Below the pieces are notes generated by a model. The model ran no database searches. It was not told where the DNA came from and worked only from the letters and a program-made list of their open reading frames with translations. Below, piece by piece: positions 1 to 64,000 of a stretch of 64,000 nt of DNA (positions are counted from its first letter, which is position 1; each line of letters opens with the position of its first letter). Position numbers and translations under genes: made by a program. The stretch spans positions 1-64,000 of the forward strand of contig PKUJ01000037.1 of the NCBI GenBank assembly GCA_002869565.1. The letters run 5' to 3'. The stretch is from Arcobacter sp. Its GTDB lineage: Bacteria > Campylobacterota > Campylobacteria > Campylobacterales > Arcobacteraceae.

Positions 1-132
1 TGCAGATTCACTCTCTTCTTTTTCATATGCCTCAACCATTCCTTTTACGAAATCTTCTGGATGATAATACGAAATATATTGTATTGCATCTGCTACACTT
101 TGTTTTATATCTTCTTCTGTGATTTTTCCCAT
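1..132 (-). CDS. Fumarate hydratase class I, N-terminal fragment
   Basis: Only the first 44 codons are in the window; the gene runs off the left edge. The translation begins MGKITEEDIKQSVADAIQ and continues with ISYYHPEDF and a short EAYEKEES segment, which I recognise as the N-terminus of single-chain class I (iron-sulfur) fumarases of the Pseudomonas type. The enzyme interconverts fumarate and malate in the TCA cycle. The start is ATG at 132, preceded by AAAGGAG at good spacing. The catalytic and Fe-S cysteine region lies outside the window, so the family call rests on N-terminal similarity from memory. It is divergent from trxB across a 445-bp spacer. Confidence 0.72.
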   Translation of the reverse strand, partial: MGKITEEDIKQSVADAIQYISYYHPEDFVKGMVEAYEKEESESA

Positions 133-577
133 TCTTTCTCCTTTGAGTATCTGAGTTTTGAATATGAAGTTTATAAAGATTATATGTCTTTAAAATGACT
201 TTGAAAAAGAATTTTGAAATTTGCAGTTCTAGAGAGCTCAAATTATGTATATTATAAAAATGTAAAAATATAGTATAAGATTATTTAATATTTATATATA
301 AGTAATTCATGTTAAAAAGGCTATAATATCTTAAATCTAGTTAAAAAATAACAAATAATTATTTTATGAAGTTTAAATAAAAGAGAAATATAGTTTAATA
401 CGATAAAAATTACTAAATAATAAAAATTATCGTTTAAACAAGGATAATTAGAAAAGATAATTCTGATTTAATTAACCTTATACTTAACAATATTTGAGTA
501 TTATTATGCCCTTATATTAAATTAGAGTATAAACTATATTTATTTTTTCATTTGGTATAAACAAAAAAGGATTACAT
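133..577. other. Intergenic region fum/trxB with two adjacent inverted repeats
   Basis: No convincing gene is present in this 445-bp, extremely AT-rich divergent spacer. It must hold promoters for fum (minus) and trxB (plus); TATAAT-like strings are too frequent to assign. Two neighbouring stem-loops stand out. At 393-439 GTTTAA-T-ACGATAA pairs with TTATCGTTTAAAC (13 bp, one bulge). At 441-480 AAGG-A-TAATTAG pairs with CTGATTTAATTAACCTT (ten Watson-Crick pairs, one mismatch, one wobble). A short minus-strand ORF at 32-241 overlaps the fum start and is a shadow. Confidence 0.5.
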
Positions 578-1507
578 ATGTTGGATTTAGCAATTATAGG
601 TGGAGGTCCTGCTGGCTTAACAGCAGGTTTATACGCAACTAGAGGTGGACTTAAAAACGTTACTATGTTTGAAATGGGAATGCCTGGTGGACAAATTACT
701 GGAAGTTCTGAAATTGAAAACTACCCTGGTCAATCTGGACTTATGACTGGTATGGAACTAATGGAAAACTGGCCAAAACAGTGTCAACAATTTGGTTTAA
801 AACATGAAATGAACCAAGTTTCTCAAGTGACAAAAGAAGGTGATGTTTTTACATTGACTTTAGCTGATGGTACAAAACAAGAAGCTAAATCTGTTTTATT
901 GGCAACAGGTTCAGTTCCTAGACGAGCTGGATTTGAAGGTGAAGATAAATTCTTTGGACGAGGAATTTCAACTTGTGCAACTTGTGATGGTTTTTTCTAC
1001 AAAGGTAAAGAAGTAGCACTTATTGGTGGTGGTGATTCAGCTTTAGAAGAGGCAGTTTATTTAGCAAAACTTTGTTCAAAAGTTTATATTGTACACAGAC
1101 GTGATACATATAGAGCAGCTCCAAGTACAATCGAACATATGAAAGCTTGTGAAAATATTGAAGAAGTAACAAATGTAACTGTAGAAGAAGTTTATGGTGA
1201 TAATATGGGTGTTACTGGACTAAAAGTAAAAGAAAAAGAGTCTGGAAATATTAGAGATTTACCAGTACCTGGTGTTTTTGTATTTGTTGGACGAGATGTT
1301 TTAAGTGATTCTTTAAAACAAGATGATGGTTCATATCTTTGTGATGTAAATGAGCAAACAGAAGTAATAGTAGATTTAAAAATGAGAACTAATGTTCCAG
1401 GATTGTATGCGGCAGGAGATGTAAGAATTGATGCAGCAAAACAAGTTGTATGTGCAGCAGCCGATGGTGCAACAGCAGCAGTAGATATAATTGAGTATCT
1501 AGGTTAA
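578..1507 (+). CDS. trxB: Thioredoxin-disulfide reductase
   Basis: A cytoplasmic FAD/NADPH flavoprotein that reduces thioredoxin. The 309-residue length is usual for the low-molecular-weight bacterial enzyme. Visible motifs are the FAD dinucleotide fold GGGPAG at residues 8-13, the redox-active CATC at 133-136 within STCATCDGFF, the NADPH fold GGGDSALEEA at 150-159 followed by HRRD, and the C-terminal FAD motif GLYAAGDV. The ATG at 578 is preceded by AAAGGA about 5 nt upstream. It is flanked by structured spacers on both sides and is followed by dapB after 126 bp. No thioredoxin gene is adjacent. Confidence 0.97.
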   Translation: MLDLAIIGGGPAGLTAGLYATRGGLKNVTMFEMGMPGGQITGSSEIENYPGQSGLMTGMELMENWPKQCQQFGLKHEMNQVSQVTKEGDVFTLTLADGTKQEAKSVLLATGSVPRRAGFEGEDKFFGRGISTCATCDGFFYKGKEVALIGGGDSALEEAVYLAKLCSKVYIVHRRDTYRAAPSTIEHMKACENIEEVTNVTVEEVYGDNMGVTGLKVKEKESGNIRDLPVPGVFVFVGRDVLSDSLKQDDGSYLCDVNEQTEVIVDLKMRTNVPGLYAAGDVRIDAAKQVVCAAADGATAAVDIIEYLG

Positions 1508-1512
1508 TAACC

Positions 1513-1613
1513 CTAAGAGGTATTGTTGCCTCCTTTAGAATTTGCTTCTTTAAGTAGGATTTATTTCTACTGTTAAAAGAAGTTATATATTTTGGTCCCT
1601 ACAAAACAGGGAC
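1513..1613 (+). terminator. Three tandem hairpins after trxB; the last resembles an intrinsic terminator
   Basis: Three stem-loops follow each other between trxB and dapB. They are CTAAGAGG/CCTC-CT-TTAG (1513-1538), CTTCTTTAAGTAG/CTAC-TG-TTAAAAGAAG (1545-1582), and GTCCCT/AGGGAC (1595-1613) followed by TGTTTT. The last fits a Rho-independent terminator. The first two are unexplained and could be part of the trxB 3' end, a processed RNA, or a dapB leader. Confidence 0.55.
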
Positions 1614-1633
1614 TGTTTTAAGGATAAGAATTT

Positions 1634-2407
1634 ATGATAAATGTAGGAATTGTAGGTAGTACAGGTAGAGTAGGGTCTCTTTTAATTGATGACTTAATAT
1701 TAGATGAAGAAACAAGATTGAGTGCTTGTCACGTATTTGATGAGTTGAAAAAAACAGTTCCTGAAGGCACTGTTGTTACGAATGATATGTCAACACTTTT
1801 AGAAGAGTCTGATGTTATTATTGATTTTTCTGCTCCTGTTGCAACTGAAGCACTTCTTACAGAAATTGTTGAACATGGGGGAACAAAACCTTTAGTAATT
1901 GCAACAACAGGTTTTAATAAGCATCAACAAAATTTACTTTTAGAAGCTAGTAAAAAAGTACCAATTTTATATGCAACAAACATGAGTTTAGGTGTTGCCG
2001 TTTTAAATAGACTTGTATCTTTAGCTTCTAAAGCATTAAGAGAGTTTGATTGTGAAGTAGTTGAGCAACATCATAGATATAAAGTTGATTCACCTTCTGG
2101 TACAGCTTTAACACTTGCTGAACATGCAGCACATGCTAGAGATTTAGATTTGGATGCAGTTAGAGTTTCAGGACGAGATGGTGTAATTGGAGCTAGAACA
2201 AAAGATGAAATTGGTGTTATGTCTTTAAGAGGTGGTGATATTGTAGGTCGTCATACGGTGGGATTATATAATGATGGTGAATTTATTGAATTACATCATA
2301 CTGCAACTTCAAGAAATACATTTTCTAGAGGTGCAATTAAAGCAGCTAAATGGTTAGTTAATCAAGAAGCTGGTTTATACTCAATCAATGACTGTTTAGG
2401 TCTATAA
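1634..2407 (+). CDS. dapB: 4-hydroxy-tetrahydrodipicolinate reductase
   Basis: Catalyses the NAD(P)H-dependent second step of the diaminopimelate/lysine branch, supplying lysine and peptidoglycan meso-DAP. The 257-residue protein has the N-terminal nucleotide fold VGSTGRVG at 7-14, ATTGF at 90-94, and the signature EQHHRYKVDSPSGTA with the catalytic His-His pair at 146-147, Lys150 and the SGT substrate loop at 155-157. Start ATG has AAGGA about 9 nt upstream. The spacer before it carries three hairpins, so transcription may start or be attenuated there. Family assignment is secure. Confidence 0.96.
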   Translation: MINVGIVGSTGRVGSLLIDDLILDEETRLSACHVFDELKKTVPEGTVVTNDMSTLLEESDVIIDFSAPVATEALLTEIVEHGGTKPLVIATTGFNKHQQNLLLEASKKVPILYATNMSLGVAVLNRLVSLASKALREFDCEVVEQHHRYKVDSPSGTALTLAEHAAHARDLDLDAVRVSGRDGVIGARTKDEIGVMSLRGGDIVGRHTVGLYNDGEFIELHHTATSRNTFSRGAIKAAKWLVNQEAGLYSINDCLGL

Positions 2408-2421
2408 AAAATTAAAATATG

Positions 2422-2496
2422 AAAAATAAAAAGACATTTTTTCTGCAAGAAGAATTTATTTCTTGCAGTAGCGCATTAAGTTCACTTTTTATTTTT
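2422..2496 (+). other. Structured spacer or leader before purF
   Basis: A perfect 9-bp hairpin, CTGCAAGAA/TTCTTGCAG, spans 2443-2468. It sits inside an outer 12-bp complementarity, AAAAATAAAAAG (2422-2433) with CTTTTTATTTTT (2485-2496). The outer stem is low complexity and could be chance. A dapB terminator or a purF leader are both possible; I do not recognise a purine riboswitch. Confidence 0.4.
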
Positions 2497-2511
2497 TTAA
2501 AGGTTAAATAA

Positions 2512-3861
2512 ATGTGTGCAATAGTTGGAATATATGGAAATGATAATGCATCGAGATTAGCTTCTTTAGCTCTTTTCTCAATGCAACATCGAGGTCAAGA
2601 AGCAACAGGAATTTCTTCATCTTGTAATGGTAAAATTTTTACTAAAAAAGATAGAGGTTTAGTTTCTGATGTTTTTAACGAAGAATCAATAGCTTATTTA
2701 AAAGGTAATATGGCCATTGGTCATAATAGATATTCAACTGCTGGTGGAGATTCTATTCTTGATGCTCAACCAGTATTTGCCAAATACAAACTTGGTGAAA
2801 TCTCAATTGTACATAATGGTAATTTAATTAATAAAGATGAAGTACGAAATGAGTTAATAGATAAAGGTGCAATTTTCCAAACAGGAATGGATACTGAAAA
2901 TCTTATTCATCTTATTGCAAAAAGTACTGAAAATAAATTAACAGATAGAATTGTCCAAGCTTTACATAAAACTATTGGTGCTTATTGTTTTATTATTCAA
3001 TCAAGAAACAAACAGTTTGTTATTAGAGATAGATATGGAATTAGACCTTTATCTTTAGGTAAATTAAAATCTGGTGGATATATAGTAGCAAGTGAAACTT
3101 GTGCTTTTGAACTTGTTGATGCTGAATTTGTAAGAGATGTAAAACCTGGTGAAATGTTAATCTTCTCTCGTCACACTGAAGAACCAGAATCTATACAATT
3201 ATTTGAACCTGAATTTAGACCTTGTGCATTTGAATATGTGTATTTTGCACGTCCTGATTCAGTTATTGATGGTAAGACTGTTTATGAAACAAGAGAAAAT
3301 ATGGGGAAAGCTTTAGCTAAAAATGATGAAAAAAGCATAACTAAATATGACATGGTTGTACCTGTTCCTGATTCAGGAGTTCCAGCTGCACTTGGTTATT
3401 CAGCACAAAGTGGGATTCCATTTAAATATGGAATTATAAGAAATCACTATGTTGGTAGAACTTTTATTGAACCAACTCAAGAAATGAGAAGTATGAAAGT
3501 TAAAATGAAACTTTCACCTATGCGATCTCTTATTCAAGGAAAATCATTGCTTGTAATTGATGATTCAATTGTTCGAGGAACTACATCTAAAAGAATAGTT
3601 AGAATGTTAAAAGACGCAGGAGCTAAAGAAGTTCATTTTAGGGTGGCTAGTCCAGAAATTAAATTTGCTTGTTATTATGGTATTGATACACCAAATAAAA
3701 AAGAGCTTATTTCAAACAATATGACTAAAGAAGAAGTTTGTAAATTTATAGAAGCTGATACTTTAGAATATCTTTCAATTGATGATTTAGTAAACTCAAT
3801 TGGAAATGACAGAAATTATGCATTAGAAAGTTTTGATGGTGACTATTTCGTTACAAAATAA
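2512..3861 (+). CDS. purF: Amidophosphoribosyltransferase
   Basis: First committed enzyme of purine synthesis: transfers glutamine amide nitrogen to PRPP. The protein starts MCAIVGIYG, so removal of Met exposes the N-terminal nucleophile cysteine of the Ntn glutaminase domain (about residues 2-230, with HRGQEATG and GHNRYST). The phosphoribosyltransferase half carries PVPDSG and the PRPP-binding loop VIDDSIVRGTTSKR. Length 449 is normal. There is no extra N-terminal propeptide, as expected for the E. coli-like type. The following radical SAM ORF overlaps its 3' end by up to 29 nt, which implies cotranscription. Confidence 0.97.
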   Translation: MCAIVGIYGNDNASRLASLALFSMQHRGQEATGISSSCNGKIFTKKDRGLVSDVFNEESIAYLKGNMAIGHNRYSTAGGDSILDAQPVFAKYKLGEISIVHNGNLINKDEVRNELIDKGAIFQTGMDTENLIHLIAKSTENKLTDRIVQALHKTIGAYCFIIQSRNKQFVIRDRYGIRPLSLGKLKSGGYIVASETCAFELVDAEFVRDVKPGEMLIFSRHTEEPESIQLFEPEFRPCAFEYVYFARPDSVIDGKTVYETRENMGKALAKNDEKSITKYDMVVPVPDSGVPAALGYSAQSGIPFKYGIIRNHYVGRTFIEPTQEMRSMKVKMKLSPMRSLIQGKSLLVIDDSIVRGTTSKRIVRMLKDAGAKEVHFRVASPEIKFACYYGIDTPNKKELISNNMTKEEVCKFIEADTLEYLSIDDLVNSIGNDRNYALESFDGDYFVTK

Positions 3862-4837
3862 GAAAAATTTAAAAAAACATAATAATAAAGAAGTACTTAC
3901 AATAGGTAGGTACTTTAGAAAAAAATATGGTGAAACAATATATAAGGTTCCAATTTCAATAAGTGGATTTACTTGTCCAAATATTGATGGAACAGTTGCG
4001 AAAGGTGGTTGTACTTTTTGTGAAAATGATTCTTTTTCACCAAATCTTCAAGAAAAAAAACCAACTTTTAAACTAAATCCTAGAGTTAATGAAAATCCAT
4101 TTTTAGATAAACAGTTAAAGCAACTTGAAATGCAATTTAATGCAACAAAAGACAGATTAGAAAATAAATTTGGAACTAAAAAATTTATAGTATATTTTCA
4201 ATCATTTACAAATACATATGCTCCTCTTGATACACTAAAGGCCTTATATAAAAAGGCACTTAGTTTTGATAATGTAATAGGTTTGTCTATTGGTACAAGA
4301 ACAGATTGCATGACAGATGAAATTTTAGATTTTTTAGAAGAGCTAAATAAAGATAAAGAGATTTGGGTGGAGTATGGAATCCAATCTTTTTACGATGAAA
4401 CATTAGAAAAAATCAATCGTGGTGATGATGCAGATAATATGAGAACTTGGATTAAAAAAACTAAAGATAGATCTTTAAAAGTTTGTGGACACTTAATTTA
4501 TGGACTTCCAGGCGAAGATCAAAAGATGATGTTAGATAGTTTTTATAAAACATTAGATTTAGATATTGATTCTATTAAATTTCATCCTCTTTATGTAGTT
4601 AAAAATACACTACTTACTAAAGATTATAAAAAAGGTGACTTTACACCAATAACTGAAGAGTTATATATTGATACTGTTGTAAAATCAATTATTAATCTTC
4701 CTTCTAATGTATCTGTTCAAAGAATAACTGCAGGTATTGAAGACAGTACTCTTTTATCTCCTTCTTGGTGTAAAAATAAACACCAACAAATTGCCAAAAT
4801 TCGAAAAGCTCTTATCAAAGAGGGTTTAAAGTATTGA
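3833..4837 (+). CDS. TIGR01212-family radical SAM protein (YhcC-like)
   Basis: A 334-residue radical SAM protein of the YhcC group, whose biochemical role is not established. The cluster-binding cysteines are C48, C60 and C63 in a CX11CX2C arrangement (CPNIDGTVAKGGCTFC), the spacing characteristic of this family instead of CX3CX2C. Downstream SIGTRTDC and the EYGIQS strand agree. In-frame starts TTG 3833, ATG 3836 and GTG 3839 all lie inside the end of purF; family members begin near the LTIGRYF segment (residue 22), so the exact start is uncertain. Probably translated by coupling with purF. Confidence 0.88.
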   Translation: MMVTISLQNKKNLKKHNNKEVLTIGRYFRKKYGETIYKVPISISGFTCPNIDGTVAKGGCTFCENDSFSPNLQEKKPTFKLNPRVNENPFLDKQLKQLEMQFNATKDRLENKFGTKKFIVYFQSFTNTYAPLDTLKALYKKALSFDNVIGLSIGTRTDCMTDEILDFLEELNKDKEIWVEYGIQSFYDETLEKINRGDDADNMRTWIKKTKDRSLKVCGHLIYGLPGEDQKMMLDSFYKTLDLDIDSIKFHPLYVVKNTLLTKDYKKGDFTPITEELYIDTVVKSIINLPSNVSVQRITAGIEDSTLLSPSWCKNKHQQIAKIRKALIKEGLKY

Positions 4838-4843
4838 TTTGAA

Positions 4844-4878
4844 GTAAAAATATTAGAGCTTTACTCTAATATTTTTAC
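4844..4878. terminator. Bidirectional terminator between convergent genes
   Basis: A perfect 15-bp stem (4844-4858 with 4864-4878) with a CTTTA loop lies between the radical SAM gene and the convergent nitrilase gene, followed by T-rich sequence. It contains the stop codon of the minus-strand gene. Confidence 0.85.
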
Positions 4879-6404
4879 TTTTTATATTTTAATTCTACTT
4901 CGTAGATATCTGTTCTTCTATCTTTTAAATTTGTAACACTTCCTAAACTATGAAGCTCTTTTAATAGTTCTAAATCAACATCCGCAACTAAAATCATTTC
5001 AGTATTTGGAGTAGATTCAGCTTTAATGCCATTTGGTGGGAAAGCAAAATCACAAGGTGTAAATACAGCAGATTGTGCATATTGAATATCCATATTAGCA
5101 ACCTTTGGAAGATTCCCAACGCATCCTGCAATTGCTACATAACACTCATTCTCAACAGCTCTAGATTGTGCACAGATTTTAACTCTTGAGTAACCATTTT
5201 GAGTATCTGTTAAAAATGGAACAAATAAAATATCCATACCATCTTTTGCTAATAATCGTCCTAATTCAGGAAATTCACTATCATAACAAATAAGAACTCC
5301 AATTTTCCCACAATCTGTGTCAAATGTTTTTATTTCATTTGAGCCTTTTAATCCCCAAACTTTCTTTTCATCAGGGGTAACATGTATTTTTGCATATTTT
5401 TCAACAGAGCCATCTCTTTTACATAAAAAACCTACATTGTACAAATCACCATCTACAAGTTCAGGCATGCTTCCTGTAATAATATTTATATTGTATGCAA
5501 TAGCAAGTCGTGAAAATTCATCTTTAAATTTTGGTGTAAATTTAGCTAATTCTCTAATTGCATCTGCTTCACCTAAATGATTAAAAGCAGCCATTAATGG
5601 AGCATTAAAAAATTCAGGGAAAAGTGCAAAATCACTTCTATAATTTGATACTGCATCAACAAAATATTCAGCTTGTTCGAGAACTTCTTCAATATTTTTA
5701 TAAGGTCTTACTTGCCATTGAATAAGTCCTAATCTAATAATAGTTTTTTGTGGCATAGGCACAATTGAAGGTTTTGAATAATATATATTATCCCAAGCTA
5801 GAAGTGAAGCATACTCACAACTTTCAATGTCTCCTTCAAGATAATTTTTTAGTACTCTTTTTACATAAAAGTCATTTGAAAGCTGAAAATTTAGAACTGG
5901 ATCATAAATTTCTCTAGCTCTAACTTTTGATATATATTCTTTTGGAGATAATTCATTAGAATATTTTTTATAATTTGGAAGTCTTCCTCCAAAAATAATA
6001 CCTTTTAAATTTAATTCTTCACAAAGTTCTTGTCTAAATTCATAAAGTCTACGTCCAAGTCTTAATCCTCTATATTTTTTGCTTATAAAAACATCGACAC
6101 CATAAAGAGTGTCTCCTTCATCATTATGAGTATCAAAAGAGTAATTTCCTGTAATTTCTTTATAGGTATGAGAATCATCAAATTTACTATAATCAACAAC
6201 GATACTTAAAGCAAAACCTGCAAGTTCATCATTTATTTTTATTCCAACTTGTCCTTTGGGAAACTTTGATAATAGTGTAGAAAATTCATTGTAAGTCCAT
6301 GAAGAATCATCTAAATGTTTGTATTCATCGTTCATCAATAGGACAATATTCTCATGATCTTCAATATTTAGATATGTTAATTCAATTTTATCTATTGAGT
6401 TCAT
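4875..6404 (-). CDS. GNAT acetyltransferase-nitrilase fusion protein
   Basis: A 509-residue two-domain protein. Residues about 5-195 form a GNAT N-acetyltransferase domain with the acetyl-CoA loop YRGLRLGRRLYE at 111-122. Residues about 222-500 form a carbon-nitrogen hydrolase with the full catalytic triad: Glu264 (FPEFF), Lys339 (KIHVTPDEKK) and Cys373 (ICYDSEFPE). The same architecture is known in B. subtilis YhcX, whose substrate I do not know. The N-terminal domain could acetylate an amine that the nitrilase domain releases or hydrolyses, but this is inference. It stands alone with its own terminator, next to a LysR gene on the same strand. Confidence 0.88.
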   Translation of the reverse strand: MNSIDKIELTYLNIEDHENIVLLMNDEYKHLDDSSWTYNEFSTLLSKFPKGQVGIKINDELAGFALSIVVDYSKFDDSHTYKEITGNYSFDTHNDEGDTLYGVDVFISKKYRGLRLGRRLYEFRQELCEELNLKGIIFGGRLPNYKKYSNELSPKEYISKVRAREIYDPVLNFQLSNDFYVKRVLKNYLEGDIESCEYASLLAWDNIYYSKPSIVPMPQKTIIRLGLIQWQVRPYKNIEEVLEQAEYFVDAVSNYRSDFALFPEFFNAPLMAAFNHLGEADAIRELAKFTPKFKDEFSRLAIAYNINIITGSMPELVDGDLYNVGFLCKRDGSVEKYAKIHVTPDEKKVWGLKGSNEIKTFDTDCGKIGVLICYDSEFPELGRLLAKDGMDILFVPFLTDTQNGYSRVKICAQSRAVENECYVAIAGCVGNLPKVANMDIQYAQSAVFTPCDFAFPPNGIKAESTPNTEMILVADVDLELLKELHSLGSVTNLKDRRTDIYEVELKYKK

Positions 6405-6460
6405 TTTATCAACCTTTTTAGGTAAAGTAATTATATATTATGTAAGAGGAGAATTATATG

Positions 6461-6491
6461 ATAATTATTAGGATTTTTACCTAATAATTAT
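6461..6491 (-). terminator. Hairpin at the end of the LysR gene
   Basis: A perfect 12-bp stem, ATAATTATTAGG/CCTAATAATTAT, with a 7-nt loop overlaps the LysR stop codon. The stem is AT-rich and no clean U-run follows on the minus strand, so termination may be weak, allowing readthrough into the GNAT-nitrilase gene. Confidence 0.5.
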
Positions 6492-7384
6492 TTGATTTTT
6501 AAAAGATAGTCTACAACGTTTTCAATAAATGCATCGTGTTTTCTATCTTTTCTATATGCGATATATAATTTACGTGTCATTTTTTGATTCCCAATTCTAG
6601 ATTCATAAAGTGCATCAACTTTTAGAAGTGATTCAATTGCATTTCTTGACACAATTGATACAGTTGGTGTTTCGTTTTTATCAGAGTGTAATACTGTTTG
6701 TACAATAGTCGTAGCACTTGTAACTTCTGAAGTTACATCAAAGGTATCACAATCAGGATAATTCGCTTTTTCTAATGATTCTTTAAAAATATGTCTTGTA
6801 TGAGAATCAGGATTTCTACATACCCACTTATATGATACTAAATCAGCAGCTTTTGCTTTTGCTGGAAGCTCTTGGTTTGAGAAAATTACAATTTCATCAT
6901 CCATCCACTCTCTATATATAATATCTTCATCTGGAATGTAGTTTTCAACTAAAGCCATATCAATTTTCTTATCTAATAAGTCTTCAATCGCTTTATGAGA
7001 TACTGATACATTAATTGATACATCGTTGTTAATATTTTCTTTTAGTTTATTTAAAAATCTAGGAAGTATATAATTTCCAATTATAAAAGATGCGCCAAAT
7101 ACGAAAGTTACATCTTTATTCATAATTTTTAATAATTCTTTTTCTGCATTGCTTACACATCTCTCAATTTTCTGTGCAATTGTATATAGTAATTGCCCTT
7201 CTTTTGTAAGTCTAATACCATTTTTCTTTCTATCAACTACTTGTACATCAAGGTAATCTTCGATATATCTCATTTGTTGAGTAACAGCAGGTTGTGAAAT
7301 ACCAAGTTTAGCAGAAGCCTTTGAGAAAGACTTTTCTCTCACTACTGTTAAGAAAGTTTCTAATTTTGCAAAATCTGTTAACAT
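6488..7384 (-). CDS. LysR-family transcriptional regulator
   Basis: A DNA-binding regulator with an N-terminal winged helix-turn-helix (LETFLTVVREKSFSKASA, then LGISQPAVTQQM, about residues 6-45) and a C-terminal substrate-binding domain of about 200 residues. I chose the ATG at 7384 (298 residues), which has AAAGGC upstream and matches the family N-terminus MLTDFAKLETF. The longer ATG at 7423 adds 13 residues and lacks a ribosome-binding site. The effector is unknown. The divergent neighbour is the uvrD-like helicase and the downstream gene is the GNAT-nitrilase fusion; neither is an obvious classical target. Confidence 0.9.
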   Translation of the reverse strand: MLTDFAKLETFLTVVREKSFSKASAKLGISQPAVTQQMRYIEDYLDVQVVDRKKNGIRLTKEGQLLYTIAQKIERCVSNAEKELLKIMNKDVTFVFGASFIIGNYILPRFLNKLKENINNDVSINVSVSHKAIEDLLDKKIDMALVENYIPDEDIIYREWMDDEIVIFSNQELPAKAKAADLVSYKWVCRNPDSHTRHIFKESLEKANYPDCDTFDVTSEVTSATTIVQTVLHSDKNETPTVSIVSRNAIESLLKVDALYESRIGNQKMTRKLYIAYRKDRKHDAFIENVVDYLLKIK

Positions 7385-7474
7385 TTGCTTGCCTTTTATA
7401 AAATCTAATGATAATAATAACATTTGTTTATAAATAGAATTATTAAGAGGCCAATTAATTTATACAAATTATGA

Positions 7475-7480
7475 TATAAT
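7475..7480 (+). promoter_or_regulatory. Candidate -10 element for the helicase-truB-ispE-smpB operon
   Basis: TATAAT in the context GATATAAT lies 21 nt before the helicase start codon. GGAGAAG sits just before the ATG. Campylobacterota sigma70 promoters often have only a conserved -10 with AT-rich upstream DNA, which fits here. Confidence 0.5.
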
Positions 7481-7500
7481 TTATATTTATTGGAGAAGAA

Positions 7501-9555
7501 ATGTCGGAAAATATTTTATCATCTTTGAATGAATCTCAACAAGATGCTGCAAAGCATATTGATGGTTCACTATTAATTTTAGCTGGTGCTGGTTCTGGAA
7601 AAACTAAAACTATAACTACAAGGTTGGCTTATTTAATATCAATAGGTATTGATCCAAGCTCTATACTAACCCTTACTTTTACCAATAAGGCTGCTTCTGA
7701 AATGAGAGAAAGAGCTTATTCTTTAATAGATCCTTCAATGATTAATACTCCACCTCTTCTTTGCACATTTCATAAATTTGGTTTACTCTTTTTAAAATTT
7801 CATATGAGTGAATTAGGAAGAAAGAACTCTTTTATTATAATAGATAATGATGACAAAAAAAGAATTTTAAAATCAATTGATAAAGAGACAACTACCGCAC
7901 TTTTAGTAAGTGAAATTTCAAAATATAAAAATACATTATTAACTCCAAGTGAAGCAAAAACTGCTGCACAATTAAAACTTTATCAACAAATTGCAGATGT
8001 ATATGAAAAATATGAAGCATATTTATTGAAAAATAATCTAGTAGACTTTGATGATTTATTGCTTTTACCATATAGAATTCTAGAAAAAAATGAAAATTTA
8101 GCAAAAGAAACTAGTCAAAGATATCAATATGTTATGGTAGATGAGTATCAAGATACTAATGAATTACAATACAAATTACTTAGAAAACTTTGTACTACTC
8201 ATAATAATCTTTGTGTAGTTGGTGATGATGACCAATCTATTTATGGATGGAGAGGCGCAACTATTAAAAATATCTTGAATTTTACAGAACATTTTGAAGG
8301 CACAAAAGTTGTTAAACTTGAAGAAAATTATAGATCTACAAATACAATATTAGAACATGCAAATCAACTAATTGAACACAATAGAGATAGACTTGGGAAA
8401 AAACTAATTGGTACTAGAACTCAAGGTAATAGTGTAAAAGTATATGAATCCCATGATGAGAATGAAGAGACAAGAAAATTAATAGATGATATTACAAAAT
8501 TAATAGTAAGTGGTGAGTCTGCAAAAGATATGGCTGTTATTTTTAGAGTAAATGCCTTATCTCGTTCTTTAGAAGAAGGTTTTAACAGAGCTGGAATAAA
8601 TTATAGACTAATAGGTGGAATGAAATTCTACGAAAGAGCAGAAATTAAAGATTTGATTGCGTATTTTAGAATACTTACAAATACAACAGACAATTTTTCT
8701 TTAAAAAGAGTTATAAATAAACCTAAAAGAGGAATCGGTAAAACAACAATAGATAAACTTGATGCAAAATCAATTGAACTTAAAAAACCAATTTTTACAA
8801 TTCTAGAAGAATTTGATGCAGATGAACTATCTGCAATTGTTGGAAAGAAAAATTCAAGAACTTTAAAAGTATTTATGGCATCAGTAATGGATTTAAGAGA
8901 TGCCTTAGAAGAATCGAAAATGAGATTTTTAGACTCTTTTGAAGATACTTTTGATTATAGAGCCTCTTTTGATAATGCCCCTGATGGATTTGATAGACAA
9001 GGGAATATAGATGAATTTTATGGATATATAAGAGATTTTTTTATGCAAAATCCACATCTTGATTTAGAAGATTTTTTAAATGAAATAGCCTTAGAATCTG
9101 AAAAAGGTGAGCTTACTGAGCAAGCAGTTTCAATGATGAGTATTCACTCTTCAAAAGGATTAGAATATAAACATCTATTTGTAATTGGTCTTGAAGAAGG
9201 TTTTTTCCCTATAGTTGGTGATGGAAGTGATATAGAAGAAGAGCGAAGACTAGGATATGTTGCTATTACTAGAGCTATGGATAATTTAACTTTGTCTTTT
9301 GTTCATTCAAGATTTTATAAGGGTAAAAGAACAATGCTTTTAAAAAGTAGATTTTTAAGTGAATCAGGTCTAATAAAAGGTTCTTTAACAATTGAAAAAC
9401 ACTCTTCATATAAAAAAGGTGACTTAGTAAAACATAAAATTTTTGGCATGGGTAGAGTTCAAAAAGCAACAAAAGCTGGAAAAGATTTTAAATTAACTAT
9501 TAATTTTAGTGGTACTATTCGTGATATATTATCAAGCTTTGTAGAAAAAATATAA
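7501..9555 (+). CDS. UvrD/Rep-family ATP-dependent DNA helicase
   Basis: A superfamily 1A 3'-5' helicase of 684 residues acting in DNA repair and replication restart. Motifs include LNESQQDAA (Q motif), Walker A AGAGSGKT at 28-35, TFTNKAA, DEYQDTNELQ (motif II), GDDDQSIYGWRGA, LEENYRST, and VSMMSIHSSKGLEYKHLF near the C-terminal helicase domain, then AITRA. The final 60 residues (YKKGDLVKHKIFGMGRVQ) form the Tudor-like tail seen in PcrA/UvrD. It heads a run with truB, ispE and smpB. Whether to call it uvrD, rep or pcrA cannot be decided from the sequence. Confidence 0.95.
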   Translation: MSENILSSLNESQQDAAKHIDGSLLILAGAGSGKTKTITTRLAYLISIGIDPSSILTLTFTNKAASEMRERAYSLIDPSMINTPPLLCTFHKFGLLFLKFHMSELGRKNSFIIIDNDDKKRILKSIDKETTTALLVSEISKYKNTLLTPSEAKTAAQLKLYQQIADVYEKYEAYLLKNNLVDFDDLLLLPYRILEKNENLAKETSQRYQYVMVDEYQDTNELQYKLLRKLCTTHNNLCVVGDDDQSIYGWRGATIKNILNFTEHFEGTKVVKLEENYRSTNTILEHANQLIEHNRDRLGKKLIGTRTQGNSVKVYESHDENEETRKLIDDITKLIVSGESAKDMAVIFRVNALSRSLEEGFNRAGINYRLIGGMKFYERAEIKDLIAYFRILTNTTDNFSLKRVINKPKRGIGKTTIDKLDAKSIELKKPIFTILEEFDADELSAIVGKKNSRTLKVFMASVMDLRDALEESKMRFLDSFEDTFDYRASFDNAPDGFDRQGNIDEFYGYIRDFFMQNPHLDLEDFLNEIALESEKGELTEQAVSMMSIHSSKGLEYKHLFVIGLEEGFFPIVGDGSDIEEERRLGYVAITRAMDNLTLSFVHSRFYKGKRTMLLKSRFLSESGLIKGSLTIEKHSSYKKGDLVKHKIFGMGRVQKATKAGKDFKLTINFSGTIRDILSSFVEKI

Positions 9556-9575
9556 AATATTTAATTAGATAGAAA

Positions 9576-10427
9576 ATGCAAAAAAAATTTTACGATAGCA
9601 AACCTCTTAATAAATTATTAGTTGTTAACAAGCCTATGTTTAGAACTTCTAATTCTTATTTGAATCAAATAAAAAGAAAATATAAAAATAAAAAAGCAGG
9701 ATTTAGTGGAACACTTGATCCTTTTGCTTGCGGATGTCTAATTGTTGCTTTTGGACAATATTCAAAACTTTTCAACTATATGCAAAAAACACCTAAAACT
9801 TATCGAGCGGTTGTTTGGTTAGGAGCTACTTCGGAGTCTTTGGATACAGAAAATATTATTGATATAAAAGATGAAAAAAGAATAGATGAAAATCTTTTAA
9901 AAGAAGAGATTAAAAATTTAATAAAAACCCATGAATATTATCCACCAAAATTTTCTGCAAAAAAAATAGATGGAAAAAGAGCATATGATTTAGCTAGAGA
10001 TGGCAAAGAGTTTGAAATGAAATAATCTTCAATGACAATTTCTGAAACGAAATTTATTTCATATAGACATCCATTTATAACTTTTGAAGTAAGGGTTAGT
10101 GAAGGCTCATATATAAGAAGTTTAGCTCAAATATTACTTGAAAAATTAAATGTAAAAGGAACTCTTTCTTATTTAAATAGATTAAATGAAGGCAAATTTT
10201 ATTTTGAAAATGATAAAGATTTGAATCCATTAGACTATATTGATTTAGAAGAAAATATTTATTCTGGAGATAAAAACTATTTTCAAGATGGAAAAATAAT
10301 TTCAATAAACTTTTTAGATAAAAAAGCAGATGGAGATTACATAATTAGATTTGATGATTTTTTTAGTATAATCCAAATAAAAGAGAATGAAGTTAAATAC
10401 TTATTAAATAAGGTTATGTTGAGTTGA
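9576..10427 (+). pseudogene. truB: tRNA pseudouridine(55) synthase TruB, split by an in-frame TAA
   Basis: TruB makes pseudouridine 55 in the T-loop of tRNAs. Codons 1-149 carry the catalytic region, AGFSGTLDPFACGC with nucleophile Asp48. The frame stops at TAA 10023-10025 after KEFEMK and then continues unchanged (10026-10427) with SSMTISETKF, HPFITFEVRVSEGSYIRSL and the C-terminal part. The pieces are in the same frame, so one base change created the stop; no indel is needed. The codon at the stop is not in a conserved block, so the lost residue is unclear. The end overlaps the ispE start (TTGA). An A8 run follows the start codon. As written it would give a truncated protein. Confidence 0.9.
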
Positions 10428-11188
10428 CAAAAAAATCATATGCAAAAGTAAATATTTTTTTAAAAGTTGCAGGGAAACGTGACAATTATCATGAATTAGT
10501 GTCACGTTTTGTGCGAGTACACTCTTTATATGATGTGATTACATTTGAAAAAAAGAGTTGTGATGGTTTTACTCTTATAGGTAACTTTGGCTGTGAAACT
10601 AAAAAAAATACAATTTATAAAGCATATGAGATTTTAAAAGAACTATCATCTGGTGTTGAAGATTATTTTAAAAAACATTCTGTAAATGTAGAAAAAAATA
10701 TACCAGAATTTGCAGGGTTAGGTGGTGGAAGTTCAAATTGTGCAACATTTATGATAATGGTAAATGAAGTATGTAATTTAAATCTTTCAAAAGATGAATT
10801 ATCAAAGATTGCGGTAAACATTGGTGCTGATGTTCCTTTTTTCGTTTATGAATATGATAGTGCAAATGTTACAGGAATTGGTGAGATAGTTGAAAAATAT
10901 GATGAAGAGATTTTAGATATTGAAACTATTACACCTCATATAGAGTGTAATACAGGAGAAATTTTCAAGACATTAAGAAATAAATTTTATAAAGAAATCA
11001 GTTTTGATGATAAAATGAAATTATTAAACTTAAATTCAAAGGAAATACTTAAAACTTTAGATATTAATGAGGCAAATGATTTATATGAACCTGCAAAATT
11101 TGTATATCCTAAGTTAAGTGAATATGACAAAAATAATTGGTACTTTAGCGGAAGTGGAAGTTCATTCTTTAAGGTAAATTATGAGTAA
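10424..11188 (+). CDS. ispE: 4-diphosphocytidyl-2-C-methyl-D-erythritol kinase
   Basis: A GHMP kinase of the non-mevalonate (MEP) isoprenoid pathway, 254 residues. It begins [18 protein letters not shown], the typical IspE lysine/asparagine strand, and has the ATP loop [12 protein letters not shown] (about 96-107) and IGADVPFF. The start is TTG at 10424, overlapping the truB stop as TTGA, so translation is probably coupled to truB. A premature stop in truB could therefore lower ispE expression if it is real. ispH, from the same pathway, lies at 39-40 kb. In Helicobacter and Campylobacter I recall csrA just before ispE; it is absent here. Confidence 0.95.
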
Positions 11189-11654
11189 AAAAGAGATAAA
11201 GAAAAATTTAGTTTTTAAAAATAAAAAAGTATTCCATGACTATATCATTTTGGATACTTTTGAAGCAGGAATTGCTCTTGAAGGTAGTGAAGTAAAAGCA
11301 GTTCGAGATAGTAGAGTTAATTTGAAAGATTCTCATATAAGAATTATCAAGAATGAGTTATTTGTTTTAAACATGCATATTACACACTTAAGTACGGCCC
11401 ATACAACTTATCGACCAGATGAAAGACGAGATAGAAAACTTCTTATGCATCGTAAAGAGATTGATAAGCTTTTTACCAAAGTGACAAAAGATGGTATAAC
11501 AATTGTGCCAATAAAATTATATTTTAATTCTAAAAATATGCTAAAAATGCAAATTGCTACTGCACAAGGTAAAAAGCTTCACGATAAAAGAGAAGACCTA
11601 AAACAAAAGACGATGAAACGAGAAACTGAACAAGCTTTGAAAAATTACAGATAG
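11181..11654 (+). CDS. smpB: SsrA-binding protein SmpB
   Basis: Binds tmRNA and delivers it to stalled ribosomes in trans-translation. The 157-residue length is standard. Conserved segments are [36 protein letters not shown] and the basic C-terminal tail ([19 protein letters not shown]) that enters the decoding site. It overlaps the end of ispE by 8 nt and is the last gene of this operon. An inverted repeat (GATAGTATAA / TTATACTATC, about 11651-11705) with an inner CTTAT/ATAAG hairpin spans its stop and may stabilise or end the transcript, although no U-run follows. Confidence 0.95.
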
Positions 11655-11791
11655 TATAAGAAGTACTTATGAATTATAAGCTTAAAATGAATAATTTATA
11701 CTATCAATATTAAATTAAACTTAAATTTTTTTATTTGTTAAATTAATTAAAATATGTGTTAATTTTTTGTTAAATTTAAGTTTTTCTCAGG

Positions 11792-11824
11792 TATTATGTG
11801 ACTGATAAGTGACAAAAAAGTGAC
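11792..11824 (+). promoter_or_regulatory. ccoN promoter region: -10 element and three GTGAC repeats
   Basis: TATTAT at 11792-11797, preceded by a T-rich stretch, is a plausible -10 box for the cbb3 operon. It is followed by three GTGAC direct repeats starting at 11798, 11809 and 11820, each 11 nt apart. The spacing of about one helical turn suggests a tandem regulator site or an RNA element near the 5' end of the transcript. No clear FNR-type TTGAT-N4-ATCAA box was found. Confidence 0.4.
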
Positions 11825-11852
11825 TTGTAAAAAAATTAGTAGGAGGAGATTG

Positions 11853-13319
11853 ATGCAAAACGGTGCACAAATCGAGTATGATTACTCAATAACAAAAGCC
11901 TTTACATTTGCAACAATTCTGTTTGGTATCATTGGTATGACAGTTGGTGTCGTATTAGCGTTTCAATTGGCGTTTCCTGAGTTAAATAACTTAGCAGGGG
12001 AATATGGTACTTTCAGTAGATTAAGACCTTTACACACTAACGGTGTAGCATTTGGTTTTACTCTAAGTGGTATTTTTGCTTGTTGGTATTACATCGGGCA
12101 AAGAGTATTAAAAGTTTCATTAAAAGAATCACCATTTTTAATGGGTGTGGCGAAATTACATTTCTTACTTTACTTCATTACAATTCTTTTAGCTGTTGTA
12201 ACTCTATTTATGGGTATAACAACTTCAAAAGAATATGCAGAATTAGAGTGGCCATTAGATCTTTTAGTTGTAGTTTGGTGGGTTTTATGGGGAATTTCTA
12301 TTTTTGGTCTTATTGGGATTAGAAGAGAAAGAACTTTATACATCTCTATATGGTATTTCATTGCATCTTTTATTGCAGTTGCTATGTTATACTTATTTAA
12401 TAATATGGAAGTACCTACAGCATTAGTATCTGGACATGGTTCATTACTACATTCTGTTTCTATGTATGCTGGTACAAATGATGCCTTAGTACAGTGGTGG
12501 TATGGACACAATGCTGTTGGTTTTGTATTTACTGTTCCAATTATTGCTATGATTTATTATTTCTTACCAAAAGAGTCTGGACAAAATGTTTATTCTTATA
12601 AGTTATCAATCTTAGCTTTCTGGGGATTATTATTTGTTTATTTATGGGCTGGTGGACATCACCTTATTTATTCAACTGTTCCAGATTGGATGCAAACTAT
12701 GGGTTCTGTAATGTCAATTGTTTTAATTTTACCATCATGGGGATCAGCTATTAATATGCTTTTAACAATGAAGGGTGAGTGGCAACAATTACAATCAAAT
12801 ACACTAATTAAGTTTATGATTTTAGCATCAACATTCTATATGTTATCAACAATTGAAGGACCAATTCAGTCTATTAAATCTGTTAATGCTATTGCACACT
12901 TTACTGATTGGATTCCAGGTCACGTTCACGATGGTGTTCTTGGTTGGGTTGTATTTATGGTTATGGCTGCATTATTTCACATGGCACCAAGAATGTATGG
13001 AAGAGAGATTTATTCTAAATCTTTAATGGATACTCAATTCTGGTTACAAACAACTGGTATTGTTTTATACTTTACATCTATGTGGATTGCTGGTATTACT
13101 CAAGGTATGATGTGGAGAGCATATGATGAATATGGTTCATTAGTTTACTCTTTCATTGATACAGTTACTGTATTACAACCATATTATACTATTAGAGCTG
13201 TTGGTGGGTTATTATACCTAATTGGATTCTTTATGTTCTCATACAACATGTACAAAACTGCAACTGCAGGTAGAGTACTTGATAAAGAACCAACAAACGC
13301 TACTCCTGTAGCTGCGTAA
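11853..13319 (+). CDS. ccoN: Cytochrome c oxidase, cbb3-type, subunit I
   Basis: Catalytic heme-copper subunit of the high-affinity cbb3 oxidase in the cytoplasmic membrane; reduces O2 to water and pumps protons under microaerobic conditions. The 488-residue protein is highly hydrophobic (about 12 helices). It contains the low-spin heme ligand region LRPLHTNGVAFGF, WWYGHNAVGFVF and YYFLPK of the copper/heme b3 site, GGHHLIYSTVPDW and PGHVHDGVLGW. I take the ATG at 11853 because GGAGGAG is directly upstream; the in-frame extension from 11820 has no support. First gene of ccoNOQP. Confidence 0.97.
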   Translation: MQNGAQIEYDYSITKAFTFATILFGIIGMTVGVVLAFQLAFPELNNLAGEYGTFSRLRPLHTNGVAFGFTLSGIFACWYYIGQRVLKVSLKESPFLMGVAKLHFLLYFITILLAVVTLFMGITTSKEYAELEWPLDLLVVVWWVLWGISIFGLIGIRRERTLYISIWYFIASFIAVAMLYLFNNMEVPTALVSGHGSLLHSVSMYAGTNDALVQWWYGHNAVGFVFTVPIIAMIYYFLPKESGQNVYSYKLSILAFWGLLFVYLWAGGHHLIYSTVPDWMQTMGSVMSIVLILPSWGSAINMLLTMKGEWQQLQSNTLIKFMILASTFYMLSTIEGPIQSIKSVNAIAHFTDWIPGHVHDGVLGWVVFMVMAALFHMAPRMYGREIYSKSLMDTQFWLQTTGIVLYFTSMWIAGITQGMMWRAYDEYGSLVYSFIDTVTVLQPYYTIRAVGGLLYLIGFFMFSYNMYKTATAGRVLDKEPTNATPVAA

Positions 13320-13333
13320 GAAGGAGGGTAATT

Positions 13334-14017
13334 ATGTTTCATTGGTTTGAACAAAGACCGTTTTTCTTTGCGGTATTAGTATTTATATTTATTGCATTTG
13401 CAGGTATTATTGAAGTAATCCCTGATTTTGCTAAACAATCAAGACCTACAGTTGGTACAAAACCTTATACTGTATTAGAGTTAGCGGGTAGACAAGTTTA
13501 CATTAAAGATTCTTGTAATGCATGTCACTCACAATTAATTAGACCATTTAAATCAGAAACTGATAGATATGGTATGTATTCATTATCTGGTGAATATGCT
13601 TATGATAGACCATTTTTATGGGGATCAAAAAGAACTGGTCCAGATTTAATGAGAGTTGGTAACTACAGAACAACAGATTGGCATGAAAACCATATGATGG
13701 ATCCTGCTTCAGTTGTTCCAGGTACAGTTATGCCTGCATACCCTCATCACTTTACTAATATTGCTGATTTAGATACAGCATATGCAGAAGCTTATACAGT
13801 TAAAACTGTATTTAATACTCCATATGATGTAGATTTAAATGGTGATGGGAAAGTTGATGTTGAATTAGGTGAACATGCTACTGCAATTGCTAAAGCAAAA
13901 AAAGATGCTATGGCAATCGCTGCTGATATGAAAAATCAAGCTGTGAAAGATGCCGTTGCAAACGGTCAAGTTCCTGAAATAGTTGCATTAATTGCATATT
14001 TAAATTCTTTAAAATAA
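13334..14017 (+). CDS. ccoO: Cytochrome c oxidase, cbb3-type, subunit II (monoheme)
   Basis: Membrane-anchored c-type cytochrome of the cbb3 oxidase, 227 residues. One N-terminal transmembrane helix (about 9-29) is followed by a periplasmic domain with the heme c motif CNACH at 61-65 and the distal Met region VVPGTVMPAYPH. YDRPFLWGSKRTGPDL is the characteristic CcoO block. It is 14 nt after ccoN with a strong AGGAGGG site. A stretch DLNGDGKVDVELG near residue 166 resembles an EF-hand-like loop, an insertion whose relevance is unclear. Confidence 0.97.
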   Translation: MFHWFEQRPFFFAVLVFIFIAFAGIIEVIPDFAKQSRPTVGTKPYTVLELAGRQVYIKDSCNACHSQLIRPFKSETDRYGMYSLSGEYAYDRPFLWGSKRTGPDLMRVGNYRTTDWHENHMMDPASVVPGTVMPAYPHHFTNIADLDTAYAEAYTVKTVFNTPYDVDLNGDGKVDVELGEHATAIAKAKKDAMAIAADMKNQAVKDAVANGQVPEIVALIAYLNSLK

Positions 14018-14026
14018 GAGGTTGAA

Positions 14027-14251
14027 ATGGATCACGAAACGTTATTAACGATACAAGGTTATGCAAAGTTTTTCTTAATTTTGGTTGTTTTTATTGTATT
14101 TTATTCTTATGCATATTCTATTTACAAACGTGATAAAAAAGGTGAAAGAGATTTTGAAAAATATTCAAATTTAGTTCATGATGATGCTATAGAATGTGAT
14201 CCTCTCGAAAAAAGAAAAGAAGAAATAGAAAATAAAGAGAAGGAGAAATAG
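14027..14251 (+). CDS. ccoQ: Cytochrome c oxidase, cbb3-type, CcoQ subunit
   Basis: A 74-residue protein with one transmembrane helix (about 12-32) and a charged cytosolic tail ending in Lys/Glu repeats. Small size, the FYSYAYSIYKRDKKGERDFEKYSNLV segment and position between ccoO and ccoP identify the CcoQ (FixQ) subunit, which stabilises the complex. Confidence 0.9.
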   Translation: MDHETLLTIQGYAKFFLILVVFIVFYSYAYSIYKRDKKGERDFEKYSNLVHDDAIECDPLEKRKEEIENKEKEK

Positions 14252-14252
14252 T

Positions 14253-15143
14253 ATGAAATCTATGGTTATAGGTGGAATTATTCTTATCGTCGCTTTAATC
14301 GCAGGAACTTACTTTGTAGCAGGTGATGCTTTTGATACAGACGATTATATTAACAGTTTAACAATGCTTGGAGCTGTTGCAATTCTTGTAATTACAGTAT
14401 TTGTAACACTAAAGTATATTAATAAAATGAAAAATGACACAGCTAGTGGTGAATTAGCTGAAGAGAGATGGGATGGTATTGGAGAATATAAAAATCCAAT
14501 TCCAACAGGATGGGGATTAGCATTTATTGGAACAATTGTTTGGTTACTATGGTACTGGACAGTTGGTTATCCAACAAATGGATTTTCACAAATTGGTCAA
14601 TGGAATCAAGAAGTTAATGAGTATAATGCAAAATTTTCTTCTAAATGGGAAAACCCAACTAATGATACTTTGGTAGCAATGGGTGAATCTACATTTTTAG
14701 TACAGTGTGCACCTTGTCATGGTGTTGATGCAGAAGGTATTCAAGGGAAAGCTCAAAACTTGACTACAAGAATTACAAAAGCATCGGTTGAATATGTAAT
14801 TAAAAATGGTTCAAACAATCTTAAAACTGCATATCCGGGTGGAATGCCTCCTATGATGTTGACAGAAGCTACAGATATTGATGCAGTTTCTTCATATATT
14901 GCAGGTGGATTCAAAGGTGAGCAACCTGCATCTTTTGCAGTTTGTGCTGGATGTCATGGTATAGATGGTAAGGGTATAGCTTTTGTTGGTCCTAATTTAA
15001 AAGAATATGATGATTCACTTGTTACCTCAGTTTTAACTGATGGTAAAAAAGGTGATATTGGTATTATGCCAAGTTTCAAAGGTAGATTAAACCCTACTCA
15101 AGAAAAAGCACTTGCTGCTTATATTAGAAATTTAGGAGAGTAA
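14253..15143 (+). CDS. ccoP: Cytochrome c oxidase, cbb3-type, subunit III (diheme)
   Basis: Diheme cytochrome c that accepts electrons for the cbb3 oxidase. The 296-residue protein has hydrophobic helices near residues 3-22, 36-54 and 88-105, then two cytochrome c domains with CAPCH at 152-156 and CAGCH at 231-235. Distal Met candidates lie in GGMPPMM and GIMPSF. DGIGEYKNPIPTGW is the FixP N-terminal signature. An extra N-terminal helix relative to FixP of alphaproteobacteria fits Campylobacterota proteins as I recall them. Confidence 0.97.
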   Translation: MKSMVIGGIILIVALIAGTYFVAGDAFDTDDYINSLTMLGAVAILVITVFVTLKYINKMKNDTASGELAEERWDGIGEYKNPIPTGWGLAFIGTIVWLLWYWTVGYPTNGFSQIGQWNQEVNEYNAKFSSKWENPTNDTLVAMGESTFLVQCAPCHGVDAEGIQGKAQNLTTRITKASVEYVIKNGSNNLKTAYPGGMPPMMLTEATDIDAVSSYIAGGFKGEQPASFAVCAGCHGIDGKGIAFVGPNLKEYDDSLVTSVLTDGKKGDIGIMPSFKGRLNPTQEKALAAYIRNLGE

Positions 15144-15144
15144 G

Positions 15145-15384
15145 ATGGCTGGAAATTCTCAAATGAATGATAATGAAAGAGGATTATTTTCTCTTCTTCA
15201 TGGGATTACAGGAATGTTGATTGCAACTGTTTTACTATTATCTATTTTAGGAGTTTTAACTTACTTTTCTGTTGTTACTCAACAAAATGAAGCTCAAAAC
15301 TTTTATAAAATAAATCAAGATTTAAATGGTTTAAAATTTAATAGTGCGGACAATGCAAAGCACTACGAATTAGTTGGAAAATAA
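15145..15384 (+). CDS. DUF4006 family membrane protein
   Basis: A 79-residue protein with one transmembrane helix (about 17-40) starting 1 nt after the ccoP stop. The block NDNERGLFSLLHGITGMLIA matches what I recall of DUF4006, a Campylobacterota-specific family encoded next to ccoP. Its tight coupling to ccoP suggests a role in cbb3 assembly or stability, but no function is established. Confidence 0.8.
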   Translation: MAGNSQMNDNERGLFSLLHGITGMLIATVLLLSILGVLTYFSVVTQQNEAQNFYKINQDLNGLKFNSADNAKHYELVGK

Positions 15385-15393
15385 GGATAAATT

Positions 15394-15486
15394 ATGGATA
15401 AAATTATAGGACTTTTACTTTTAGTTTCGGCAGCATTATCTGCATATTTATCTTTCTTTGATTCAGCAAGAGTATTTGTAGGTTAA
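15394..15486 (+). CDS. 30-residue single-helix membrane peptide in the cco operon
   Basis: A small ORF with ATG at 15394, preceded by AAGGATAAATT, and TAA at 15484-15486. The product is almost entirely one hydrophobic helix (IIGLLLLVSAALSAYLSFF) with a short MDK start and a DSARVFVG tail. The next gene starts at the last base of its stop codon (TAATG), so the ORF is embedded in a translationally coupled row. Such peptides are often accessory subunits of terminal oxidases (for example CcoM, CydX); a cbb3 role is inference. Confidence 0.65.
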   Translation: MDKIIGLLLLVSAALSAYLSFFDSARVFVG

Positions 15487-16112
15487 TGTTTAGTTCTAAC
15501 TATTTAAAAGTAGCAGTATTTTCGCTGCTACTTTTTTTATCTTCTTATACATATGCTACTACTTTTGTCTTAAGTGATGATGGACTTATTGATGAAAGAA
15601 CAATTACTAAAATAGAAGAAATTGGAAATGAAGCTCAATCTAAACTAGGTGTAAATATATTTGTTTATATAAAAAATTCACTAGGATTAGAACAGGGGAT
15701 ATCAACAAAAGATAAAATTAAATATATAAAAAAGTATGAAAATGATATTACTAATAGCTTAGTAAAGCCATATGTATTATTAACAATGGCGGTTGATGAC
15801 ACCCATGTAAATTTAATTGTATCTTCAGAATTTGAAAAAGTTATAGATAAAAATGAAATCTTAAACGGATATGTTGTACCATTACTGGCTTCAAAAGATA
15901 AAAATTCAATTTTTTCAAAAGTAAGTGCTTCTGTTTTAAATGGATATGCTGCAATAGCTGATGTAATAGCTGATTCTAAAGATATAAAATTAGAAAGTAG
16001 TATTGGAAGCTCTGGAAAAATTGCGGGAACTGTATGGAAAGTACTTATGTATACACTTATAGTTGTTGGATTATTACTTTATGTCTTTGCAGTTTTAAAA
16101 AGAAAAAAATAG
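15486..16112 (+). CDS. TPM-domain-like membrane protein of unknown function
   Basis: A 208-residue protein with an N-terminal signal peptide (VAVFSLLLFLSSYTYA), a periplasmic domain (FVLSDDGLIDERTITKIEEI ... LGVNIFVYIKN ... PYVLLTMAVDD) and a C-terminal helix (about 184-203) with a KRKK end. The arrangement 'ends before a helix, then a strand in -NIFVYI-' resembles the TPM (TLP18.3/Psb32) fold, though a DGSGLL-like core is weak. It overlaps the previous micro-ORF by one base (TAATG) and precedes fixH, so an accessory role in the oxidase operon is possible. Function is unknown. Confidence 0.6.
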   Translation: MFSSNYLKVAVFSLLLFLSSYTYATTFVLSDDGLIDERTITKIEEIGNEAQSKLGVNIFVYIKNSLGLEQGISTKDKIKYIKKYENDITNSLVKPYVLLTMAVDDTHVNLIVSSEFEKVIDKNEILNGYVVPLLASKDKNSIFSKVSASVLNGYAAIADVIADSKDIKLESSIGSSGKIAGTVWKVLMYTLIVVGLLLYVFAVLKRKK

Positions 16113-16124
16113 GATTTTACATAT

Positions 16125-16685
16125 ATGAAAAGAAATTATTGGCCTCTATTATTTATATCTATTTTTTCATTTACTTTTGGAATGATTGTTTGGACAATAT
16201 CTTCAGCAGTAAAAGTTCCAGTTAATGAAGATGAAGCTTTTTTAAAGTCTTATCACGAACTTGATAGAGGTTTTAATGATGTGATTAGCTCAAATACTAA
16301 ATTTTTAGATAAATATAATTTTAATATAAAAATAAATAAAAATGACTTTGGACTTGTTCTTAGTGACATGTTTTTATCTCAAAGAGTTATGGAAGAGAAA
16401 TCTAAGCATAAGAATACATTTATAAATGGTAAAAATTCTATTACTATTCTTATAAAAGATAAAAAAAGTGGTAAAAAAATTGATAATGCAGAATTATTAT
16501 TTAGAATTTCAAGACCAACTAATCATAACAATACAATGGATTTTAAAAATGAAGATTTTAAAATTGTTAATAATGGGTATATATTAGATTTAGAACTTCC
16601 TTTAAAAGGTAACTGGAATGCAACAGGTTCATTTAAAGTTGGTGATGATACAGGATATTTTTATATAAAGTCAAATGCAATCTAA
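16125..16685 (+). CDS. FixH family protein (CcoH-like)
   Basis: A 186-residue membrane protein with one N-terminal helix (about 5-27) and a periplasmic beta domain. The features NYWPLLFISIFSFTFGM, YHELDRGFND and the GNWNATGSFKVGDDTGYF ending match FixH/CcoH, an assembly factor that is associated with the cbb3 oxidase and its copper maturation. Location downstream of ccoNOQP agrees. Its 3' end overlaps the addB start by 11 nt, tying a respiratory gene to a DNA-repair gene in the same transcript. Confidence 0.82.
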   Translation: MKRNYWPLLFISIFSFTFGMIVWTISSAVKVPVNEDEAFLKSYHELDRGFNDVISSNTKFLDKYNFNIKINKNDFGLVLSDMFLSQRVMEEKSKHKNTFINGKNSITILIKDKKSGKKIDNAELLFRISRPTNHNNTMDFKNEDFKIVNNGYILDLELPLKGNWNATGSFKVGDDTGYFYIKSNAI

Positions 16686-19035
16686 ATCAGATCTACTAGT
16701 ATTTCCAACTTCAAGATCAATTAGGGAGTTTATTAACTCACAAAAAGAGTTCAATACTCTTCTTCCCTCAATAATTACAATTGATGAATTATTTAAAAAA
16801 TCACTTCTTTTTGAAAATAAAAAGTTAATTGATGAAGAAGAACGTTTCTTATATTTAAAAGAGGCTGTTACAGATGTAAATCTAAAAGCTTTAGGAATAT
16901 CTTCAAACTTTTTACAATTTATAAAACAAAGTGATTATATTTATCGATTCTTTTTGGAACTTAGCAGTGAGAGTGTTGATATTGAAACATTAACTACAAA
17001 TGATACTTATGACTTTTATTCAGAGCATTTAGAAATATTAAAAATAATTAGGAATAATTACTTAAATATTTTGGATAAAAATATGGCTGTTGATAAAATA
17101 AACATGTCACATTTTTACAAAATAAATAATGACTTTTTAAATAGGTATTCAAATATTGAGTTAAATTTTGAAGGTTATTTTACTTCATTTGAATTTGAAG
17201 TTATTAAGCACATATCAAATATTACAAATTTAGAATTAAAATTTATTTACAATAACTACAATCGAAAATCAATCGAAAAATTTATTAATTATGGTTTTAA
17301 TCTAGAAATAAACAATTCCTACAAAATAAATTTTACAAATAAAAAAATTCTTAGGAAGGAAGTACTAGAAAAAAAATCTCAAGATATTGAGATAAAAGGA
17401 TTTTCTTCAAGAACCAATCAAATTGCATTTATAAAAAAATCTATATCTGAATTAGTTATTAATGGTGTAGAACCATCAAAAATAGCTTTAATTCTTCCAG
17501 AAGAAACTTTTGCTAGTACTTTATCAATTTATGATAAAGAAGCTTATTTTAACTATGCAATGGGATTAAATATATATACTTCAAATTTATATAAGATAAT
17601 GGATGCAATTTATTTGTATATGAATGAAGATGAAATTAAAAATATTGAGAATTTATATTTTTTACACTGCGATAAAGTTTTTATTGATGATTTATTTAAA
17701 GTAAATTGGAACAAAAATTTAACAAAAGAGGTATTTGAAAAAATATGTGAATATCTTATTTCTATTGAAGATAATGAAGAATTAGTAGAAAAATTTAAAG
17801 AATTACTTTATCGATTATATAAATTGATTTTTTCTTTTAAAGAGAAAATTTTATTAAAAGATGCTTATAAAATTTTACATCAAAAAATCTCAAAAATATC
17901 TCTAGATGATGTCAATTCAGGAAAAATAACAGTTATGGGGTTACTTGAAAGTAGAATGATAAATTTTGATGCGGTTATTATCTGTGATTTTAATGAAAAT
18001 CTAATTCCTAAACGAAGTATAAAAGATAAATTTTTATCTACATCACTAAAAGAAAAAGTAAATTTACCAACAAAGTTAGATAGAGAAAATTTACAAAAAT
18101 ACTATTATGAAAGGTTGATTTCAAATTCTAAACATATATTTATTTCATATGTTAAAAATGACAGTCAACAAATTTCTAGATTTGCTAATATTTTATTTGA
18201 CATTAGAATTGATGAAAATTTACACGATAATTCGTATAAACATATTTTATATGGAAACAAAAAATTAGAACATTTCAATGAGTTTATTGAAGAAGATATA
18301 GATTTATCAAAGATTATTTGGAGTGCAAGTTCTTTAAAAGAGTACTTGGAGTGTAAAAGAAAATACTATTTAAATCATATATTAAAAATAAAAGAACATG
18401 ATATTTCAATTAAGCCAAAGGGATATGAACTTGGCAATATTGTACATAATACCCTTGAAGAGTACTATAAACAGGATATTCATTCCTATAATAAATTATT
18501 AGAGCTATTTAATACAAAAAGAAGTAAAAATACATTTTTAAATCTTGATTTAGAAATATGGAAACGAAAATTTGAAGAGTTTGTTCAAAAAGAAGATGAA
18601 AGATTTAGTAATGGTTATAAAATAATTGATTTAGAAAAACCATTTTTAATTGAATTTGAAAATATAAAGTTACGTGGTACAATTGATAGAATTGATATTT
18701 TTGAAAAAAATATTGAGAAAGAGTATTTTGTAATTGATTATAAAACCTCTAATAATTTAAAAATAAATACTAAAAAAACATTTGAAACTGCTGTTGATTT
18801 TCAATTAGAATTTTATTATCTTGCAGTTGAAGAACTTTATAAAACAAGTAATATTAAAACGTTTTATTACGATTTACATAATATGAAATTACTTGAAGAA
18901 GTTGTTTTAGATGAAAAGTTAGAACTCTTAAAAGAAATTTTTTCTTCATTAAAAACAACAAGAGTTGCTTTTAATAAATGTGAAAATAATCAAATTTGTC
19001 AGTATTGTAATTATAAAACTATTTGTAATAGATAG
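16675..19035 (+). CDS. addB: AddB-type helicase-nuclease subunit with 4Fe-4S nuclease domain
   Basis: Inactivated-helicase/nuclease subunit of an AddAB (RecBCD-like) complex that processes double-strand breaks. The 786-residue protein has a degenerate UvrD-like region and a C-terminal PD-(D/E)XK nuclease (about 550-786): GNIVHNTLEEYY, LRGTIDRIDIF and the catalytic FVIDYKT. The iron-sulfur cysteines are Cys560 (LECKRKYY), Cys775, Cys778 and Cys784 (CQYCNYKTIC), as in AddB and Cas4-like nucleases. No intact Walker A is seen at the N-terminus (VFPTSRSI), as in other epsilon AddB. The partner addA is at 61-63.7 kb, so the two subunits are unlinked. It overlaps fixH. Confidence 0.88.
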   Translation: MQSKSDLLVFPTSRSIREFINSQKEFNTLLPSIITIDELFKKSLLFENKKLIDEEERFLYLKEAVTDVNLKALGISSNFLQFIKQSDYIYRFFLELSSESVDIETLTTNDTYDFYSEHLEILKIIRNNYLNILDKNMAVDKINMSHFYKINNDFLNRYSNIELNFEGYFTSFEFEVIKHISNITNLELKFIYNNYNRKSIEKFINYGFNLEINNSYKINFTNKKILRKEVLEKKSQDIEIKGFSSRTNQIAFIKKSISELVINGVEPSKIALILPEETFASTLSIYDKEAYFNYAMGLNIYTSNLYKIMDAIYLYMNEDEIKNIENLYFLHCDKVFIDDLFKVNWNKNLTKEVFEKICEYLISIEDNEELVEKFKELLYRLYKLIFSFKEKILLKDAYKILHQKISKISLDDVNSGKITVMGLLESRMINFDAVIICDFNENLIPKRSIKDKFLSTSLKEKVNLPTKLDRENLQKYYYERLISNSKHIFISYVKNDSQQISRFANILFDIRIDENLHDNSYKHILYGNKKLEHFNEFIEEDIDLSKIIWSASSLKEYLECKRKYYLNHILKIKEHDISIKPKGYELGNIVHNTLEEYYKQDIHSYNKLLELFNTKRSKNTFLNLDLEIWKRKFEEFVQKEDERFSNGYKIIDLEKPFLIEFENIKLRGTIDRIDIFEKNIEKEYFVIDYKTSNNLKINTKKTFETAVDFQLEFYYLAVEELYKTSNIKTFYYDLHNMKLLEEVVLDEKLELLKEIFSSLKTTRVAFNKCENNQICQYCNYKTICNR

Positions 19036-19044
19036 ATTTACTTT

Positions 19045-20139
19045 TTAGGTAGATTGTGCAATTAATACATCTTCAATTATTTTTGTGATATCTCCATCTA
19101 AAATAGCATCTATATTAGAGTATCCAATATTAGATCTAGTATCTTTTACTTGTTGGTATGGTTGCATAACATAAGATCTAATTTGATGTCCCCATCCATT
19201 GTCACTTTTTTCTACACCATCTTTTGTAGCTTGTTGTTGTTCTAATTCATATTCATAAAGTCTTGATTTTAGCATTTTCATTGCACTAGCTTTATTTTTA
19301 TGTTGAGAACGGTCATTTTGGCATTGTACAACTATATTTGTTTTTATATGAGTAATTCTTATTGCAGATTCAGTTTTATTTACGTGTTGTCCCCCAGCTC
19401 CGCTTGCTCTATATGTATCAATTCTAATATCTTTATCTTCAATTACAATATCAATATTGTCATCAATTTCAGGACTTACCATAACAGAGGCAAAAGAAGT
19501 ATGTCTTTTTGCATTTGAATCAAAAGGTGAAATACGAACTAGTCTATGAATACCATTCTCAGCTTTTAAATATCCATATGCATTTTCACCTTTTATAATA
19601 AACGACACATCCTTAATTCCTGCCTCTTCTCCATCTTGGTAGTCTAATACTTCAATTTTAAAGTTTTGTCTCTCTGCCCATCTTAAATACATTCTGTATA
19701 GCATTGAAGCCCAGTCTTGTGATTCTGTTCCTCCAGCCCCTGGATGAATTGAAACAATTGCATTTGAAGCATCATCAGGATTTGAAAGCATAACAGAGAT
19801 TTCTGTAGATTTAATTAATTTATCTAAATCATTTGCTTCTTCATAAAGTAATTCAAATGTATCTTCGTCGTTATCTTCTTGTGCTAATTCATAAAGTTCA
19901 TTTGTGCCATTTAATGCATCATTTGCTTTATTAAATTTTGATAGTTTAGATAAAAGTCTATTTTTTTCAATACCTATTTTTGTAGCATTTTCAACATCGT
20001 TCCAAAAATCTTGTTCTGATTCGAGTTCTTGTATTTCTTTAAGCCGTAAAGATAAATCTTCAGGCTTTAAAATATTTTGTATATTTTGAAGTTTAGTATT
20101 GAGTAATTTTAGTAACTCAGAATATTCATAGGCATCCAT
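19045..20139 (-). CDS. prfB: Peptide chain release factor 2
   Basis: Terminates translation at UAA and UGA. The 364-residue protein carries the stop-recognition SPF motif in [16 protein letters not shown] and the catalytic GGQ at residues 249-251 ([10 protein letters not shown]). The reading frame is continuous through the region near codon 25, so the programmed +1 frameshift of the E. coli gene is absent. That absence also means no in-frame UGA autoregulation. It is convergent with addB (9 bp apart) and follows a cytochrome c gene on the same strand (stop-to-start about 3 bp). Confidence 0.97.
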
Positions 20140-20142
20140 TAA

Positions 20143-20790
20143 TTATTTAGATTCCTCTTTATTTGTATCATCTTTTTTAGGTTTTAATGATTGAATATAT
20201 GAATAAACATTTTTAATATCTGCCTGATTCATTGATGCAGCATAAGGTTTCATTATAAAAGCATTACCTCTATCATATGAACCTAATTCATAATCTCTAA
20301 TTGATAATTGCATATCACTATATGTCAAATTAATTAAAGGTCTAGATGTTGCATATGCAGATTTATCTGCTTTTTCACCATGGCAATTTTGACATTTATT
20401 TATATAAAGTTTTTTACCATCTTTAGACATTCTAACTTTTATCTCTTTTTTTCTTGTCTCTTTTTCAGTTTTCTTTCTTGTTTCTAATTTTTGCATAATT
20501 CTTTGCTCAATTTTTTCTTCATCTAAAGATGAAAGTGTTTGAGACTCTTTTTTAAATATGTAAATATAGTTTTTCCCATTTGCTAAATTTTCTATTTTTA
20601 TATCATCTACTTTCCAGCCATCATTTTTCATGTCTTTTACAGATTTCGTAGATGTACATTCTCCTCCATCTAAGGGGATAGATTCTATTGTAGTCATTGA
20701 AGTATGATTTTCTTTAAAACACATTGTTGTTTGTGCATTTAGTGATATAGTTGCAAGTAGCCCCAAAGATATAGTTGATAAAAGCTTCAT
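20143..20790 (-). CDS. Monoheme c-type cytochrome
   Basis: A secreted 215-residue protein with signal peptide (LLSTISLGLLATISLNAQ), an N-terminal domain of about 60 residues containing Cys24 and Cys45, a charged coiled-coil-like linker rich in Lys/Glu (about 88-122), and a cytochrome c domain with CQNCH at 133-137. Met180 or Met187 (IMKPYAASM) may be the distal ligand. It ends in a Lys/Asp/Glu-rich tail. The linker-plus-heme design suggests a periplasmic electron carrier or redox sensor; partner unknown. It lies upstream of prfB on the same strand. Confidence 0.82.
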   Translation of the reverse strand: MKLLSTISLGLLATISLNAQTTMCFKENHTSMTTIESIPLDGGECTSTKSVKDMKNDGWKVDDIKIENLANGKNYIYIFKKESQTLSSLDEEKIEQRIMQKLETRKKTEKETRKKEIKVRMSKDGKKLYINKCQNCHGEKADKSAYATSRPLINLTYSDMQLSIRDYELGSYDRGNAFIMKPYAASMNQADIKNVYSYIQSLKPKKDDTNKEESK

Positions 20791-20860
20791 TATAATCCTT
20801 TTTATTTTTAAAGGATTATTTTATCATAAAGTATCTTATGTAAGTTTTTATATTAAAAAA

Positions 20861-20891
20861 AAAAGGTTAGAAGCGAAGCTTCTAACCTTTT
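20861..20891 (-). terminator. Rho-independent terminator of the porin gene
   Basis: A perfect stem GGTTAGAAGC/GCTTCTAACC (extended by A/T pairs) with a 3-nt loop is followed on the minus strand by a run of ten T (20855-20864 in part). Strong and well placed, 34 nt after the porin stop. Confidence 0.9.
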
Positions 20892-20924
20892 TAAGAGTTT
20901 AGTTAAATTGTATATTTTCTAAGA

Positions 20925-22127
20925 TTAGAAAGTATATGCAATTTGGATTCTACCTCTAGTACCTTTATCAACAGCAGTTAATCCAACATTATCGTAGTTA
21001 ACTTGACCTAGTCTTAAGTAAGTAGAGAAGTTTTTAGACATGTTATAAGTAACTTGTGTGTAGTATTCTTTATCTTTAATATCAGTAATTCTACCAAGTG
21101 CAATGTTGTCATTTCTATCTAAGATATTGTAATTAAGAGCTATGTTAACTGTATCAGTAACTTGAGCATTAACATTTAACTTTAATAAATCAGCATCAGC
21201 AACACCATTTAAGTTAAGTCCCCAACCTTGGAAACCAGTTGTTGCATCATTATCTTCTGCAGCAATACCACCTTCAGAATCAGTCCAACCGTACGCTATA
21301 GAACCACCAAAGATTCCAGCTTTAACACCAAGTTTTAATTGAGTTAAAGAGTTATCCATTTGAATTGCTAAAGGTGCAGTATCTAAATCTAATTCAGTAT
21401 GTCTAGCCATTTCAGATAATGTAGCTCCACCTAAATCAAAGTTAGCTTTTGCTCCAATTGTATATACATCATAAAGATCTTCTCTATCTAAGTACCATGC
21501 ATCTAATGCAACTGGTCCAATAGAACCCATTGCAGCGATAAGAGCAACGTTTTCAGAACCATTACCAATTAGTACATTTCCAGATTGGTTTAAGTTAGTT
21601 GAGTTAAAGTATCCACCAGCTAAAGTAACTGGTCCAAGTGTAGTAATAGCAAGGATACCATCACCGATTTGATCATTATCAGTACTATCAGCAGCAACTG
21701 TAAATGGAGTACCTAAACCTTGTTTACCAGCAATAATTGTAGTATTAGCAATACCAGTATAGATAAAGTTAGCTTTTTCTAAAGAAATGTTAGCAATTGG
21801 AGCAGCTTGAGTAGTAGTTTCATTTCCTACCATAGAACCATCAATACCACTTGCAGCAATAGCAACAGCTTTGAAAGCTACATCATCATTTACTTTAGAT
21901 TTTAATGCAACAACAACTTTATAACTGTTGTTAGTTGTATCATTTCCAACTGCACCAGAAACAGATTGACCATTATTTAATTCTAAAGATCTATCATCAT
22001 ATCTATATACTGCTGATCCAGAAATCTCTGTATTTTTTACTGCATCTTCTAAAGATCCAGCGTTAGCTGAAGTTACACCAGCTACTGCGATTGCAGCTAC
22101 TAAACTCATTTTTGCGAATTTTTTCAT
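20925..22127 (-). CDS. Major outer-membrane porin (Campylobacterota MOMP/OprD-like)
   Basis: A 400-residue outer-membrane beta-barrel. The signal peptide KKFAKMSLVAAIAVAGVTSANA is cleaved before GSLEDAVKNTEISGSAVYRYDDR, the N-terminus typical of Campylobacter major outer-membrane proteins. Alternating amphipathic strands run through the sequence and it ends with RIQIAYTF, a C-terminal Phe as needed for BAM insertion. It forms a diffusion pore, probably cation-selective as in Campylobacter MOMP. It has its own promoter region, a long 5' UTR, AGGAG before the ATG and a strong terminator, all fitting a highly expressed single-gene unit. Confidence 0.85.
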   Translation of the reverse strand: MKKFAKMSLVAAIAVAGVTSANAGSLEDAVKNTEISGSAVYRYDDRSLELNNGQSVSGAVGNDTTNNSYKVVVALKSKVNDDVAFKAVAIAASGIDGSMVGNETTTQAAPIANISLEKANFIYTGIANTTIIAGKQGLGTPFTVAADSTDNDQIGDGILAITTLGPVTLAGGYFNSTNLNQSGNVLIGNGSENVALIAAMGSIGPVALDAWYLDREDLYDVYTIGAKANFDLGGATLSEMARHTELDLDTAPLAIQMDNSLTQLKLGVKAGIFGGSIAYGWTDSEGGIAAEDNDATTGFQGWGLNLNGVADADLLKLNVNAQVTDTVNIALNYNILDRNDNIALGRITDIKDKEYYTQVTYNMSKNFSTYLRLGQVNYDNVGLTAVDKGTRGRIQIAYTF

Positions 22128-22333
22128 TTGTTCTCCTAGGGTTTGTTTTAATTCAGTTTACCGGACGCGCGAACAACCTAAAGCCATAATATATTATGTA
22201 CCTTAAATACTTTTCCGGAAGACCGTTACGCAAATAATACAGAAGTAAAATTTAAAGTTTTCTTAAAGTGCTCTTTTTTTGCCAATTTAACGGCTAATTT
22301 AAGCTATTGTTTAATATCGGAGTTTGTTATATT
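22128..22333 (-). promoter_or_regulatory. Porin promoter and GC-rich 5' untranslated region
   Basis: On the minus strand TGTATTAT at 22232-22241 is an extended -10 candidate (TATTAT at 22234-22239), giving a leader of about 100 nt. The leader holds an unusual GC-rich patch: TTCCGGAA (22213-22220), ACCGGACGCGCG (22160-22171), and the perfect 14-bp palindrome CATAATATATTATG (22185-22198). The two CCGG sites can pair with each other. It ends with CTAGGAGAACAA before the ATG. Confidence 0.5.
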
Positions 22334-22645
22334 TTATAAATTTTTCAATGAAACTATACAGTTTGTTAAAATATTTGGTTTTGAGATTTTAATTTTTAAT
22401 TTTTTAATTTTATATTTATTAGTCAAATAGTTCTCTAGATGGATGATAGCTTCTTCTAAAAGTTCAAATTTTTTATTTTTCATAATATCTTCAACTTCTT
22501 TGACTATGACAGAATAATCTATAAATGTGTATTTATATTTATATTTAAAAGAGATGTTAATAATTACTTTTTGAGGAGTGGTTCTTTCAAAATCTAATAT
22601 TCCAATAATACAATCAAAGCTTAGATTTTCAATTAAGATTTTCAT
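22334..22645 (-). CDS. folB: Dihydroneopterin aldolase
   Basis: Folate pathway enzyme converting dihydroneopterin to 6-hydroxymethyl-dihydropterin. The 103-residue product is slightly shorter than usual. It contains the substrate segment IENLSFDCIIGILDFERTTPQ, DYSVIVKEVEDIM and LLEEAIIHLENYL with KLKIKISKP, all typical for the FolB/T-fold. The N-terminal MKILIENL fits without an alternative start. It is downstream of plsY on the same strand with a gap of about 37 nt and may share its transcript. Confidence 0.88.
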   Translation of the reverse strand: MKILIENLSFDCIIGILDFERTTPQKVIINISFKYKYKYTFIDYSVIVKEVEDIMKNKKFELLEEAIIHLENYLTNKYKIKKLKIKISKPNILTNCIVSLKNL

Positions 22646-22682
22646 TAGAGTGTTCTTTTTTTAATTTAAGAGATAAAGCAAT

Positions 22683-23327
22683 TTAGATAACTTTATTCTC
22701 TTCTCCTTTAAAAAGTCTAACGATATTTGGAATATGTTTATAATATATAATAAATGCAATGATGTACATAGGTGCATTACTTCCAACGTTTAAGCCATTA
22801 TTTAAAAATATAGCAGAAATTACAACACCTGTTAATCCTAATAGAGATGATAAAGAAGATATTTTAAGTACTTTTCCACAAAATACCCAAACTGCAGCAC
22901 CAATTAATGTTGGAATTGGAATTAAAACTAAAAAGACACCAAGCCCTGTTGCAACACCTTTCCCACCTTCAAGACCTAAGAAAATTGAATAGCAGTGACC
23001 AAGTACAGATAATACTGCAATTCCCCAAAGGGTAGATTCACTAGCTCCTAAAGCAGTAGCAATAAGTAAAACAACAGTACCTTTTAATGCATCTAAAATC
23101 ACTGTAGCAAGTCCTAATTTTTTTGCCAAGCCAGGATTCGTTTCTTTTACAACTCTTAATACATTTGTTGCTCCAATTGATTTGCTACCATGTTCTTGGA
23201 TATTTACCCCTGCAAAAGTTTTTGCTAAAAGCATTCCAAAAGGAATTGAACCAGCTAAATAAGCACTTATGAAAAATAGAATATTAAAATTAAAAATAAA
23301 ATCTGTGATGTTTGAAATTAAATCCAT
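22683..23327 (-). CDS. plsY: Glycerol-3-phosphate acyltransferase PlsY
   Basis: Integral membrane enzyme that moves the acyl group from acyl-phosphate to glycerol-3-phosphate, the first step of phospholipid synthesis. The 214-residue protein has about five to six helices and the three signatures of the family: AGSIPFGMLLAK, GSKSIGATNVLR and the glycine-rich LEGGKGVATGLGV. An acyl-phosphate donor enzyme (PlsX) is not in the window. It is divergent from nadA. Confidence 0.96.
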   Translation of the reverse strand: MDLISNITDFIFNFNILFFISAYLAGSIPFGMLLAKTFAGVNIQEHGSKSIGATNVLRVVKETNPGLAKKLGLATVILDALKGTVVLLIATALGASESTLWGIAVLSVLGHCYSIFLGLEGGKGVATGLGVFLVLIPIPTLIGAAVWVFCGKVLKISSLSSLLGLTGVVISAIFLNNGLNVGSNAPMYIIAFIIYYKHIPNIVRLFKGEENKVI

Positions 23328-23423
23328 TTAGAACCTTGTAAAAAATTTATGAAAGAGGATTATAACTAAAATTTTGTTATATTCACTTTTAATAAAAAAA
23401 GAGAAAATTTTTAAAGGTTTACT

Positions 23424-24413
23424 TTGAATTTAAAAGAAGAAATTTTAAGACTAAAAAAAGAACTTGATGTAACTTTAGTTGCCCACTTTTATCAAAGAGA
23501 TGAAGTGTTTGAGTTAGCTGATATTACAGGGGATTCTTTAGAGTTAGCAAGAAAAGCTAAAGAAACAACTTCAAAATATATTGTATTTTGTGGAGTTGGA
23601 TTTATGGGTGAAAGTGTAAAAGTGTTAAGTCCTGAAAAAATAGTTCTTATGCCAAAAATTGCATGTTGTGCAATGGCAAGAATGATTGATGAAGGATATT
23701 ATGAACAAAATCTAAAGCAGATAAATGAAGCTGGAATCGCAAATGAAGATATTTTGCCAATTACTTATATAAACTCTAGTGCTGCGGTTAAAGCAAAAGT
23801 TGGTGAAATGGGTGGACTGGTTTGTACTTCATCTAATGCATATAAAATCATTGAAAAAGGTTTAGAATCTGGAAAGAAAATATTTTTTGTGCCAGATAGA
23901 TGTTTAGGTCAAAACTTTGCAAAATCATTAAATCTTAAATCAGCTGTTGTTGGTGATGGAAGTGATTTAAAAGAGGCTGATATTATTTGTTATAACGGTT
24001 TTTGTTCTGTTCATCAACTTTTTACTGTTGAAGATATTGAATTCTATAGAGAAAAATATGATGATATTTTAATTGCAGTTCATCCTGAATGTGATCCAAG
24101 TGTTTGTGATGCAGCTGATTTTGTAGGTTCGACTTCACAGTTAATTACATATATAAAAGAGTTACCTCTTGAACAGAAGATAGCAGTTGGAACAGAGTAT
24201 AATATGGTAAATAGATTAAGAGATAAAAATACCTATATTTTAAGCTCGACTAAACCTGAGTGCCCAACAATGAACGAAACTACTTTGGAAGATGTATATA
24301 AAACATTGAAGTCTATTGAAGATAATAATATTAGTGAAGAGACTGAAATCAAAGTAAGTGAAGATGTAACAAAATGGGCAAAAATAGCTTTACAGAGGAT
24401 GTTAGAAGTATGA
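23424..24413 (+). CDS. nadA: Quinolinate synthase A
   Basis: 4Fe-4S enzyme that condenses iminoaspartate and dihydroxyacetone phosphate to quinolinate for NAD synthesis. The 329-residue protein begins at TTG 23424 with AAAGG 8-9 nt upstream. Conserved parts are VAHFYQRDEV, DITGDSLELA, FCGVGFMGESVKVL, a cysteine at 81/82, GGLVCTSSNA with Cys134, and STKPECPTMNET with the third cluster cysteine. The stop overlaps the nadC start (ATGA). nadB was not found here. Confidence 0.96.
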   Translation: MNLKEEILRLKKELDVTLVAHFYQRDEVFELADITGDSLELARKAKETTSKYIVFCGVGFMGESVKVLSPEKIVLMPKIACCAMARMIDEGYYEQNLKQINEAGIANEDILPITYINSSAAVKAKVGEMGGLVCTSSNAYKIIEKGLESGKKIFFVPDRCLGQNFAKSLNLKSAVVGDGSDLKEADIICYNGFCSVHQLFTVEDIEFYREKYDDILIAVHPECDPSVCDAADFVGSTSQLITYIKELPLEQKIAVGTEYNMVNRLRDKNTYILSSTKPECPTMNETTLEDVYKTLKSIEDNNISEETEIKVSEDVTKWAKIALQRMLEV

Positions 24414-25231
24414 TAAATATTAAAAAATTTGTTAAAAATGCGATTATTGAAGATAATGGTAGAGGAGATCTTTTTTTTGATGTAGCACCAAAAGGAAGAT
24501 TTACTGCACGTGTAATATCTAAAGATAATGGTATTTTTGCTGGTGAATTATATGCAAAAGCTTTAGCAAAAACTGAAAAGTTTGATTGTAAGTTTTTAAA
24601 GCATGATGGAGAAGTTCTTAAAAAAGGCGATATAATTGCTGAACTTGAGGGAAAAGCATCAATTCTTCTTTCTTCTGAACGAACTTTTTTAAATATTCTT
24701 CAGCATGCAAGTGGAATTGCTACAATGGCAAATAGATTTGTTTCAAAAGTTAATGATTTAGAAGTAGCACTTTTAGATACAAGAAAAACAAGACCATTAT
24801 TAAGAGATTTTGAAAAATATGCAAGTAGAGTTGGTGGAGCAATAAATCATAGACTTGGACTTGATGATTGTTTGATGTTAAAAGATACTCATTTAAGAAC
24901 AATAAAAGATCTAAAGTCATTTATTAAAGATGCTAAAAAAAGAATCTCTTGGGTTACTAAAATTGAGATAGAGTGTGAAACTTTTAATCAAGTAAAAGAA
25001 GCGATGGAAGCAGGGGGAGATATTATTATGTGTGATAATATGAGTCCTGATCAAATTAAAGCAGTTGTAAAATTTAGAAATGAAGAACATCCTCATGTTT
25101 TACTTGAAGCTTCTGGAAATATTTCTTTAGATACAGTAAGAATGTATGCTGAAACTGGAGTTGATGCTTTAAGTTCAGGAAGTATTATCCATCAAGCAAC
25201 TTGGTTAGATTTTTCAATGAAGTTTGACTAA
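24410..25231 (+). CDS. nadC: Nicotinate-nucleotide pyrophosphorylase (carboxylating)
   Basis: Quinolinate phosphoribosyltransferase, converting quinolinate and PRPP to nicotinate mononucleotide right after NadA. I use ATG 24410 (273 residues), which overlaps the nadA stop as ATGA, has GAGGA upstream and gives the family-like start MINIKKFVKNAIIEDNGRGD; the longer in-frame ATG 24374 lies inside nadA. Motifs: SERTFLNILQHASGIAT, LDTRKTRPLLRDFEKYA, GGAINHRLGLDD and LLEASGNISLDTV. Confidence 0.96.
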   Translation: MINIKKFVKNAIIEDNGRGDLFFDVAPKGRFTARVISKDNGIFAGELYAKALAKTEKFDCKFLKHDGEVLKKGDIIAELEGKASILLSSERTFLNILQHASGIATMANRFVSKVNDLEVALLDTRKTRPLLRDFEKYASRVGGAINHRLGLDDCLMLKDTHLRTIKDLKSFIKDAKKRISWVTKIEIECETFNQVKEAMEAGGDIIMCDNMSPDQIKAVVKFRNEEHPHVLLEASGNISLDTVRMYAETGVDALSSGSIIHQATWLDFSMKFD

Positions 25232-25269
25232 TTTACTATTTGTTAATTAATTAAAGGCATACTTTAAAG

Positions 25270-26256
25270 ATGAAAAAAGACTTTATTGTAAATAATAAGA
25301 TAAATATGACAGATTATTCAAGAGCTTTGGAGCTAATAGAAAAGAGTAGATATATACTTATCATAACTCATGTAAATCCTGATGCAGATAGTATTAGTTC
25401 AGCTCTTGCTTTGTCAAATTTATTTTTTGAGAATAAAATAAAGCATAAAGTTTTCAATGTTAGCGCAGATTTACCTCAAAACTTAAATTTTATTGAGAGA
25501 TTTGATAAAATAACTGATCAATTGCCTAAGTTTTTTGATTTAGCAATATCAGTTGATTGTGGAACAAAAAAAAGATTAGGTTTTGAATTAGATAAAAATA
25601 TTCCACTCATAAATTTTGATCATCATAAATCAAATAATGATTATGGAACAATTAATTTAGTGGATCCTATGAAAAGTTCAACGGCAGAAATTGTATATGA
25701 TTTTTTTAGACATAATGGACTTTATATTACAAAAAATTCTGCAAAAGCACTTTATGTTGGTATATATGATGATTCATTAGCTTTTTCATTAGGTAGATGT
25801 GATGAATTAACATTTGAAAAGGTAAATCACTTAGTTGAATTTGGTGCAAGTCCTTCTGAGATAGCTAATAAATTAAAAAGAAGAGATTCTTTAGCAAAAT
25901 ATAGAATTATTCCCAAAGTATTGGAGTCTTTAGAACTTTATAAAGAAGGAACAATTGCAACTATTTATGCAAAAGATGAATGGTTTAAAGAAACAGGGGC
26001 ACATAATAGAGATTGTGAAGATGCTTTAAATATGATAATGAGTATGCACATTGTGCGTATTGCATTTTTTGTAAGAATTGTAAATGGTGTAAGTCGAATT
26101 TCATTGAGATCAAAGGGTAAAATTGATGTTTCTAAAGTAGCTTCAGTTTTTGATGGCGGAGGTCATTTTAATGCTGCAGGATGTACAATAGATTCATTAA
26201 ATATCGAAAATGTAAAAAATAGAGTTTTAAAGGAAGTACTTGAGACGACAGAATAA
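25270..26256 (+). CDS. DHH-family phosphoesterase (NrnA/oligoribonuclease-like)
   Basis: A 328-residue DHH-DHHA1 phosphoesterase. Metal motifs are visible in order: THVNPDADSISSA (motif I), VDCGTKKRLGF (motif II), NFDHHKSN (DHH motif) and DDSLAFS, followed by the DHHA1 substrate domain with GGGHFNAAGC. Members of this group degrade nanoRNA oligonucleotides, pAp or linear dinucleotides; which applies here cannot be told from sequence. A c-di-NMP breakdown role would fit the two GGDEF genes elsewhere in the window but this is speculative. The M23 gene begins inside its 3' end. Confidence 0.88.
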   Translation: MKKDFIVNNKINMTDYSRALELIEKSRYILIITHVNPDADSISSALALSNLFFENKIKHKVFNVSADLPQNLNFIERFDKITDQLPKFFDLAISVDCGTKKRLGFELDKNIPLINFDHHKSNNDYGTINLVDPMKSSTAEIVYDFFRHNGLYITKNSAKALYVGIYDDSLAFSLGRCDELTFEKVNHLVEFGASPSEIANKLKRRDSLAKYRIIPKVLESLELYKEGTIATIYAKDEWFKETGAHNRDCEDALNMIMSMHIVRIAFFVRIVNGVSRISLRSKGKIDVSKVASVFDGGGHFNAAGCTIDSLNIENVKNRVLKEVLETTE

Positions 26257-27610
26257 TAGTTTAAAAAAATTTTTATCATTAATTGTTTTTATATCAATTG
26301 TAGCGGGAGGAGTATTTATTTATTTTTCTCCTCAATTTGAAAAAAATAAACCAAAGATTTTATTTGAAAATAGTGGTTTTTGGAATTTGAAAGATGGATT
26401 GAAAATATCACTTTTTGATGAAAGTGGAATAAAATCATACAAGGTATATTATAAAACTGGAACTAGTGAGATAGTTTTAGCTAATAAAAATATTGGTGAA
26501 AAACAAAATAGTGTAATGTTTGAAATTGAAAAATTTACATTAGATTCAAATATTGAAAAAATTAAAATAGCGATTGAAGCTGTTGATAATAGTATGTGGA
26601 ATTTTTTACAAGGTAATAAAACTTATGAAGAATTTGATTTAACTATAGATAGAAAAAGACCTCTTGCAAATGTCCTCTCAAACTCGTATAATATTAAAAG
26701 AGGTGGAAGCGCCACTGTTGTTGTTGAAGTAAATGATAAAAATTTGAATAAAAAATATATCTCTTTTAATAATGAGTATAATTTTGAGCTTATTCCATTT
26801 TTAAAGGAAGGTTATTATGCTGCAATAGTTGCCTGGCCTATAGAAGTTGAAGATTTTGATATTGTAAACTTAGTCGCAATTGATAAAGCAAAAAATAAAA
26901 CAGTTACAAAAGTTCCTTTTTATATAAAAGATTTAAAAATTAAACATGACAATATTAAAATTTCTAAAAATTTTATAAATCAAGTATCAATTCCTGTTCT
27001 AAAAAAGAGTGATTATACAATTCCTTCAGATGATGCTGAGATATTTGTAAAGCAGAATAAAGAATTAAGAGCAGAAAATATTAAAACTATTAGAAATGAA
27101 TCTTTAAAAAATATGTCCAGAGATTTAGTCTCTAAATATACTATTCGTCCATTTAAAAGATTAGAAGGTTCTAAAACTTTTGCAGGCTTTGCAGAAAAAC
27201 GTCAATATTTTTATGATAATAAAGTTATTGATAATGCTTGGCATTTAGGAATGGATTGGGCAAGTATTAAACATGCCGATATAAAAACTACAAATTCAGG
27301 TCAAGTAATTTTTAATGATTATTTAGGAATTTATGGAAATACTTTAATAATAGATCATCAATTAGGACTTCAATCTTTATATGCGCATACGAGTAAATTT
27401 TCTGTTCAAAAAGGAGATATCGTAAAAAGAAATCAAAAAATAGCAAATACTGGAAGTACAGGTGCGGTATTTGGAGATCATTTACATTTCGGAGTTTTAG
27501 TTCAAGGAATTGAAGTGAATCCTTTAGAGTGGATGGATAAAAATTGGATTAAAAGTAGAGTGACAAATATTTTAGATGAAGCAAAACAATTAATAAGTAG
27601 CAGCAAATGA
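26240..27610 (+). CDS. M23-family metallopeptidase
   Basis: A 456-residue envelope peptidase. It has an N-terminal membrane anchor ([20 protein letters not shown]), immunoglobulin-like beta regions (about 40-230) and a C-terminal LytM/M23 domain with the zinc motifs HLGMDWAS and GDHLHFGV. LytM enzymes cleave peptidoglycan cross-links; in Campylobacterota such proteins shape cell curvature. The TTG start at 26240 overlaps the DHH gene by 17 nt and has AAAGGA upstream. lpxC begins 4 nt before its stop (GCAAATGAG), so both belong to one operon. Confidence 0.9.
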
Positions 27611-28512
27611 GACAAAGAACTATAGCAAAAAGTGTAGAAATAGTCGGAATTGGACTTCATAAAGGGGTTCCAGTTAAGATGAAACTTGAACCTCTTGATT
27701 CTGATATGGGAATTATTTTTTATAGAGTTGATGCAGGGGTTACTATTCCACTTAAGATAGAAAATGTTGTTGATACAAAAATGGCTACTGTTATTGGAAA
27801 AGATGGAGTAGTTGTTTCTACAATTGAACATTTATTATCTGCTGTATATGCTTATGGGATTGATAATTTAAGAGTTGTTATAGATAACGATGATGTTCCT
27901 GTTCTTGATGGCAGTTCTTCTGGTTATTGTATGTTGATTGATGAAGCAGGTATTAAAGAGCTTGATAAATCAAAAAAAGCAATAAAGATTAAAAAGAATG
28001 TAGAAGTTACAACTGAAGATTGAAAAAAAGTTTCTTTAAAACCATCCGAACACATTATATATGATTTTTCTATTGACTTTGAACATCCTGTTATTGGAGA
28101 ACAAGATTATCGTTTTGATTACTCCATTGCAGAATATAAAGAGAATATATCACGGGCTAGAACTTTTGGCTTTTTACATGAAGTTCAATATCTAAGAAGT
28201 ATTGGTTTGGCTCAAGGTGGAAGTATGGAAAATGCAATTGTTCTTGATCAATCAAAGGTTTTAAATCCAGAAGGATTAAGATATGATAATGAGTTTGTAA
28301 GACATAAGATTCTTGATGCAATTGGTGATATGGCTCTTCTTGGTTATACAATAGTTGGAGAGTATGATGCTCATGCCGGAAGTCACCATTTGAATCATCT
28401 TTTGACAAAGAAAGTTTATGAAGATGCTGCAAATTATGAGATTATTGATTTAGAAGAGGCTTCTGATGAAGCAGAAGTATTTGAATTAGCGTATGCAAAA
28501 GTTGAAATATAA
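27607..28512 (+). pseudogene. lpxC: UDP-3-O-acyl-N-acetylglucosamine deacetylase LpxC, split by an in-frame TGA
   Basis: LpxC is the zinc enzyme of the committed step of lipid A synthesis and is essential in most Gram-negatives. Codons 1-138 include [16 protein letters not shown] with the first zinc His and DGSSSGY. TGA at 28021-28023 follows VEVTTED; the same frame continues with KKVSLKPSEHI and the rest, including RARTFGFLHEV, the zinc motif VRHKILDAIGDMALLG and AHAGSHHLN. The lost codon is probably TGG (Trp), judged from related LpxC proteins, meaning one G-to-A change. Other genes here use TGA as a normal stop, so reassignment is unlikely. Confidence 0.93.
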
Positions 28513-28521
28513 AAGGTAAAT

Positions 28522-28983
28522 ATGCTTGAAGTATTAGTTATAAGTATCTCAAAACCCTTACTAATTGGAATTTATGAAAATAAAAAATTGATACAAACAT
28601 ATAAAAATGAAGGTAAAACCTCTGATGTTTTGCCTCAAATATTTGATGAAATTATAAAAAATAATGCACTTGATAAAATATATTATGTGAATACTCCGGG
28701 TTCTTATATGGCAATAAAAGTTGCATATGTGTTTTTAAAAACTATTAGTATTACTAAAAATATAGAATTAGAAGCTTGTAGTGGCTTCTATTTTAATCAA
28801 AATTCACCTATTAAAGCGTTGGGAAAAAAATATTTTATTAATGAATTAGATGAAAATGAAAACATTAAAGTAGACTTTTTAGATAATAATACTAAAATAC
28901 ACGACTTTGAATTACCTAATGTTTTAGAAAATATTGATTTTTCTAAAGAAACATTACCAATATATAATTTACCTGCAGTTTAA
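28522..28983 (+). CDS. TsaB-like protein (tRNA threonylcarbamoyladenosine complex)
   Basis: A short 153-residue protein. The motif NTPGSYMAIKVAYVFLKTIS resembles the nucleotide-loop and helix (GPGSFTGLRIG...AKGLA) of TsaB/YeaZ, and the N-terminus LEVLVISISKPLLIGIYENKK matches the ASKHA first strand. TsaB partners TsaD in making t6A37. It is shorter and more divergent than E. coli TsaB (231 residues), missing much of the second lobe, as seems usual for Campylobacterota homologues next to lpxC and thrB. The gene lies between lpxC and thrB in one row. Assignment is moderate. Confidence 0.6.
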   Translation: MLEVLVISISKPLLIGIYENKKLIQTYKNEGKTSDVLPQIFDEIIKNNALDKIYYVNTPGSYMAIKVAYVFLKTISITKNIELEACSGFYFNQNSPIKALGKKYFINELDENENIKVDFLDNNTKIHDFELPNVLENIDFSKETLPIYNLPAV

Positions 28984-28995
28984 AAGGACAAAAAG

Positions 28996-29877
28996 TTGAA
29001 GATAAGCGTTCCCGCTACTAGTGCTAATTTAGGACCTGGGTTTGATACTCTAGGATTGGCAATCTCATTACATAATCAAGTTATTATAAAACCATCAAAA
29101 TTTCATAGTGTATCTTTAAAAGGTGAGGGGTCACATAATCCTGTACTTAAAGACAATAATATGTTTATTGCAATTTTTAATGATTTTTATCATAACTTAT
29201 CACATAAAAAAAGACATTTTAGATTTGAATTTTTTAATGAGATTCCATTATCAAGAGGACTAGGAAGCTCTTCTGCTGTTATTGTGTCAGCAATTGCAAG
29301 TGCATACGCAATTGAGGGAATAAAACTTGATAAAGATAAGCTTTTAAATTTAGCACTTGCTTATGAAAACCATCCTGATAATATTACTCCAGCAGTAATG
29401 GGAGGCTTTAATGTTGCAAGTGTACAAGACAACGAAGTAAAATACATTAAAAAGAATATGCCAAATACACTTAAAGCAATTGTAGTAATACCAAATAGAC
29501 CAATGTCTACACAATTGTCAAGAAAATCACTACCTTATAAATATTCAAAAGAAGACGCGACATTTAATATTTCACATTCTTCATTATTAACAGCAGCATT
29601 TATGAGTGAAGATTGGGAAATGCTTAGAAATGCATCTTTGGATAAATTTCATCAAAAATATAGGATGAAACAGATGCCAGAACTTTTTGATGTTCAAAAA
29701 ACTTCATTAAGAAGTGGCTCTTTAATGAGTACTTTATCGGGTTCTGGTTCAACTCTTTTTTCTCTTTGTTATAACGGAGATTCTCAAAGAATAGAGAAAG
29801 AACTTAAGAAGAAATTTCCACATTTTAGAGTTTTAACAACGGGTTTTGATAATGATGGTATATGTGTTGAAGACTAA
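28996..29877 (+). CDS. thrB: Homoserine kinase
   Basis: GHMP-family kinase phosphorylating homoserine for threonine synthesis. The 293-residue protein has [18 protein letters not shown] at the N-terminus, the ATP loop [15 protein letters not shown] and the C-terminal [11 protein letters not shown]. It starts with TTG at 28996, preceded by AAAAGGACAAAAAG. The next enzyme of the pathway, thrC, is unlinked at 56.5-58 kb. Confidence 0.96.
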
Positions 29878-29911
29878 AAACTATACAATTAAGTAAAAAT
29901 TAGGTATAATA

Positions 29912-30190
29912 TTGGCTATTTTGAAAAAACCTGTACGAACTTGTGTGATTTGTCGAAGCAAACTTGAACAAAAAAAACTACTTCGTTTAAAGTGTGAAGA
30001 TAAAAAACTTGTACCATTTGATAATAATGGCAGAAGTTTTTATATCTGTAATGATTGTATTTCAATACTAGAACATTCGCAAGACAATCAAAAAGATTAC
30101 AAAAAAATAGAAAAAGCTCTTTATCGAGAGTGTAGAAATAAAGACAACTATATAGTACAACTTAAGGAGATATTAACGCATGTCAGATAA
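29912..30190 (+). CDS. YlxR family (DUF448) RNA-binding protein
   Basis: A small basic protein of the YlxR fold, typical companion of infB. Motifs are RTCVICRSKLEQKKLLRL, VPFDNNGRSFYICNDC and the helix IEKALYR. The start is uncertain: TTG 29912 (92 residues, AGG 8 nt upstream) or TTG 29921, which gives the family-like KKPVRTC start. TATAAT at 29905-29910 suggests a promoter immediately upstream, which would make the transcript nearly leaderless. Its end overlaps infB by 11 nt. YlxR proteins are implicated in ribosome or RNase P related regulation. Confidence 0.88.
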   Translation: MAILKKPVRTCVICRSKLEQKKLLRLKCEDKKLVPFDNNGRSFYICNDCISILEHSQDNQKDYKKIEKALYRECRNKDNYIVQLKEILTHVR

Positions 30191-32873
30191 CGTAAGAGTG
30201 TATGAAATTGCTGAAGAGGCTGGCGCTAGCAGTAATGAAGTAATTAGCAAAGCCAAAGATTTAGGTGTTGAACTTAAATCACCTCAAAGTACAGTTTCAT
30301 TTGAAGATGCAGAAGAGATTGCAAATTATATTATGACTGGTAAAAGTTCAAAGCTTCCAAAAAAACCAGCTCCAAAAATAAAAAAAGCAGCACCAAGCGA
30401 AGAGAAAAAAGAAGAGTTAGAAGTTACAACTACTGAAAAATCTGAAGTAGAAGTAAAACTTGAAACTAAGACTGAAGAACCAAAAAAAGTGAAAACTGAA
30501 ACAAAAATTGAGTCAGAACAAAAAACTGAAACAAAAATTGAGGAAGTTAAAGCAGAAGTTCCTGAAGTTAAAAGCGTTAAGAGTGTATCTCCTAATAAGA
30601 TTATTCCAAAAAGAAGAGGTCTTAAAATTGTTAAGAAGAAGAAACCACGAGAAGAGGTTCCTTCACCTGTAATAAATCATACTTCAGCAGATGTAGGTGC
30701 ACAACCTAAAAAAGCAATGAAATCACTTAGTGAAATATTAGGTGGTAATGATAAACCTTCAAATGAAGAGAGTCAAGTTCAAAGAGCTGCACCTAAGAAA
30801 AAAGAGAAGAAAAAAACTACTGCAAGATCTCATGACCATGGAAAAGTGATTGAACTGGAAAGAGCACCTAAAGATGAGTTTAATAGCAATAATAGAGATG
30901 ATGAATCTCTTTTAGGCGAAGAAGTTTTCTTACTTGATATGGATGTTACAGATAAATCAAAATTACTAGATGAGCCAAAACCTCAAAATAATGATAAAAA
31001 ACAATCAAGAAGCTCTAGACCTGCAGCCTTTGGTAATAGACCACAAGGTTTAAAAAGAGGTAAGAGAAAGAAAAGAATTAAACGAACTGAAGAAGAAGTA
31101 GAAATTACAAGTATCGTCATCCCTGAAGATGTTAGGGTTTACGAATTTGCAGAAGCTTGTGGAAAATCACCATCTGAAGTAATTTCAGTACTTTTTGGAC
31201 TTGGAATGTTAGTTACAAAAAATGACTTCTTAAAACAAGATGAATTAGAAATTCTCGGTGAAGAGTTTGGAATCGAAGTTGAAGTTAAAGATGCATTAGA
31301 AGATGTAAATTATGTTGAAGATTATCATGAAGAAGACATTGATACTTCTAATTATGTTACTAGACCTCCAGTTGTTACTATTATGGGTCATGTTGATCAT
31401 GGTAAAACTTCATTACTTGACAAAATTAGATCTTCAAAAATTGCAAAAGGTGAAGCGGGTGGAATTACACAACATATTTCAGCTTATACAATTGAACAAA
31501 ATGGAAATGAAATTACATTTGTAGATACTCCAGGACATGCTGCATTCTCAGCTATGAGAGCAAGAGGTGCAAGTGTTACTGATGTCATTATAATTGTTGT
31601 TGCTGCAGATGATGGTGTTAAACCTCAAACTGAAGAAGTTATATCTCATGCAAAAGCATCTGGTTGTCCTATTATTGTTGCGGTAAATAAAATGGATAAA
31701 GAGACTGCTAATATGGATATGGTAAAAGCTCAAATGGCAGAGAGAGAAATGACTCCTGTTGATTGGGGTGGAGATATCGAATTTATTGGAGTTTCTGCTC
31801 ATTCTGGATTAGGAATTGATGATTTACTTGAAAACATATTATTACAAGCAGAAATTTTAGAACTTAAAGCTGATCCATCAGGCAAAGCAAAAGCAACAGT
31901 AGTTGAGTCGTCTTTAGAAAAAGGTAGAGGACCAATTGCAACAGTTATTGTTCAAAATGGTGAGTTAAAAGTTGGTGATAATATTGTTTGTGATACTACT
32001 TACGGAAGAGTAAAAGCGATTACAAATGATATGGGTAAACCAGTTAAAAAACTTGGACTTTCTCAAACAGGAAATATTCTAGGATTAGGTGATGTTCCTG
32101 CTGCTGGTTCATTTATGGTTGCACAAAATTCTGATAAAGAAGCAAGAGAAATTGCTACAACTAGAGCAGAACATGCTAGAGCGAAAGAATTATCAAAATC
32201 TACAAAAGTTACGTTAGAAGAGATGAGTGGATTAATTGCAGAAGGTAAAATTAAACAACTTCCAGTAATTATCAAAACTGATGTTGGTGGTTCTTTAGAA
32301 GCAATTAAAGGTTCATTAGAAAAAATCCAAAATGAAGAAGTAAAAGTAAAAGTTATTCATGCTGCTGTTGGTGGAATTACTGAATCTGATTTAGTTCTTG
32401 CTGGTGCATCTGATGGATGTATTATTTTAGGATTTAATGTTAGACCTACGGGAGCTGTTAAACAAAAAGCTAAAGCTGATGGTATAACTATTAATACTTA
32501 CTCTATTATCTATGATTTAATTGATGATATTAAAGATGCGTTATCAGGAATGATGAGTGCAGTTATTAGAGAAGAAAATACAGGTCAAGCTGAAGTGAGA
32601 GATACATTTGTAGTTCCAAAAGTTGGAACTGTTGCAGGATGTTTAGTAACTGATGGTAAAGTTATCAGAGGTGGTCATGCAAGAATCATTAGAGATGGTA
32701 TTGTTACGTATACTGGTAAAATTTCATCACTTAAGAGATTTAAAGATGATGCTAAAGAAGTTGCAAATGGTTATGAATGTGGTATTATGTTTGATAAATT
32801 CAATGATATTAAAGTTGGAGATTTCATCGAAACATTTATTCAGATTGAAGAAAAAGTTCATATTGACGGATAG
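30180..32873 (+). CDS. infB: Translation initiation factor IF-2
   Basis: GTPase that brings initiator fMet-tRNA to the 30S subunit. The 897-residue protein has an N-terminal IF2-N domain ([22 protein letters not shown]), a long Lys/Glu/Pro-rich linker (about 55-300), a second IF2-N repeat ([22 protein letters not shown]) and the G domain with [20 protein letters not shown] and NKMD, then the tRNA-binding C2 domain. The linker is low complexity and typical. rbfA follows 11 bp later. Confidence 0.98.
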
Positions 32874-32884
32874 TGAGTTAAAAA

Positions 32885-33238
32885 TTGAAAAGTATTAATC
32901 TACAAAGAACAGAATCTTTATTAATGGAGTTAGTTCCTGAAGCTTTATCAACATTGAGTGATAGCAGAATTAACTCTCTACCAATTACAGGTGTAAATTG
33001 TAAAAATGGTAAATATGATGCACTAATATATTTTGATGGTAGTGATTTTGAACAAAAAGAGATCCCTGGAGTTATTTCAGCTTTAACAAAAGCAAATGGT
33101 AGAATTAAATCATACGTACTAAGTAGTACAGGATGGTATAAATGTCCTACTTTTAAATTTGTAAATGATACATCATTAGAATCTTCAAAAAATATTGAAG
33201 ATTTATTTAGACAAATTCAAAAAAAGAGTGACTCATGA
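32885..33238 (+). CDS. rbfA: Ribosome-binding factor A
   Basis: A 117-residue cold-shock and 30S maturation factor with the single KH-type fold. [20 protein letters not shown] is the N-terminal helix that matches RbfA, although this version is divergent; location between infB and rimP supports the call. It overlaps rimP by 4 nt (ATGA). Confidence 0.85.
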
Positions 33239-33663
33239 ATTTAGAAGAATCTATTGAAATAGCAGTGCAAGGTTGTGGGGCAGAGCTTTATGATATTGTT
33301 ACTGCAAAAGAGCATGATAGAAATATTTTTAGAATTCTTGTTACTACTAAAGATGGAATAACTTTAGATAAGTGCGCAGAAATTTCAAGAATGGTATCTC
33401 CCATATTAGATATTGAAGAGCCAATGCACGGAAACTATAATTTGGAAGTTTCTTCTCCTGGAATTGAACGAAAATTAAAAAAGCCACAGCATTTTAAAGC
33501 CTCAATTGGTGAAAAAATTAGAGTTAAAGATTTTGATAAAGATATTGTAAAAGGTGAACTTTTATCTGCTGATGATAATGAGATAAAAGTAAAAGCTGAA
33601 TATGGAGAAGAAATTATTACTTATGATGAAATATCTTCAGCTTCTACCTATTTTGAATGGTAA
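33235..33663 (+). CDS. rimP: Ribosome maturation factor RimP
   Basis: Assists 30S assembly. The 142-residue protein contains the RimP-N signature [16 protein letters not shown] after [15 protein letters not shown], and the Sm-like C-terminal domain. It overlaps rbfA by 4 nt and ends the translation-factor operon. Confidence 0.94.
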
Positions 33664-33678
33664 TATAAAGAAATATGC

Positions 33679-34305
33679 ATGAGTTTTGAAAGCTCATTAA
33701 CTTTTTTTTTAGTAATATTTATTTTTAGCATTACTCCAGGACCTGGGGTATTTGCTCTTTTGGCAAGAGGACTGACTCTTGGAAGTAAACAATGTATCCC
33801 CCTAGCTCTTGGAATGTCAATAAGTGATATTATTTATTTAATCTTTGCCTGTCTTGGCTTAGCAACGATAGCACAAAACTATGCTTTATTATTTGAAGTT
33901 ATTAGAATAATTGGGGCACTTTATTTATTTTATTTGGGTTATAAGATGTTTACTACCCAAATTAAAATTGAAACTGTTTCAAAAAATAAAGCACTTAAAA
34001 AAGATTTTTTCTTAGGTTTTATGCAGGGCTTCTTAATCTCGGCTTCTAATCCAAAAGTTATACTATTTTATATTGCTTTTTTACCATCATTTTTAGATAT
34101 AAAATCCTTAAGTGGTTATGATATTTTTTTAGCTTCTACTTTAGCATTATTTGCATTAATGATTGGATTGATGTTTGTATCTATTTTAGCAGCCCAAGCG
34201 AAACAAGTTTTAAAATCTGAAAAAGCATTAAAAAGATTAAATTATACAGCTGGTTCAATCATGATTGCAGCTGGAAGCTTTTTATTATTTAATAGGCAAA
34301 CATAA
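33679..34305 (+). CDS. LysE-family amino-acid exporter
   Basis: An integral membrane protein of 208 residues with about six helices. TPGPGVFALLARGLTLGSKQ is the LysE/RhtB N-terminal signature; FMQGFLISASNPKVILFY is the second block. It likely exports amino acids or related solutes; substrate unknown. A T9 run at 33702-33710 close to the start codon (ATG 33679) could allow slippage and on/off variation. ribD starts at its stop codon (TAATG). Confidence 0.85.
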   Translation: MSFESSLTFFLVIFIFSITPGPGVFALLARGLTLGSKQCIPLALGMSISDIIYLIFACLGLATIAQNYALLFEVIRIIGALYLFYLGYKMFTTQIKIETVSKNKALKKDFFLGFMQGFLISASNPKVILFYIAFLPSFLDIKSLSGYDIFLASTLALFALMIGLMFVSILAAQAKQVLKSEKALKRLNYTAGSIMIAAGSFLLFNRQT

Positions 34306-35309
34306 TGATTATAGACGATAAATTTTATATGAAACTTGCTATTGATGAAGCTTGGAAATATCAATTTTTGACTTATCCAAATCCAGCAGTTGGATGTGTA
34401 GTTGTAAAAAATGGTGAGATATTAGCTATTGAAGCACATAAAGAAGCAGGGCTTCCCCATGCAGAAGTAAATGCACTAAAAGCTGCGTACTTAAAAAAAT
34501 ATCCTAATGATGTTATAAAAACTAAAAATAATGCTTTTGAAATACATGAATACCTAATAAAAAAACATAATGGATTTTTCAATGATTGTGAAGTTTATGT
34601 TACTTTAGAACCATGCAATCACATAGGAAAAACACCAGCCTGTGCAAACTTACTAAAAGAACTAAAACCAAAAAGAGTAATCATAGCACATGAAGATACA
34701 AATAAAGAAGCTTCATGTGGTATAGAGACACTTAAAAGTGTAAATATAGATGTTAGTACTAATTGCATGAAAAAAGAAGCCTACGAGCTTTTATACCCAT
34801 TTATTAAATGGACGACTGGAACATTTGTATTTTATAAAATGGCACAAACCCTAAATGGTTCAATAGATGGACAAATATCAGGCAATCAAGCCAAAGCATA
34901 CGTTCATAGCCTAAGAGATAAAATCGATTTGATGTTAATAGGTGGAAATACAGTAAGAACAGATAAACCAACCCTAGATGCAAGATTCATAGCAGGTCGC
35001 GCACCAGATATTATGATTTATTCAAAGAATAAAATTTTCGATAAAAAAATCCCTCTTTTTCATGTACCAAATAGAGAAGTGATTATAAGTGATGACTTGT
35101 TTAAATTACTTGATTATAAATTTGTTATGGTAGAAGGTGTATATAACTTGATGGATGTCTTAAAAGAGAGATTAGATTTTATAGTTTTATTAGTAAGCCC
35201 TAAAATTAGAAATGGGATTAATGCATTAAATGAGATTGAAATTGATTTTGAAATTGTTCATGAGAATTATATTGGGGATGAAAAGATTATATACTTGAAA
35301 AGAAAGTAA
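34305..35309 (+). CDS. ribD: Bifunctional riboflavin deaminase/reductase RibD
   Basis: Two-domain enzyme of riboflavin synthesis. The N-terminal deaminase (about 1-150) has the zinc motifs HAEVNAL and LEPCNHIGKTPAC with GCVVVKNG. The C-terminal reductase (about 160-334) has VFYKMAQTLNGSIDG and MLIGGNTVRTDKPTLDAR. Length 334 is slightly short of the usual 360. No FMN riboswitch was seen upstream; the gene instead appears coupled to the LysE gene (one-base overlap). Confidence 0.95.
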   Translation: MIIDDKFYMKLAIDEAWKYQFLTYPNPAVGCVVVKNGEILAIEAHKEAGLPHAEVNALKAAYLKKYPNDVIKTKNNAFEIHEYLIKKHNGFFNDCEVYVTLEPCNHIGKTPACANLLKELKPKRVIIAHEDTNKEASCGIETLKSVNIDVSTNCMKKEAYELLYPFIKWTTGTFVFYKMAQTLNGSIDGQISGNQAKAYVHSLRDKIDLMLIGGNTVRTDKPTLDARFIAGRAPDIMIYSKNKIFDKKIPLFHVPNREVIISDDLFKLLDYKFVMVEGVYNLMDVLKERLDFIVLLVSPKIRNGINALNEIEIDFEIVHENYIGDEKIIYLKRK

Positions 35310-35393
35310 AGTATTTAATTTAAAACTCTGAACTGAAAAAGGTTAAGATTTGTCGTTGAAATAAAGATAGAGTTTTATTTGAGGAGGGAGTGT

Positions 35394-35447
35394 ATGTCAA
35401 TACACAACCGAAGAAAAGAAAGCTATATCGCAGAATTTCCACGATAA
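35394..35447 (+). CDS. Candidate 17-residue micro-ORF after ribD
   Basis: ATG at 35394 is preceded by AGGAGGGAG (35382-35390), one of the strongest Shine-Dalgarno sequences in the window, 3-8 nt before the start. It encodes MSIHNRRKESYIAEFPR, basic and soluble, then TAA. The start codon lies in a GTGTAT-GTCA-ATACAC hairpin (35390-35405). The ORF runs into the stem of the ribD/efp terminator. It could be a leader peptide, a dual-function small RNA or chance. No homologue is recognised. Confidence 0.3.
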   Translation: MSIHNRRKESYIAEFPR

Positions 35448-35453
35448 AGCTTT
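35419..35453. terminator. Bidirectional terminator between ribD and efp
   Basis: A 12-bp stem with one mismatch (35419-35430 with 35442-35453), AAAGCTATATCG/CGATAAAGCTTT, is followed by GCGTTTTTATTTT on the plus strand and by T/C-rich sequence on the minus strand, ending both convergent units. Confidence 0.75.
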
Positions 35454-35459
35454 GCGTTT

Positions 35460-36020
35460 TTATTTTACTTTTTCTACGTACTCACCAGTCTTAGTATCAC
35501 ATTTGATGATATCACCTTCAACTAAGTGAAATGGTATTTGAACAACAGCACCACACTCTAATGTTGCTGGTTTTTTACCGCCTTGTGAATCACCTTTAAA
35601 GTTAGGTGGAGTTTCAACAATTTTCATTTCAACAGTTGCAGGTGGCTCAACAGTAATTGCTTCACCTTTAAAGAACATCATATCTACATTCATACCATCA
35701 ATAATCCATTTTTCTGTATCACCAACTTGGTCATAAGTTAAACCGATTTGCTCATATGTCTCAGTATCCATGAATTGAAGCATTTCACCATCGTCATATA
35801 AAAACTGCATAGTTTTTTGTTGTAAATCTGGGATTTCAAATTTATCACCAGCATGAAATGTTTTTTCAATAGTTTTTGCGTTTAAATAGTTTTTGATTTT
35901 ACATCTTACAAATGCAGCACCTTTACCAGGTTTTACATGTGCATAATCTGTAATTTTATATGGAATACCATCCACTTCAATCTTCAGACCTTTTTTTAAA
36001 TCACTCATTCCTAAAGCCAT
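35460..36020 (-). CDS. efp: Elongation factor P
   Basis: Relieves ribosome stalling at proline stretches. The 186-residue protein has an OB-fold arrangement with KPGKGAAF at 30-37, where Lys33 corresponds to the position that is modified in some bacteria. The second in-frame Met (residue 5) is also possible. It is last in the rpsA-serA-efp run, 9 nt after serA. No EpmA/EpmB-like genes are in the window. Confidence 0.97.
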
Positions 36021-36029
36021 AATTACTCC

Positions 36030-37616
36030 TTAAATTTCTGCATAAGAAACTGAAATTGCAGCTTCTAGATTACTAATTTGTTCTAAAATATTTGTTTTAA
36101 CTGATTCATCAACTAAGATTATTGCAAGTGCATCATTCTTTTTACCACGTGCAAGTCTAAAGTCAGAGATATTTACATTATTATCACCTAATAATTTACC
36201 AACGTTACCAATTACTCCTGGAACGTCATTATTTCTCATCATTATCATTTTACCTTTAGGCTCAATATCAAAATCAAATCCATCAAGTTCTATTATTCTT
36301 TGAACATCATCATCAAAAACAGTTCCTGAAATAGTGTTAACTCTTTTTTCAGTTGTGATTTTAATTAGAACTTTATTGCTATATCCAGAACAATGTGAAA
36401 TTTCAGAAGAATCAAATTTGATTCCCTTTTCTTCAGCTAAGAATTTAGCATTTACATAGTTTACTTCATCTCCAGCAGATACACTTAATGCACCAACTGT
36501 AGCAAATGTTGATAAAGAATCTATATATTCTTTAATCTCACCTTGAGCACTAATAGAAATTGATCTAATTGCAGATTTATCAAGTTGTGCAGATAAGAAT
36601 GCCATTTTTTGAGTTAATTCAATATATGGCTTAACAAATGGTGGAATCTTACTTTCATCAATAGGTAAGTTTAGTGCATGTGGATATGCGATTCCTCTTG
36701 CAGATTCAATCGCATTTTCAGCAGCTTGTGTAGCAATTTTTCTTTGAGATTCTCTTGTATTTGCACCTAAATGTGCAGTCACAGTAATATTTGGTAAATC
36801 TAAAAGTTTATTATCTGTTGCTGGCTCTTTAATGAATACATCAATTCCAGCCATTGCAATTTTACCTGATTTAAGATTGTTATATAAGGCATCTTCGTTA
36901 TATAAACCACCTCTTGCACAGTTAATTAAGATAACTCCATTTTTCATCTTGGCAATTTCTTTTTCACCAATCATATCAATAGTTTCTTGATTTTTTGGAG
37001 TATGAATTGTAATAATATCACAAGATAAAATATCTTCAAAAGAAGTTGTATATGTAATACCTAAATCAGTTGCTTTTGTTGAAGGAATGTATGGATCATA
37101 TGTTACTACATCCATTTCAAATGATTTAGCTCTCAATGCAACTCTATGACCAATGTTACCGAAACCAATAACACCTAGTTTTTTACCATAAAGTTCATTA
37201 CCATACCAATCTTCTCTTTTCCAGATTCTATCTTGTTTTAATTGGTTGTGTGCGTAAGGAAATTTTCTCATACAAGATAGCATGTGAGCCATAGTTAATT
37301 CAACAGCAGCAATCGTATTAGCAGTAGGAACATTCATTGCAATGATTCCTCTTTTACTACAACCTTCCATATCAACATTATCATAACCTACACCAGCTCT
37401 GATAATTGCTTTAAGATTTGTTGCTGCATTTAAAAATGTTTCATCTACATCAGTAGAACTTCTAGTAATTGCTACATCAGCATTTTTAACTACATCTAAA
37501 AGAGCAGTTTTATCAATATCCGCAGCATAAACATAATTTATGTCTTCTGTATTTTGTAAAATATTTAAACCATCTTCATGAATATGATCACAAACTACAA
37601 TAGTATGTTTACTCAT
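36030..37616 (-). CDS. serA: D-3-phosphoglycerate dehydrogenase
   Basis: First enzyme of serine synthesis from glycolysis. The 528-residue long type has a catalytic/NAD domain (about 1-315) with GVIGFGNIGHRVA, NCARGG, DVFIKEPA and the TAHLGANT active-site His segment, an intervening domain, and a C-terminal ACT domain (about 455-528, MMRNNDVPGVIGNVGKLLG) for feedback. It follows rpsA by 16 bp. Confidence 0.96.
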   Translation of the reverse strand: MSKHTIVVCDHIHEDGLNILQNTEDINYVYAADIDKTALLDVVKNADVAITRSSTDVDETFLNAATNLKAIIRAGVGYDNVDMEGCSKRGIIAMNVPTANTIAAVELTMAHMLSCMRKFPYAHNQLKQDRIWKREDWYGNELYGKKLGVIGFGNIGHRVALRAKSFEMDVVTYDPYIPSTKATDLGITYTTSFEDILSCDIITIHTPKNQETIDMIGEKEIAKMKNGVILINCARGGLYNEDALYNNLKSGKIAMAGIDVFIKEPATDNKLLDLPNITVTAHLGANTRESQRKIATQAAENAIESARGIAYPHALNLPIDESKIPPFVKPYIELTQKMAFLSAQLDKSAIRSISISAQGEIKEYIDSLSTFATVGALSVSAGDEVNYVNAKFLAEEKGIKFDSSEISHCSGYSNKVLIKITTEKRVNTISGTVFDDDVQRIIELDGFDFDIEPKGKMIMMRNNDVPGVIGNVGKLLGDNNVNISDFRLARGKKNDALAIILVDESVKTNILEQISNLEAAISVSYAEI

Positions 37617-37632
37617 TTGTAAAATTCCTTAA

Positions 37633-39285
37633 TTATTTAATTTGATCTTTTAATAAATCACCAAGAGTCATTCCTGAATCATCATTTACAGCTTTAAGAA
37701 CTTCTCTTTCTTGTTGTTGTTCTAATCTTTTAACAGATAATCTAACTCTATTTTTTCTAGTGTCAATATTTACAACTACTGCTTCTAATTCATCACCAAT
37801 ATTTACTTCTTCGGCAACTAAAGGTCCAAAATCTTCTGTTCTAATAAGACCATCTAAGTTATCTTCTAATTTAATGAAAACACCGAAGTCTTTTTTATCT
37901 TTAACCGCACCTTTAACAATGTCACCCATTTTGTGTGTATTTTGGAAATTTTTAGCAGGAGAATCAGCAATTTCTTTTACAGATAAAGAGATATTCTCTT
38001 TTTCTCTATCAATTTTGATAATCTTAACTTCTACTTCATCACCTTTTTTGTAAATTGCTTTACATTTAGCGTTTGATTCCCAAGAAGCTTCTTCATTATG
38101 TAATAATCCATCAACATCACCAATTGTAACAAATGCTCCAAAATCAGTTAATGTAGCAATCTTACCAGTTACAACATCACCAACTTTATTCTCTTTTGTA
38201 AATTTAGCGAATGGTTTTTCTTGTAAGTTTTTAAGAGATACTCTTAATCTTTTTTGCTCTACATTTAATTCAATAACTTCAACATTAACTTCTTCACCTA
38301 ATGTTAATAAATCTTTTGGATTTTTAAGGTTTTTATTCCATGAAATCTCAGAAATATGTAATAAACCTTCGATATCATTTCCTAAATCAACAAATGCACC
38401 ATATGATTCAAAGTTAGAAATTGTAACTGTAATTGTATCACCAACTTCTAATTCATCTTTAATCTCTTCCCAAGGGTTAGATAAAGCTGCTTTGATTGAT
38501 AATGACAAGTGTTGTTTTGCTTTGTCATAAGATAATACTATAACAGAAACTTCGTCACCTTCGTTGTAATAGTTAGATGGATTAACTGGACCTTTGTATG
38601 AAATCTCGTTGTAATTAACAAGACCATCAATTCCACCTAAATCAATAAACATACCATAAGAAGTGATTTTCTTAACAATACCATTTACAGGTTCATTTTT
38701 TTCTAAGATTTCATTTACTTTTGAATCTTTTTCAACTTTTGCTTCTTCAATTAATTTTTTTCTAGAAACAATGATTGAGTTTTGTGCTTCATTAACTTTT
38801 AAAACTTTTGCTTTAACTTTTTTACCAACTGCACCAAAAGTTTTTAAGTAAGATTGAGCCATTGGCATAAAGTATTCTAAACCAGTTTCATCTTCAATAA
38901 TAAATCCACCTCTTTGTTTAACAGAGATAATTTTACCTTCAATTGTTATATTTTCAACATCTTCACCATGTTCTTTTACAAATGCGTCAAATTTTTCTTT
39001 TTGTAGAACTTTTTTGTAAGAGATTGATGGTCTTTCACCTTTTGTTCCCATTAACATTACAGGGATTGTATCTCCCTCTTTAAACAGTACTTCACCATTT
39101 ACAGTGATTTCAGATAGATATAATCTACCTTCAATTTTTTGACCAACGTCAACAAGTACATTATCACTAGTAATTTCTACAATTACACCATCAACTACAG
39201 AGTTATTTTCAGCATTCTCAAAAGACTCATTAAGCATTTGCTCAAAATCAAAGTCTTCACAAAGTTCAATATCTTCGATACCCAT
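37633..39285 (-). CDS. rpsA: 30S ribosomal protein S1
   Basis: RNA-binding ribosomal protein needed for mRNA recruitment. The 550-residue protein shows six S1 repeats, recognised by recurring G-F/Y-G-AFV-DLG blocks such as YGMFIDLGGIDGLVN, YGAFVDLGNDIEGLLH, FGAFVTIGDVDGLLH and FGVFIKLEDNLDGLI. The first two repeats are degenerate and probably bind the ribosome. It lies between ispH and serA, as in Campylobacter. Confidence 0.97.
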   Translation of the reverse strand: MGIEDIELCEDFDFEQMLNESFENAENNSVVDGVIVEITSDNVLVDVGQKIEGRLYLSEITVNGEVLFKEGDTIPVMLMGTKGERPSISYKKVLQKEKFDAFVKEHGEDVENITIEGKIISVKQRGGFIIEDETGLEYFMPMAQSYLKTFGAVGKKVKAKVLKVNEAQNSIIVSRKKLIEEAKVEKDSKVNEILEKNEPVNGIVKKITSYGMFIDLGGIDGLVNYNEISYKGPVNPSNYYNEGDEVSVIVLSYDKAKQHLSLSIKAALSNPWEEIKDELEVGDTITVTISNFESYGAFVDLGNDIEGLLHISEISWNKNLKNPKDLLTLGEEVNVEVIELNVEQKRLRVSLKNLQEKPFAKFTKENKVGDVVTGKIATLTDFGAFVTIGDVDGLLHNEEASWESNAKCKAIYKKGDEVEVKIIKIDREKENISLSVKEIADSPAKNFQNTHKMGDIVKGAVKDKKDFGVFIKLEDNLDGLIRTEDFGPLVAEEVNIGDELEAVVVNIDTRKNRVRLSVKRLEQQQEREVLKAVNDDSGMTLGDLLKDQIK

Positions 39286-39357
39286 TTTATTCCTTCGTAT
39301 TACCGTTTTTTATTAAATGGTGATGATTATATCGAAATTTTACTTAAAGGAAATAAA

Positions 39358-40191
39358 TTAAGATTTTTCTATTTGATTTACTACTTGTTGAATTATCCAG
39401 TCAGGAGTTGAAGCACCCGCAGTTATGCCACATAATGTTTTGTTTTTAAACCAAGTTTCATCTAGTTCGGAGGCATTTTCTATAAGGTAAGAACTTTCAC
39501 AATTTTCAAGACAAATTGAATGAAGTTGTTTAGTATTTGATGAATTTTTGCCACCAATTACAACCATAACATCAACTTCTTTAGATAGTTCTCTAGCGGC
39601 ATCTTGATTTTCAAAAGTCGCATCACAAATTGTGTTAAATACTCTTACTTCTTTATTTTTAAGAATTAGATTGTTAACAATTTCTAAATAAACTTCTTTT
39701 TTCTTTGTTGTTTGTGCAACCGTAGCAATTTTGTCATATTTAAAGTTTATTTTATCTAAATCACTTGGTTCTAAGACTACGTGAACATCATTTAAATCTT
39801 TTCCGTAAGATTTTACACCTTTTACTTCAGGGTGTTCATCATCACCAAATATAACAATTGAATACTCTTCTTCTGACATTTTTTTTACAATTTGTTGTGG
39901 GGTTGTAACAAAAGGGCAAGTTGCATTAATTATTTTTGCATCTTTTGCTCTTAAATTTTTTAAATCATTTTTTGGAATACCATGAGTTCTAATAATAACA
40001 GTATCTTTTTCTTTAACTTCATCAAGTTCTCTATAAAGTCCGACATTATAATCATTCTGTAATCTATTTATTTCACTTTCATTATGAATAAGAGGTCCCA
40101 TTGTAGCAGAGTTTTCATACCCTTCAGCTATTTTTATAGCTCTTTTTACACCAAAGCAAAAACCATAACTAGATGCCAATTTAACGTTCAT
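39358..40191 (-). CDS. ispH: 4-hydroxy-3-methylbut-2-enyl diphosphate reductase
   Basis: Last enzyme of the MEP isoprenoid pathway, an Fe-S protein producing IPP and DMAPP. The 277-residue protein has the three cluster cysteines in YGFCFGVKRAI (Cys12), NATCPFV and NTICDATFENQ, and the active-site TFENQDA glutamate motif. It precedes rpsA on the minus strand, 72 bp away, and follows aroA by 9 bp. Confidence 0.97.
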   Translation of the reverse strand: MNVKLASSYGFCFGVKRAIKIAEGYENSATMGPLIHNESEINRLQNDYNVGLYRELDEVKEKDTVIIRTHGIPKNDLKNLRAKDAKIINATCPFVTTPQQIVKKMSEEEYSIVIFGDDEHPEVKGVKSYGKDLNDVHVVLEPSDLDKINFKYDKIATVAQTTKKKEVYLEIVNNLILKNKEVRVFNTICDATFENQDAARELSKEVDVMVVIGGKNSSNTKQLHSICLENCESSYLIENASELDETWFKNKTLCGITAGASTPDWIIQQVVNQIEKS

Positions 40192-40200
40192 TTTATTCCT

Positions 40201-41481
40201 TTAATTTCTTAGTGAATCTAATATATCTTTAAAGTTAGGAAATGATGTTAGTATACAATCAGTGTCTTCTATTTCCATATCACATACTAGTCCTGCTATA
40301 GAGAAGCTCATAGCAATTCTATGGTCTCCATGGGAATTTATAGATGCTTTATTTAAAGTTCCACCAATTATCTCATATCCATCTTCAAACTCTGTATATT
40401 CTACGCCACACTTTTCTAAATTTGATACTACGGCTTTTATTCTATCACTCTCTTTTACTCTAAGTTCTGCAGCATTTTTAACAAGTGATTTTCCATTTGC
40501 AAGAGACATTGCAATAGATAAAGCAGGAAGTTCATCAATAAGCCAAGAAATATGCTCTTCTACAACAACACCATTTAATTCTTTGTGCTTAATTTCAATA
40601 TCTCCAATTGGTTCATAAATATTTTCTTTTTCAATAAAATTAACTTCTGCACCCATTCTTTTTAAAACTTCATATGCACCTATTCTTGTAGGATTTAAAG
40701 AGACATTTTTAATTAGTACTCTTGAATTAGGAGTAATAGCAGCAGCTACTGCAAAAAAGAATCCAGAACTTGGATCAGTAGGAACAGTAATATTTAGAGG
40801 CTTTAAATGACCTTTTAAAGGATGAATATTGATAAAACCTTCATCATCATTTTCAATTTTAGCTCCCATACCCTTTAGCATTCTTTCTGTATGGTCTCTT
40901 GTTAATTCATTCTCTTTATATTTTGATATTCCTCTTGCTCTTAAAGCGGCTAAAATCATTGCTGATTTTACTTGTGCAGAATCAACAGGAGAATGATAAG
41001 TAAATGCTTCGAGTTCTTTGACTCCTCTAATAAATAGAGGAGCTTTATTTCCCTTATCTCTCCCATCAATATTTGCACCAATACTTCGTAATGGATCTGC
41101 AACTCTTTTCATTGGTCTTTCTCTTAAGTATTTATCACCAGTTAAAGTAAATGCACCATCTACAGAGGCAAGAAGACCACAAAAAAGCCTCATACCTGTT
41201 CCCGCATTTCCACAATCTAAAATATCTTTTGGTTCACTTAGAGTTTGAGTAGGAGTGATTTCTACACTACTACCATCTCTTTTCACTTTTGCACCTAGTT
41301 GTTCAACAATACTTAAAGAATTAAGTGTATCTTCCGCAGTAAGAAAATTTTTAATATATGAAGTTTCATTGGAAAAAAGTGAAAACATAGCACATCTATG
41401 AGATATAGATTTATCACTTGCAATTGAGTTAATCTCTACATTAAATGGTTTAATTAATCTTTTTATATCAAAGTTTTCCAT
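40201..41481 (-). CDS. aroA: 3-phosphoshikimate 1-carboxyvinyltransferase (EPSP synthase)
   Basis: Shikimate pathway enzyme joining PEP and shikimate-3-phosphate. The 426-residue protein carries [12 protein letters not shown] (shikimate loop), [15 protein letters not shown] (PEP loop), [32 protein letters not shown] and [10 protein letters not shown]. The class is that with GNAGTGMR, as in Campylobacter. Preceded by pheT (17 bp). Confidence 0.97.
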
Positions 41482-41498
41482 TTTTTCCCTTTTATATA

Positions 41499-43823
41499 TT
41501 AATCTCTAAGTCCAATACTTAGTTCTGTATTTAAATTTTCTAAAATTCTATTCATAGTTGATGTAATATCTTCTTCTTCTAATGTTTTAGAATTATTTTG
41601 TAAGATAAATCTAATAGTTAAACTTTCATTTGAGCCCAGTTTTTCATCACTATAAATATCTATAAGATTAAATTGTTTAATATTTTCATCATGTATTTCA
41701 TTTATTACATTTTTTATTTCTTTATATTCCATAGATTTTGGAGCAATAATACTTAAATCTTTTTTTGAAGCTTGGAATTTAGAATATGAATTAGTTTTAA
41801 TTAAATCATTTTTAATTTTATCGAAATCAATTTCTGCAATAAATGTATCACTTAAATCATAGTCTGCTGCTACACTTGGATGAAGTTTTGAAATAAATCC
41901 TACTTCTTCATTATCAATAATTACTGATGCATTTTGATAAGGATGTATTAAATCATTAGATATTTTTTTCATTGGTTCTAAATCAAATTTTCCAATTGTA
42001 TTTAAAACTTTTTTTGAAAAACTAAAGAAATCAATATTTTCTGGCTTCCCTGAATTTGAAATGCCTTCTAACTCTTTTTGTCCACTAAATACAAATGAAA
42101 TTTTTGTACTTTCATTTCTATTTATATCAAAAATTTTTCCTATTTCAAAGAATGCAGTTGATTTAAATCCAAGTTTGTAGTTATTTGAACAAGCTTCAAT
42201 TAGATTTAGTGAAATTGTTGTTCTGTATGTATCTAATTCTTTTACAATCGGATTTAATATATCAAGGCTTTCTTTTACAATTGGAAGATTATATTTTTTC
42301 AAATTGTCTTTATTTGTAAATACATAAGTTAAAGTTTCAAAAAAGCCATCTTCAATTGCTTTTGCTCTTAATCTATTTTTCTTTATTAAGTTATCAGAAG
42401 TTTTATTTAGTCTATTTACTTCATCAATAGCAAGAGGTTTAGCTTTGATATTATCAATTCCAATAATTCTTACAACTTCTTCTGTAATATCGGCGATATT
42501 TTTAATATCATGTCTAAATAATGGAATTTGGATAGATAAAACACCATTAGCAGCATCTTTTACTTCAAAACCTAATGAACTTAATATTTTTTCAATTGTT
42601 ACTTTTTCAATTTTTTGCCCAATAATTGAATTAATTTTATCTACACTTGCATCTAAAATTAGTTTTTCTTGATAATCTATATATGCTTCATTACCATTAC
42701 AAATTGTTGCACCTGAATTTGAAATTAATGAACAGAAAATATCCATTCCATTTTCGATACAAGGTTCACTTCCTCTAGAAGATCTATAATAAACTTCTCC
42801 AGTTTTTCTTTTTGTTTCAAAAACTTTTTTAGATAAAATTTCAGGATTTATATATGATGCTTCAATTATATAATCATCATTTTCATCTATATTTATCTCT
42901 TCTTGACTGATACAAATTGTACTTAATTCTTTGTTCCCAGAAACTACATCAAAACCTTGCGAATCTTTTTTGATATATATAGTAGATAAATTATTATTAT
43001 TTTGGGCGTCTTTTTTTGCATATGCATTTAAAATTACACCACTAGTATGAGTTACATAAGATATAGCATCTTCTAAGTCATTTTCTTTAAATTTGTCAAT
43101 TATACCTACTCTTAATTTATAAATTAATTGAAGTTTAAAATCTTTTGTATTAGCAACTTTATAGATATATTTACTATCAATGTCACTAGCACTTTCTACT
43201 TCTAAAATTTGTCCTATACCCATATTATTGTGATTAATTGTATTATCTTGTTCAATAAAAGGAATATTATAAAATGCAGATAATTCTCTAGCTACACCAT
43301 AGATACTTAAACAGTCACCTCTATTTGCTGTAAGTTCAATCTCAATTATGTCATCATTAAGTAGTGGGTATTCAGATAATTTTTTTCCAATTATTAGTTC
43401 ACCAATTGATTCATCAAGTTCTAAAATACCATTGTTTAATTTAGCAAGACCAATCTCTGTAGATGAACAAATCATTCCATTAGATTCTACACCTCTTAGT
43501 TTTGCAGCTTTAATTTTAAAGTCAGCACTTAATTTACATCCAACTGTTGCAACAGGAACATATTGTTCTGTATCAACATTTTTTGCACCACAAACTATTT
43601 GAACTATTTCTGTTCCAATATCAACTTGACAAATATTTAATTTATCTGCATCCGGATGTTTCTTTTTTTCTAAGACTTTTCCAATTACAACACCAGGAAC
43701 AATTCTTTGTTCATCTAAACTATCAACTTCTAATCCAATAGAGTTTAGTGTTTTGCAAATATCTTCTGTTGTAATATTTGATATATCAATAAACTCTTGT
43801 AACCACGATCTTGTAACTATCAT
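41499..43823 (-). CDS. pheT: Phenylalanine--tRNA ligase beta subunit
   Basis: Editing and tRNA-binding subunit of the PheRS heterotetramer. The 774-residue protein has an N-terminal tRNA-binding EMAP-like domain ([26 protein letters not shown]), B3/B4 domains, a B5 domain ([21 protein letters not shown]), a catalytic-like core and a C-terminal anticodon-binding FDX-ACB region. It overlaps pheS by 4 nt (ATGA), so stable translation depends on pheS translation. Confidence 0.96.
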
Positions 43824-44812
43824 TTGAACTGTCCTAATAATCTTAAATCACTTTCAAAAAGAGATCTTAAATCTCCAATATTGTGTATTAACATCGCAAA
43901 TCTTTCTATACCTAATCCAAAGGCATATCCAGATTTATTTTCATATCCTACGGCTTTAAATACATTCTCATCTACTACACCACAACCTAATACTTCTAAC
44001 CAGCCTGTGTGAGAACATACTCTACATCCATCACCTTTACAGAATACACATGAAATATCAACTTCTGCTGAAGGTTCTGTAAATGGGAAGAATGAAGGTC
44101 TAAATCTAACTTCCACATCTCCAAACATGTGATGTAAAAACTCAACTAATACATGTTTAAGGTTAGCAAATGAAATTTTATCTGCATCATCAACAACTAG
44201 CGCTTCAATTTGATGAAACATTGGTGTATGTGTAATATCAAAATCTCTTCTAAATACTGTACCTGGAGCAATCATCCTAATTGGAGTTTTTTGCTTCAAC
44301 ATTGTTCTAATTTGAACTGGCGAAGTATGAGTTCTTAATAGAGTGTAATCTTTATTATAAAAAGTATCTTGCATATCACGTGCAGGATGATATTTAGGAA
44401 GGTTTAATGCTTCAAAGTTATGAAAATCATCTTCAACTAAAGGTCCTTCCTCAACTGCGAAATTAAGGTTTTGGAAATAGGTGATAATTCTATCCATTGT
44501 AAGATTAACTGGGTGAACAGCTCAACATGTAGGTTCGTTGTTAAACTTAGTTACATCAATTTTTTCTTCTTTAAGTTTAGCTTCTAAAGCTTCTTTTTCT
44601 AATATTGATTTTTTATTCTCTAAAGCTTCAGTAATCTCAGTTTTTTGTTTATTTAAATTAGCTGCGAAATCTTTTTTTTCTGGTCCTGGTATATCTTTCA
44701 TTTTTGCAAACTGTGCAGTGATAATACCTTTTTTACCTAAAGTTTCAATTCTAAGATTTTCTAATACTTCAAGTGAATCAGCACTATTTATTTTATCAAG
44801 CCATTCTATCAC
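43820..44812 (-). pseudogene. pheS: Phenylalanine--tRNA ligase alpha subunit, split by an in-frame TGA
   Basis: Catalytic PheRS subunit, normally essential. It starts at GTG 44812 (AGGAGAG upstream). The N-terminal coiled coil is intact, then TGA at 44522-44524 (codon 97) follows NNEPTC, after which the same frame reads [13 protein letters not shown]. Conserved relatives have Gly-Ala-Val-His-Pro here, so the codon was most likely GGA. The remaining 233 codons keep all class II motifs: [42 protein letters not shown] and [10 protein letters not shown]. Zinc-like cysteines ([12 protein letters not shown]) are present. An isolated downstream start gives no N-terminus. Confidence 0.95.
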
Positions 44813-44856
44813 TTTTGTCTCTCCTAGTTTGGGTCTTGTGTTCTATATTGTTCGGG

Positions 44857-44892
44857 ATTATACTTAAAATTTTATTAGAGTTTGGTTATAAT
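44857..44892. promoter_or_regulatory. Divergent promoters for pheS and the HIT gene
   Basis: TATAAT on the minus strand (44857-44862) lies 44 nt before the pheS GTG. TATAAT on the plus strand (44887-44892) lies 28 nt before the HIT ATG. The two face away in a 108-bp spacer. No terminator-antiterminator leader peptide rich in Phe codons was found before pheS. Confidence 0.55.
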
Positions 44893-44920
44893 ATTTTTTA
44901 AATAAAATAAAGGTGCTTTC

Positions 44921-45250
44921 ATGTGTATATTTTGTAAAATTGTTAATGGTGAAATACCAAATCAAACTATTTTAGAATATGAAAATTTTTTAGCTTTTAA
45001 TGATATAAATCCTGCAAGAAAGGTTCATGCTTTAGTTATACCTAAAGAACATTATGACTCTTTTGATGTAATTCCTCCAAAAATTATGGCGGGAATGACG
45101 GAGTTTATTCAAAAAGTTGCTTCAAAATTAGAAGTTAAAAAAAGTGGTTATAGATTAATTACAAATATTGGAGATGATGGTGGTCAGGAAGTTCATCATT
45201 TACATTTTCATTTAATGGGTGGAGAGCCTGTTGGTAGATTAGTAAGATAA
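44921..45250 (+). CDS. HIT family nucleotide-binding protein (Hint-like)
   Basis: A 109-residue Hint-type histidine triad protein. It has CIFCKIVNGEIP at the N-terminus, FNDINPARKVHALVIPK, and the triad HHLHFHLMGG near the end. Such proteins hydrolyse adenosine phosphoramidates. It is monocistronic, with its own -10 and a bidirectional terminator. Confidence 0.94.
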   Translation: MCIFCKIVNGEIPNQTILEYENFLAFNDINPARKVHALVIPKEHYDSFDVIPPKIMAGMTEFIQKVASKLEVKKSGYRLITNIGDDGGQEVHHLHFHLMGGEPVGRLVR

Positions 45251-45255
45251 TAAAA

Positions 45256-45279
45256 AAGTTGTAGTTTAAACTACAACTT
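45256..45279. terminator. Bidirectional terminator (perfect 24-nt palindrome)
   Basis: Twelve bp, AAGTTGTAGTTT with AAACTACAACTT, meet without a loop between the convergent HIT and accA genes; A-rich sequence precedes and TTATTATTTTT follows on the plus strand, so both directions get a U-run. Confidence 0.8.
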
Positions 45280-45280
45280 A

Positions 45281-46225
45281 TTATTTTTCATCTTCTTGAA
45301 ATCTTCCTAAACTCATTAGTTTTTCATATTTCATTTGATATCTTTGAGCTGCTGTTAATTGTTTTAATTCTTCCAATGTAGTTAAAAAATAATCACCTAA
45401 AGCTTTTATTGCTTCTTCTTTTTTTCTATGCGCACCAATTAATGGTTCATTAACAATATCATCAATTAATTCTAATTCTTTTAATGCATCAGAGGTAATT
45501 TTTAGAGCATTTGCTGCTGTTTCAGCTTTTGCAGGGTCATTCCATAGAATTGCACTACAACCTTCAGGAGAAATAACTGCATATACAGAATATCTCATCA
45601 TTGCAAGTTTATCAGCTACTGAAATAGCTAATGCTCCACCTGACCCACCTTCTCCAATAACAACTGAAACTGTTGGTGTTGTTAGATCAGAAAATTCATA
45701 AAGGTTCTTAGCAATTGCTTCAGATTGATTTCTCTCTTCAGCTCCAAGTCCTGGATATGCACCAGGAGTGTCTACAAGCATAAGAATTGGAATATTAAAC
45801 TTTTCAGCCATTCTTGCAGCTCTTAAGGCTTTTCTATAACCTTGAGGTGAAGGCATACCAAAGTTTCTTTTTAATTTTCCTTTAGTTCCTCTACCTTTTT
45901 GTTCACCAATAACCATAACTTTTTCAGAACCAATATAGCCTAAGTAACACACAATTGCAGGGTCGTCGTCGAAATGTCTATCACCATGAATTTCATATTC
46001 ACCTGTCATCAATCCTCTAATATAGTCCATAGCATATGGTCTATCTGGATGACGAGCTAGTTGAAGTTTTTGATAATCACTTAAATTTTTAAAAGTTTTT
46101 TCAACTTCTTTTTCTAGTTTTTTTTCTAAAATATCTACGGCATGTTCGTCATTTTTAGTTTTTGCAACTGTGATATCTTCTTCTAATTTTTTTATCTTGT
46201 CTTCAAAATCTAAGTAAGTTGCCAA
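45281..46225 (-). CDS. accA: Acetyl-CoA carboxylase, carboxyltransferase alpha subunit
   Basis: Carboxyltransferase alpha subunit of ACC, producing malonyl-CoA for fatty-acid synthesis. The 314-residue protein shows [59 protein letters not shown] and [11 protein letters not shown]. It starts with TTG 46225, AAAGGAA upstream. It follows fabF with a terminator-like hairpin (46251-46274) between them, so it may be attenuated relative to fabF. Confidence 0.97.
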
Positions 46226-46250
46226 ATTTGTGTTCCTTTAATAAATAGAA

Positions 46251-46274
46251 AAAAAGAGTCAAGTGACTCTTTTT
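46251..46274 (-). terminator. Terminator or attenuator between fabF and accA
   Basis: A 10-bp stem, AAAAAGAGTC/GACTCTTTTT, with a 4-nt AAGT loop is followed on the minus strand by a T-run. It lies between two genes of one pathway, so it may only partly end transcription. Confidence 0.7.
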
Positions 46275-46284
46275 ATAGATTTTT

Positions 46285-47547
46285 TTAATCTTTTAGTTTT
46301 TTAAAAATTATTGAACCATTAGTTCCACCAAAACCAAAGTTATTACTCATTACAGTATCAAGTTCAGTTTTTCTTGCAGTTCCTGGCACATAATCAAGTT
46401 GACACTCTGGGTCTTGGTTTTGAATATTAATTGTTGGAGGAATTATTCCTTCATTTAATGATTTAATTGCAAAAATTGCTTCAATAGCACATGCAGCACC
46501 TAAACAATGACCAATTTGTCCTTTTGTAGAAGTAACTGGAGGGCAATTTTCAACACCTTTAAATAATTCAACAATTGCTTTTGATTCATTCACGTCTCCT
46601 ACTGGAGTTGATGTTCCATGTGTATTGATATAATCAATTTTTGGTGCTTCACCTGTTATATTTTCTGCCATAGCTAAAGCTGCTTTCATCGCTCTTAATG
46701 GACCATCCATCACAGGAGCTGTAATATGATTTGCATCACCACTTTCTCCAAATCCAATAATTTCACAATAAATTTTTGCACCTCTTGCACGTGCTGATTC
46801 TAATTCTTCAACTACAAGTGCTCCTGAACCTTCTCCCATTACAAAACCATCTCTATCTATATCAAATGGTCTTGAAGCTGTTTTTGGATCATCATTTCTA
46901 GTTGATAAAGCTTTCATTGCAGCAAATCCACCTACTCCTGCACCACAAATTGCACTCTCAGCTCCAACAACTAAAATTTTGTCAGCACCATTTAGCATAA
47001 TTGTTTTAGCTGCATCAGCTAATGCATGTGTTGACGCAGCACAAGCTGTTACATGTGATAATGAAGGGCCTTTTAAATTGTGCTCAATTGAAATAAATCC
47101 ACCTAGCATATTTACTAATGATGAAGGAATAAAGAATGGCGAAATTCTTCTTGGTCCTTTTGTATCGCAAACAACAGAATTTCTTTCAATTGTACTTAAA
47201 CCACCGATTCCAGAAGCTGATATACATCCAAATCTCTCAGAAATTGAGTCATCTACTTTTTTATTTTCAACACTTGTAAGTCCTGAATCTCTCATTGCTT
47301 CATTTGCAGCTTTAATACCTAGTTGAATAAATCTATCTGCTTTTTTTACTTCTTTTTTATCCATTACTGTAGTTGGGTCAAAATTTTTTACTTCTCCTGC
47401 AATCTTTACAGAAAATTCACTTATATCAAAAAGTGTGATTGTATCAATTCCACACACTCCATCTACTACAGCTTTGAAAGATTCTTCAACACTGTTACCA
47501 ACAGAATTAATTGTTCCTAGACCAGTTATAACAACTCTTCTCATCAA
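46285..47547 (-). CDS. fabF: 3-oxoacyl-[acyl-carrier-protein] synthase II
   Basis: Condensing enzyme of fatty-acid elongation. The 420-residue protein has the nucleophile Cys in VTACAASTHALADA, the two active-site histidines in NTHGTSTPVGD and GQIGHCLGAACA, and the C-terminal NNFGFGGTNGSIIF. The start MRRVVITGLG is the second of two ATGs in tandem (MMRRVV). It follows acpP by about 130 bp, with a terminator for acpP in between. Confidence 0.97.
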   Translation of the reverse strand: MMRRVVITGLGTINSVGNSVEESFKAVVDGVCGIDTITLFDISEFSVKIAGEVKNFDPTTVMDKKEVKKADRFIQLGIKAANEAMRDSGLTSVENKKVDDSISERFGCISASGIGGLSTIERNSVVCDTKGPRRISPFFIPSSLVNMLGGFISIEHNLKGPSLSHVTACAASTHALADAAKTIMLNGADKILVVGAESAICGAGVGGFAAMKALSTRNDDPKTASRPFDIDRDGFVMGEGSGALVVEELESARARGAKIYCEIIGFGESGDANHITAPVMDGPLRAMKAALAMAENITGEAPKIDYINTHGTSTPVGDVNESKAIVELFKGVENCPPVTSTKGQIGHCLGAACAIEAIFAIKSLNEGIIPPTINIQNQDPECQLDYVPGTARKTELDTVMSNNFGFGGTNGSIIFKKLKD

Positions 47548-47635
47548 AAATGCTCCACATTATATTATTTTAATAATTCAATTTTTAGGATAAAAACTCA
47601 ATAATTAAAATAGATTAAAAAATAAAGGAAAAAAA

Positions 47636-47656
47636 AGCCAGTATCAAATACTGGCT
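47636..47656 (-). terminator. Terminator after acpP
   Basis: A 9-bp stem AGCCAGTAT/ATACTGGCT with a CAA loop, followed on the minus strand by T7 and TTTATTTTTT, sits 22 nt after acpP. It would uncouple abundant ACP transcripts from fabF. Confidence 0.88.
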
Positions 47657-47677
47657 CTATCAATTATAAAGCGTAAA

Positions 47678-47908
47678 TTACGCGTTATCTTCGATGTATT
47701 TCATAGCGTCAGCTACAGTTAAAATACCTTCTGCATCTTCATCAGGGATTTCGATATCAAATTTTTCTTCTAACGCCATAACTAATTCAACAACGTCTAA
47801 AGAATCTGCTCCTAAATCCTCAATAAATTTAGATTCTTCTTTAACTTCAGCCGCATCACAATCTAATTGCTCTACTACTACTTCTTTTACATCATCTAAT
47901 AATGCCAT
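47678..47908 (-). CDS. acpP: Acyl carrier protein
   Basis: Carrier of growing acyl chains. The 4'-phosphopantetheine Ser is in [18 protein letters not shown] (Ser36 when counted from ATG 47908). I prefer ATG 47908 (76 residues, AAAGGA about 7 nt upstream) to ATG 47914, whose site is too close; 76 is the normal size. Very acidic, as expected. It lies between fabG and fabF and has its own terminator. Confidence 0.97.
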
Positions 47909-47969
47909 ATTCATTTCCTTTTATAAAATTATCGTCAAATTATAACACAAAAAGATTTAATTAATCTTT

Positions 47970-48713
47970 TTATACGTATAAACCACCATTTACTTTTAAA
48001 ATTTCACCTGTAATATATGATGAATGATCACTTAATAGAAAGGCAACTGCATCAGCAATTTCTTTTGGTTGACCAAATCTACTTAAAGGGATATTTTTTT
48101 CATATTCTGCTTTAACTTCATCTTTTAATTCATCAGTCATATCTGTTTGAATAAAACCTGGTGTTACTGCGTTATATCTAATTCCTCTTGCTGCTGCTTC
48201 TTTTGCAAATTATTTAGTCATTGCATTTAATCCACCTTTACTAGCTGAGTAGTTAGTTTGCCCTGGATTTCCCATCTCTCCAACTATTGAAGAGATATTA
48301 ACAATTGAACCAAATCTTTTTTTACCCATAGCTTTTAAAGATGCTTTACATCCAATAAATGCAGAGGTTAGATTTGCTGTAATTACATCATTGAAGTCTT
48401 CCACTGACATTCTTAATGCTAGTTTATCTCTAGTGATTCCTGCGTTATTTACTAAGTAAGATAGTTCCCCATCTGCATCAATAATAGTTTTTATTGCTGC
48501 ATTAAATTCATCTTCTTTTGTTACATCAGCTTTTACTATTGCAGCTTTTCCACCGGCAGCTTCAATTTCTTCTTTTACAGCTTCTGCTGCTTCTGCCCCA
48601 CTTCTATAGTTAATCCAAACTTTAAGACCAAAATTAGCTAAAGTTCTTGCAATTTCTGCACCAATTCCTCTACTTGCACCTGTAACTAATACATTTGAAC
48701 CAGTAAATACCAT
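47970..48713 (-). pseudogene. fabG: 3-oxoacyl-ACP reductase FabG, split by an in-frame TAA
   Basis: NADPH-dependent ketoreductase of fatty-acid synthesis, usually essential. ATG 48713 has AAAGGA upstream (an in-frame extension to 48755 lacks support). Codons 1-167 hold TGASRGIG, NNAGIT and the YSASKGG active-site Tyr-Lys. TAA at 48210-48212 follows GGLNAMTK, then the frame continues for 79 codons, FAKEAAARGIRYN-AVTPGFI-TDM, to the end GGLYV. The stop sits where FabG has Ser (TCA), so one C-to-A change on the coding strand explains it. The full frame is 247 residues, the family norm. Confidence 0.95.
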
Positions 48714-48760
48714 ATAAATCCTTTTATAAAATTTTATCTTTTTTTGATGGCGCATTATAG

Positions 48761-49510
48761 CTAAACGCCTCTTTTGTTATCCCAAATTCTTATATGAAGT
48801 CTGTCACTATATTTAAAACCATTTTTTATAGCCATATTTATTACTGTTTCAGAGTTTTTATCTATTTCTTCAACTGTACTACCTAAAGGCATTAAATAAA
48901 TTTCTATATTTCCAACTTTTTTTCTAATTTCTATTATCTCTTTTTCTACTATATTGATAGAATTTTTATCAACAACAAATTTTAGATAAGAGTTTAGAGT
49001 TTTTGATGAAATTTCTTTTAAGGTATTTATATTTATTCTTTTTTTCTCTGGCTCAAATGAATTAGATAGTTTTACACTCATAGAAAAAAGTAATTTTCTT
49101 TGATAATCTTGTGTAAATTTAATATCTAAAGAGGCATTGGTTTCTATAGTCACTGTATGATTTTCTTCCACATAATATTTTAAAAGTTTTTGAAATTCTT
49201 CATTCTTCCAATATAAGAGAGGTTCTCCTCCAGTAATTACAATATCAATTTTGTAATTTGGGAGTAATTTTGAGACTTTATTTACAGTTTCTTCACAATC
49301 TAATTTTTGCCACTCTTTTTTAAAAGCAGGGTCAACAGCATAATATGTATCACAAGATTTTTTTATTTCACCATTTGGTGTTTTATATTCAACGCCAAAA
49401 CCTGCACAAGACATATTACATTTGCCTAACCTAATAAATATAGAAGGAGTACCGATTAGTTTTCCTTCTCCTTGAATTGTTGGACCAAATATTTCATTTA
49501 TTTCAAGCAT
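48761..49510 (-). CDS. queE: 7-carboxy-7-deazaguanine synthase (QueE)
   Basis: Radical SAM enzyme that makes the 7-deazaguanine core for queuosine. The 249-residue protein starts MLEINEIFGPTIQGEGKLIG. Candidate cluster cysteines are Cys31 and Cys35 (GKCNMSCAGFGV) and Cys53 (KSCDTYYAV). This CX3C-X17-C pattern departs from the common CX3CX2C and from the CX14CX2C type. ITGGEPLLYW is the SAM-binding GGEP motif. It overlaps queD by 8 nt and is part of queC-queD-queE. Confidence 0.85.
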   Translation of the reverse strand: MLEINEIFGPTIQGEGKLIGTPSIFIRLGKCNMSCAGFGVEYKTPNGEIKKSCDTYYAVDPAFKKEWQKLDCEETVNKVSKLLPNYKIDIVITGGEPLLYWKNEEFQKLLKYYVEENHTVTIETNASLDIKFTQDYQRKLLFSMSVKLSNSFEPEKKRININTLKEISSKTLNSYLKFVVDKNSINIVEKEIIEIRKKVGNIEIYLMPLGSTVEEIDKNSETVINMAIKNGFKYSDRLHIRIWDNKRGV

Positions 49511-50036
49511 AAACCTGACTTATACTTTTAGGAGATTCTGCAAATTCTATACTTGAAACTTTTACATCAAGTTTTTTCATTTTCTTTTGAGCTATTTGTA
49601 AAAACCAAGTAGATAGATTCTCACTAGTTGGAATAAACTCAACTACAACATAACTTTCATACATCTCTTTTATATGTTGTGGTTCATCTTTTATTTTTGT
49701 TAAATCTGGAAGTTTATATCCATCTTCAAACTCTAGCAACTCTTTCTTATCATAATGAGGTAGAAGTGTTTCAAAAAGTGGATCATTTATATCTATAATA
49801 AATTTATGGTCTAGTACATCATCTAAAAAAGCTTTAAACCAATTTAGATGATTAAAATCTGTAACCATTCCATTTTTTAATTTTGTTGATTCAATATATA
49901 AGATTACTTTACCTTGATGTCCATGTAGATGTCTACATTTAAGGCAAGGGTCAAGTGAAAACTCAGGATTTAGCTCTTGAGACCAAACTCTATGACCATA
50001 ACAAAAATCGAATGATTTAGATATTTTCCAAGTCAT
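49503..50036 (-). CDS. queD: 6-carboxy-5,6,7,8-tetrahydropterin synthase (QueD)
   Basis: Converts dihydroneopterin triphosphate to carboxytetrahydropterin for queuosine. The zinc ligands and catalytic Cys are in FCYGHRVW and CLKCRHLHGHQGKV, and EFIPTSENLSTWF is the second substrate motif. At 177 residues it is longer than the 120-residue E. coli form, with an insertion around residues 85-115. It is 2 bp from queC and overlaps queE. Confidence 0.9.
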   Translation of the reverse strand: MTWKISKSFDFCYGHRVWSQELNPEFSLDPCLKCRHLHGHQGKVILYIESTKLKNGMVTDFNHLNWFKAFLDDVLDHKFIIDINDPLFETLLPHYDKKELLEFEDGYKLPDLTKIKDEPQHIKEMYESYVVVEFIPTSENLSTWFLQIAQKKMKKLDVKVSSIEFAESPKSISQVYA

Positions 50037-50038
50037 GT

Positions 50039-50704
50039 TTAGCCTTTGTACGGAATTGGATCTTTTGTATTTGCAAGCGCAAAACCATTTAATCTTAGTC
50101 TACAAGAATCACAAACACCACAAGCTTCATCTTCTTCTTTATAACAAGACCAAGTATGTTCTAGTGGAACATTTAATTCTATCGATTTTTCTACAATTTG
50201 ATTTTTCATCAGATGAACAAGAGGAGTTTTTATTTGTAGTTTAGTTGATTTTTTTGTCCCTTCGTTTATAGCATTAGTCATTTTATTTATAAATGTATCT
50301 GTACAATCAGGGTATCCTGAACTATCTTCTTCTACTACGCCAATATATAAGGCTTCAGCTCCTTCTTTTTCTGCAATTGCTGTTGCAATTGAAAGAAAAA
50401 TACCATTTCTAAATGGCACATATGTGATAGGGACTCCCGCTTCAACTCCAGTTATTGGTATATCAATTGATTTATCAGTTAAAGCACTTGCTCCAATTTG
50501 TGTAAAGAAAGGTATATCAATTTCATATTTTTCTTTAATTTTTAAATCTTCACAAATATCTCTAAATGCTTTTAATTCTCTTTTTTCTGTTCTTTGTCCA
50601 TAATTAAAATGAACAGCTATAATTTCATATCCTTCATTTTTTGCAATATATGAAGCTAAAGTGGAATCCATCCCTCCACTTAAAATACAAACAGCTCTAT
50701 TCAT
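50039..50704 (-). CDS. queC: 7-cyano-7-deazaguanine synthase (QueC)
   Basis: ATP-dependent enzyme producing preQ0 from 7-carboxy-7-deazaguanine. It has the PP-loop [32 protein letters not shown] and the zinc-binding cysteines in [18 protein letters not shown]. Length 221 is normal. It overlaps moeA by 8 nt. QueF and Tgt are not in the window. Confidence 0.95.
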
Positions 50705-51920
50705 AGCTTAAAAAATCCTTATTATGTTGTGTAAAAAATTTCCAATCAATTGGTAGAATTTTTACATTAGCATCTTTTTTTAGTAAAGATACATTTTTAT
50801 CTAAAACAATCATAGAGTTACAAGAACTTAAAGTAGACACCATACCTGGACTTCTTTTTTCTGAAACTCTAAAATATTCACCATCAAAAAAGCCAGGAAT
50901 AATTGTTATTCTGCCTTTTCTATTATTTAAGTCTTGGTCAATTTTTGCATGTATATAATTATGATAAATATCATTTGAACCAATAAGTTTTTGAATTATA
51001 AGTTTTCCAAAAAGTTCAAATATAAGTGCTGAGGCTAAAGGATTACCAGGAAGATTTAAAATATAAGTATTTCCAATTTTACCTAAAACAGTTGGTTTTC
51101 CAGGCTTGATTTTTATTCCATCAAAAAGTGATTTAAAATCAAGTTCATTAAATGCTTCTTTTGTAAAATCTGCATCGCCTACTGAAACTCCACCTGAGGT
51201 GATAATTAAATTAGCATCAAGTGAATTCTCAATAAGTTCTTTAATAGATTCAATTGAATCTCTAGCTTGTCCTATAAAATCAATTTGACATCCTAACTCT
51301 TTACATCGACTCATGAAAGTAGGGGTGTTTGAATTATAAATTTGATAGTTTTCTGCTTTTTCATAATGAAGTTTAAGTTCTTCTCCACTTGAAAATACTA
51401 CAACTTTAGGTTTCTTATAAACTTTAATATGAGAAATCCCTTGAGATGCAAGAAGTGTTACTTTTGCAAAATTAATTGTTTCCCCAATAGCAATTAAATT
51501 ATCTCCACTATTTATATCTTCTCCAATAAATCTTATATGTTGAAATTCTTTAATATTTTTAGGAACTTTAATCTTTTCATTTTCTAAATATTGACAATCC
51601 TCTTTTGGGATAATTGCAGTGCAATTCTCAGGTACTCTAGCTCCGGTCATGATTTTTACACATTGATTCTTTTCTAGTAATCTTCTATTATCATCACCTG
51701 CAAAAATAGTGTCAACTATTTTAAGTTCTTCATTTTTATTTTCATAAATAATTCCAAAGCCATCCATAGCTGAGTTATTAAATCTAGGTAAACAGATTTC
51801 TGCATTAATTTTTTGTGCACAAATTCTATTTTGTGAATTTTCTATAGGAATGATTTCATAATTTAAATTTAACTCGAGTTCTGTGATAGTTTTTATAGCT
51901 TTATTAACTTCAACAGCCAT
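50697..51920 (-). CDS. moeA: Molybdopterin molybdenumtransferase (MoeA)
   Basis: Inserts molybdate into molybdopterin. The 407-residue protein contains [56 protein letters not shown], and [25 protein letters not shown]. It is first in a minus-strand row with queC, queD and queE; no common pathway links them. The small plus-strand membrane gene starts divergently about 70 bp away. Confidence 0.94.
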
Positions 51921-51990
51921 ATTTATCCTTTTACTAATACCTTATGACAAGTTAGATATAATACCAAAATTTTTTAAAAGTGAGTTTAAC

Positions 51991-52395
51991 ATGGAATTAA
52001 TGAGTGATGCAATCAGTACACATATATATACGATTTTTATTTTTTTAGCAATAATGATTTTTAATTTTTATTCAGTTGTAAGTGCTAAAGAATTTATGCA
52101 ATTGGCAAAAAGATTAAAGTTTATGACACCTGTTTATCATCTTACAAATGCAATAGTAATATACACTGGAACAATTGTTGCTTTTTATGCAAGAGAGTTC
52201 TCTTTTACAATTATGTTAATGGTTATTGCATCAATTTTTCTTTTAGTAATAGAAATCAAAAGATACAAAAAAATGCGAGTTATTAAAACTACAGATTTAG
52301 ATTTACAAAAAGATTTTTTTGTTTTTGCAAAAAAAATCTATCTTATTGAAATTTCTGTACTTGTTACAGTTTATATTCTTTCAAAAGTTTTCTAA
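51991..52395 (+). CDS. Small integral membrane protein, function unknown
   Basis: ATG 51991 gives 134 residues; an in-frame extension to 51883 would overlap the moeA start and is unlikely. Four hydrophobic helices (about 11-29, 45-65, 73-90, 112-132) are separated by short loops with Lys/Arg, including KRYKKMR. I recognise no family. One base overlap (TAATG) with rsmE suggests coupling. Confidence 0.6.
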   Translation: MELMSDAISTHIYTIFIFLAIMIFNFYSVVSAKEFMQLAKRLKFMTPVYHLTNAIVIYTGTIVAFYAREFSFTIMLMVIASIFLLVIEIKRYKKMRVIKTTDLDLQKDFFVFAKKIYLIEISVLVTVYILSKVF

Positions 52396-53066
52396 TGCAA
52401 TTTACTTTTCATGAAGAGTCTGGTTCTCAATTTCTTGAAATTGATGGAGATATTTATAAATATCTCTTTAAAGCAAGACGACACAAAGTTAATGAAAATA
52501 TATATTTTAGAAACTTAAAAGATAAGATTCTATATCTTTATAAAGTTAATACAATAGATAGAAGAAGAGCAATTTGTGAGCTAATTTCAAGTGAAGAAAA
52601 AATAATAGAAAATTCTAGGAAACTTCATTTAGCTTGGTGTATGGTTGATCCTAAAACAGTGGAAAAATCTATTGCTTCTTTGAATGAATTAGGTGTAGAT
52701 AAAATTACTTTTGTTCACTGTGATTATTCTCAAAAAAACTTTAAACAAAATTTTGAAAAGCTAGAAAAAATATTAATAAATTCATCTTCCCAATGTGGTA
52801 GAAGTTCTATTGTTAAGTTGGATAATTGTTCTTCATTAGATGAGTTTTTGGAAATTTATCCAAACAGTTTTATTTTAGATTTTTCCACTAAAAATGTAAG
52901 TGAAAATACTAATGTTATTGAGACTCTTATAATCGGATGTGAAGGTGGTTTTTCATCTGAAGAACGTGAAAAATTTGAAAAAGAAAAAATTGTTGGTTTT
53001 GATTCTAAATTGATTTTGAGAAGTGAAACTGCAATAATATCTGCGAGTTCAAAAATTTTAATATAA
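52395..53066 (+). CDS. rsmE: 16S rRNA (uracil(1498)-N3)-methyltransferase
   Basis: SPOUT-class methyltransferase. The 223-residue protein has an N-terminal PUA-like part (KYLFKARRHKVNENIYFRN) and a knotted C-terminal domain with LIIGCEGGFSSEE and LRSETAIISASSKIL, the RsmE signatures. The middle includes KTVEKSIASLNELGVDKI and SSQCGRSSI. Confidence 0.93.
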   Translation: MQFTFHEESGSQFLEIDGDIYKYLFKARRHKVNENIYFRNLKDKILYLYKVNTIDRRRAICELISSEEKIIENSRKLHLAWCMVDPKTVEKSIASLNELGVDKITFVHCDYSQKNFKQNFEKLEKILINSSSQCGRSSIVKLDNCSSLDEFLEIYPNSFILDFSTKNVSENTNVIETLIIGCEGGFSSEEREKFEKEKIVGFDSKLILRSETAIISASSKILI

Positions 53067-53068
53067 GT

Positions 53069-53095
53069 AAAAGATAGACTTAGAGTCTATCTTTT
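53069..53095. terminator. Bidirectional terminator between rsmE and the small cytochrome
   Basis: A 12-bp stem AAAAGATAGACT/AGTCTATCTTTT with a TAG loop, flanked by ATTTT on the plus strand and A-rich/T-rich sequence on the other, separates two convergent genes. Confidence 0.85.
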
Positions 53096-53104
53096 ATTTT
53101 ATGA

Positions 53105-53500
53105 CTACCAACTTCTTACAATAGAGTGGCATCTAGCACATGCATTCAAAATATCTGAATATGCATTTGCAGCATTAATATATGCTTTGTCATCTAAATT
53201 TAATTCTAAAACAGTTACATCAAGGTCAATTCTTTTTGCAGCCTTAGCAGCAACATTAACCATGTGTTTTTTATCTTTTGGCAAGTATTGAACGATAACA
53301 TCTTTATGTGAAAATAAAGAGTTCCCTTCTTTTACTAGTTTAGACCCACTTCTGATTAATTCAACATTATTGTTTAAAAAACCTTGTTGAATTTGTGTCA
53401 TACCTTGTTCCATTAATGACATAGATTTTTTCATAACATCTTCAGCTGATGCAATTGAAACAGTAAGTACTGCCGCAGTTAATATATTTAATAATTTCAT
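53105..53500 (-). CDS. Small periplasmic cytochrome c (cytochrome c'-like)
   Basis: A 131-residue protein with signal peptide (LNILTAAVLTVSIASA), a helical body (KKSMSLMEQGMTQIQQGFLN) and a C-terminal CARCH heme motif at 121-125, only six residues from the end. The placement of the heme at the C-terminus after a four-helix bundle is the layout of class II cytochromes c. It follows petC by about 50 bp on the same strand and could take electrons from the bc1 complex or protect against oxidants; this is inference. Confidence 0.75.
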   Translation of the reverse strand: MKLLNILTAAVLTVSIASAEDVMKKSMSLMEQGMTQIQQGFLNNNVELIRSGSKLVKEGNSLFSHKDVIVQYLPKDKKHMVNVAAKAAKRIDLDVTVLELNLDDKAYINAANAYSDILNACARCHSIVRSW

Positions 53501-53551
53501 TTTTGCTTCTCCCTATATTTTATCTAAATTTTTTGTTTGGAAAAGAAGTTC

Positions 53552-54580
53552 TTAATGAACTTCTCTCCATTTACTAGCTTTCCATAACCATGCAAAGATA
53601 GCAAAAATTACTAGATAAATTAAGAATTTAGGTCCTAATGCTTCTCTTTCAGCTTTTTTAGAATCACCTACTTCTTCCATGTATGCAATAACTTGATTTT
53701 CAGAATCTAAAGTTAAACCAACTCTTGGCATTGCTGTACCTTCAAGATGTTTTTGAGGATCATTAACAAATTCATGTAAATATTGTTCCCCTCTACTTCT
53801 AATAAATTGAGATAAATCAGGAGGTAATTTTCCCATATAAGCTTTTATGTTTTCATTTGGAGTTTTTGCTGCCATAGAACCATTTTTCATATCACCATAT
53901 TTAATTGCATGACATCTTAGACAAGCATCGGTAAACACTTCTTTATTTGTCATCTCTTTTGGTGAAATTGATTGTAAATAAGCAACCATATCAGCAATTT
54001 CTTGTGCTTGCATCCAACCGTAACCTGGCATAGGATGAACTTTTCCATCAACAAATTTATGAGAAACTTTTGAAGCTAAAATTGGATCTTTGATAAATCC
54101 TACTAAGTATTCTTTTGTATAAAGTTTACCTGCTGTACTTAAATCAGGAGGAACAACACCATATGCAGCTGCAGCGCTAGCATTATCCATCATTGGTGGA
54201 AAACCTTGTTTTCCAATTGAGTGACAAGCTGTACAATTAGATTGAACAAGAGTAGCACCATTTTCAGCATTACCTGTTAAATTTGTAGCTTCTTTATTTC
54301 CTATCCAATAATCAGATATTGTTTTTTCAAAAGCTAGTGAATTTTTTAAATCATTTTCTGCTGACTTAATTTTCTTTTGGTCATTAGCTTTTTTTGCTTC
54401 TTCTAATGCAACATTAGCTTTTTCTACTGCTTCTTTTGCAGAAACATTATCTGCCTTATCAAAATTATACTCTGGAGCATCTACATGCGGATGCATTTGT
54501 GAGTGTGCAAAAGGTTCAACTCCCCAATATGTAATAAGTGTTAAAGCTACTACTACTGCTAAAACTTTTAATTCTTTCAT
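53552..54580 (-). CDS. petC: Diheme cytochrome c1 of the bc1 complex
   Basis: A 342-residue membrane-anchored diheme cytochrome c. It has an N-terminal anchor (about 5-22), an Ala/Lys/Glu-rich helical insert (about 48-85), CTACH at 116-120 and CLRCH at 220-224, and a C-terminal transmembrane helix (about 318-336). Distal ligand Met candidates are in MPGYGWM and TAMPRVG. Diheme c1 is usual for Campylobacterota bc1 complexes. It abuts petB (one-base overlap). Confidence 0.93.
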   Translation of the reverse strand: MKELKVLAVVVALTLITYWGVEPFAHSQMHPHVDAPEYNFDKADNVSAKEAVEKANVALEEAKKANDQKKIKSAENDLKNSLAFEKTISDYWIGNKEATNLTGNAENGATLVQSNCTACHSIGKQGFPPMMDNASAAAAYGVVPPDLSTAGKLYTKEYLVGFIKDPILASKVSHKFVDGKVHPMPGYGWMQAQEIADMVAYLQSISPKEMTNKEVFTDACLRCHAIKYGDMKNGSMAAKTPNENIKAYMGKLPPDLSQFIRSRGEQYLHEFVNDPQKHLEGTAMPRVGLTLDSENQVIAYMEEVGDSKKAEREALGPKFLIYLVIFAIFAWLWKASKWREVH

Positions 54581-55827
54581 TATGCACCTCTCTTTTTAGC
54601 ATCAATTTTTGTAAGTATTGGTAATACTACAAATAGTAAAATAAATACTACTGCAGCAAAGAATCCAACCCATGCATTTGCACCTGTTGGCGGTAATTTA
54701 CCATATACTGTAAGTACTATCATATCTGCCATTAATACCCAGAACCATGCGTTAAACATTGGTCTTTTATGAGCTGGAAGGATGTCAGGATCTCTATCTA
54801 AGAATGGTAATAAAAGAAAAGCTACGTTGGCAAAACCAAATGCAGCTAAACCAATATCAAATGCCTTAACCCCTGCAATATCAAAGAAGAAACCTCTTAA
54901 TACTTCATACGACCATAAGAAATACCACTCAGGATAAATATGAGCAGGTGTAACCATATTATCAGCAGGATCAAAGTTAACTGGATCCATAGCAAAGTTA
55001 TAATGGAAGAATACTAAATAGAAGTAGAAAATTAAGAAAATTCCAAGAACAGCAAAATCTTTTGATAAGAAAATTGGCCAGAAAGGAATAACTTTAGACT
55101 CTTTTTTATTTCCTGCTAAATATTTCTCAGCTTCAGCATCATAATCAATATCTTCAGAATCAAGATTATTTACATGAGGAATTCTTAGTGTGTAGAAATG
55201 TAATCCAATAATACCCATAATAACAACTGGTAATAAGAATACATGTAACATAAAGAATCTAGTTAATGTAGCATCAGCAACATTAAAGTCACCTCTAATC
55301 CATACAACTAAAGCATCACCTATTACAGGAACTCCACCAAAAAGGTTAGTAATAACCATTGCAGCCCAGTAAGACATTTGTCCCCATGGTAACATATATC
55401 CAGAGAATCCAGCAGCTGAGAATGTCATAAATAATAACATACCAGAAATCCAAATCATCTCTCTACCTTTCTTATACGAACCGTAGTAGATACCTGTAAA
55501 CATGTGAATATAAATGATTAAGAATATAACAGAAGCTGCAACCCCATGCATATGTCTAAATAACCAACCATATGCAACTTCTTGCATAATTGTATAGTTA
55601 ACTGAGTCAAATGCTAAATTTACATCAGGCTTATAGTACATCATTAAGAAAATACCTGAAATAATCAGAATTTTAAATGTTACTGCAAGTAATACACCCA
55701 TTGCCCATAAAAAGTTAATGTTTTTAGGAATCCAATATTCCGTCATCATAACTTTTGCAAAAGTAGTAGTATTTAATCTTTGATCGAACCACTCACCTAG
55801 TGAGTTTGCTTTTTCAATTTTTGCCAT
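54580..55827 (-). CDS. petB: Cytochrome b of the bc1 complex
   Basis: Integral membrane quinol oxidase subunit of 415 residues with about eight to nine helices. The heme-ligand histidine pairs are in WLFRHMHGVAASV and RFFMLHVFLLPVVI-LHFYTLR. The Qo-site segment reads TPAHIYPEWYFLWSYEVLR (PEWY). Followed by petC; preceded by petA at 10 bp. Confidence 0.97.
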   Translation of the reverse strand: MAKIEKANSLGEWFDQRLNTTTFAKVMMTEYWIPKNINFLWAMGVLLAVTFKILIISGIFLMMYYKPDVNLAFDSVNYTIMQEVAYGWLFRHMHGVAASVIFLIIYIHMFTGIYYGSYKKGREMIWISGMLLFMTFSAAGFSGYMLPWGQMSYWAAMVITNLFGGVPVIGDALVVWIRGDFNVADATLTRFFMLHVFLLPVVIMGIIGLHFYTLRIPHVNNLDSEDIDYDAEAEKYLAGNKKESKVIPFWPIFLSKDFAVLGIFLIFYFYLVFFHYNFAMDPVNFDPADNMVTPAHIYPEWYFLWSYEVLRGFFFDIAGVKAFDIGLAAFGFANVAFLLLPFLDRDPDILPAHKRPMFNAWFWVLMADMIVLTVYGKLPPTGANAWVGFFAAVVFILLFVVLPILTKIDAKKRGA

Positions 55828-55837
55828 AAACTACTCC

Positions 55838-56338
55838 TTATGCTTTCATCGCAGCAGCGATTTTCTTATATTCAGGACCTTCTTCACCAAGAACAATCTC
55901 TGTTCCTTTTACACTAAATGGTGGTAAATCAAGAGGTCTTGGAGGAGGACCAAAAGTTTGTTCTCCACTTGCATTAAACTCTCCACCATGACAGGCACAT
56001 TTCCATTGAGTTTTCTTCCAAGCTGGAATACATCCTAAGTGAGTACATAAACCAATAGCAATAGTGAATCTATCACTACCAACTACTAAGTCTCTTTCAT
56101 TATTTTCCATATCTGCAGTTTTCTTAAGAACAAAAATTGGTTTACCTCTCCATGTAACGATAGAAGGTTACCCAGCTTTTAATCCACTAAGTTCAACATT
56201 TGTAAATCCTCCAGCTAGTACACTTGGTAATGGATCCCACGCTTGTTTCATACCTACAAGCGAAGCTACTCCACCTACTGCCGCGACAGCTGCAAATGTA
56301 TAACCTAGAAAATCTCGTCTATTTGTGTTGTTAGACAT
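55838..56338 (-). pseudogene. petA: Rieske iron-sulfur subunit of the bc1 complex, split by an in-frame TAA
   Basis: Two-iron-two-sulfur subunit that takes electrons from quinol. From ATG 56338 the start MSNNTNRRDFLGYTFAAVAAV has the twin-arginine signal/anchor RRDFLG. TAA at 56168-56170 is codon 57, after GGFTNVELSGLKAG; the same frame then reads PSIVTWRGKPIFVLKKT and continues to CTHLGCIPAW and CACHGGEF, which hold the [2Fe-2S] Cys and His ligands. Related proteins have Gln in this position, so CAA-to-TAA is the simplest change. A downstream start would lose the anchor and Tat signal. Full frame: 166 residues. Confidence 0.95.
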
Positions 56339-56486
56339 TTAGCTTCCTTATTTTAAAATTAAATCTTTACATTATATTCTTAAATTTCTTAAAAAGTTAT
56401 GATTTAGGTCAAGTAATACCCATTTTGTGAGGAAGGTGTGATATTTCTACACACTAGTATTATAAGCTAAACTTATTAAAGACTTT

Positions 56487-57965
56487 TTAGCCTCTAATAA
56501 ATTTAACGATTTCAGTCTCAATATCTTCTTTATTAATAATTAAATTATGATTAATTTTTGCAGAAAATAATTCTTTTATTGATTTTGGAAGTTTTGCATC
56601 ATATTCTTTAGAAATTGTATCTAAAGCATCTTTATCTGAGATATTTGCATTATTTTCATGTAGAGCATTTAATACTGTAGGCGAGAATTTTGTCCATTCT
56701 GCTGTTGAGTAAATAACAGTTTTTAAATCTTTCTTTTTTAGATTTTCATATGCTTTTAGACAAGTTGCAGTGTGTGGATCCATTAAATATCCATCATCTA
56801 AAAAGTTTTTTATAATTTTTGAACCATAATTATCATTTGAATTAATAGCAGAAAAATATTTTTGTAATTTTTTTGTTTCTTCTTCGCTCATAGTAAAGAT
56901 TTTTTTCTCATTTAAGTCATTAAAAAACTCTTTTGTTCTTTTTGCACCATAAAGTGAATATATAACTCTTTCAATATTTGAAGATTTTAGAATATCCATT
57001 GCAGGTGATTTTGTGAGTTTAAGGTCTTTTTCTCTAATATCATAAATACCTGTATTAATCCATTCAGTAAGGATATTATTTTCATTTGAAGCAACAAGTA
57101 GTTTTTCTATTGGTACTCCCATTTCTTGAGCATAAAATGCACCAAGTACATTTCCAAAATTTCCTGATGGAACTACCAAATAAATTTTTTCGCCAAAAGT
57201 AATTTCTTTTTGTTTTAAAAGTTGAATATATGACCAAAAGTGATAAATTATTTGAAATATAATTCTTCCAAAGTTTACAGAATTTGCAGCAGAAAGTTTG
57301 ATTCCATCATTTTCAAGTTCTTTTTTAAATGATTGAGATGCTAAAAGGTCTTTAAGTGCAGATTGGGCATCATCAAAGTTTCCATGAATTCCTAATACTT
57401 TTAAATTATCACCATCTTCACATACCATCTGAAGTCTTTGAACATCAGAAGTTCCTCCATCTGGATATAAACAAGCTACTTGAATATTTTCTTTATTTTT
57501 AAAAGTATTTAAAGCTGCTGGCCCAGTATCGCCAGAAGTTGCAGCTAAGATTAAGTATTTTTCACCTCTTTTTTTTGCAATGGAAGAGAGAATTGAACCA
57601 AAAGGTTGAAGAGCCATATCTTTAAAAGCTCTTGTTGGTCCGTGGTATTGTTCATGAACAAAAAGATCATTTTTAACTTTTACTACAGGGCAGGGATTTG
57701 ATGCATCATCGAAGTTATCATAAAGTGCTAGGGCTTTATTTATCTCTTCTTCATCAATATCAATTTCAAAAGCTTTTAAAATATTATAAGCTAGTTCTTT
57801 GTAACTTTTATTAATATGATTTTGAATGAAATTATCTTCAAGTTTTGGTAAACTTTTTGGTACATATAGCCCTCCAAAAGAGGCACTTGGGTTTAATATT
57901 GCATGTGAAAATGAAGCTTCAATTGGCTTAATTCCATCATTTCCTCTTGTTTCAACAAAATACAT
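56487..57965 (-). CDS. thrC: Threonine synthase
   Basis: PLP enzyme turning O-phosphohomoserine into threonine. The 492-residue protein has EQYHGPTRAFKDMALQPFG with the PLP-binding Lys, LAATSGDTGPAALN, SANSVNFGRI and VVPSGNFGNVLGA. It is the longer fungal/Gram-negative type. It overlaps argB by 1 nt. thrB is unlinked at 29 kb. Confidence 0.96.
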   Translation of the reverse strand: MYFVETRGNDGIKPIEASFSHAILNPSASFGGLYVPKSLPKLEDNFIQNHINKSYKELAYNILKAFEIDIDEEEINKALALYDNFDDASNPCPVVKVKNDLFVHEQYHGPTRAFKDMALQPFGSILSSIAKKRGEKYLILAATSGDTGPAALNTFKNKENIQVACLYPDGGTSDVQRLQMVCEDGDNLKVLGIHGNFDDAQSALKDLLASQSFKKELENDGIKLSAANSVNFGRIIFQIIYHFWSYIQLLKQKEITFGEKIYLVVPSGNFGNVLGAFYAQEMGVPIEKLLVASNENNILTEWINTGIYDIREKDLKLTKSPAMDILKSSNIERVIYSLYGAKRTKEFFNDLNEKKIFTMSEEETKKLQKYFSAINSNDNYGSKIIKNFLDDGYLMDPHTATCLKAYENLKKKDLKTVIYSTAEWTKFSPTVLNALHENNANISDKDALDTISKEYDAKLPKSIKELFSAKINHNLIINKEDIETEIVKFIRG

Positions 57966-58879
57966 TATAATTCCTTACTTTTATCATTTAATAATTGTTC
58001 TAAATTAATACCATTATTTGGATTGTCTCTTCTTAAAAATTGTGTACCAACACCGTCACTTGTAAATAATTCTAATAAAATTGAGTGTTCAACTCTTCCA
58101 TCAATTATGTGTGCTTTGTTTACACCATCATAAATTGCTTCGATACAAGAATCAACTTTAGGAATCATCCCTCCTGCAATTGTGCCGTCTTTTTTATAAG
58201 CTTCTACTTCTTCTTTATCTAAGGAAGTTATTAATTTTCCTTCTTTATCTAAAACTCCAACAATATCAGTTAAGAAAAGAACTTTTTGGGCATTTAAGGC
58301 TCTTGCAATTTTTGACGCTGCAACATCTGCATTAATATTAAATCCTGGATGATTAGGTTCAGCACTATCTGCTATTGGAGCTATTACAGGAATAAAACCT
58401 TGACCCAATAAATTATTTATCATATCAGCATTAATTTCTGTTACAACACCTGTAAAGCCAAATTTTCCACCATCTTTTGGTTCTGCTTTGATGATTGCTG
58501 AATCTTTTCCTGATATACCAATAGCTTTTGCTCCATGATGATTTAAAAGAGAAGTTATGTTTTTATTTATCTCTCCACTAAGTACCATTTCTACAACTCT
58601 CATCGTATCTTTTGAGGTAACTCTATGCACATCAATAAATTCTGATGTAATGTCAAGTTTTTTTAGTAGTTCTGAAATTTGTGCACCACCACCATGAACA
58701 ATAACAGGTTTTATTCCAACAAGTGAAAGTAAAACAATATCTTGTGCGAATTTCTCTTGTAGTTCAGGGCTAGTTTGAGCTGAACCTCCATATTTGATTA
58801 CAATTGTTTTATTATAAAACTTTTTTATGTGTGGAATAGCATCAAGTAGAACTTGTACTTTATGTTGTTTTTTTTGCAT
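57965..58879 (-). CDS. argB: Acetylglutamate kinase
   Basis: Second enzyme of arginine synthesis. ATG 58879 (304 residues, GAGG upstream) is preferred; an in-frame TTG at 58906 would add nine residues. It has IVIKYGGSAQTSPELQE, VHGGGAQI, NINADVAASKIA, FLTDIVGVLDKEGK and AGGMIPKVDSC. The unlinked position relative to other arg genes is common in this phylum. It overlaps thrC by one base. Confidence 0.96.
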   Translation of the reverse strand: MQKKQHKVQVLLDAIPHIKKFYNKTIVIKYGGSAQTSPELQEKFAQDIVLLSLVGIKPVIVHGGGAQISELLKKLDITSEFIDVHRVTSKDTMRVVEMVLSGEINKNITSLLNHHGAKAIGISGKDSAIIKAEPKDGGKFGFTGVVTEINADMINNLLGQGFIPVIAPIADSAEPNHPGFNINADVAASKIARALNAQKVLFLTDIVGVLDKEGKLITSLDKEEVEAYKKDGTIAGGMIPKVDSCIEAIYDGVNKAHIIDGRVEHSILLELFTSDGVGTQFLRRDNPNNGINLEQLLNDKSKEL

Positions 58880-59003
58880 AGGTTTTTGACCTCTTTTTGG
58901 TATCAATTTTCTATAAGTCCGGCATTATACAGAAATTTAACTTATGTATTAAATAACTATCTAAAGAAGAGATGATTGATTTTAGGCTTTATTTAATTAT
59001 TAG

Positions 59004-59028
59004 AGAAGTTAGTTTAAAACTAACTTCT
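59004..59028 (-). terminator. Terminator after the diguanylate cyclase
   Basis: Twelve-bp inverted repeat (AGAAGTTAGTTT / AAACTAACTTCT with one central base) overlapping the stop-codon region of the GGDEF gene; the minus-strand side continues with an AT-rich tail. Confidence 0.7.
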
Positions 59029-60868
59029 AATACTCATCTTTTAATTCACCATCCTTAATAAGGTCTTTTGAAAATACTACACTTTTATTTCTTCCTGTAT
59101 CTTTTGCTTCATATAGAGCTAAATCAGCAAATTTTAGACATTGCCAGAAATTATCTGTATGAGTAGGAAAAATTGAAGCTCCAATACTAATTGTTTTACT
59201 AAAAGAAGTTGATCCTACTGGAATCTCTTTTTTAGAGAAGGCAATTCTTATTTTTTCAGATACTTCGAATAAATATGATTCATCACAATTATAAAGTAAA
59301 ACAATAAACTCTTCTCCTCCGAATCGTATAACAACATCAGATTCTCGAGAATTTTCAACTAAAGTTTGTGAAATAATTTTAATTGCTTCATCTCCAACAT
59401 CATGACCGTATGTGTCATTAATCATTTTAAAGAAATCTATATCCACCATTAATATACCATATGTAATGCTAGTACGTTTAACTTGAGAAACCATTGTTTT
59501 TACTGATTCTTCTAAGTATTTTCTATTAAATAGACCTGTTAAAGGATCCGTTCTCGCTGTACGTTCTAGAATATACATAAGTTTTTTACTAACAATTTCA
59601 GGTTTTGCAGTATCAATATAATCTTGAATTGATGGTAATATATTACGTATTCTATTATGTTCATCTTCTGAGTCTGCAACAATCGATACAATAAAATCTA
59701 AGTCATTAGATATAGAGTATGGAATACAGATATAAAATTTCCCAGTGTCATGATTAAATTTATCACACATATCTTTAAATTGACAAGAATCAACGATAGT
59801 ATTAGTTCTATCTGCTCTACAGCCTTCTTGTGCTTGGCAATGAATCTCTTTTTCTATATATACTATATTAACATCTTTGTGTGTGGTATCAGCTTCAATA
59901 AAATTAAAATCTGTAAGTCCAAATTTTACTCGAAGGACATAAGCTAGTCTATTATAAACTTCTTTGATATGTTCATCGTGTTCTATTGTTTTTCTAAATC
60001 TATATATATCAGCAAGTCGATTAACGGTACTTTTAACATCAATAAGAGGATCTAGTTTTTTTTGTTTTTGGTGAACTAAAAAAACATTTATTTTTTGTTC
60101 AATATCTTCTAGTGTTGATTGAAGTTTTTCTAATAACCCATCAATCCAAGAAGCAACTGCATCACTCTCTTTCCCTTTTGTTGAACCAATTCGGTCAGAG
60201 TAATCTCCCTTTTGTGCTTTCTGCATTACTCTATTGATTGCTTCAAAAAGAGTTAAAAATGGAGAAATAAGTTTATTTACAAATATAAGAATAAAAATAA
60301 TTAAAACTAATGCAATAATAATTGTATTAAATACTGTAGTCATTCCTACTTCTTTAATATCATCAACTGACATTGCGATGGTAATTGCCCCTAAGGTATC
60401 TCCTTCTTTCGCAGTAGAATGACATGAAAGACAATCAATCGTGCCATCAGCAGTTCCAATATATGGAATAGTAATTCTATAAGAGCTTTTTCCAAAAATT
60501 CTTTCTTCTACTACTGCCCTTTCAACTCCTGAACGTAAAACTTCTTTATCAACTTCGTCTCTAGCTATTTCATTATTATGTCCTTTCCCAAATTGTTCAA
60601 TAATCGAAGAACCACGAGATAGCCAGATTTTGTCAATATTATCAAGTTTAGCAATTTGATTTAAAAAGAGTTCTCTATTATCAATGACGCCATTAACCAT
60701 GTGTGATGTCAAGCTATGTTTGACTGTTTGCGCGATAGCTTTTGCCTTATTCTCAACACTTTTTAATCCATAATCTCTGAAATTCATAAGTATATTTACA
60801 ATTAAGATAATAAACATAATTGACATTATAAGAAAAAGTGAGATTGAAATTTTACGTTTTGATTTCAT
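59027..60868 (-). CDS. Membrane diguanylate cyclase with periplasmic c-heme motif
   Basis: A 613-residue sensor that would make c-di-GMP. Order: TM1 (about 9-28), periplasmic domain (30-175) with a c-type heme motif CLSCH at 146-150 in the style of Tll0287-like/DUF3365 sensors, TM2 (177-197), HAMP (about 198-250), a linker region containing four cysteines C344, C350, C362 and C368 (CX5CX11CX5C), and a GGDEF domain (about 440-600) with GGEEF at 517-521 and an I-site RESD at 508-511. Catalytic motif and feedback site are intact. A heme or gas/redox input to biofilm or motility control is plausible; the cysteine cluster could bind metal. Lone gene with its own terminator. Confidence 0.85.
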   Translation of the reverse strand: MKSKRKISISLFLIMSIMFIILIVNILMNFRDYGLKSVENKAKAIAQTVKHSLTSHMVNGVIDNRELFLNQIAKLDNIDKIWLSRGSSIIEQFGKGHNNEIARDEVDKEVLRSGVERAVVEERIFGKSSYRITIPYIGTADGTIDCLSCHSTAKEGDTLGAITIAMSVDDIKEVGMTTVFNTIIIALVLIIFILIFVNKLISPFLTLFEAINRVMQKAQKGDYSDRIGSTKGKESDAVASWIDGLLEKLQSTLEDIEQKINVFLVHQKQKKLDPLIDVKSTVNRLADIYRFRKTIEHDEHIKEVYNRLAYVLRVKFGLTDFNFIEADTTHKDVNIVYIEKEIHCQAQEGCRADRTNTIVDSCQFKDMCDKFNHDTGKFYICIPYSISNDLDFIVSIVADSEDEHNRIRNILPSIQDYIDTAKPEIVSKKLMYILERTARTDPLTGLFNRKYLEESVKTMVSQVKRTSITYGILMVDIDFFKMINDTYGHDVGDEAIKIISQTLVENSRESDVVIRFGGEEFIVLLYNCDESYLFEVSEKIRIAFSKKEIPVGSTSFSKTISIGASIFPTHTDNFWQCLKFADLALYEAKDTGRNKSVVFSKDLIKDGELKDEY

Positions 60869-61015
60869 ATAGGTACCTTGTAATAAAGATAAAAAAAAAT
60901 TCTAGCATTAACTAACTTAAATAATTATATTAATTAGATAAATAATATTACTTTAAGAACAAATAGTAATTTTTTCTTAAAGTTACTTAACTAAATTTAT
61001 AGTACAATCGAATCT

Positions 61016-63748
61016 ATGAAAAACTATTTAGCATATAAAGCTAGTGCAGGAAGTGGAAAAACTTTTGCACTAACGGTACGATATATAACTTTACTTCTTT
61101 TAGGTGCAAAAGCAAAAGAAATCTTGACTTTAACATTTACAAATAAAGCTGCAAATGAAATGAGTGAAAGAATATATAATACTCTATTAAACCTCGGCAA
61201 TGATGATGCATATTTAAATGCAATAATTGAACAATCAAACTTATCAAAAGAGCAAATATTATCAAAAAAAGAGTTTTTGATTCTTGAATATACAAATGCT
61301 TCTTTATCAATTTTTACAATTGATAAATTTATAAATAAAATTTTACGAGAATTTTGTGGTTATATTGGTATTAGTGATGATTTTGAGATTAAAGAAGATG
61401 ATGTAGAGGCTTTAAGTAATAAGTTTTTAGAATCACTTAGTTTAGAAAATTTTGATAAGCTAATTGATTTTTCTTTGTTTGAAAAGAAAAAATATTCATC
61501 TTTGTTTGATATATTTAAAAATTTATTAGAAAAAAATGAGACTATTGAAATATTAAATATTGATGCAAGTTTAATAAATCTTCAAAAAGAAGAGTGTATA
61601 AAGGAGGGATTTAGGGTAAAAGAGTTTATCTTAAATTGCCCAAATGCCTCTGCTTCAGCTATAAAGGCAGTGGACTTTGAAAAATTTGATGAATTAATTT
61701 CAAAAAAATGGTTAGAAAAAAGTGCTGCAATAGAGTATTCTTATTTTAAAAAGTGTTCAAATGAACTTTTAGAAGGCTATTTCTCAAAGTTAAAAGAACA
61801 AATATCAATATATTATAAAATTAGGGCTGGTTTTAGTTTGAGTAGATTATTTGAGCTTTACAATCTATTTAAAGAGTATAAAATCAAATACAATAAATCA
61901 AAAAATTATTTGCATTTTGATGATATTTCAAATTTAACATATGAACTTTTATCTTCAAAAATTGACAAAGAATTTTTATATTTTAGGTTAGATTCTAAAT
62001 TCTCTCATATTCTAATTGACGAATTCCAAGATACTTCTTTAATGCAATATAAAATTTTACAACCTTTGATTGAAGAAATTTTATCAGGGAGTCAAAATGA
62101 GTTTAAAACTTTTTTCTATGTTGGAGATACGAAACAATCAATTTATAGATTTAGAGGAGGCAAAAGGGAATTATTTGATTATGTGCTTAAAACAAACTCT
62201 TTGATAGAGGTAGAAATATTAAATACCAATTATAGATCTTGTGAAAAAATTGTATCTTTTGTAAATGACTCTTTTAAAAAAGTTCCTTCTTATGAGTATT
62301 ATGACCAAAATGCAATACATAAAAATGGTTTTGTAGAAGTTTTTGAGGATGAGGCTTTACTTGAAGATGAAAAATTTAAAAATATTGCAAAAAAGATTTC
62401 CGATTTAATACAAAGTGGTGTAAATAGCAACGATATAGCAATTCTAACTTATACAAATGACGATGTATTAAATATATACTCATATTTAAAAAAGATGTTT
62501 CCTTCTTTAAAGATTACAACAGAGATGACTTCAAAACTTATAAACCAAGAGAATGTAAAAGCACTTATAAATGCAATTAAATATTTATATTTTAAAGAAG
62601 ATATTTATAAAGAAAATGTAAATGCAATTATTGGACATAAACCATTATCAAATTTAGAATTATTAGTTGATATAAAAAAATTAAGTATTCAAGAATTAGT
62701 TTATAAAGTGGCAAATATATTAAATATTACTGATGATAATGTAATCAAGCTTGTAGAATTAGCTCCAAGTTATAAAAATATTGTTGATTTTGTTTATGAG
62801 ATTGACAAATTAGATGCATCAATTCAAAACTCTGAACAATTAGGATTACAGATTTTAACAATCTTTAAATCAAAAGGTTTAGAGTTTCATACTGTTTTAC
62901 TTATTGATAGGGTAAAACAAAAAAATGCAGATAGAAGTTCATTATTATTTGAATATGATGATGTTCATTTGAAAAATATTTATTATAAAATTTCTGGGCT
63001 TGAGAATTATAACAATGATTATAAAAATGCTTTACAAAAAGAGAAAGCTCTAAGTTTTGAAGATGAATTAAATATATTATATGTTGCAATGACAAGAGCT
63101 AGAAATAATATGATTATATTTAAGAAGTCTCAAAAATCAGTTTTTGACTTACTTGATTTAAAAGCTCAAATTCAAGGTGACATATCTATTAGTGAAAATA
63201 AAACTAAAAACTATGAAAAAATAGAAAAAGTTTCATATACTGCTTTAGATTTAGGGACCCAAGATAAACCAATATCTAAAGTAGTTATAGAAAAAGATTA
63301 TACACTTCATGCAAAATATTTTGGTATAGCAACACACTATTGTTTAGAAATGATGAATTTATTTGATGAAAAATCTTTGGATTATTCTTTGAATTTAGTT
63401 AGAAATAGATACTCAAGTTATTTACAAAATGAAGACTTTTCAAATATTAGACGAAGAGTTGTAAAACTTATTGATAATGAAGAATTTAAAGGTATTGTTA
63501 CTGATGCTAGTTTTAATAAAGAACAAGCTTTGATTTATAAAAATGAATTAAAAATTATAGATTTATTGGTGCAAAAAGAGGGTAAATATTATATCTTTGA
63601 CTACAAAACTACAAAAGATGAACTTCAAGAACATATAAATCAAGTAAGTCATTATAAAAAAGCTATAAAAGATATAGTTACTTCTGATGAGGTCTATTCT
63701 TATATCCTTTACTTAAATGACAATGAAGCAAAAATGAAAAAGGTCTAA
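61016..63748 (+). CDS. addA: AddA-type helicase-nuclease subunit
   Basis: UvrD-like helicase with a C-terminal nuclease, 910 residues, partner of AddB. Motifs: Walker A ASAGSGKT at 9-16, TFTNKAANEMSER, ILIDEFQDTSLMQY (motif II), GDTKQSIYRFRGG, NTNYRSCEKIV, ILTIFKSKGLEFHTV, AMTRARNN and the nuclease YYIFDYKTTKD near residue 865. It contains HYCLEMMNLFDEKS before the nuclease. Together with AddB it resects double-strand ends and, in related species, reads recombination hotspots (Chi). A lone transcription unit between a GGDEF gene upstream and another downstream. Confidence 0.92.
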   Translation: MKNYLAYKASAGSGKTFALTVRYITLLLLGAKAKEILTLTFTNKAANEMSERIYNTLLNLGNDDAYLNAIIEQSNLSKEQILSKKEFLILEYTNASLSIFTIDKFINKILREFCGYIGISDDFEIKEDDVEALSNKFLESLSLENFDKLIDFSLFEKKKYSSLFDIFKNLLEKNETIEILNIDASLINLQKEECIKEGFRVKEFILNCPNASASAIKAVDFEKFDELISKKWLEKSAAIEYSYFKKCSNELLEGYFSKLKEQISIYYKIRAGFSLSRLFELYNLFKEYKIKYNKSKNYLHFDDISNLTYELLSSKIDKEFLYFRLDSKFSHILIDEFQDTSLMQYKILQPLIEEILSGSQNEFKTFFYVGDTKQSIYRFRGGKRELFDYVLKTNSLIEVEILNTNYRSCEKIVSFVNDSFKKVPSYEYYDQNAIHKNGFVEVFEDEALLEDEKFKNIAKKISDLIQSGVNSNDIAILTYTNDDVLNIYSYLKKMFPSLKITTEMTSKLINQENVKALINAIKYLYFKEDIYKENVNAIIGHKPLSNLELLVDIKKLSIQELVYKVANILNITDDNVIKLVELAPSYKNIVDFVYEIDKLDASIQNSEQLGLQILTIFKSKGLEFHTVLLIDRVKQKNADRSSLLFEYDDVHLKNIYYKISGLENYNNDYKNALQKEKALSFEDELNILYVAMTRARNNMIIFKKSQKSVFDLLDLKAQIQGDISISENKTKNYEKIEKVSYTALDLGTQDKPISKVVIEKDYTLHAKYFGIATHYCLEMMNLFDEKSLDYSLNLVRNRYSSYLQNEDFSNIRRRVVKLIDNEEFKGIVTDASFNKEQALIYKNELKIIDLLVQKEGKYYIFDYKTTKDELQEHINQVSHYKKAIKDIVTSDEVYSYILYLNDNEAKMKKV

Positions 63749-64000
63749 ATAAGATTTTCTAGTTTTGAAATAGAATAAATAAGATTCTCTTTTATATCAA
63801 ATTTTTTGTATGAAATTATAATATCTTTTGAATATTCAGATATAAATAATTTTAGTTCTTCAAATTTAATAATATCAAAATTATAATTTTGGGAAGCTAG
63901 TATCACAAAATCATCTCCATGCATCCTAAAAATTATATTCCCATCATATATTTTATTTAATTTATTTGCAATGTCAATTAACAATTGATTTCCTACTGAC
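63745..64000 (-). CDS. C-terminal fragment of a degenerate GGDEF-domain protein
   Basis: The gene enters from the right edge and ends at 63745, 4 nt inside the end of addA. The visible 84 codons (continuing from the window edge, no start seen) read VGNQLLIDIANKLNK then IIFRMHGDDFVILAS, matching the alpha-helix and motif of GGDEF domains, but the motif is HGDDF, not GGDEF/GGEEF. It may be inactive or act as a c-di-GMP receptor. N-terminal sensing part lies outside the window. Confidence 0.72.
   Translation of the reverse strand, partial: SVGNQLLIDIANKLNKIYDGNIIFRMHGDDFVILASQNYNFDIIKFEELKLFISEYSKDIIISYKKFDIKENLIYSISKLENLI

Follow-up and report, generated by a model that had tools for sequence, protein, structure and literature searches.

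A diguanylate cyclase of Arcobacter that looks to carry a c-type heme motif and a conserved cysteine quartet on opposite sides of the inner membrane

The window (the whole stretch of DNA analysed, 64,000 nucleotides of Arcobacter sp. contig PKUJ01000037.1) encodes what appears to be a single cyclase with two conserved sites, independent of each other and lying on either side of the membrane (Table 1). One is a heme-binding CXXCH motif in a periplasmic domain and the other a set of four cysteines in a cytoplasmic domain with a predicted GAF fold. Both sites are conserved and separable, and the existence of heme-only and of quartet-only relatives points to their independence. The pairing of a heme sensor with a four-cysteine, probably metal-binding, sensor most likely recurs widely in this bacterial group. 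A preliminary description, made from the DNA letters, had reported a cyclase whose periplasmic part carries a c-heme motif and whose cytoplasmic part carries a further set of cysteines. That outline is borne out, with a different set of cysteines.

Table 1. Position of the cyclase gene and of its domains and sites in the window.
Feature	Residues	Coordinates	Strand	Basis or remark
Diguanylate cyclase gene, membrane-bound product	613 aa	59027..60868	-	end includes stop codon
First transmembrane helix	~8-29	60782..60847	-	hydrophobic stretch by eye within predicted long helix 3-59
Periplasmic c-heme sensor domain	30-175	60344..60781	-	66-row alignment A4; 3b42 match; hhalign with Tll0287-like proteins
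Candidate distal heme ligand	Met57	60698..60700	-	conservation and alignment with Met60 of GSU0935
Heme-binding motif	C146-L-S-C149-H150	60419..60433	-	sole CXXCH in protein
Second transmembrane helix	~177-198	60275..60340	-	hydrophobic stretch by eye within predicted helix 169-219
HAMP-like signalling helices	~199-255	60104..60274	-	predicted helices 169-219 and 233-261
GAF-fold domain carrying cysteine quartet	258-432	59573..60097	-	AlphaFold2 model and fold comparison
First cysteine of conserved quartet	Cys344	59837..59839	-	base triplet read and conservation
Second cysteine of quartet (CRADRT)	Cys350	59819..59821	-	base triplet read and conservation
Cysteine of the preliminary motif, not conserved	Cys362	59783..59785	-	Cys in 12/151 rows
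Third cysteine of quartet	Cys368	59765..59767	-	conservation
Fourth cysteine of quartet, absent from preliminary motif	Cys381	59726..59728	-	conservation
GGDEF diguanylate cyclase domain	434-598	59075..59569	-	Pfam PF00990 E 4.2e-44; NCBIfam TIGR00254 E 9.9e-52 over 434-598
RxxD product-inhibition site, five residues ahead of GGEEF	R508-E-S-D511	59336..59347	-	sequence motif
GGEEF active-site motif	517-521	59306..59320	-	sequence motif

The protein is most likely a diguanylate cyclase, predicted to synthesize c-di-GMP from its GGDEF profile match (PF00990 score 150.6 bits, cut-off 23.8), its GG[DE]EF signature and its RxxD site. R515 and G517-F521 do not vary across the 68 rows of the alignment of relatives (A1). 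Our census comprises loci L001-L126 and L201-L240, a part of all profile matches, and holds 152 distinct rows; GGEEF occurs in 150 of these, the R..D pair in 116. Output domain and product-inhibition site had been described as intact, and both GGEEF at 517 and R508-D511 are confirmed. Every full-length relative read has GGDEF at its C-terminal end; one (L119) is interrupted by the end of its contig. Pfam HAMP is matched by four of the 68 relatives at E ≤ 0.1, and the window protein has no match to it.

The CLSCH motif at 146-150 had been placed in the periplasmic sensor, a position our analysis upholds. Among the 146 relatives whose N-terminus is complete, 135 carry a CXXCH and 11 lack it, so that the motif is more than a chance occurrence. 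Met57 is invariant in all 66 rows of the periplasmic alignment (A4), and its position holds methionine in 132 of the 135 CXXCH-bearing census rows, the remaining three having isoleucine. The profile of this alignment matches the sensor domain of GSU0935 (PDB: 3b42, E 0.0052, positions 9-138, nearly the whole domain); on its own this E-value is weak evidence, because PrgX, surely an unrelated protein, comes next at E 0.0063. In the 3b42 alignment His150 falls on His144 of GSU0935, and Met57 on the residue 84 positions earlier, Met60; His144 and Met60 are the reported axial heme ligands of GSU0935 (PMC8396549). Comparison of the alignment with 25 Tll0287-like proteins of related genomes by hhalign gives a probability of 94.5% (E 8.1e-8, 63 columns). 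The window protein matches no Pfam heme-sensor family at E ≤ 1, including PF11845 and PF21563, and for that reason we call its periplasmic domain a divergent relative rather than a Pfam member. Among 68 relatives at E ≤ 0.1, PF21563 is found in five (best E 2.5e-5) and PF11845 in four (best E 0.0046). The periplasmic part of the full-length model consists of helices 3-59 and 62-73 and strands 78-85, 117-121, 129-137 and 158-167. Sequence comparison thus suggests a distant relative of the c-heme Cache sensors (GSU0935 and Tll0287-like proteins), which would work like one.

By homology with these sensors, heme would be attached covalently, with the ligands named above, and would respond to NO or to redox state. 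GSU0582 and GSU0935 are reported to work via a redox-linked switch of Met ligation and also to bind NO and CO (PMC8396549). One signalling-fused c-heme Cache protein is described in a 2026 preprint as holding NO tightly and forming no stable O2 complex (PMC12889525). That report makes it doubtful that the outer domain senses oxygen, as the preliminary description had proposed.

The cytoplasmic cysteines had been assigned to a linker; they lie rather within a domain of confidently predicted GAF fold, in its loop. An AlphaFold2 model of residues 258-432 by themselves, built with 86 relatives, has a pLDDT of 88.7 and a pTM of 0.83. GAF structures head the fold comparison [best 3ci6_A, Z 12.5, r.m.s.d. 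3.0 Å, 144 residues aligned], GAF-like autoinducer-binding domains are also among the matches, and the best Foldseek match is likewise a GAF domain (5w10_D, E 4.2e-5, TM 0.47). The window protein has no Pfam GAF match at E ≤ 1, and for the 68 relatives there is none within 25 of the 57 families in the result. When the PDB was searched by sequence with the profile of the domain, there were five matches, all at E 0.2 or worse, which we took as chance; this search yielded no solved relative.

The preliminary description had proposed a CX5CX11CX5C cluster of residues 344, 350, 362 and 368. These residues and their spacing are present, but they are not the conserved set: residue 362 is cysteine in only 12 of 151 distinct relatives, and we rejected the motif. 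At this column T, E and D are commonest (Thr leads with 26%), and in order of conservation it comes 130th among the 175 columns of the domain. C344, C350, C368 and C381 form the conserved quartet, spaced C-X5-C-X17-C-X12-C. The four are among the most conserved residues of the domain (C368 99%, C350 96%, C381 96%, C344 87%). After removal from the census of another GGDEF protein (L058:2834-3784), 151 rows remain, of which 134 hold all four cysteines, 11 hold three (without C344) and six hold none or one. Spacing was measured in 131 rows (three more were not parsed): C350-X17-C368 is found in 130, the first gap is X5-X11 in 128, the three shorter values belonging to rows with extra cysteines nearby or not being clearly readable, and the last gap varies across relatives as C-X10-14-C. 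The preliminary description was to be given up if the protein bound no heme and the cysteines were not conserved; as to the cysteines, with the set corrected, they are conserved. C344 is absent from the first position in 11 of the 145 quartet-type rows, and 10 of these 11 have an extra CxxC at C368, as against 55 of 134 of the others (Fisher p 0.0025). Compensation of the lost C344 by this CxxC is not significant once relatedness is considered, and since the tree yields only three independent pairs, without support, we do not rely on it.

Heme motif and quartet occur apart from each other. Ten full-length relatives keep the quartet and have no CXXCH. Nine of them (L064, L065, L108, L113, L115-L118 and L120; family codes f12 and f15) have a shortened, divergent N-terminus, and in the tenth (L121:967-2769) an unrelated N-terminus and a HAMP domain are joined to the quartet-bearing GAF domain and GGDEF. 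Five rows (L042, L122-L125) have CXXCH without the quartet, and one (L126) has neither. A cysteine aligns near C368 in four of the six quartet-lacking relatives, so loss is complete for C344, C350 and C381 and uncertain for C368. A FastTree tree was computed with the periplasmic domain and the cysteine loop both excluded; on it, parsimony requires at least three changes of heme state and at least two of quartet state, which argues that each trait is kept on its own account. In four further loci (L102, L104, L112, L114) the frame starts late and lacks the periplasmic part, from true truncation, frameshift or assembly error.

The profile of the GAF domain matches 130 of 397 sampled Campylobacterota genomes (E ≤ 1e-6). 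At least five of these (G120, G178, G210, G281 and G316) are quartet-free; given these five, and since not every matching sequence was read, 125 is an upper limit for genomes with the quartet. Against plasmid records the profile gave no match. A scan of genome contigs with a close alignment, whose reach excludes distant phyla, gave 27 loci, all titled Arcobacteraceae, Campylobacterales, Epsilonproteobacteria and similar.

We slightly favour a one-component c-di-GMP enzyme with two inputs, the periplasmic heme and a cofactor on the cytoplasmic quartet. Outside the inner membrane, the Cache-like domain would hold a c-type heme on C146 and C149, its iron ligated proximally by H150 and, on the distal side, probably by Met57. 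Met57 would be displaced once the iron is oxidized or NO (or CO) binds, and the membrane-crossing helices would shift. Inside, C344, C350, C368 and C381 of the GAF domain would bind a cofactor, for which an Fe-S cluster that changes state in response to cytoplasmic redox, oxygen or NO is the likeliest candidate. Both inputs would converge on long helices that they share (the HAMP-like ones, followed by residues 401-439) and that govern how the GGDEF domains pair. The c-di-GMP output would then reflect both compartments, with product inhibition at R508-D511. It is chiefly the conservation pattern that suggests both the Fe-S cluster and the way in which the inputs are combined, and redox or metal chemistry at the quartet is a putative assignment too. 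Precedents have been reported: Hik2/CSK, a kinase that contains a GAF domain, has an Fe-S cluster (PMC6949291), and AirS has a [2Fe-2S] site of four cysteines spaced C-X7-C-X-C-X17-C (PMC4601167).

In our judgement an Fe-S cluster has about an even chance of being what the quartet holds. Zinc in a structural role, keeping the loop of the GAF domain in shape and leaving the periplasmic heme as the sole signal, is rather unlikely. Four cysteines conserved nearly together in a confidently predicted compact loop would suit a tetrathiolate site, as would the CxxC at C368 in one subgroup. Most of the spacings (X5-11, X17, X10-14) are, however, unlike paired CxxC knuckles, and the relatives of family f13 manage without the quartet, which means that the GAF fold does not strictly need it; neither of these points is strong. 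That the quartet is a metal-free thiol-disulfide switch answering cytoplasmic oxidants or reactive sulfur species we consider improbable: free cysteines adjoin a conserved arginine (R351, 98% of rows), and these organisms inhabit redox interfaces, but such a switch requires two cysteines and four are retained together in 134 of 151 rows. Anything other than these is more improbable again.

The heme domain may also be a pure redox-potential sensor, as proposed for GSU0582 and GSU0935, with NO incidental to its work, and we regard this as a real if minority possibility. In its favour, a conserved methionine, Met57, occupies the place of the redox-switching Met60, and the cyclase gene of relatives adjoins cytochrome bc1 genes, a neighbourhood that may reflect mere inheritance. 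On the other hand, GSU0582 and GSU0935 are reported to bind NO as well (PMC8396549), and the only signalling-fused member tested with NO is described as acting as an NO sensor (PMC12889525). A broader version of the two-input reading, which we put forward tentatively and hold to be less than evenly probable, is that these cyclases are phylum-wide trans-membrane coincidence detectors. They would join periplasmic heme c to a cytoplasmic GAF domain of a new type with an Fe-S cluster, c-di-GMP would report the redox or NO states on the two sides of the inner membrane, as their difference or as their conjunction, and lineages losing one sensor would keep the other.

The sCache_heme group (DUF3365/Tll0287-like PF11845, and the GSU0582/GSU0935 sensors PF21563) resembles the window protein in having a periplasmic domain flanked by two membrane helices, with a single CXXCH close to the end of the domain, and the likeness extends to profile similarity, the weak match to 3b42 over the whole domain and Met57 in the place of Met60. 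The distribution reported for the group covers Campylobacterota and c-di-GMP enzymes (PMC12889525). In contrast to its known members, the periplasmic domain of the window protein lies below Pfam detection and is followed by a GAF domain that bears cysteines and by GGDEF. Geobacter GSU2622 is reported to share a c-heme motif, HAMP, GAF and a c-di-GMP-type output, which in that protein is HD-GYP and here GGDEF (PMC8396549). AirS and Hik2/CSK, as their published accounts present them in part, resemble the window protein in a cytoplasmic sensor region with a cysteine-bound Fe-S cluster (a candidate only, in the case of the quartet), and CSK has a GAF domain. Both are histidine kinases, the portions of those accounts at hand describe no periplasmic heme for them, and for CSK they give one proven cysteine ligand. 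Since the spacing of the AirS cysteines differs from that of the quartet, the window protein is not filed as an AirS type.

The PocR domain (PF10114), which 2 of 60 relatives' genomes encode, presumably shares a similar cysteine theme and was considered for that. It too is a cytoplasmic sensor, and the two relatives read have three conserved cysteines in it, but their order differs, and hhalign with a two-sequence PocR alignment gave a probability of 0.5%; on this small comparison a PocR-type site was set aside.

Searching the open-access literature, mostly by titles and abstracts and with subscription journals mostly outside its range, we found no title on a cysteine-bearing GAF cyclase; c-heme Cache sensors on c-di-GMP enzymes have already been reported (PMC12889525). 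Fe-S and heme sensors are usually studied singly, and here one enzyme has two candidate cofactor sites, one on each side of the membrane, which many Campylobacterota conserve. Relatives with both sites, heme only, quartet only and neither form a natural series, which lets one ask which input drives c-di-GMP and how the inputs are combined. The cysteine-bearing GAF domain, missed by Pfam in the window protein, may merit a family entry of its own.

The cyclase gene is flanked on one side by a gene for a UvrD-family helicase on the opposite strand and on the other by an argB-like amino-acid kinase gene, after which comes the gene for threonine synthase. The order helicase-cyclase-argB is seen in 15 of the 27 named relatives' loci compared (several of the remaining 12 are short contigs), and in 13 of these 15 the threonine synthase gene is also visible; in one locus (L178) cyclase and argB are about 2 kb apart. 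The genome from which the window comes has a second copy of the cyclase (L056, G000:C25:126729-128534), 39% identical and with both CXXCH and quartet, and encodes ResB-type cytochrome c maturation proteins, in keeping with a c-type heme in the cyclase. A denitrification context was considered and discarded: the cytochrome d1-type match in this genome is a 341-residue frame that reaches the cut-off only with its pieces summed. Elsewhere in the window, the Rieske Fe-S gene of the bc1 operon (55838-56340, minus strand) has an in-frame stop codon near 56168-56170, which is either a sequencing error or the mark of a damaged gene; in relatives, for example in locus L153, it is uninterrupted. Just past the end of the window (G000:C41:65524-65991), a 755-residue frame contains another Tll0287-like c-heme domain, one of several in this genome.
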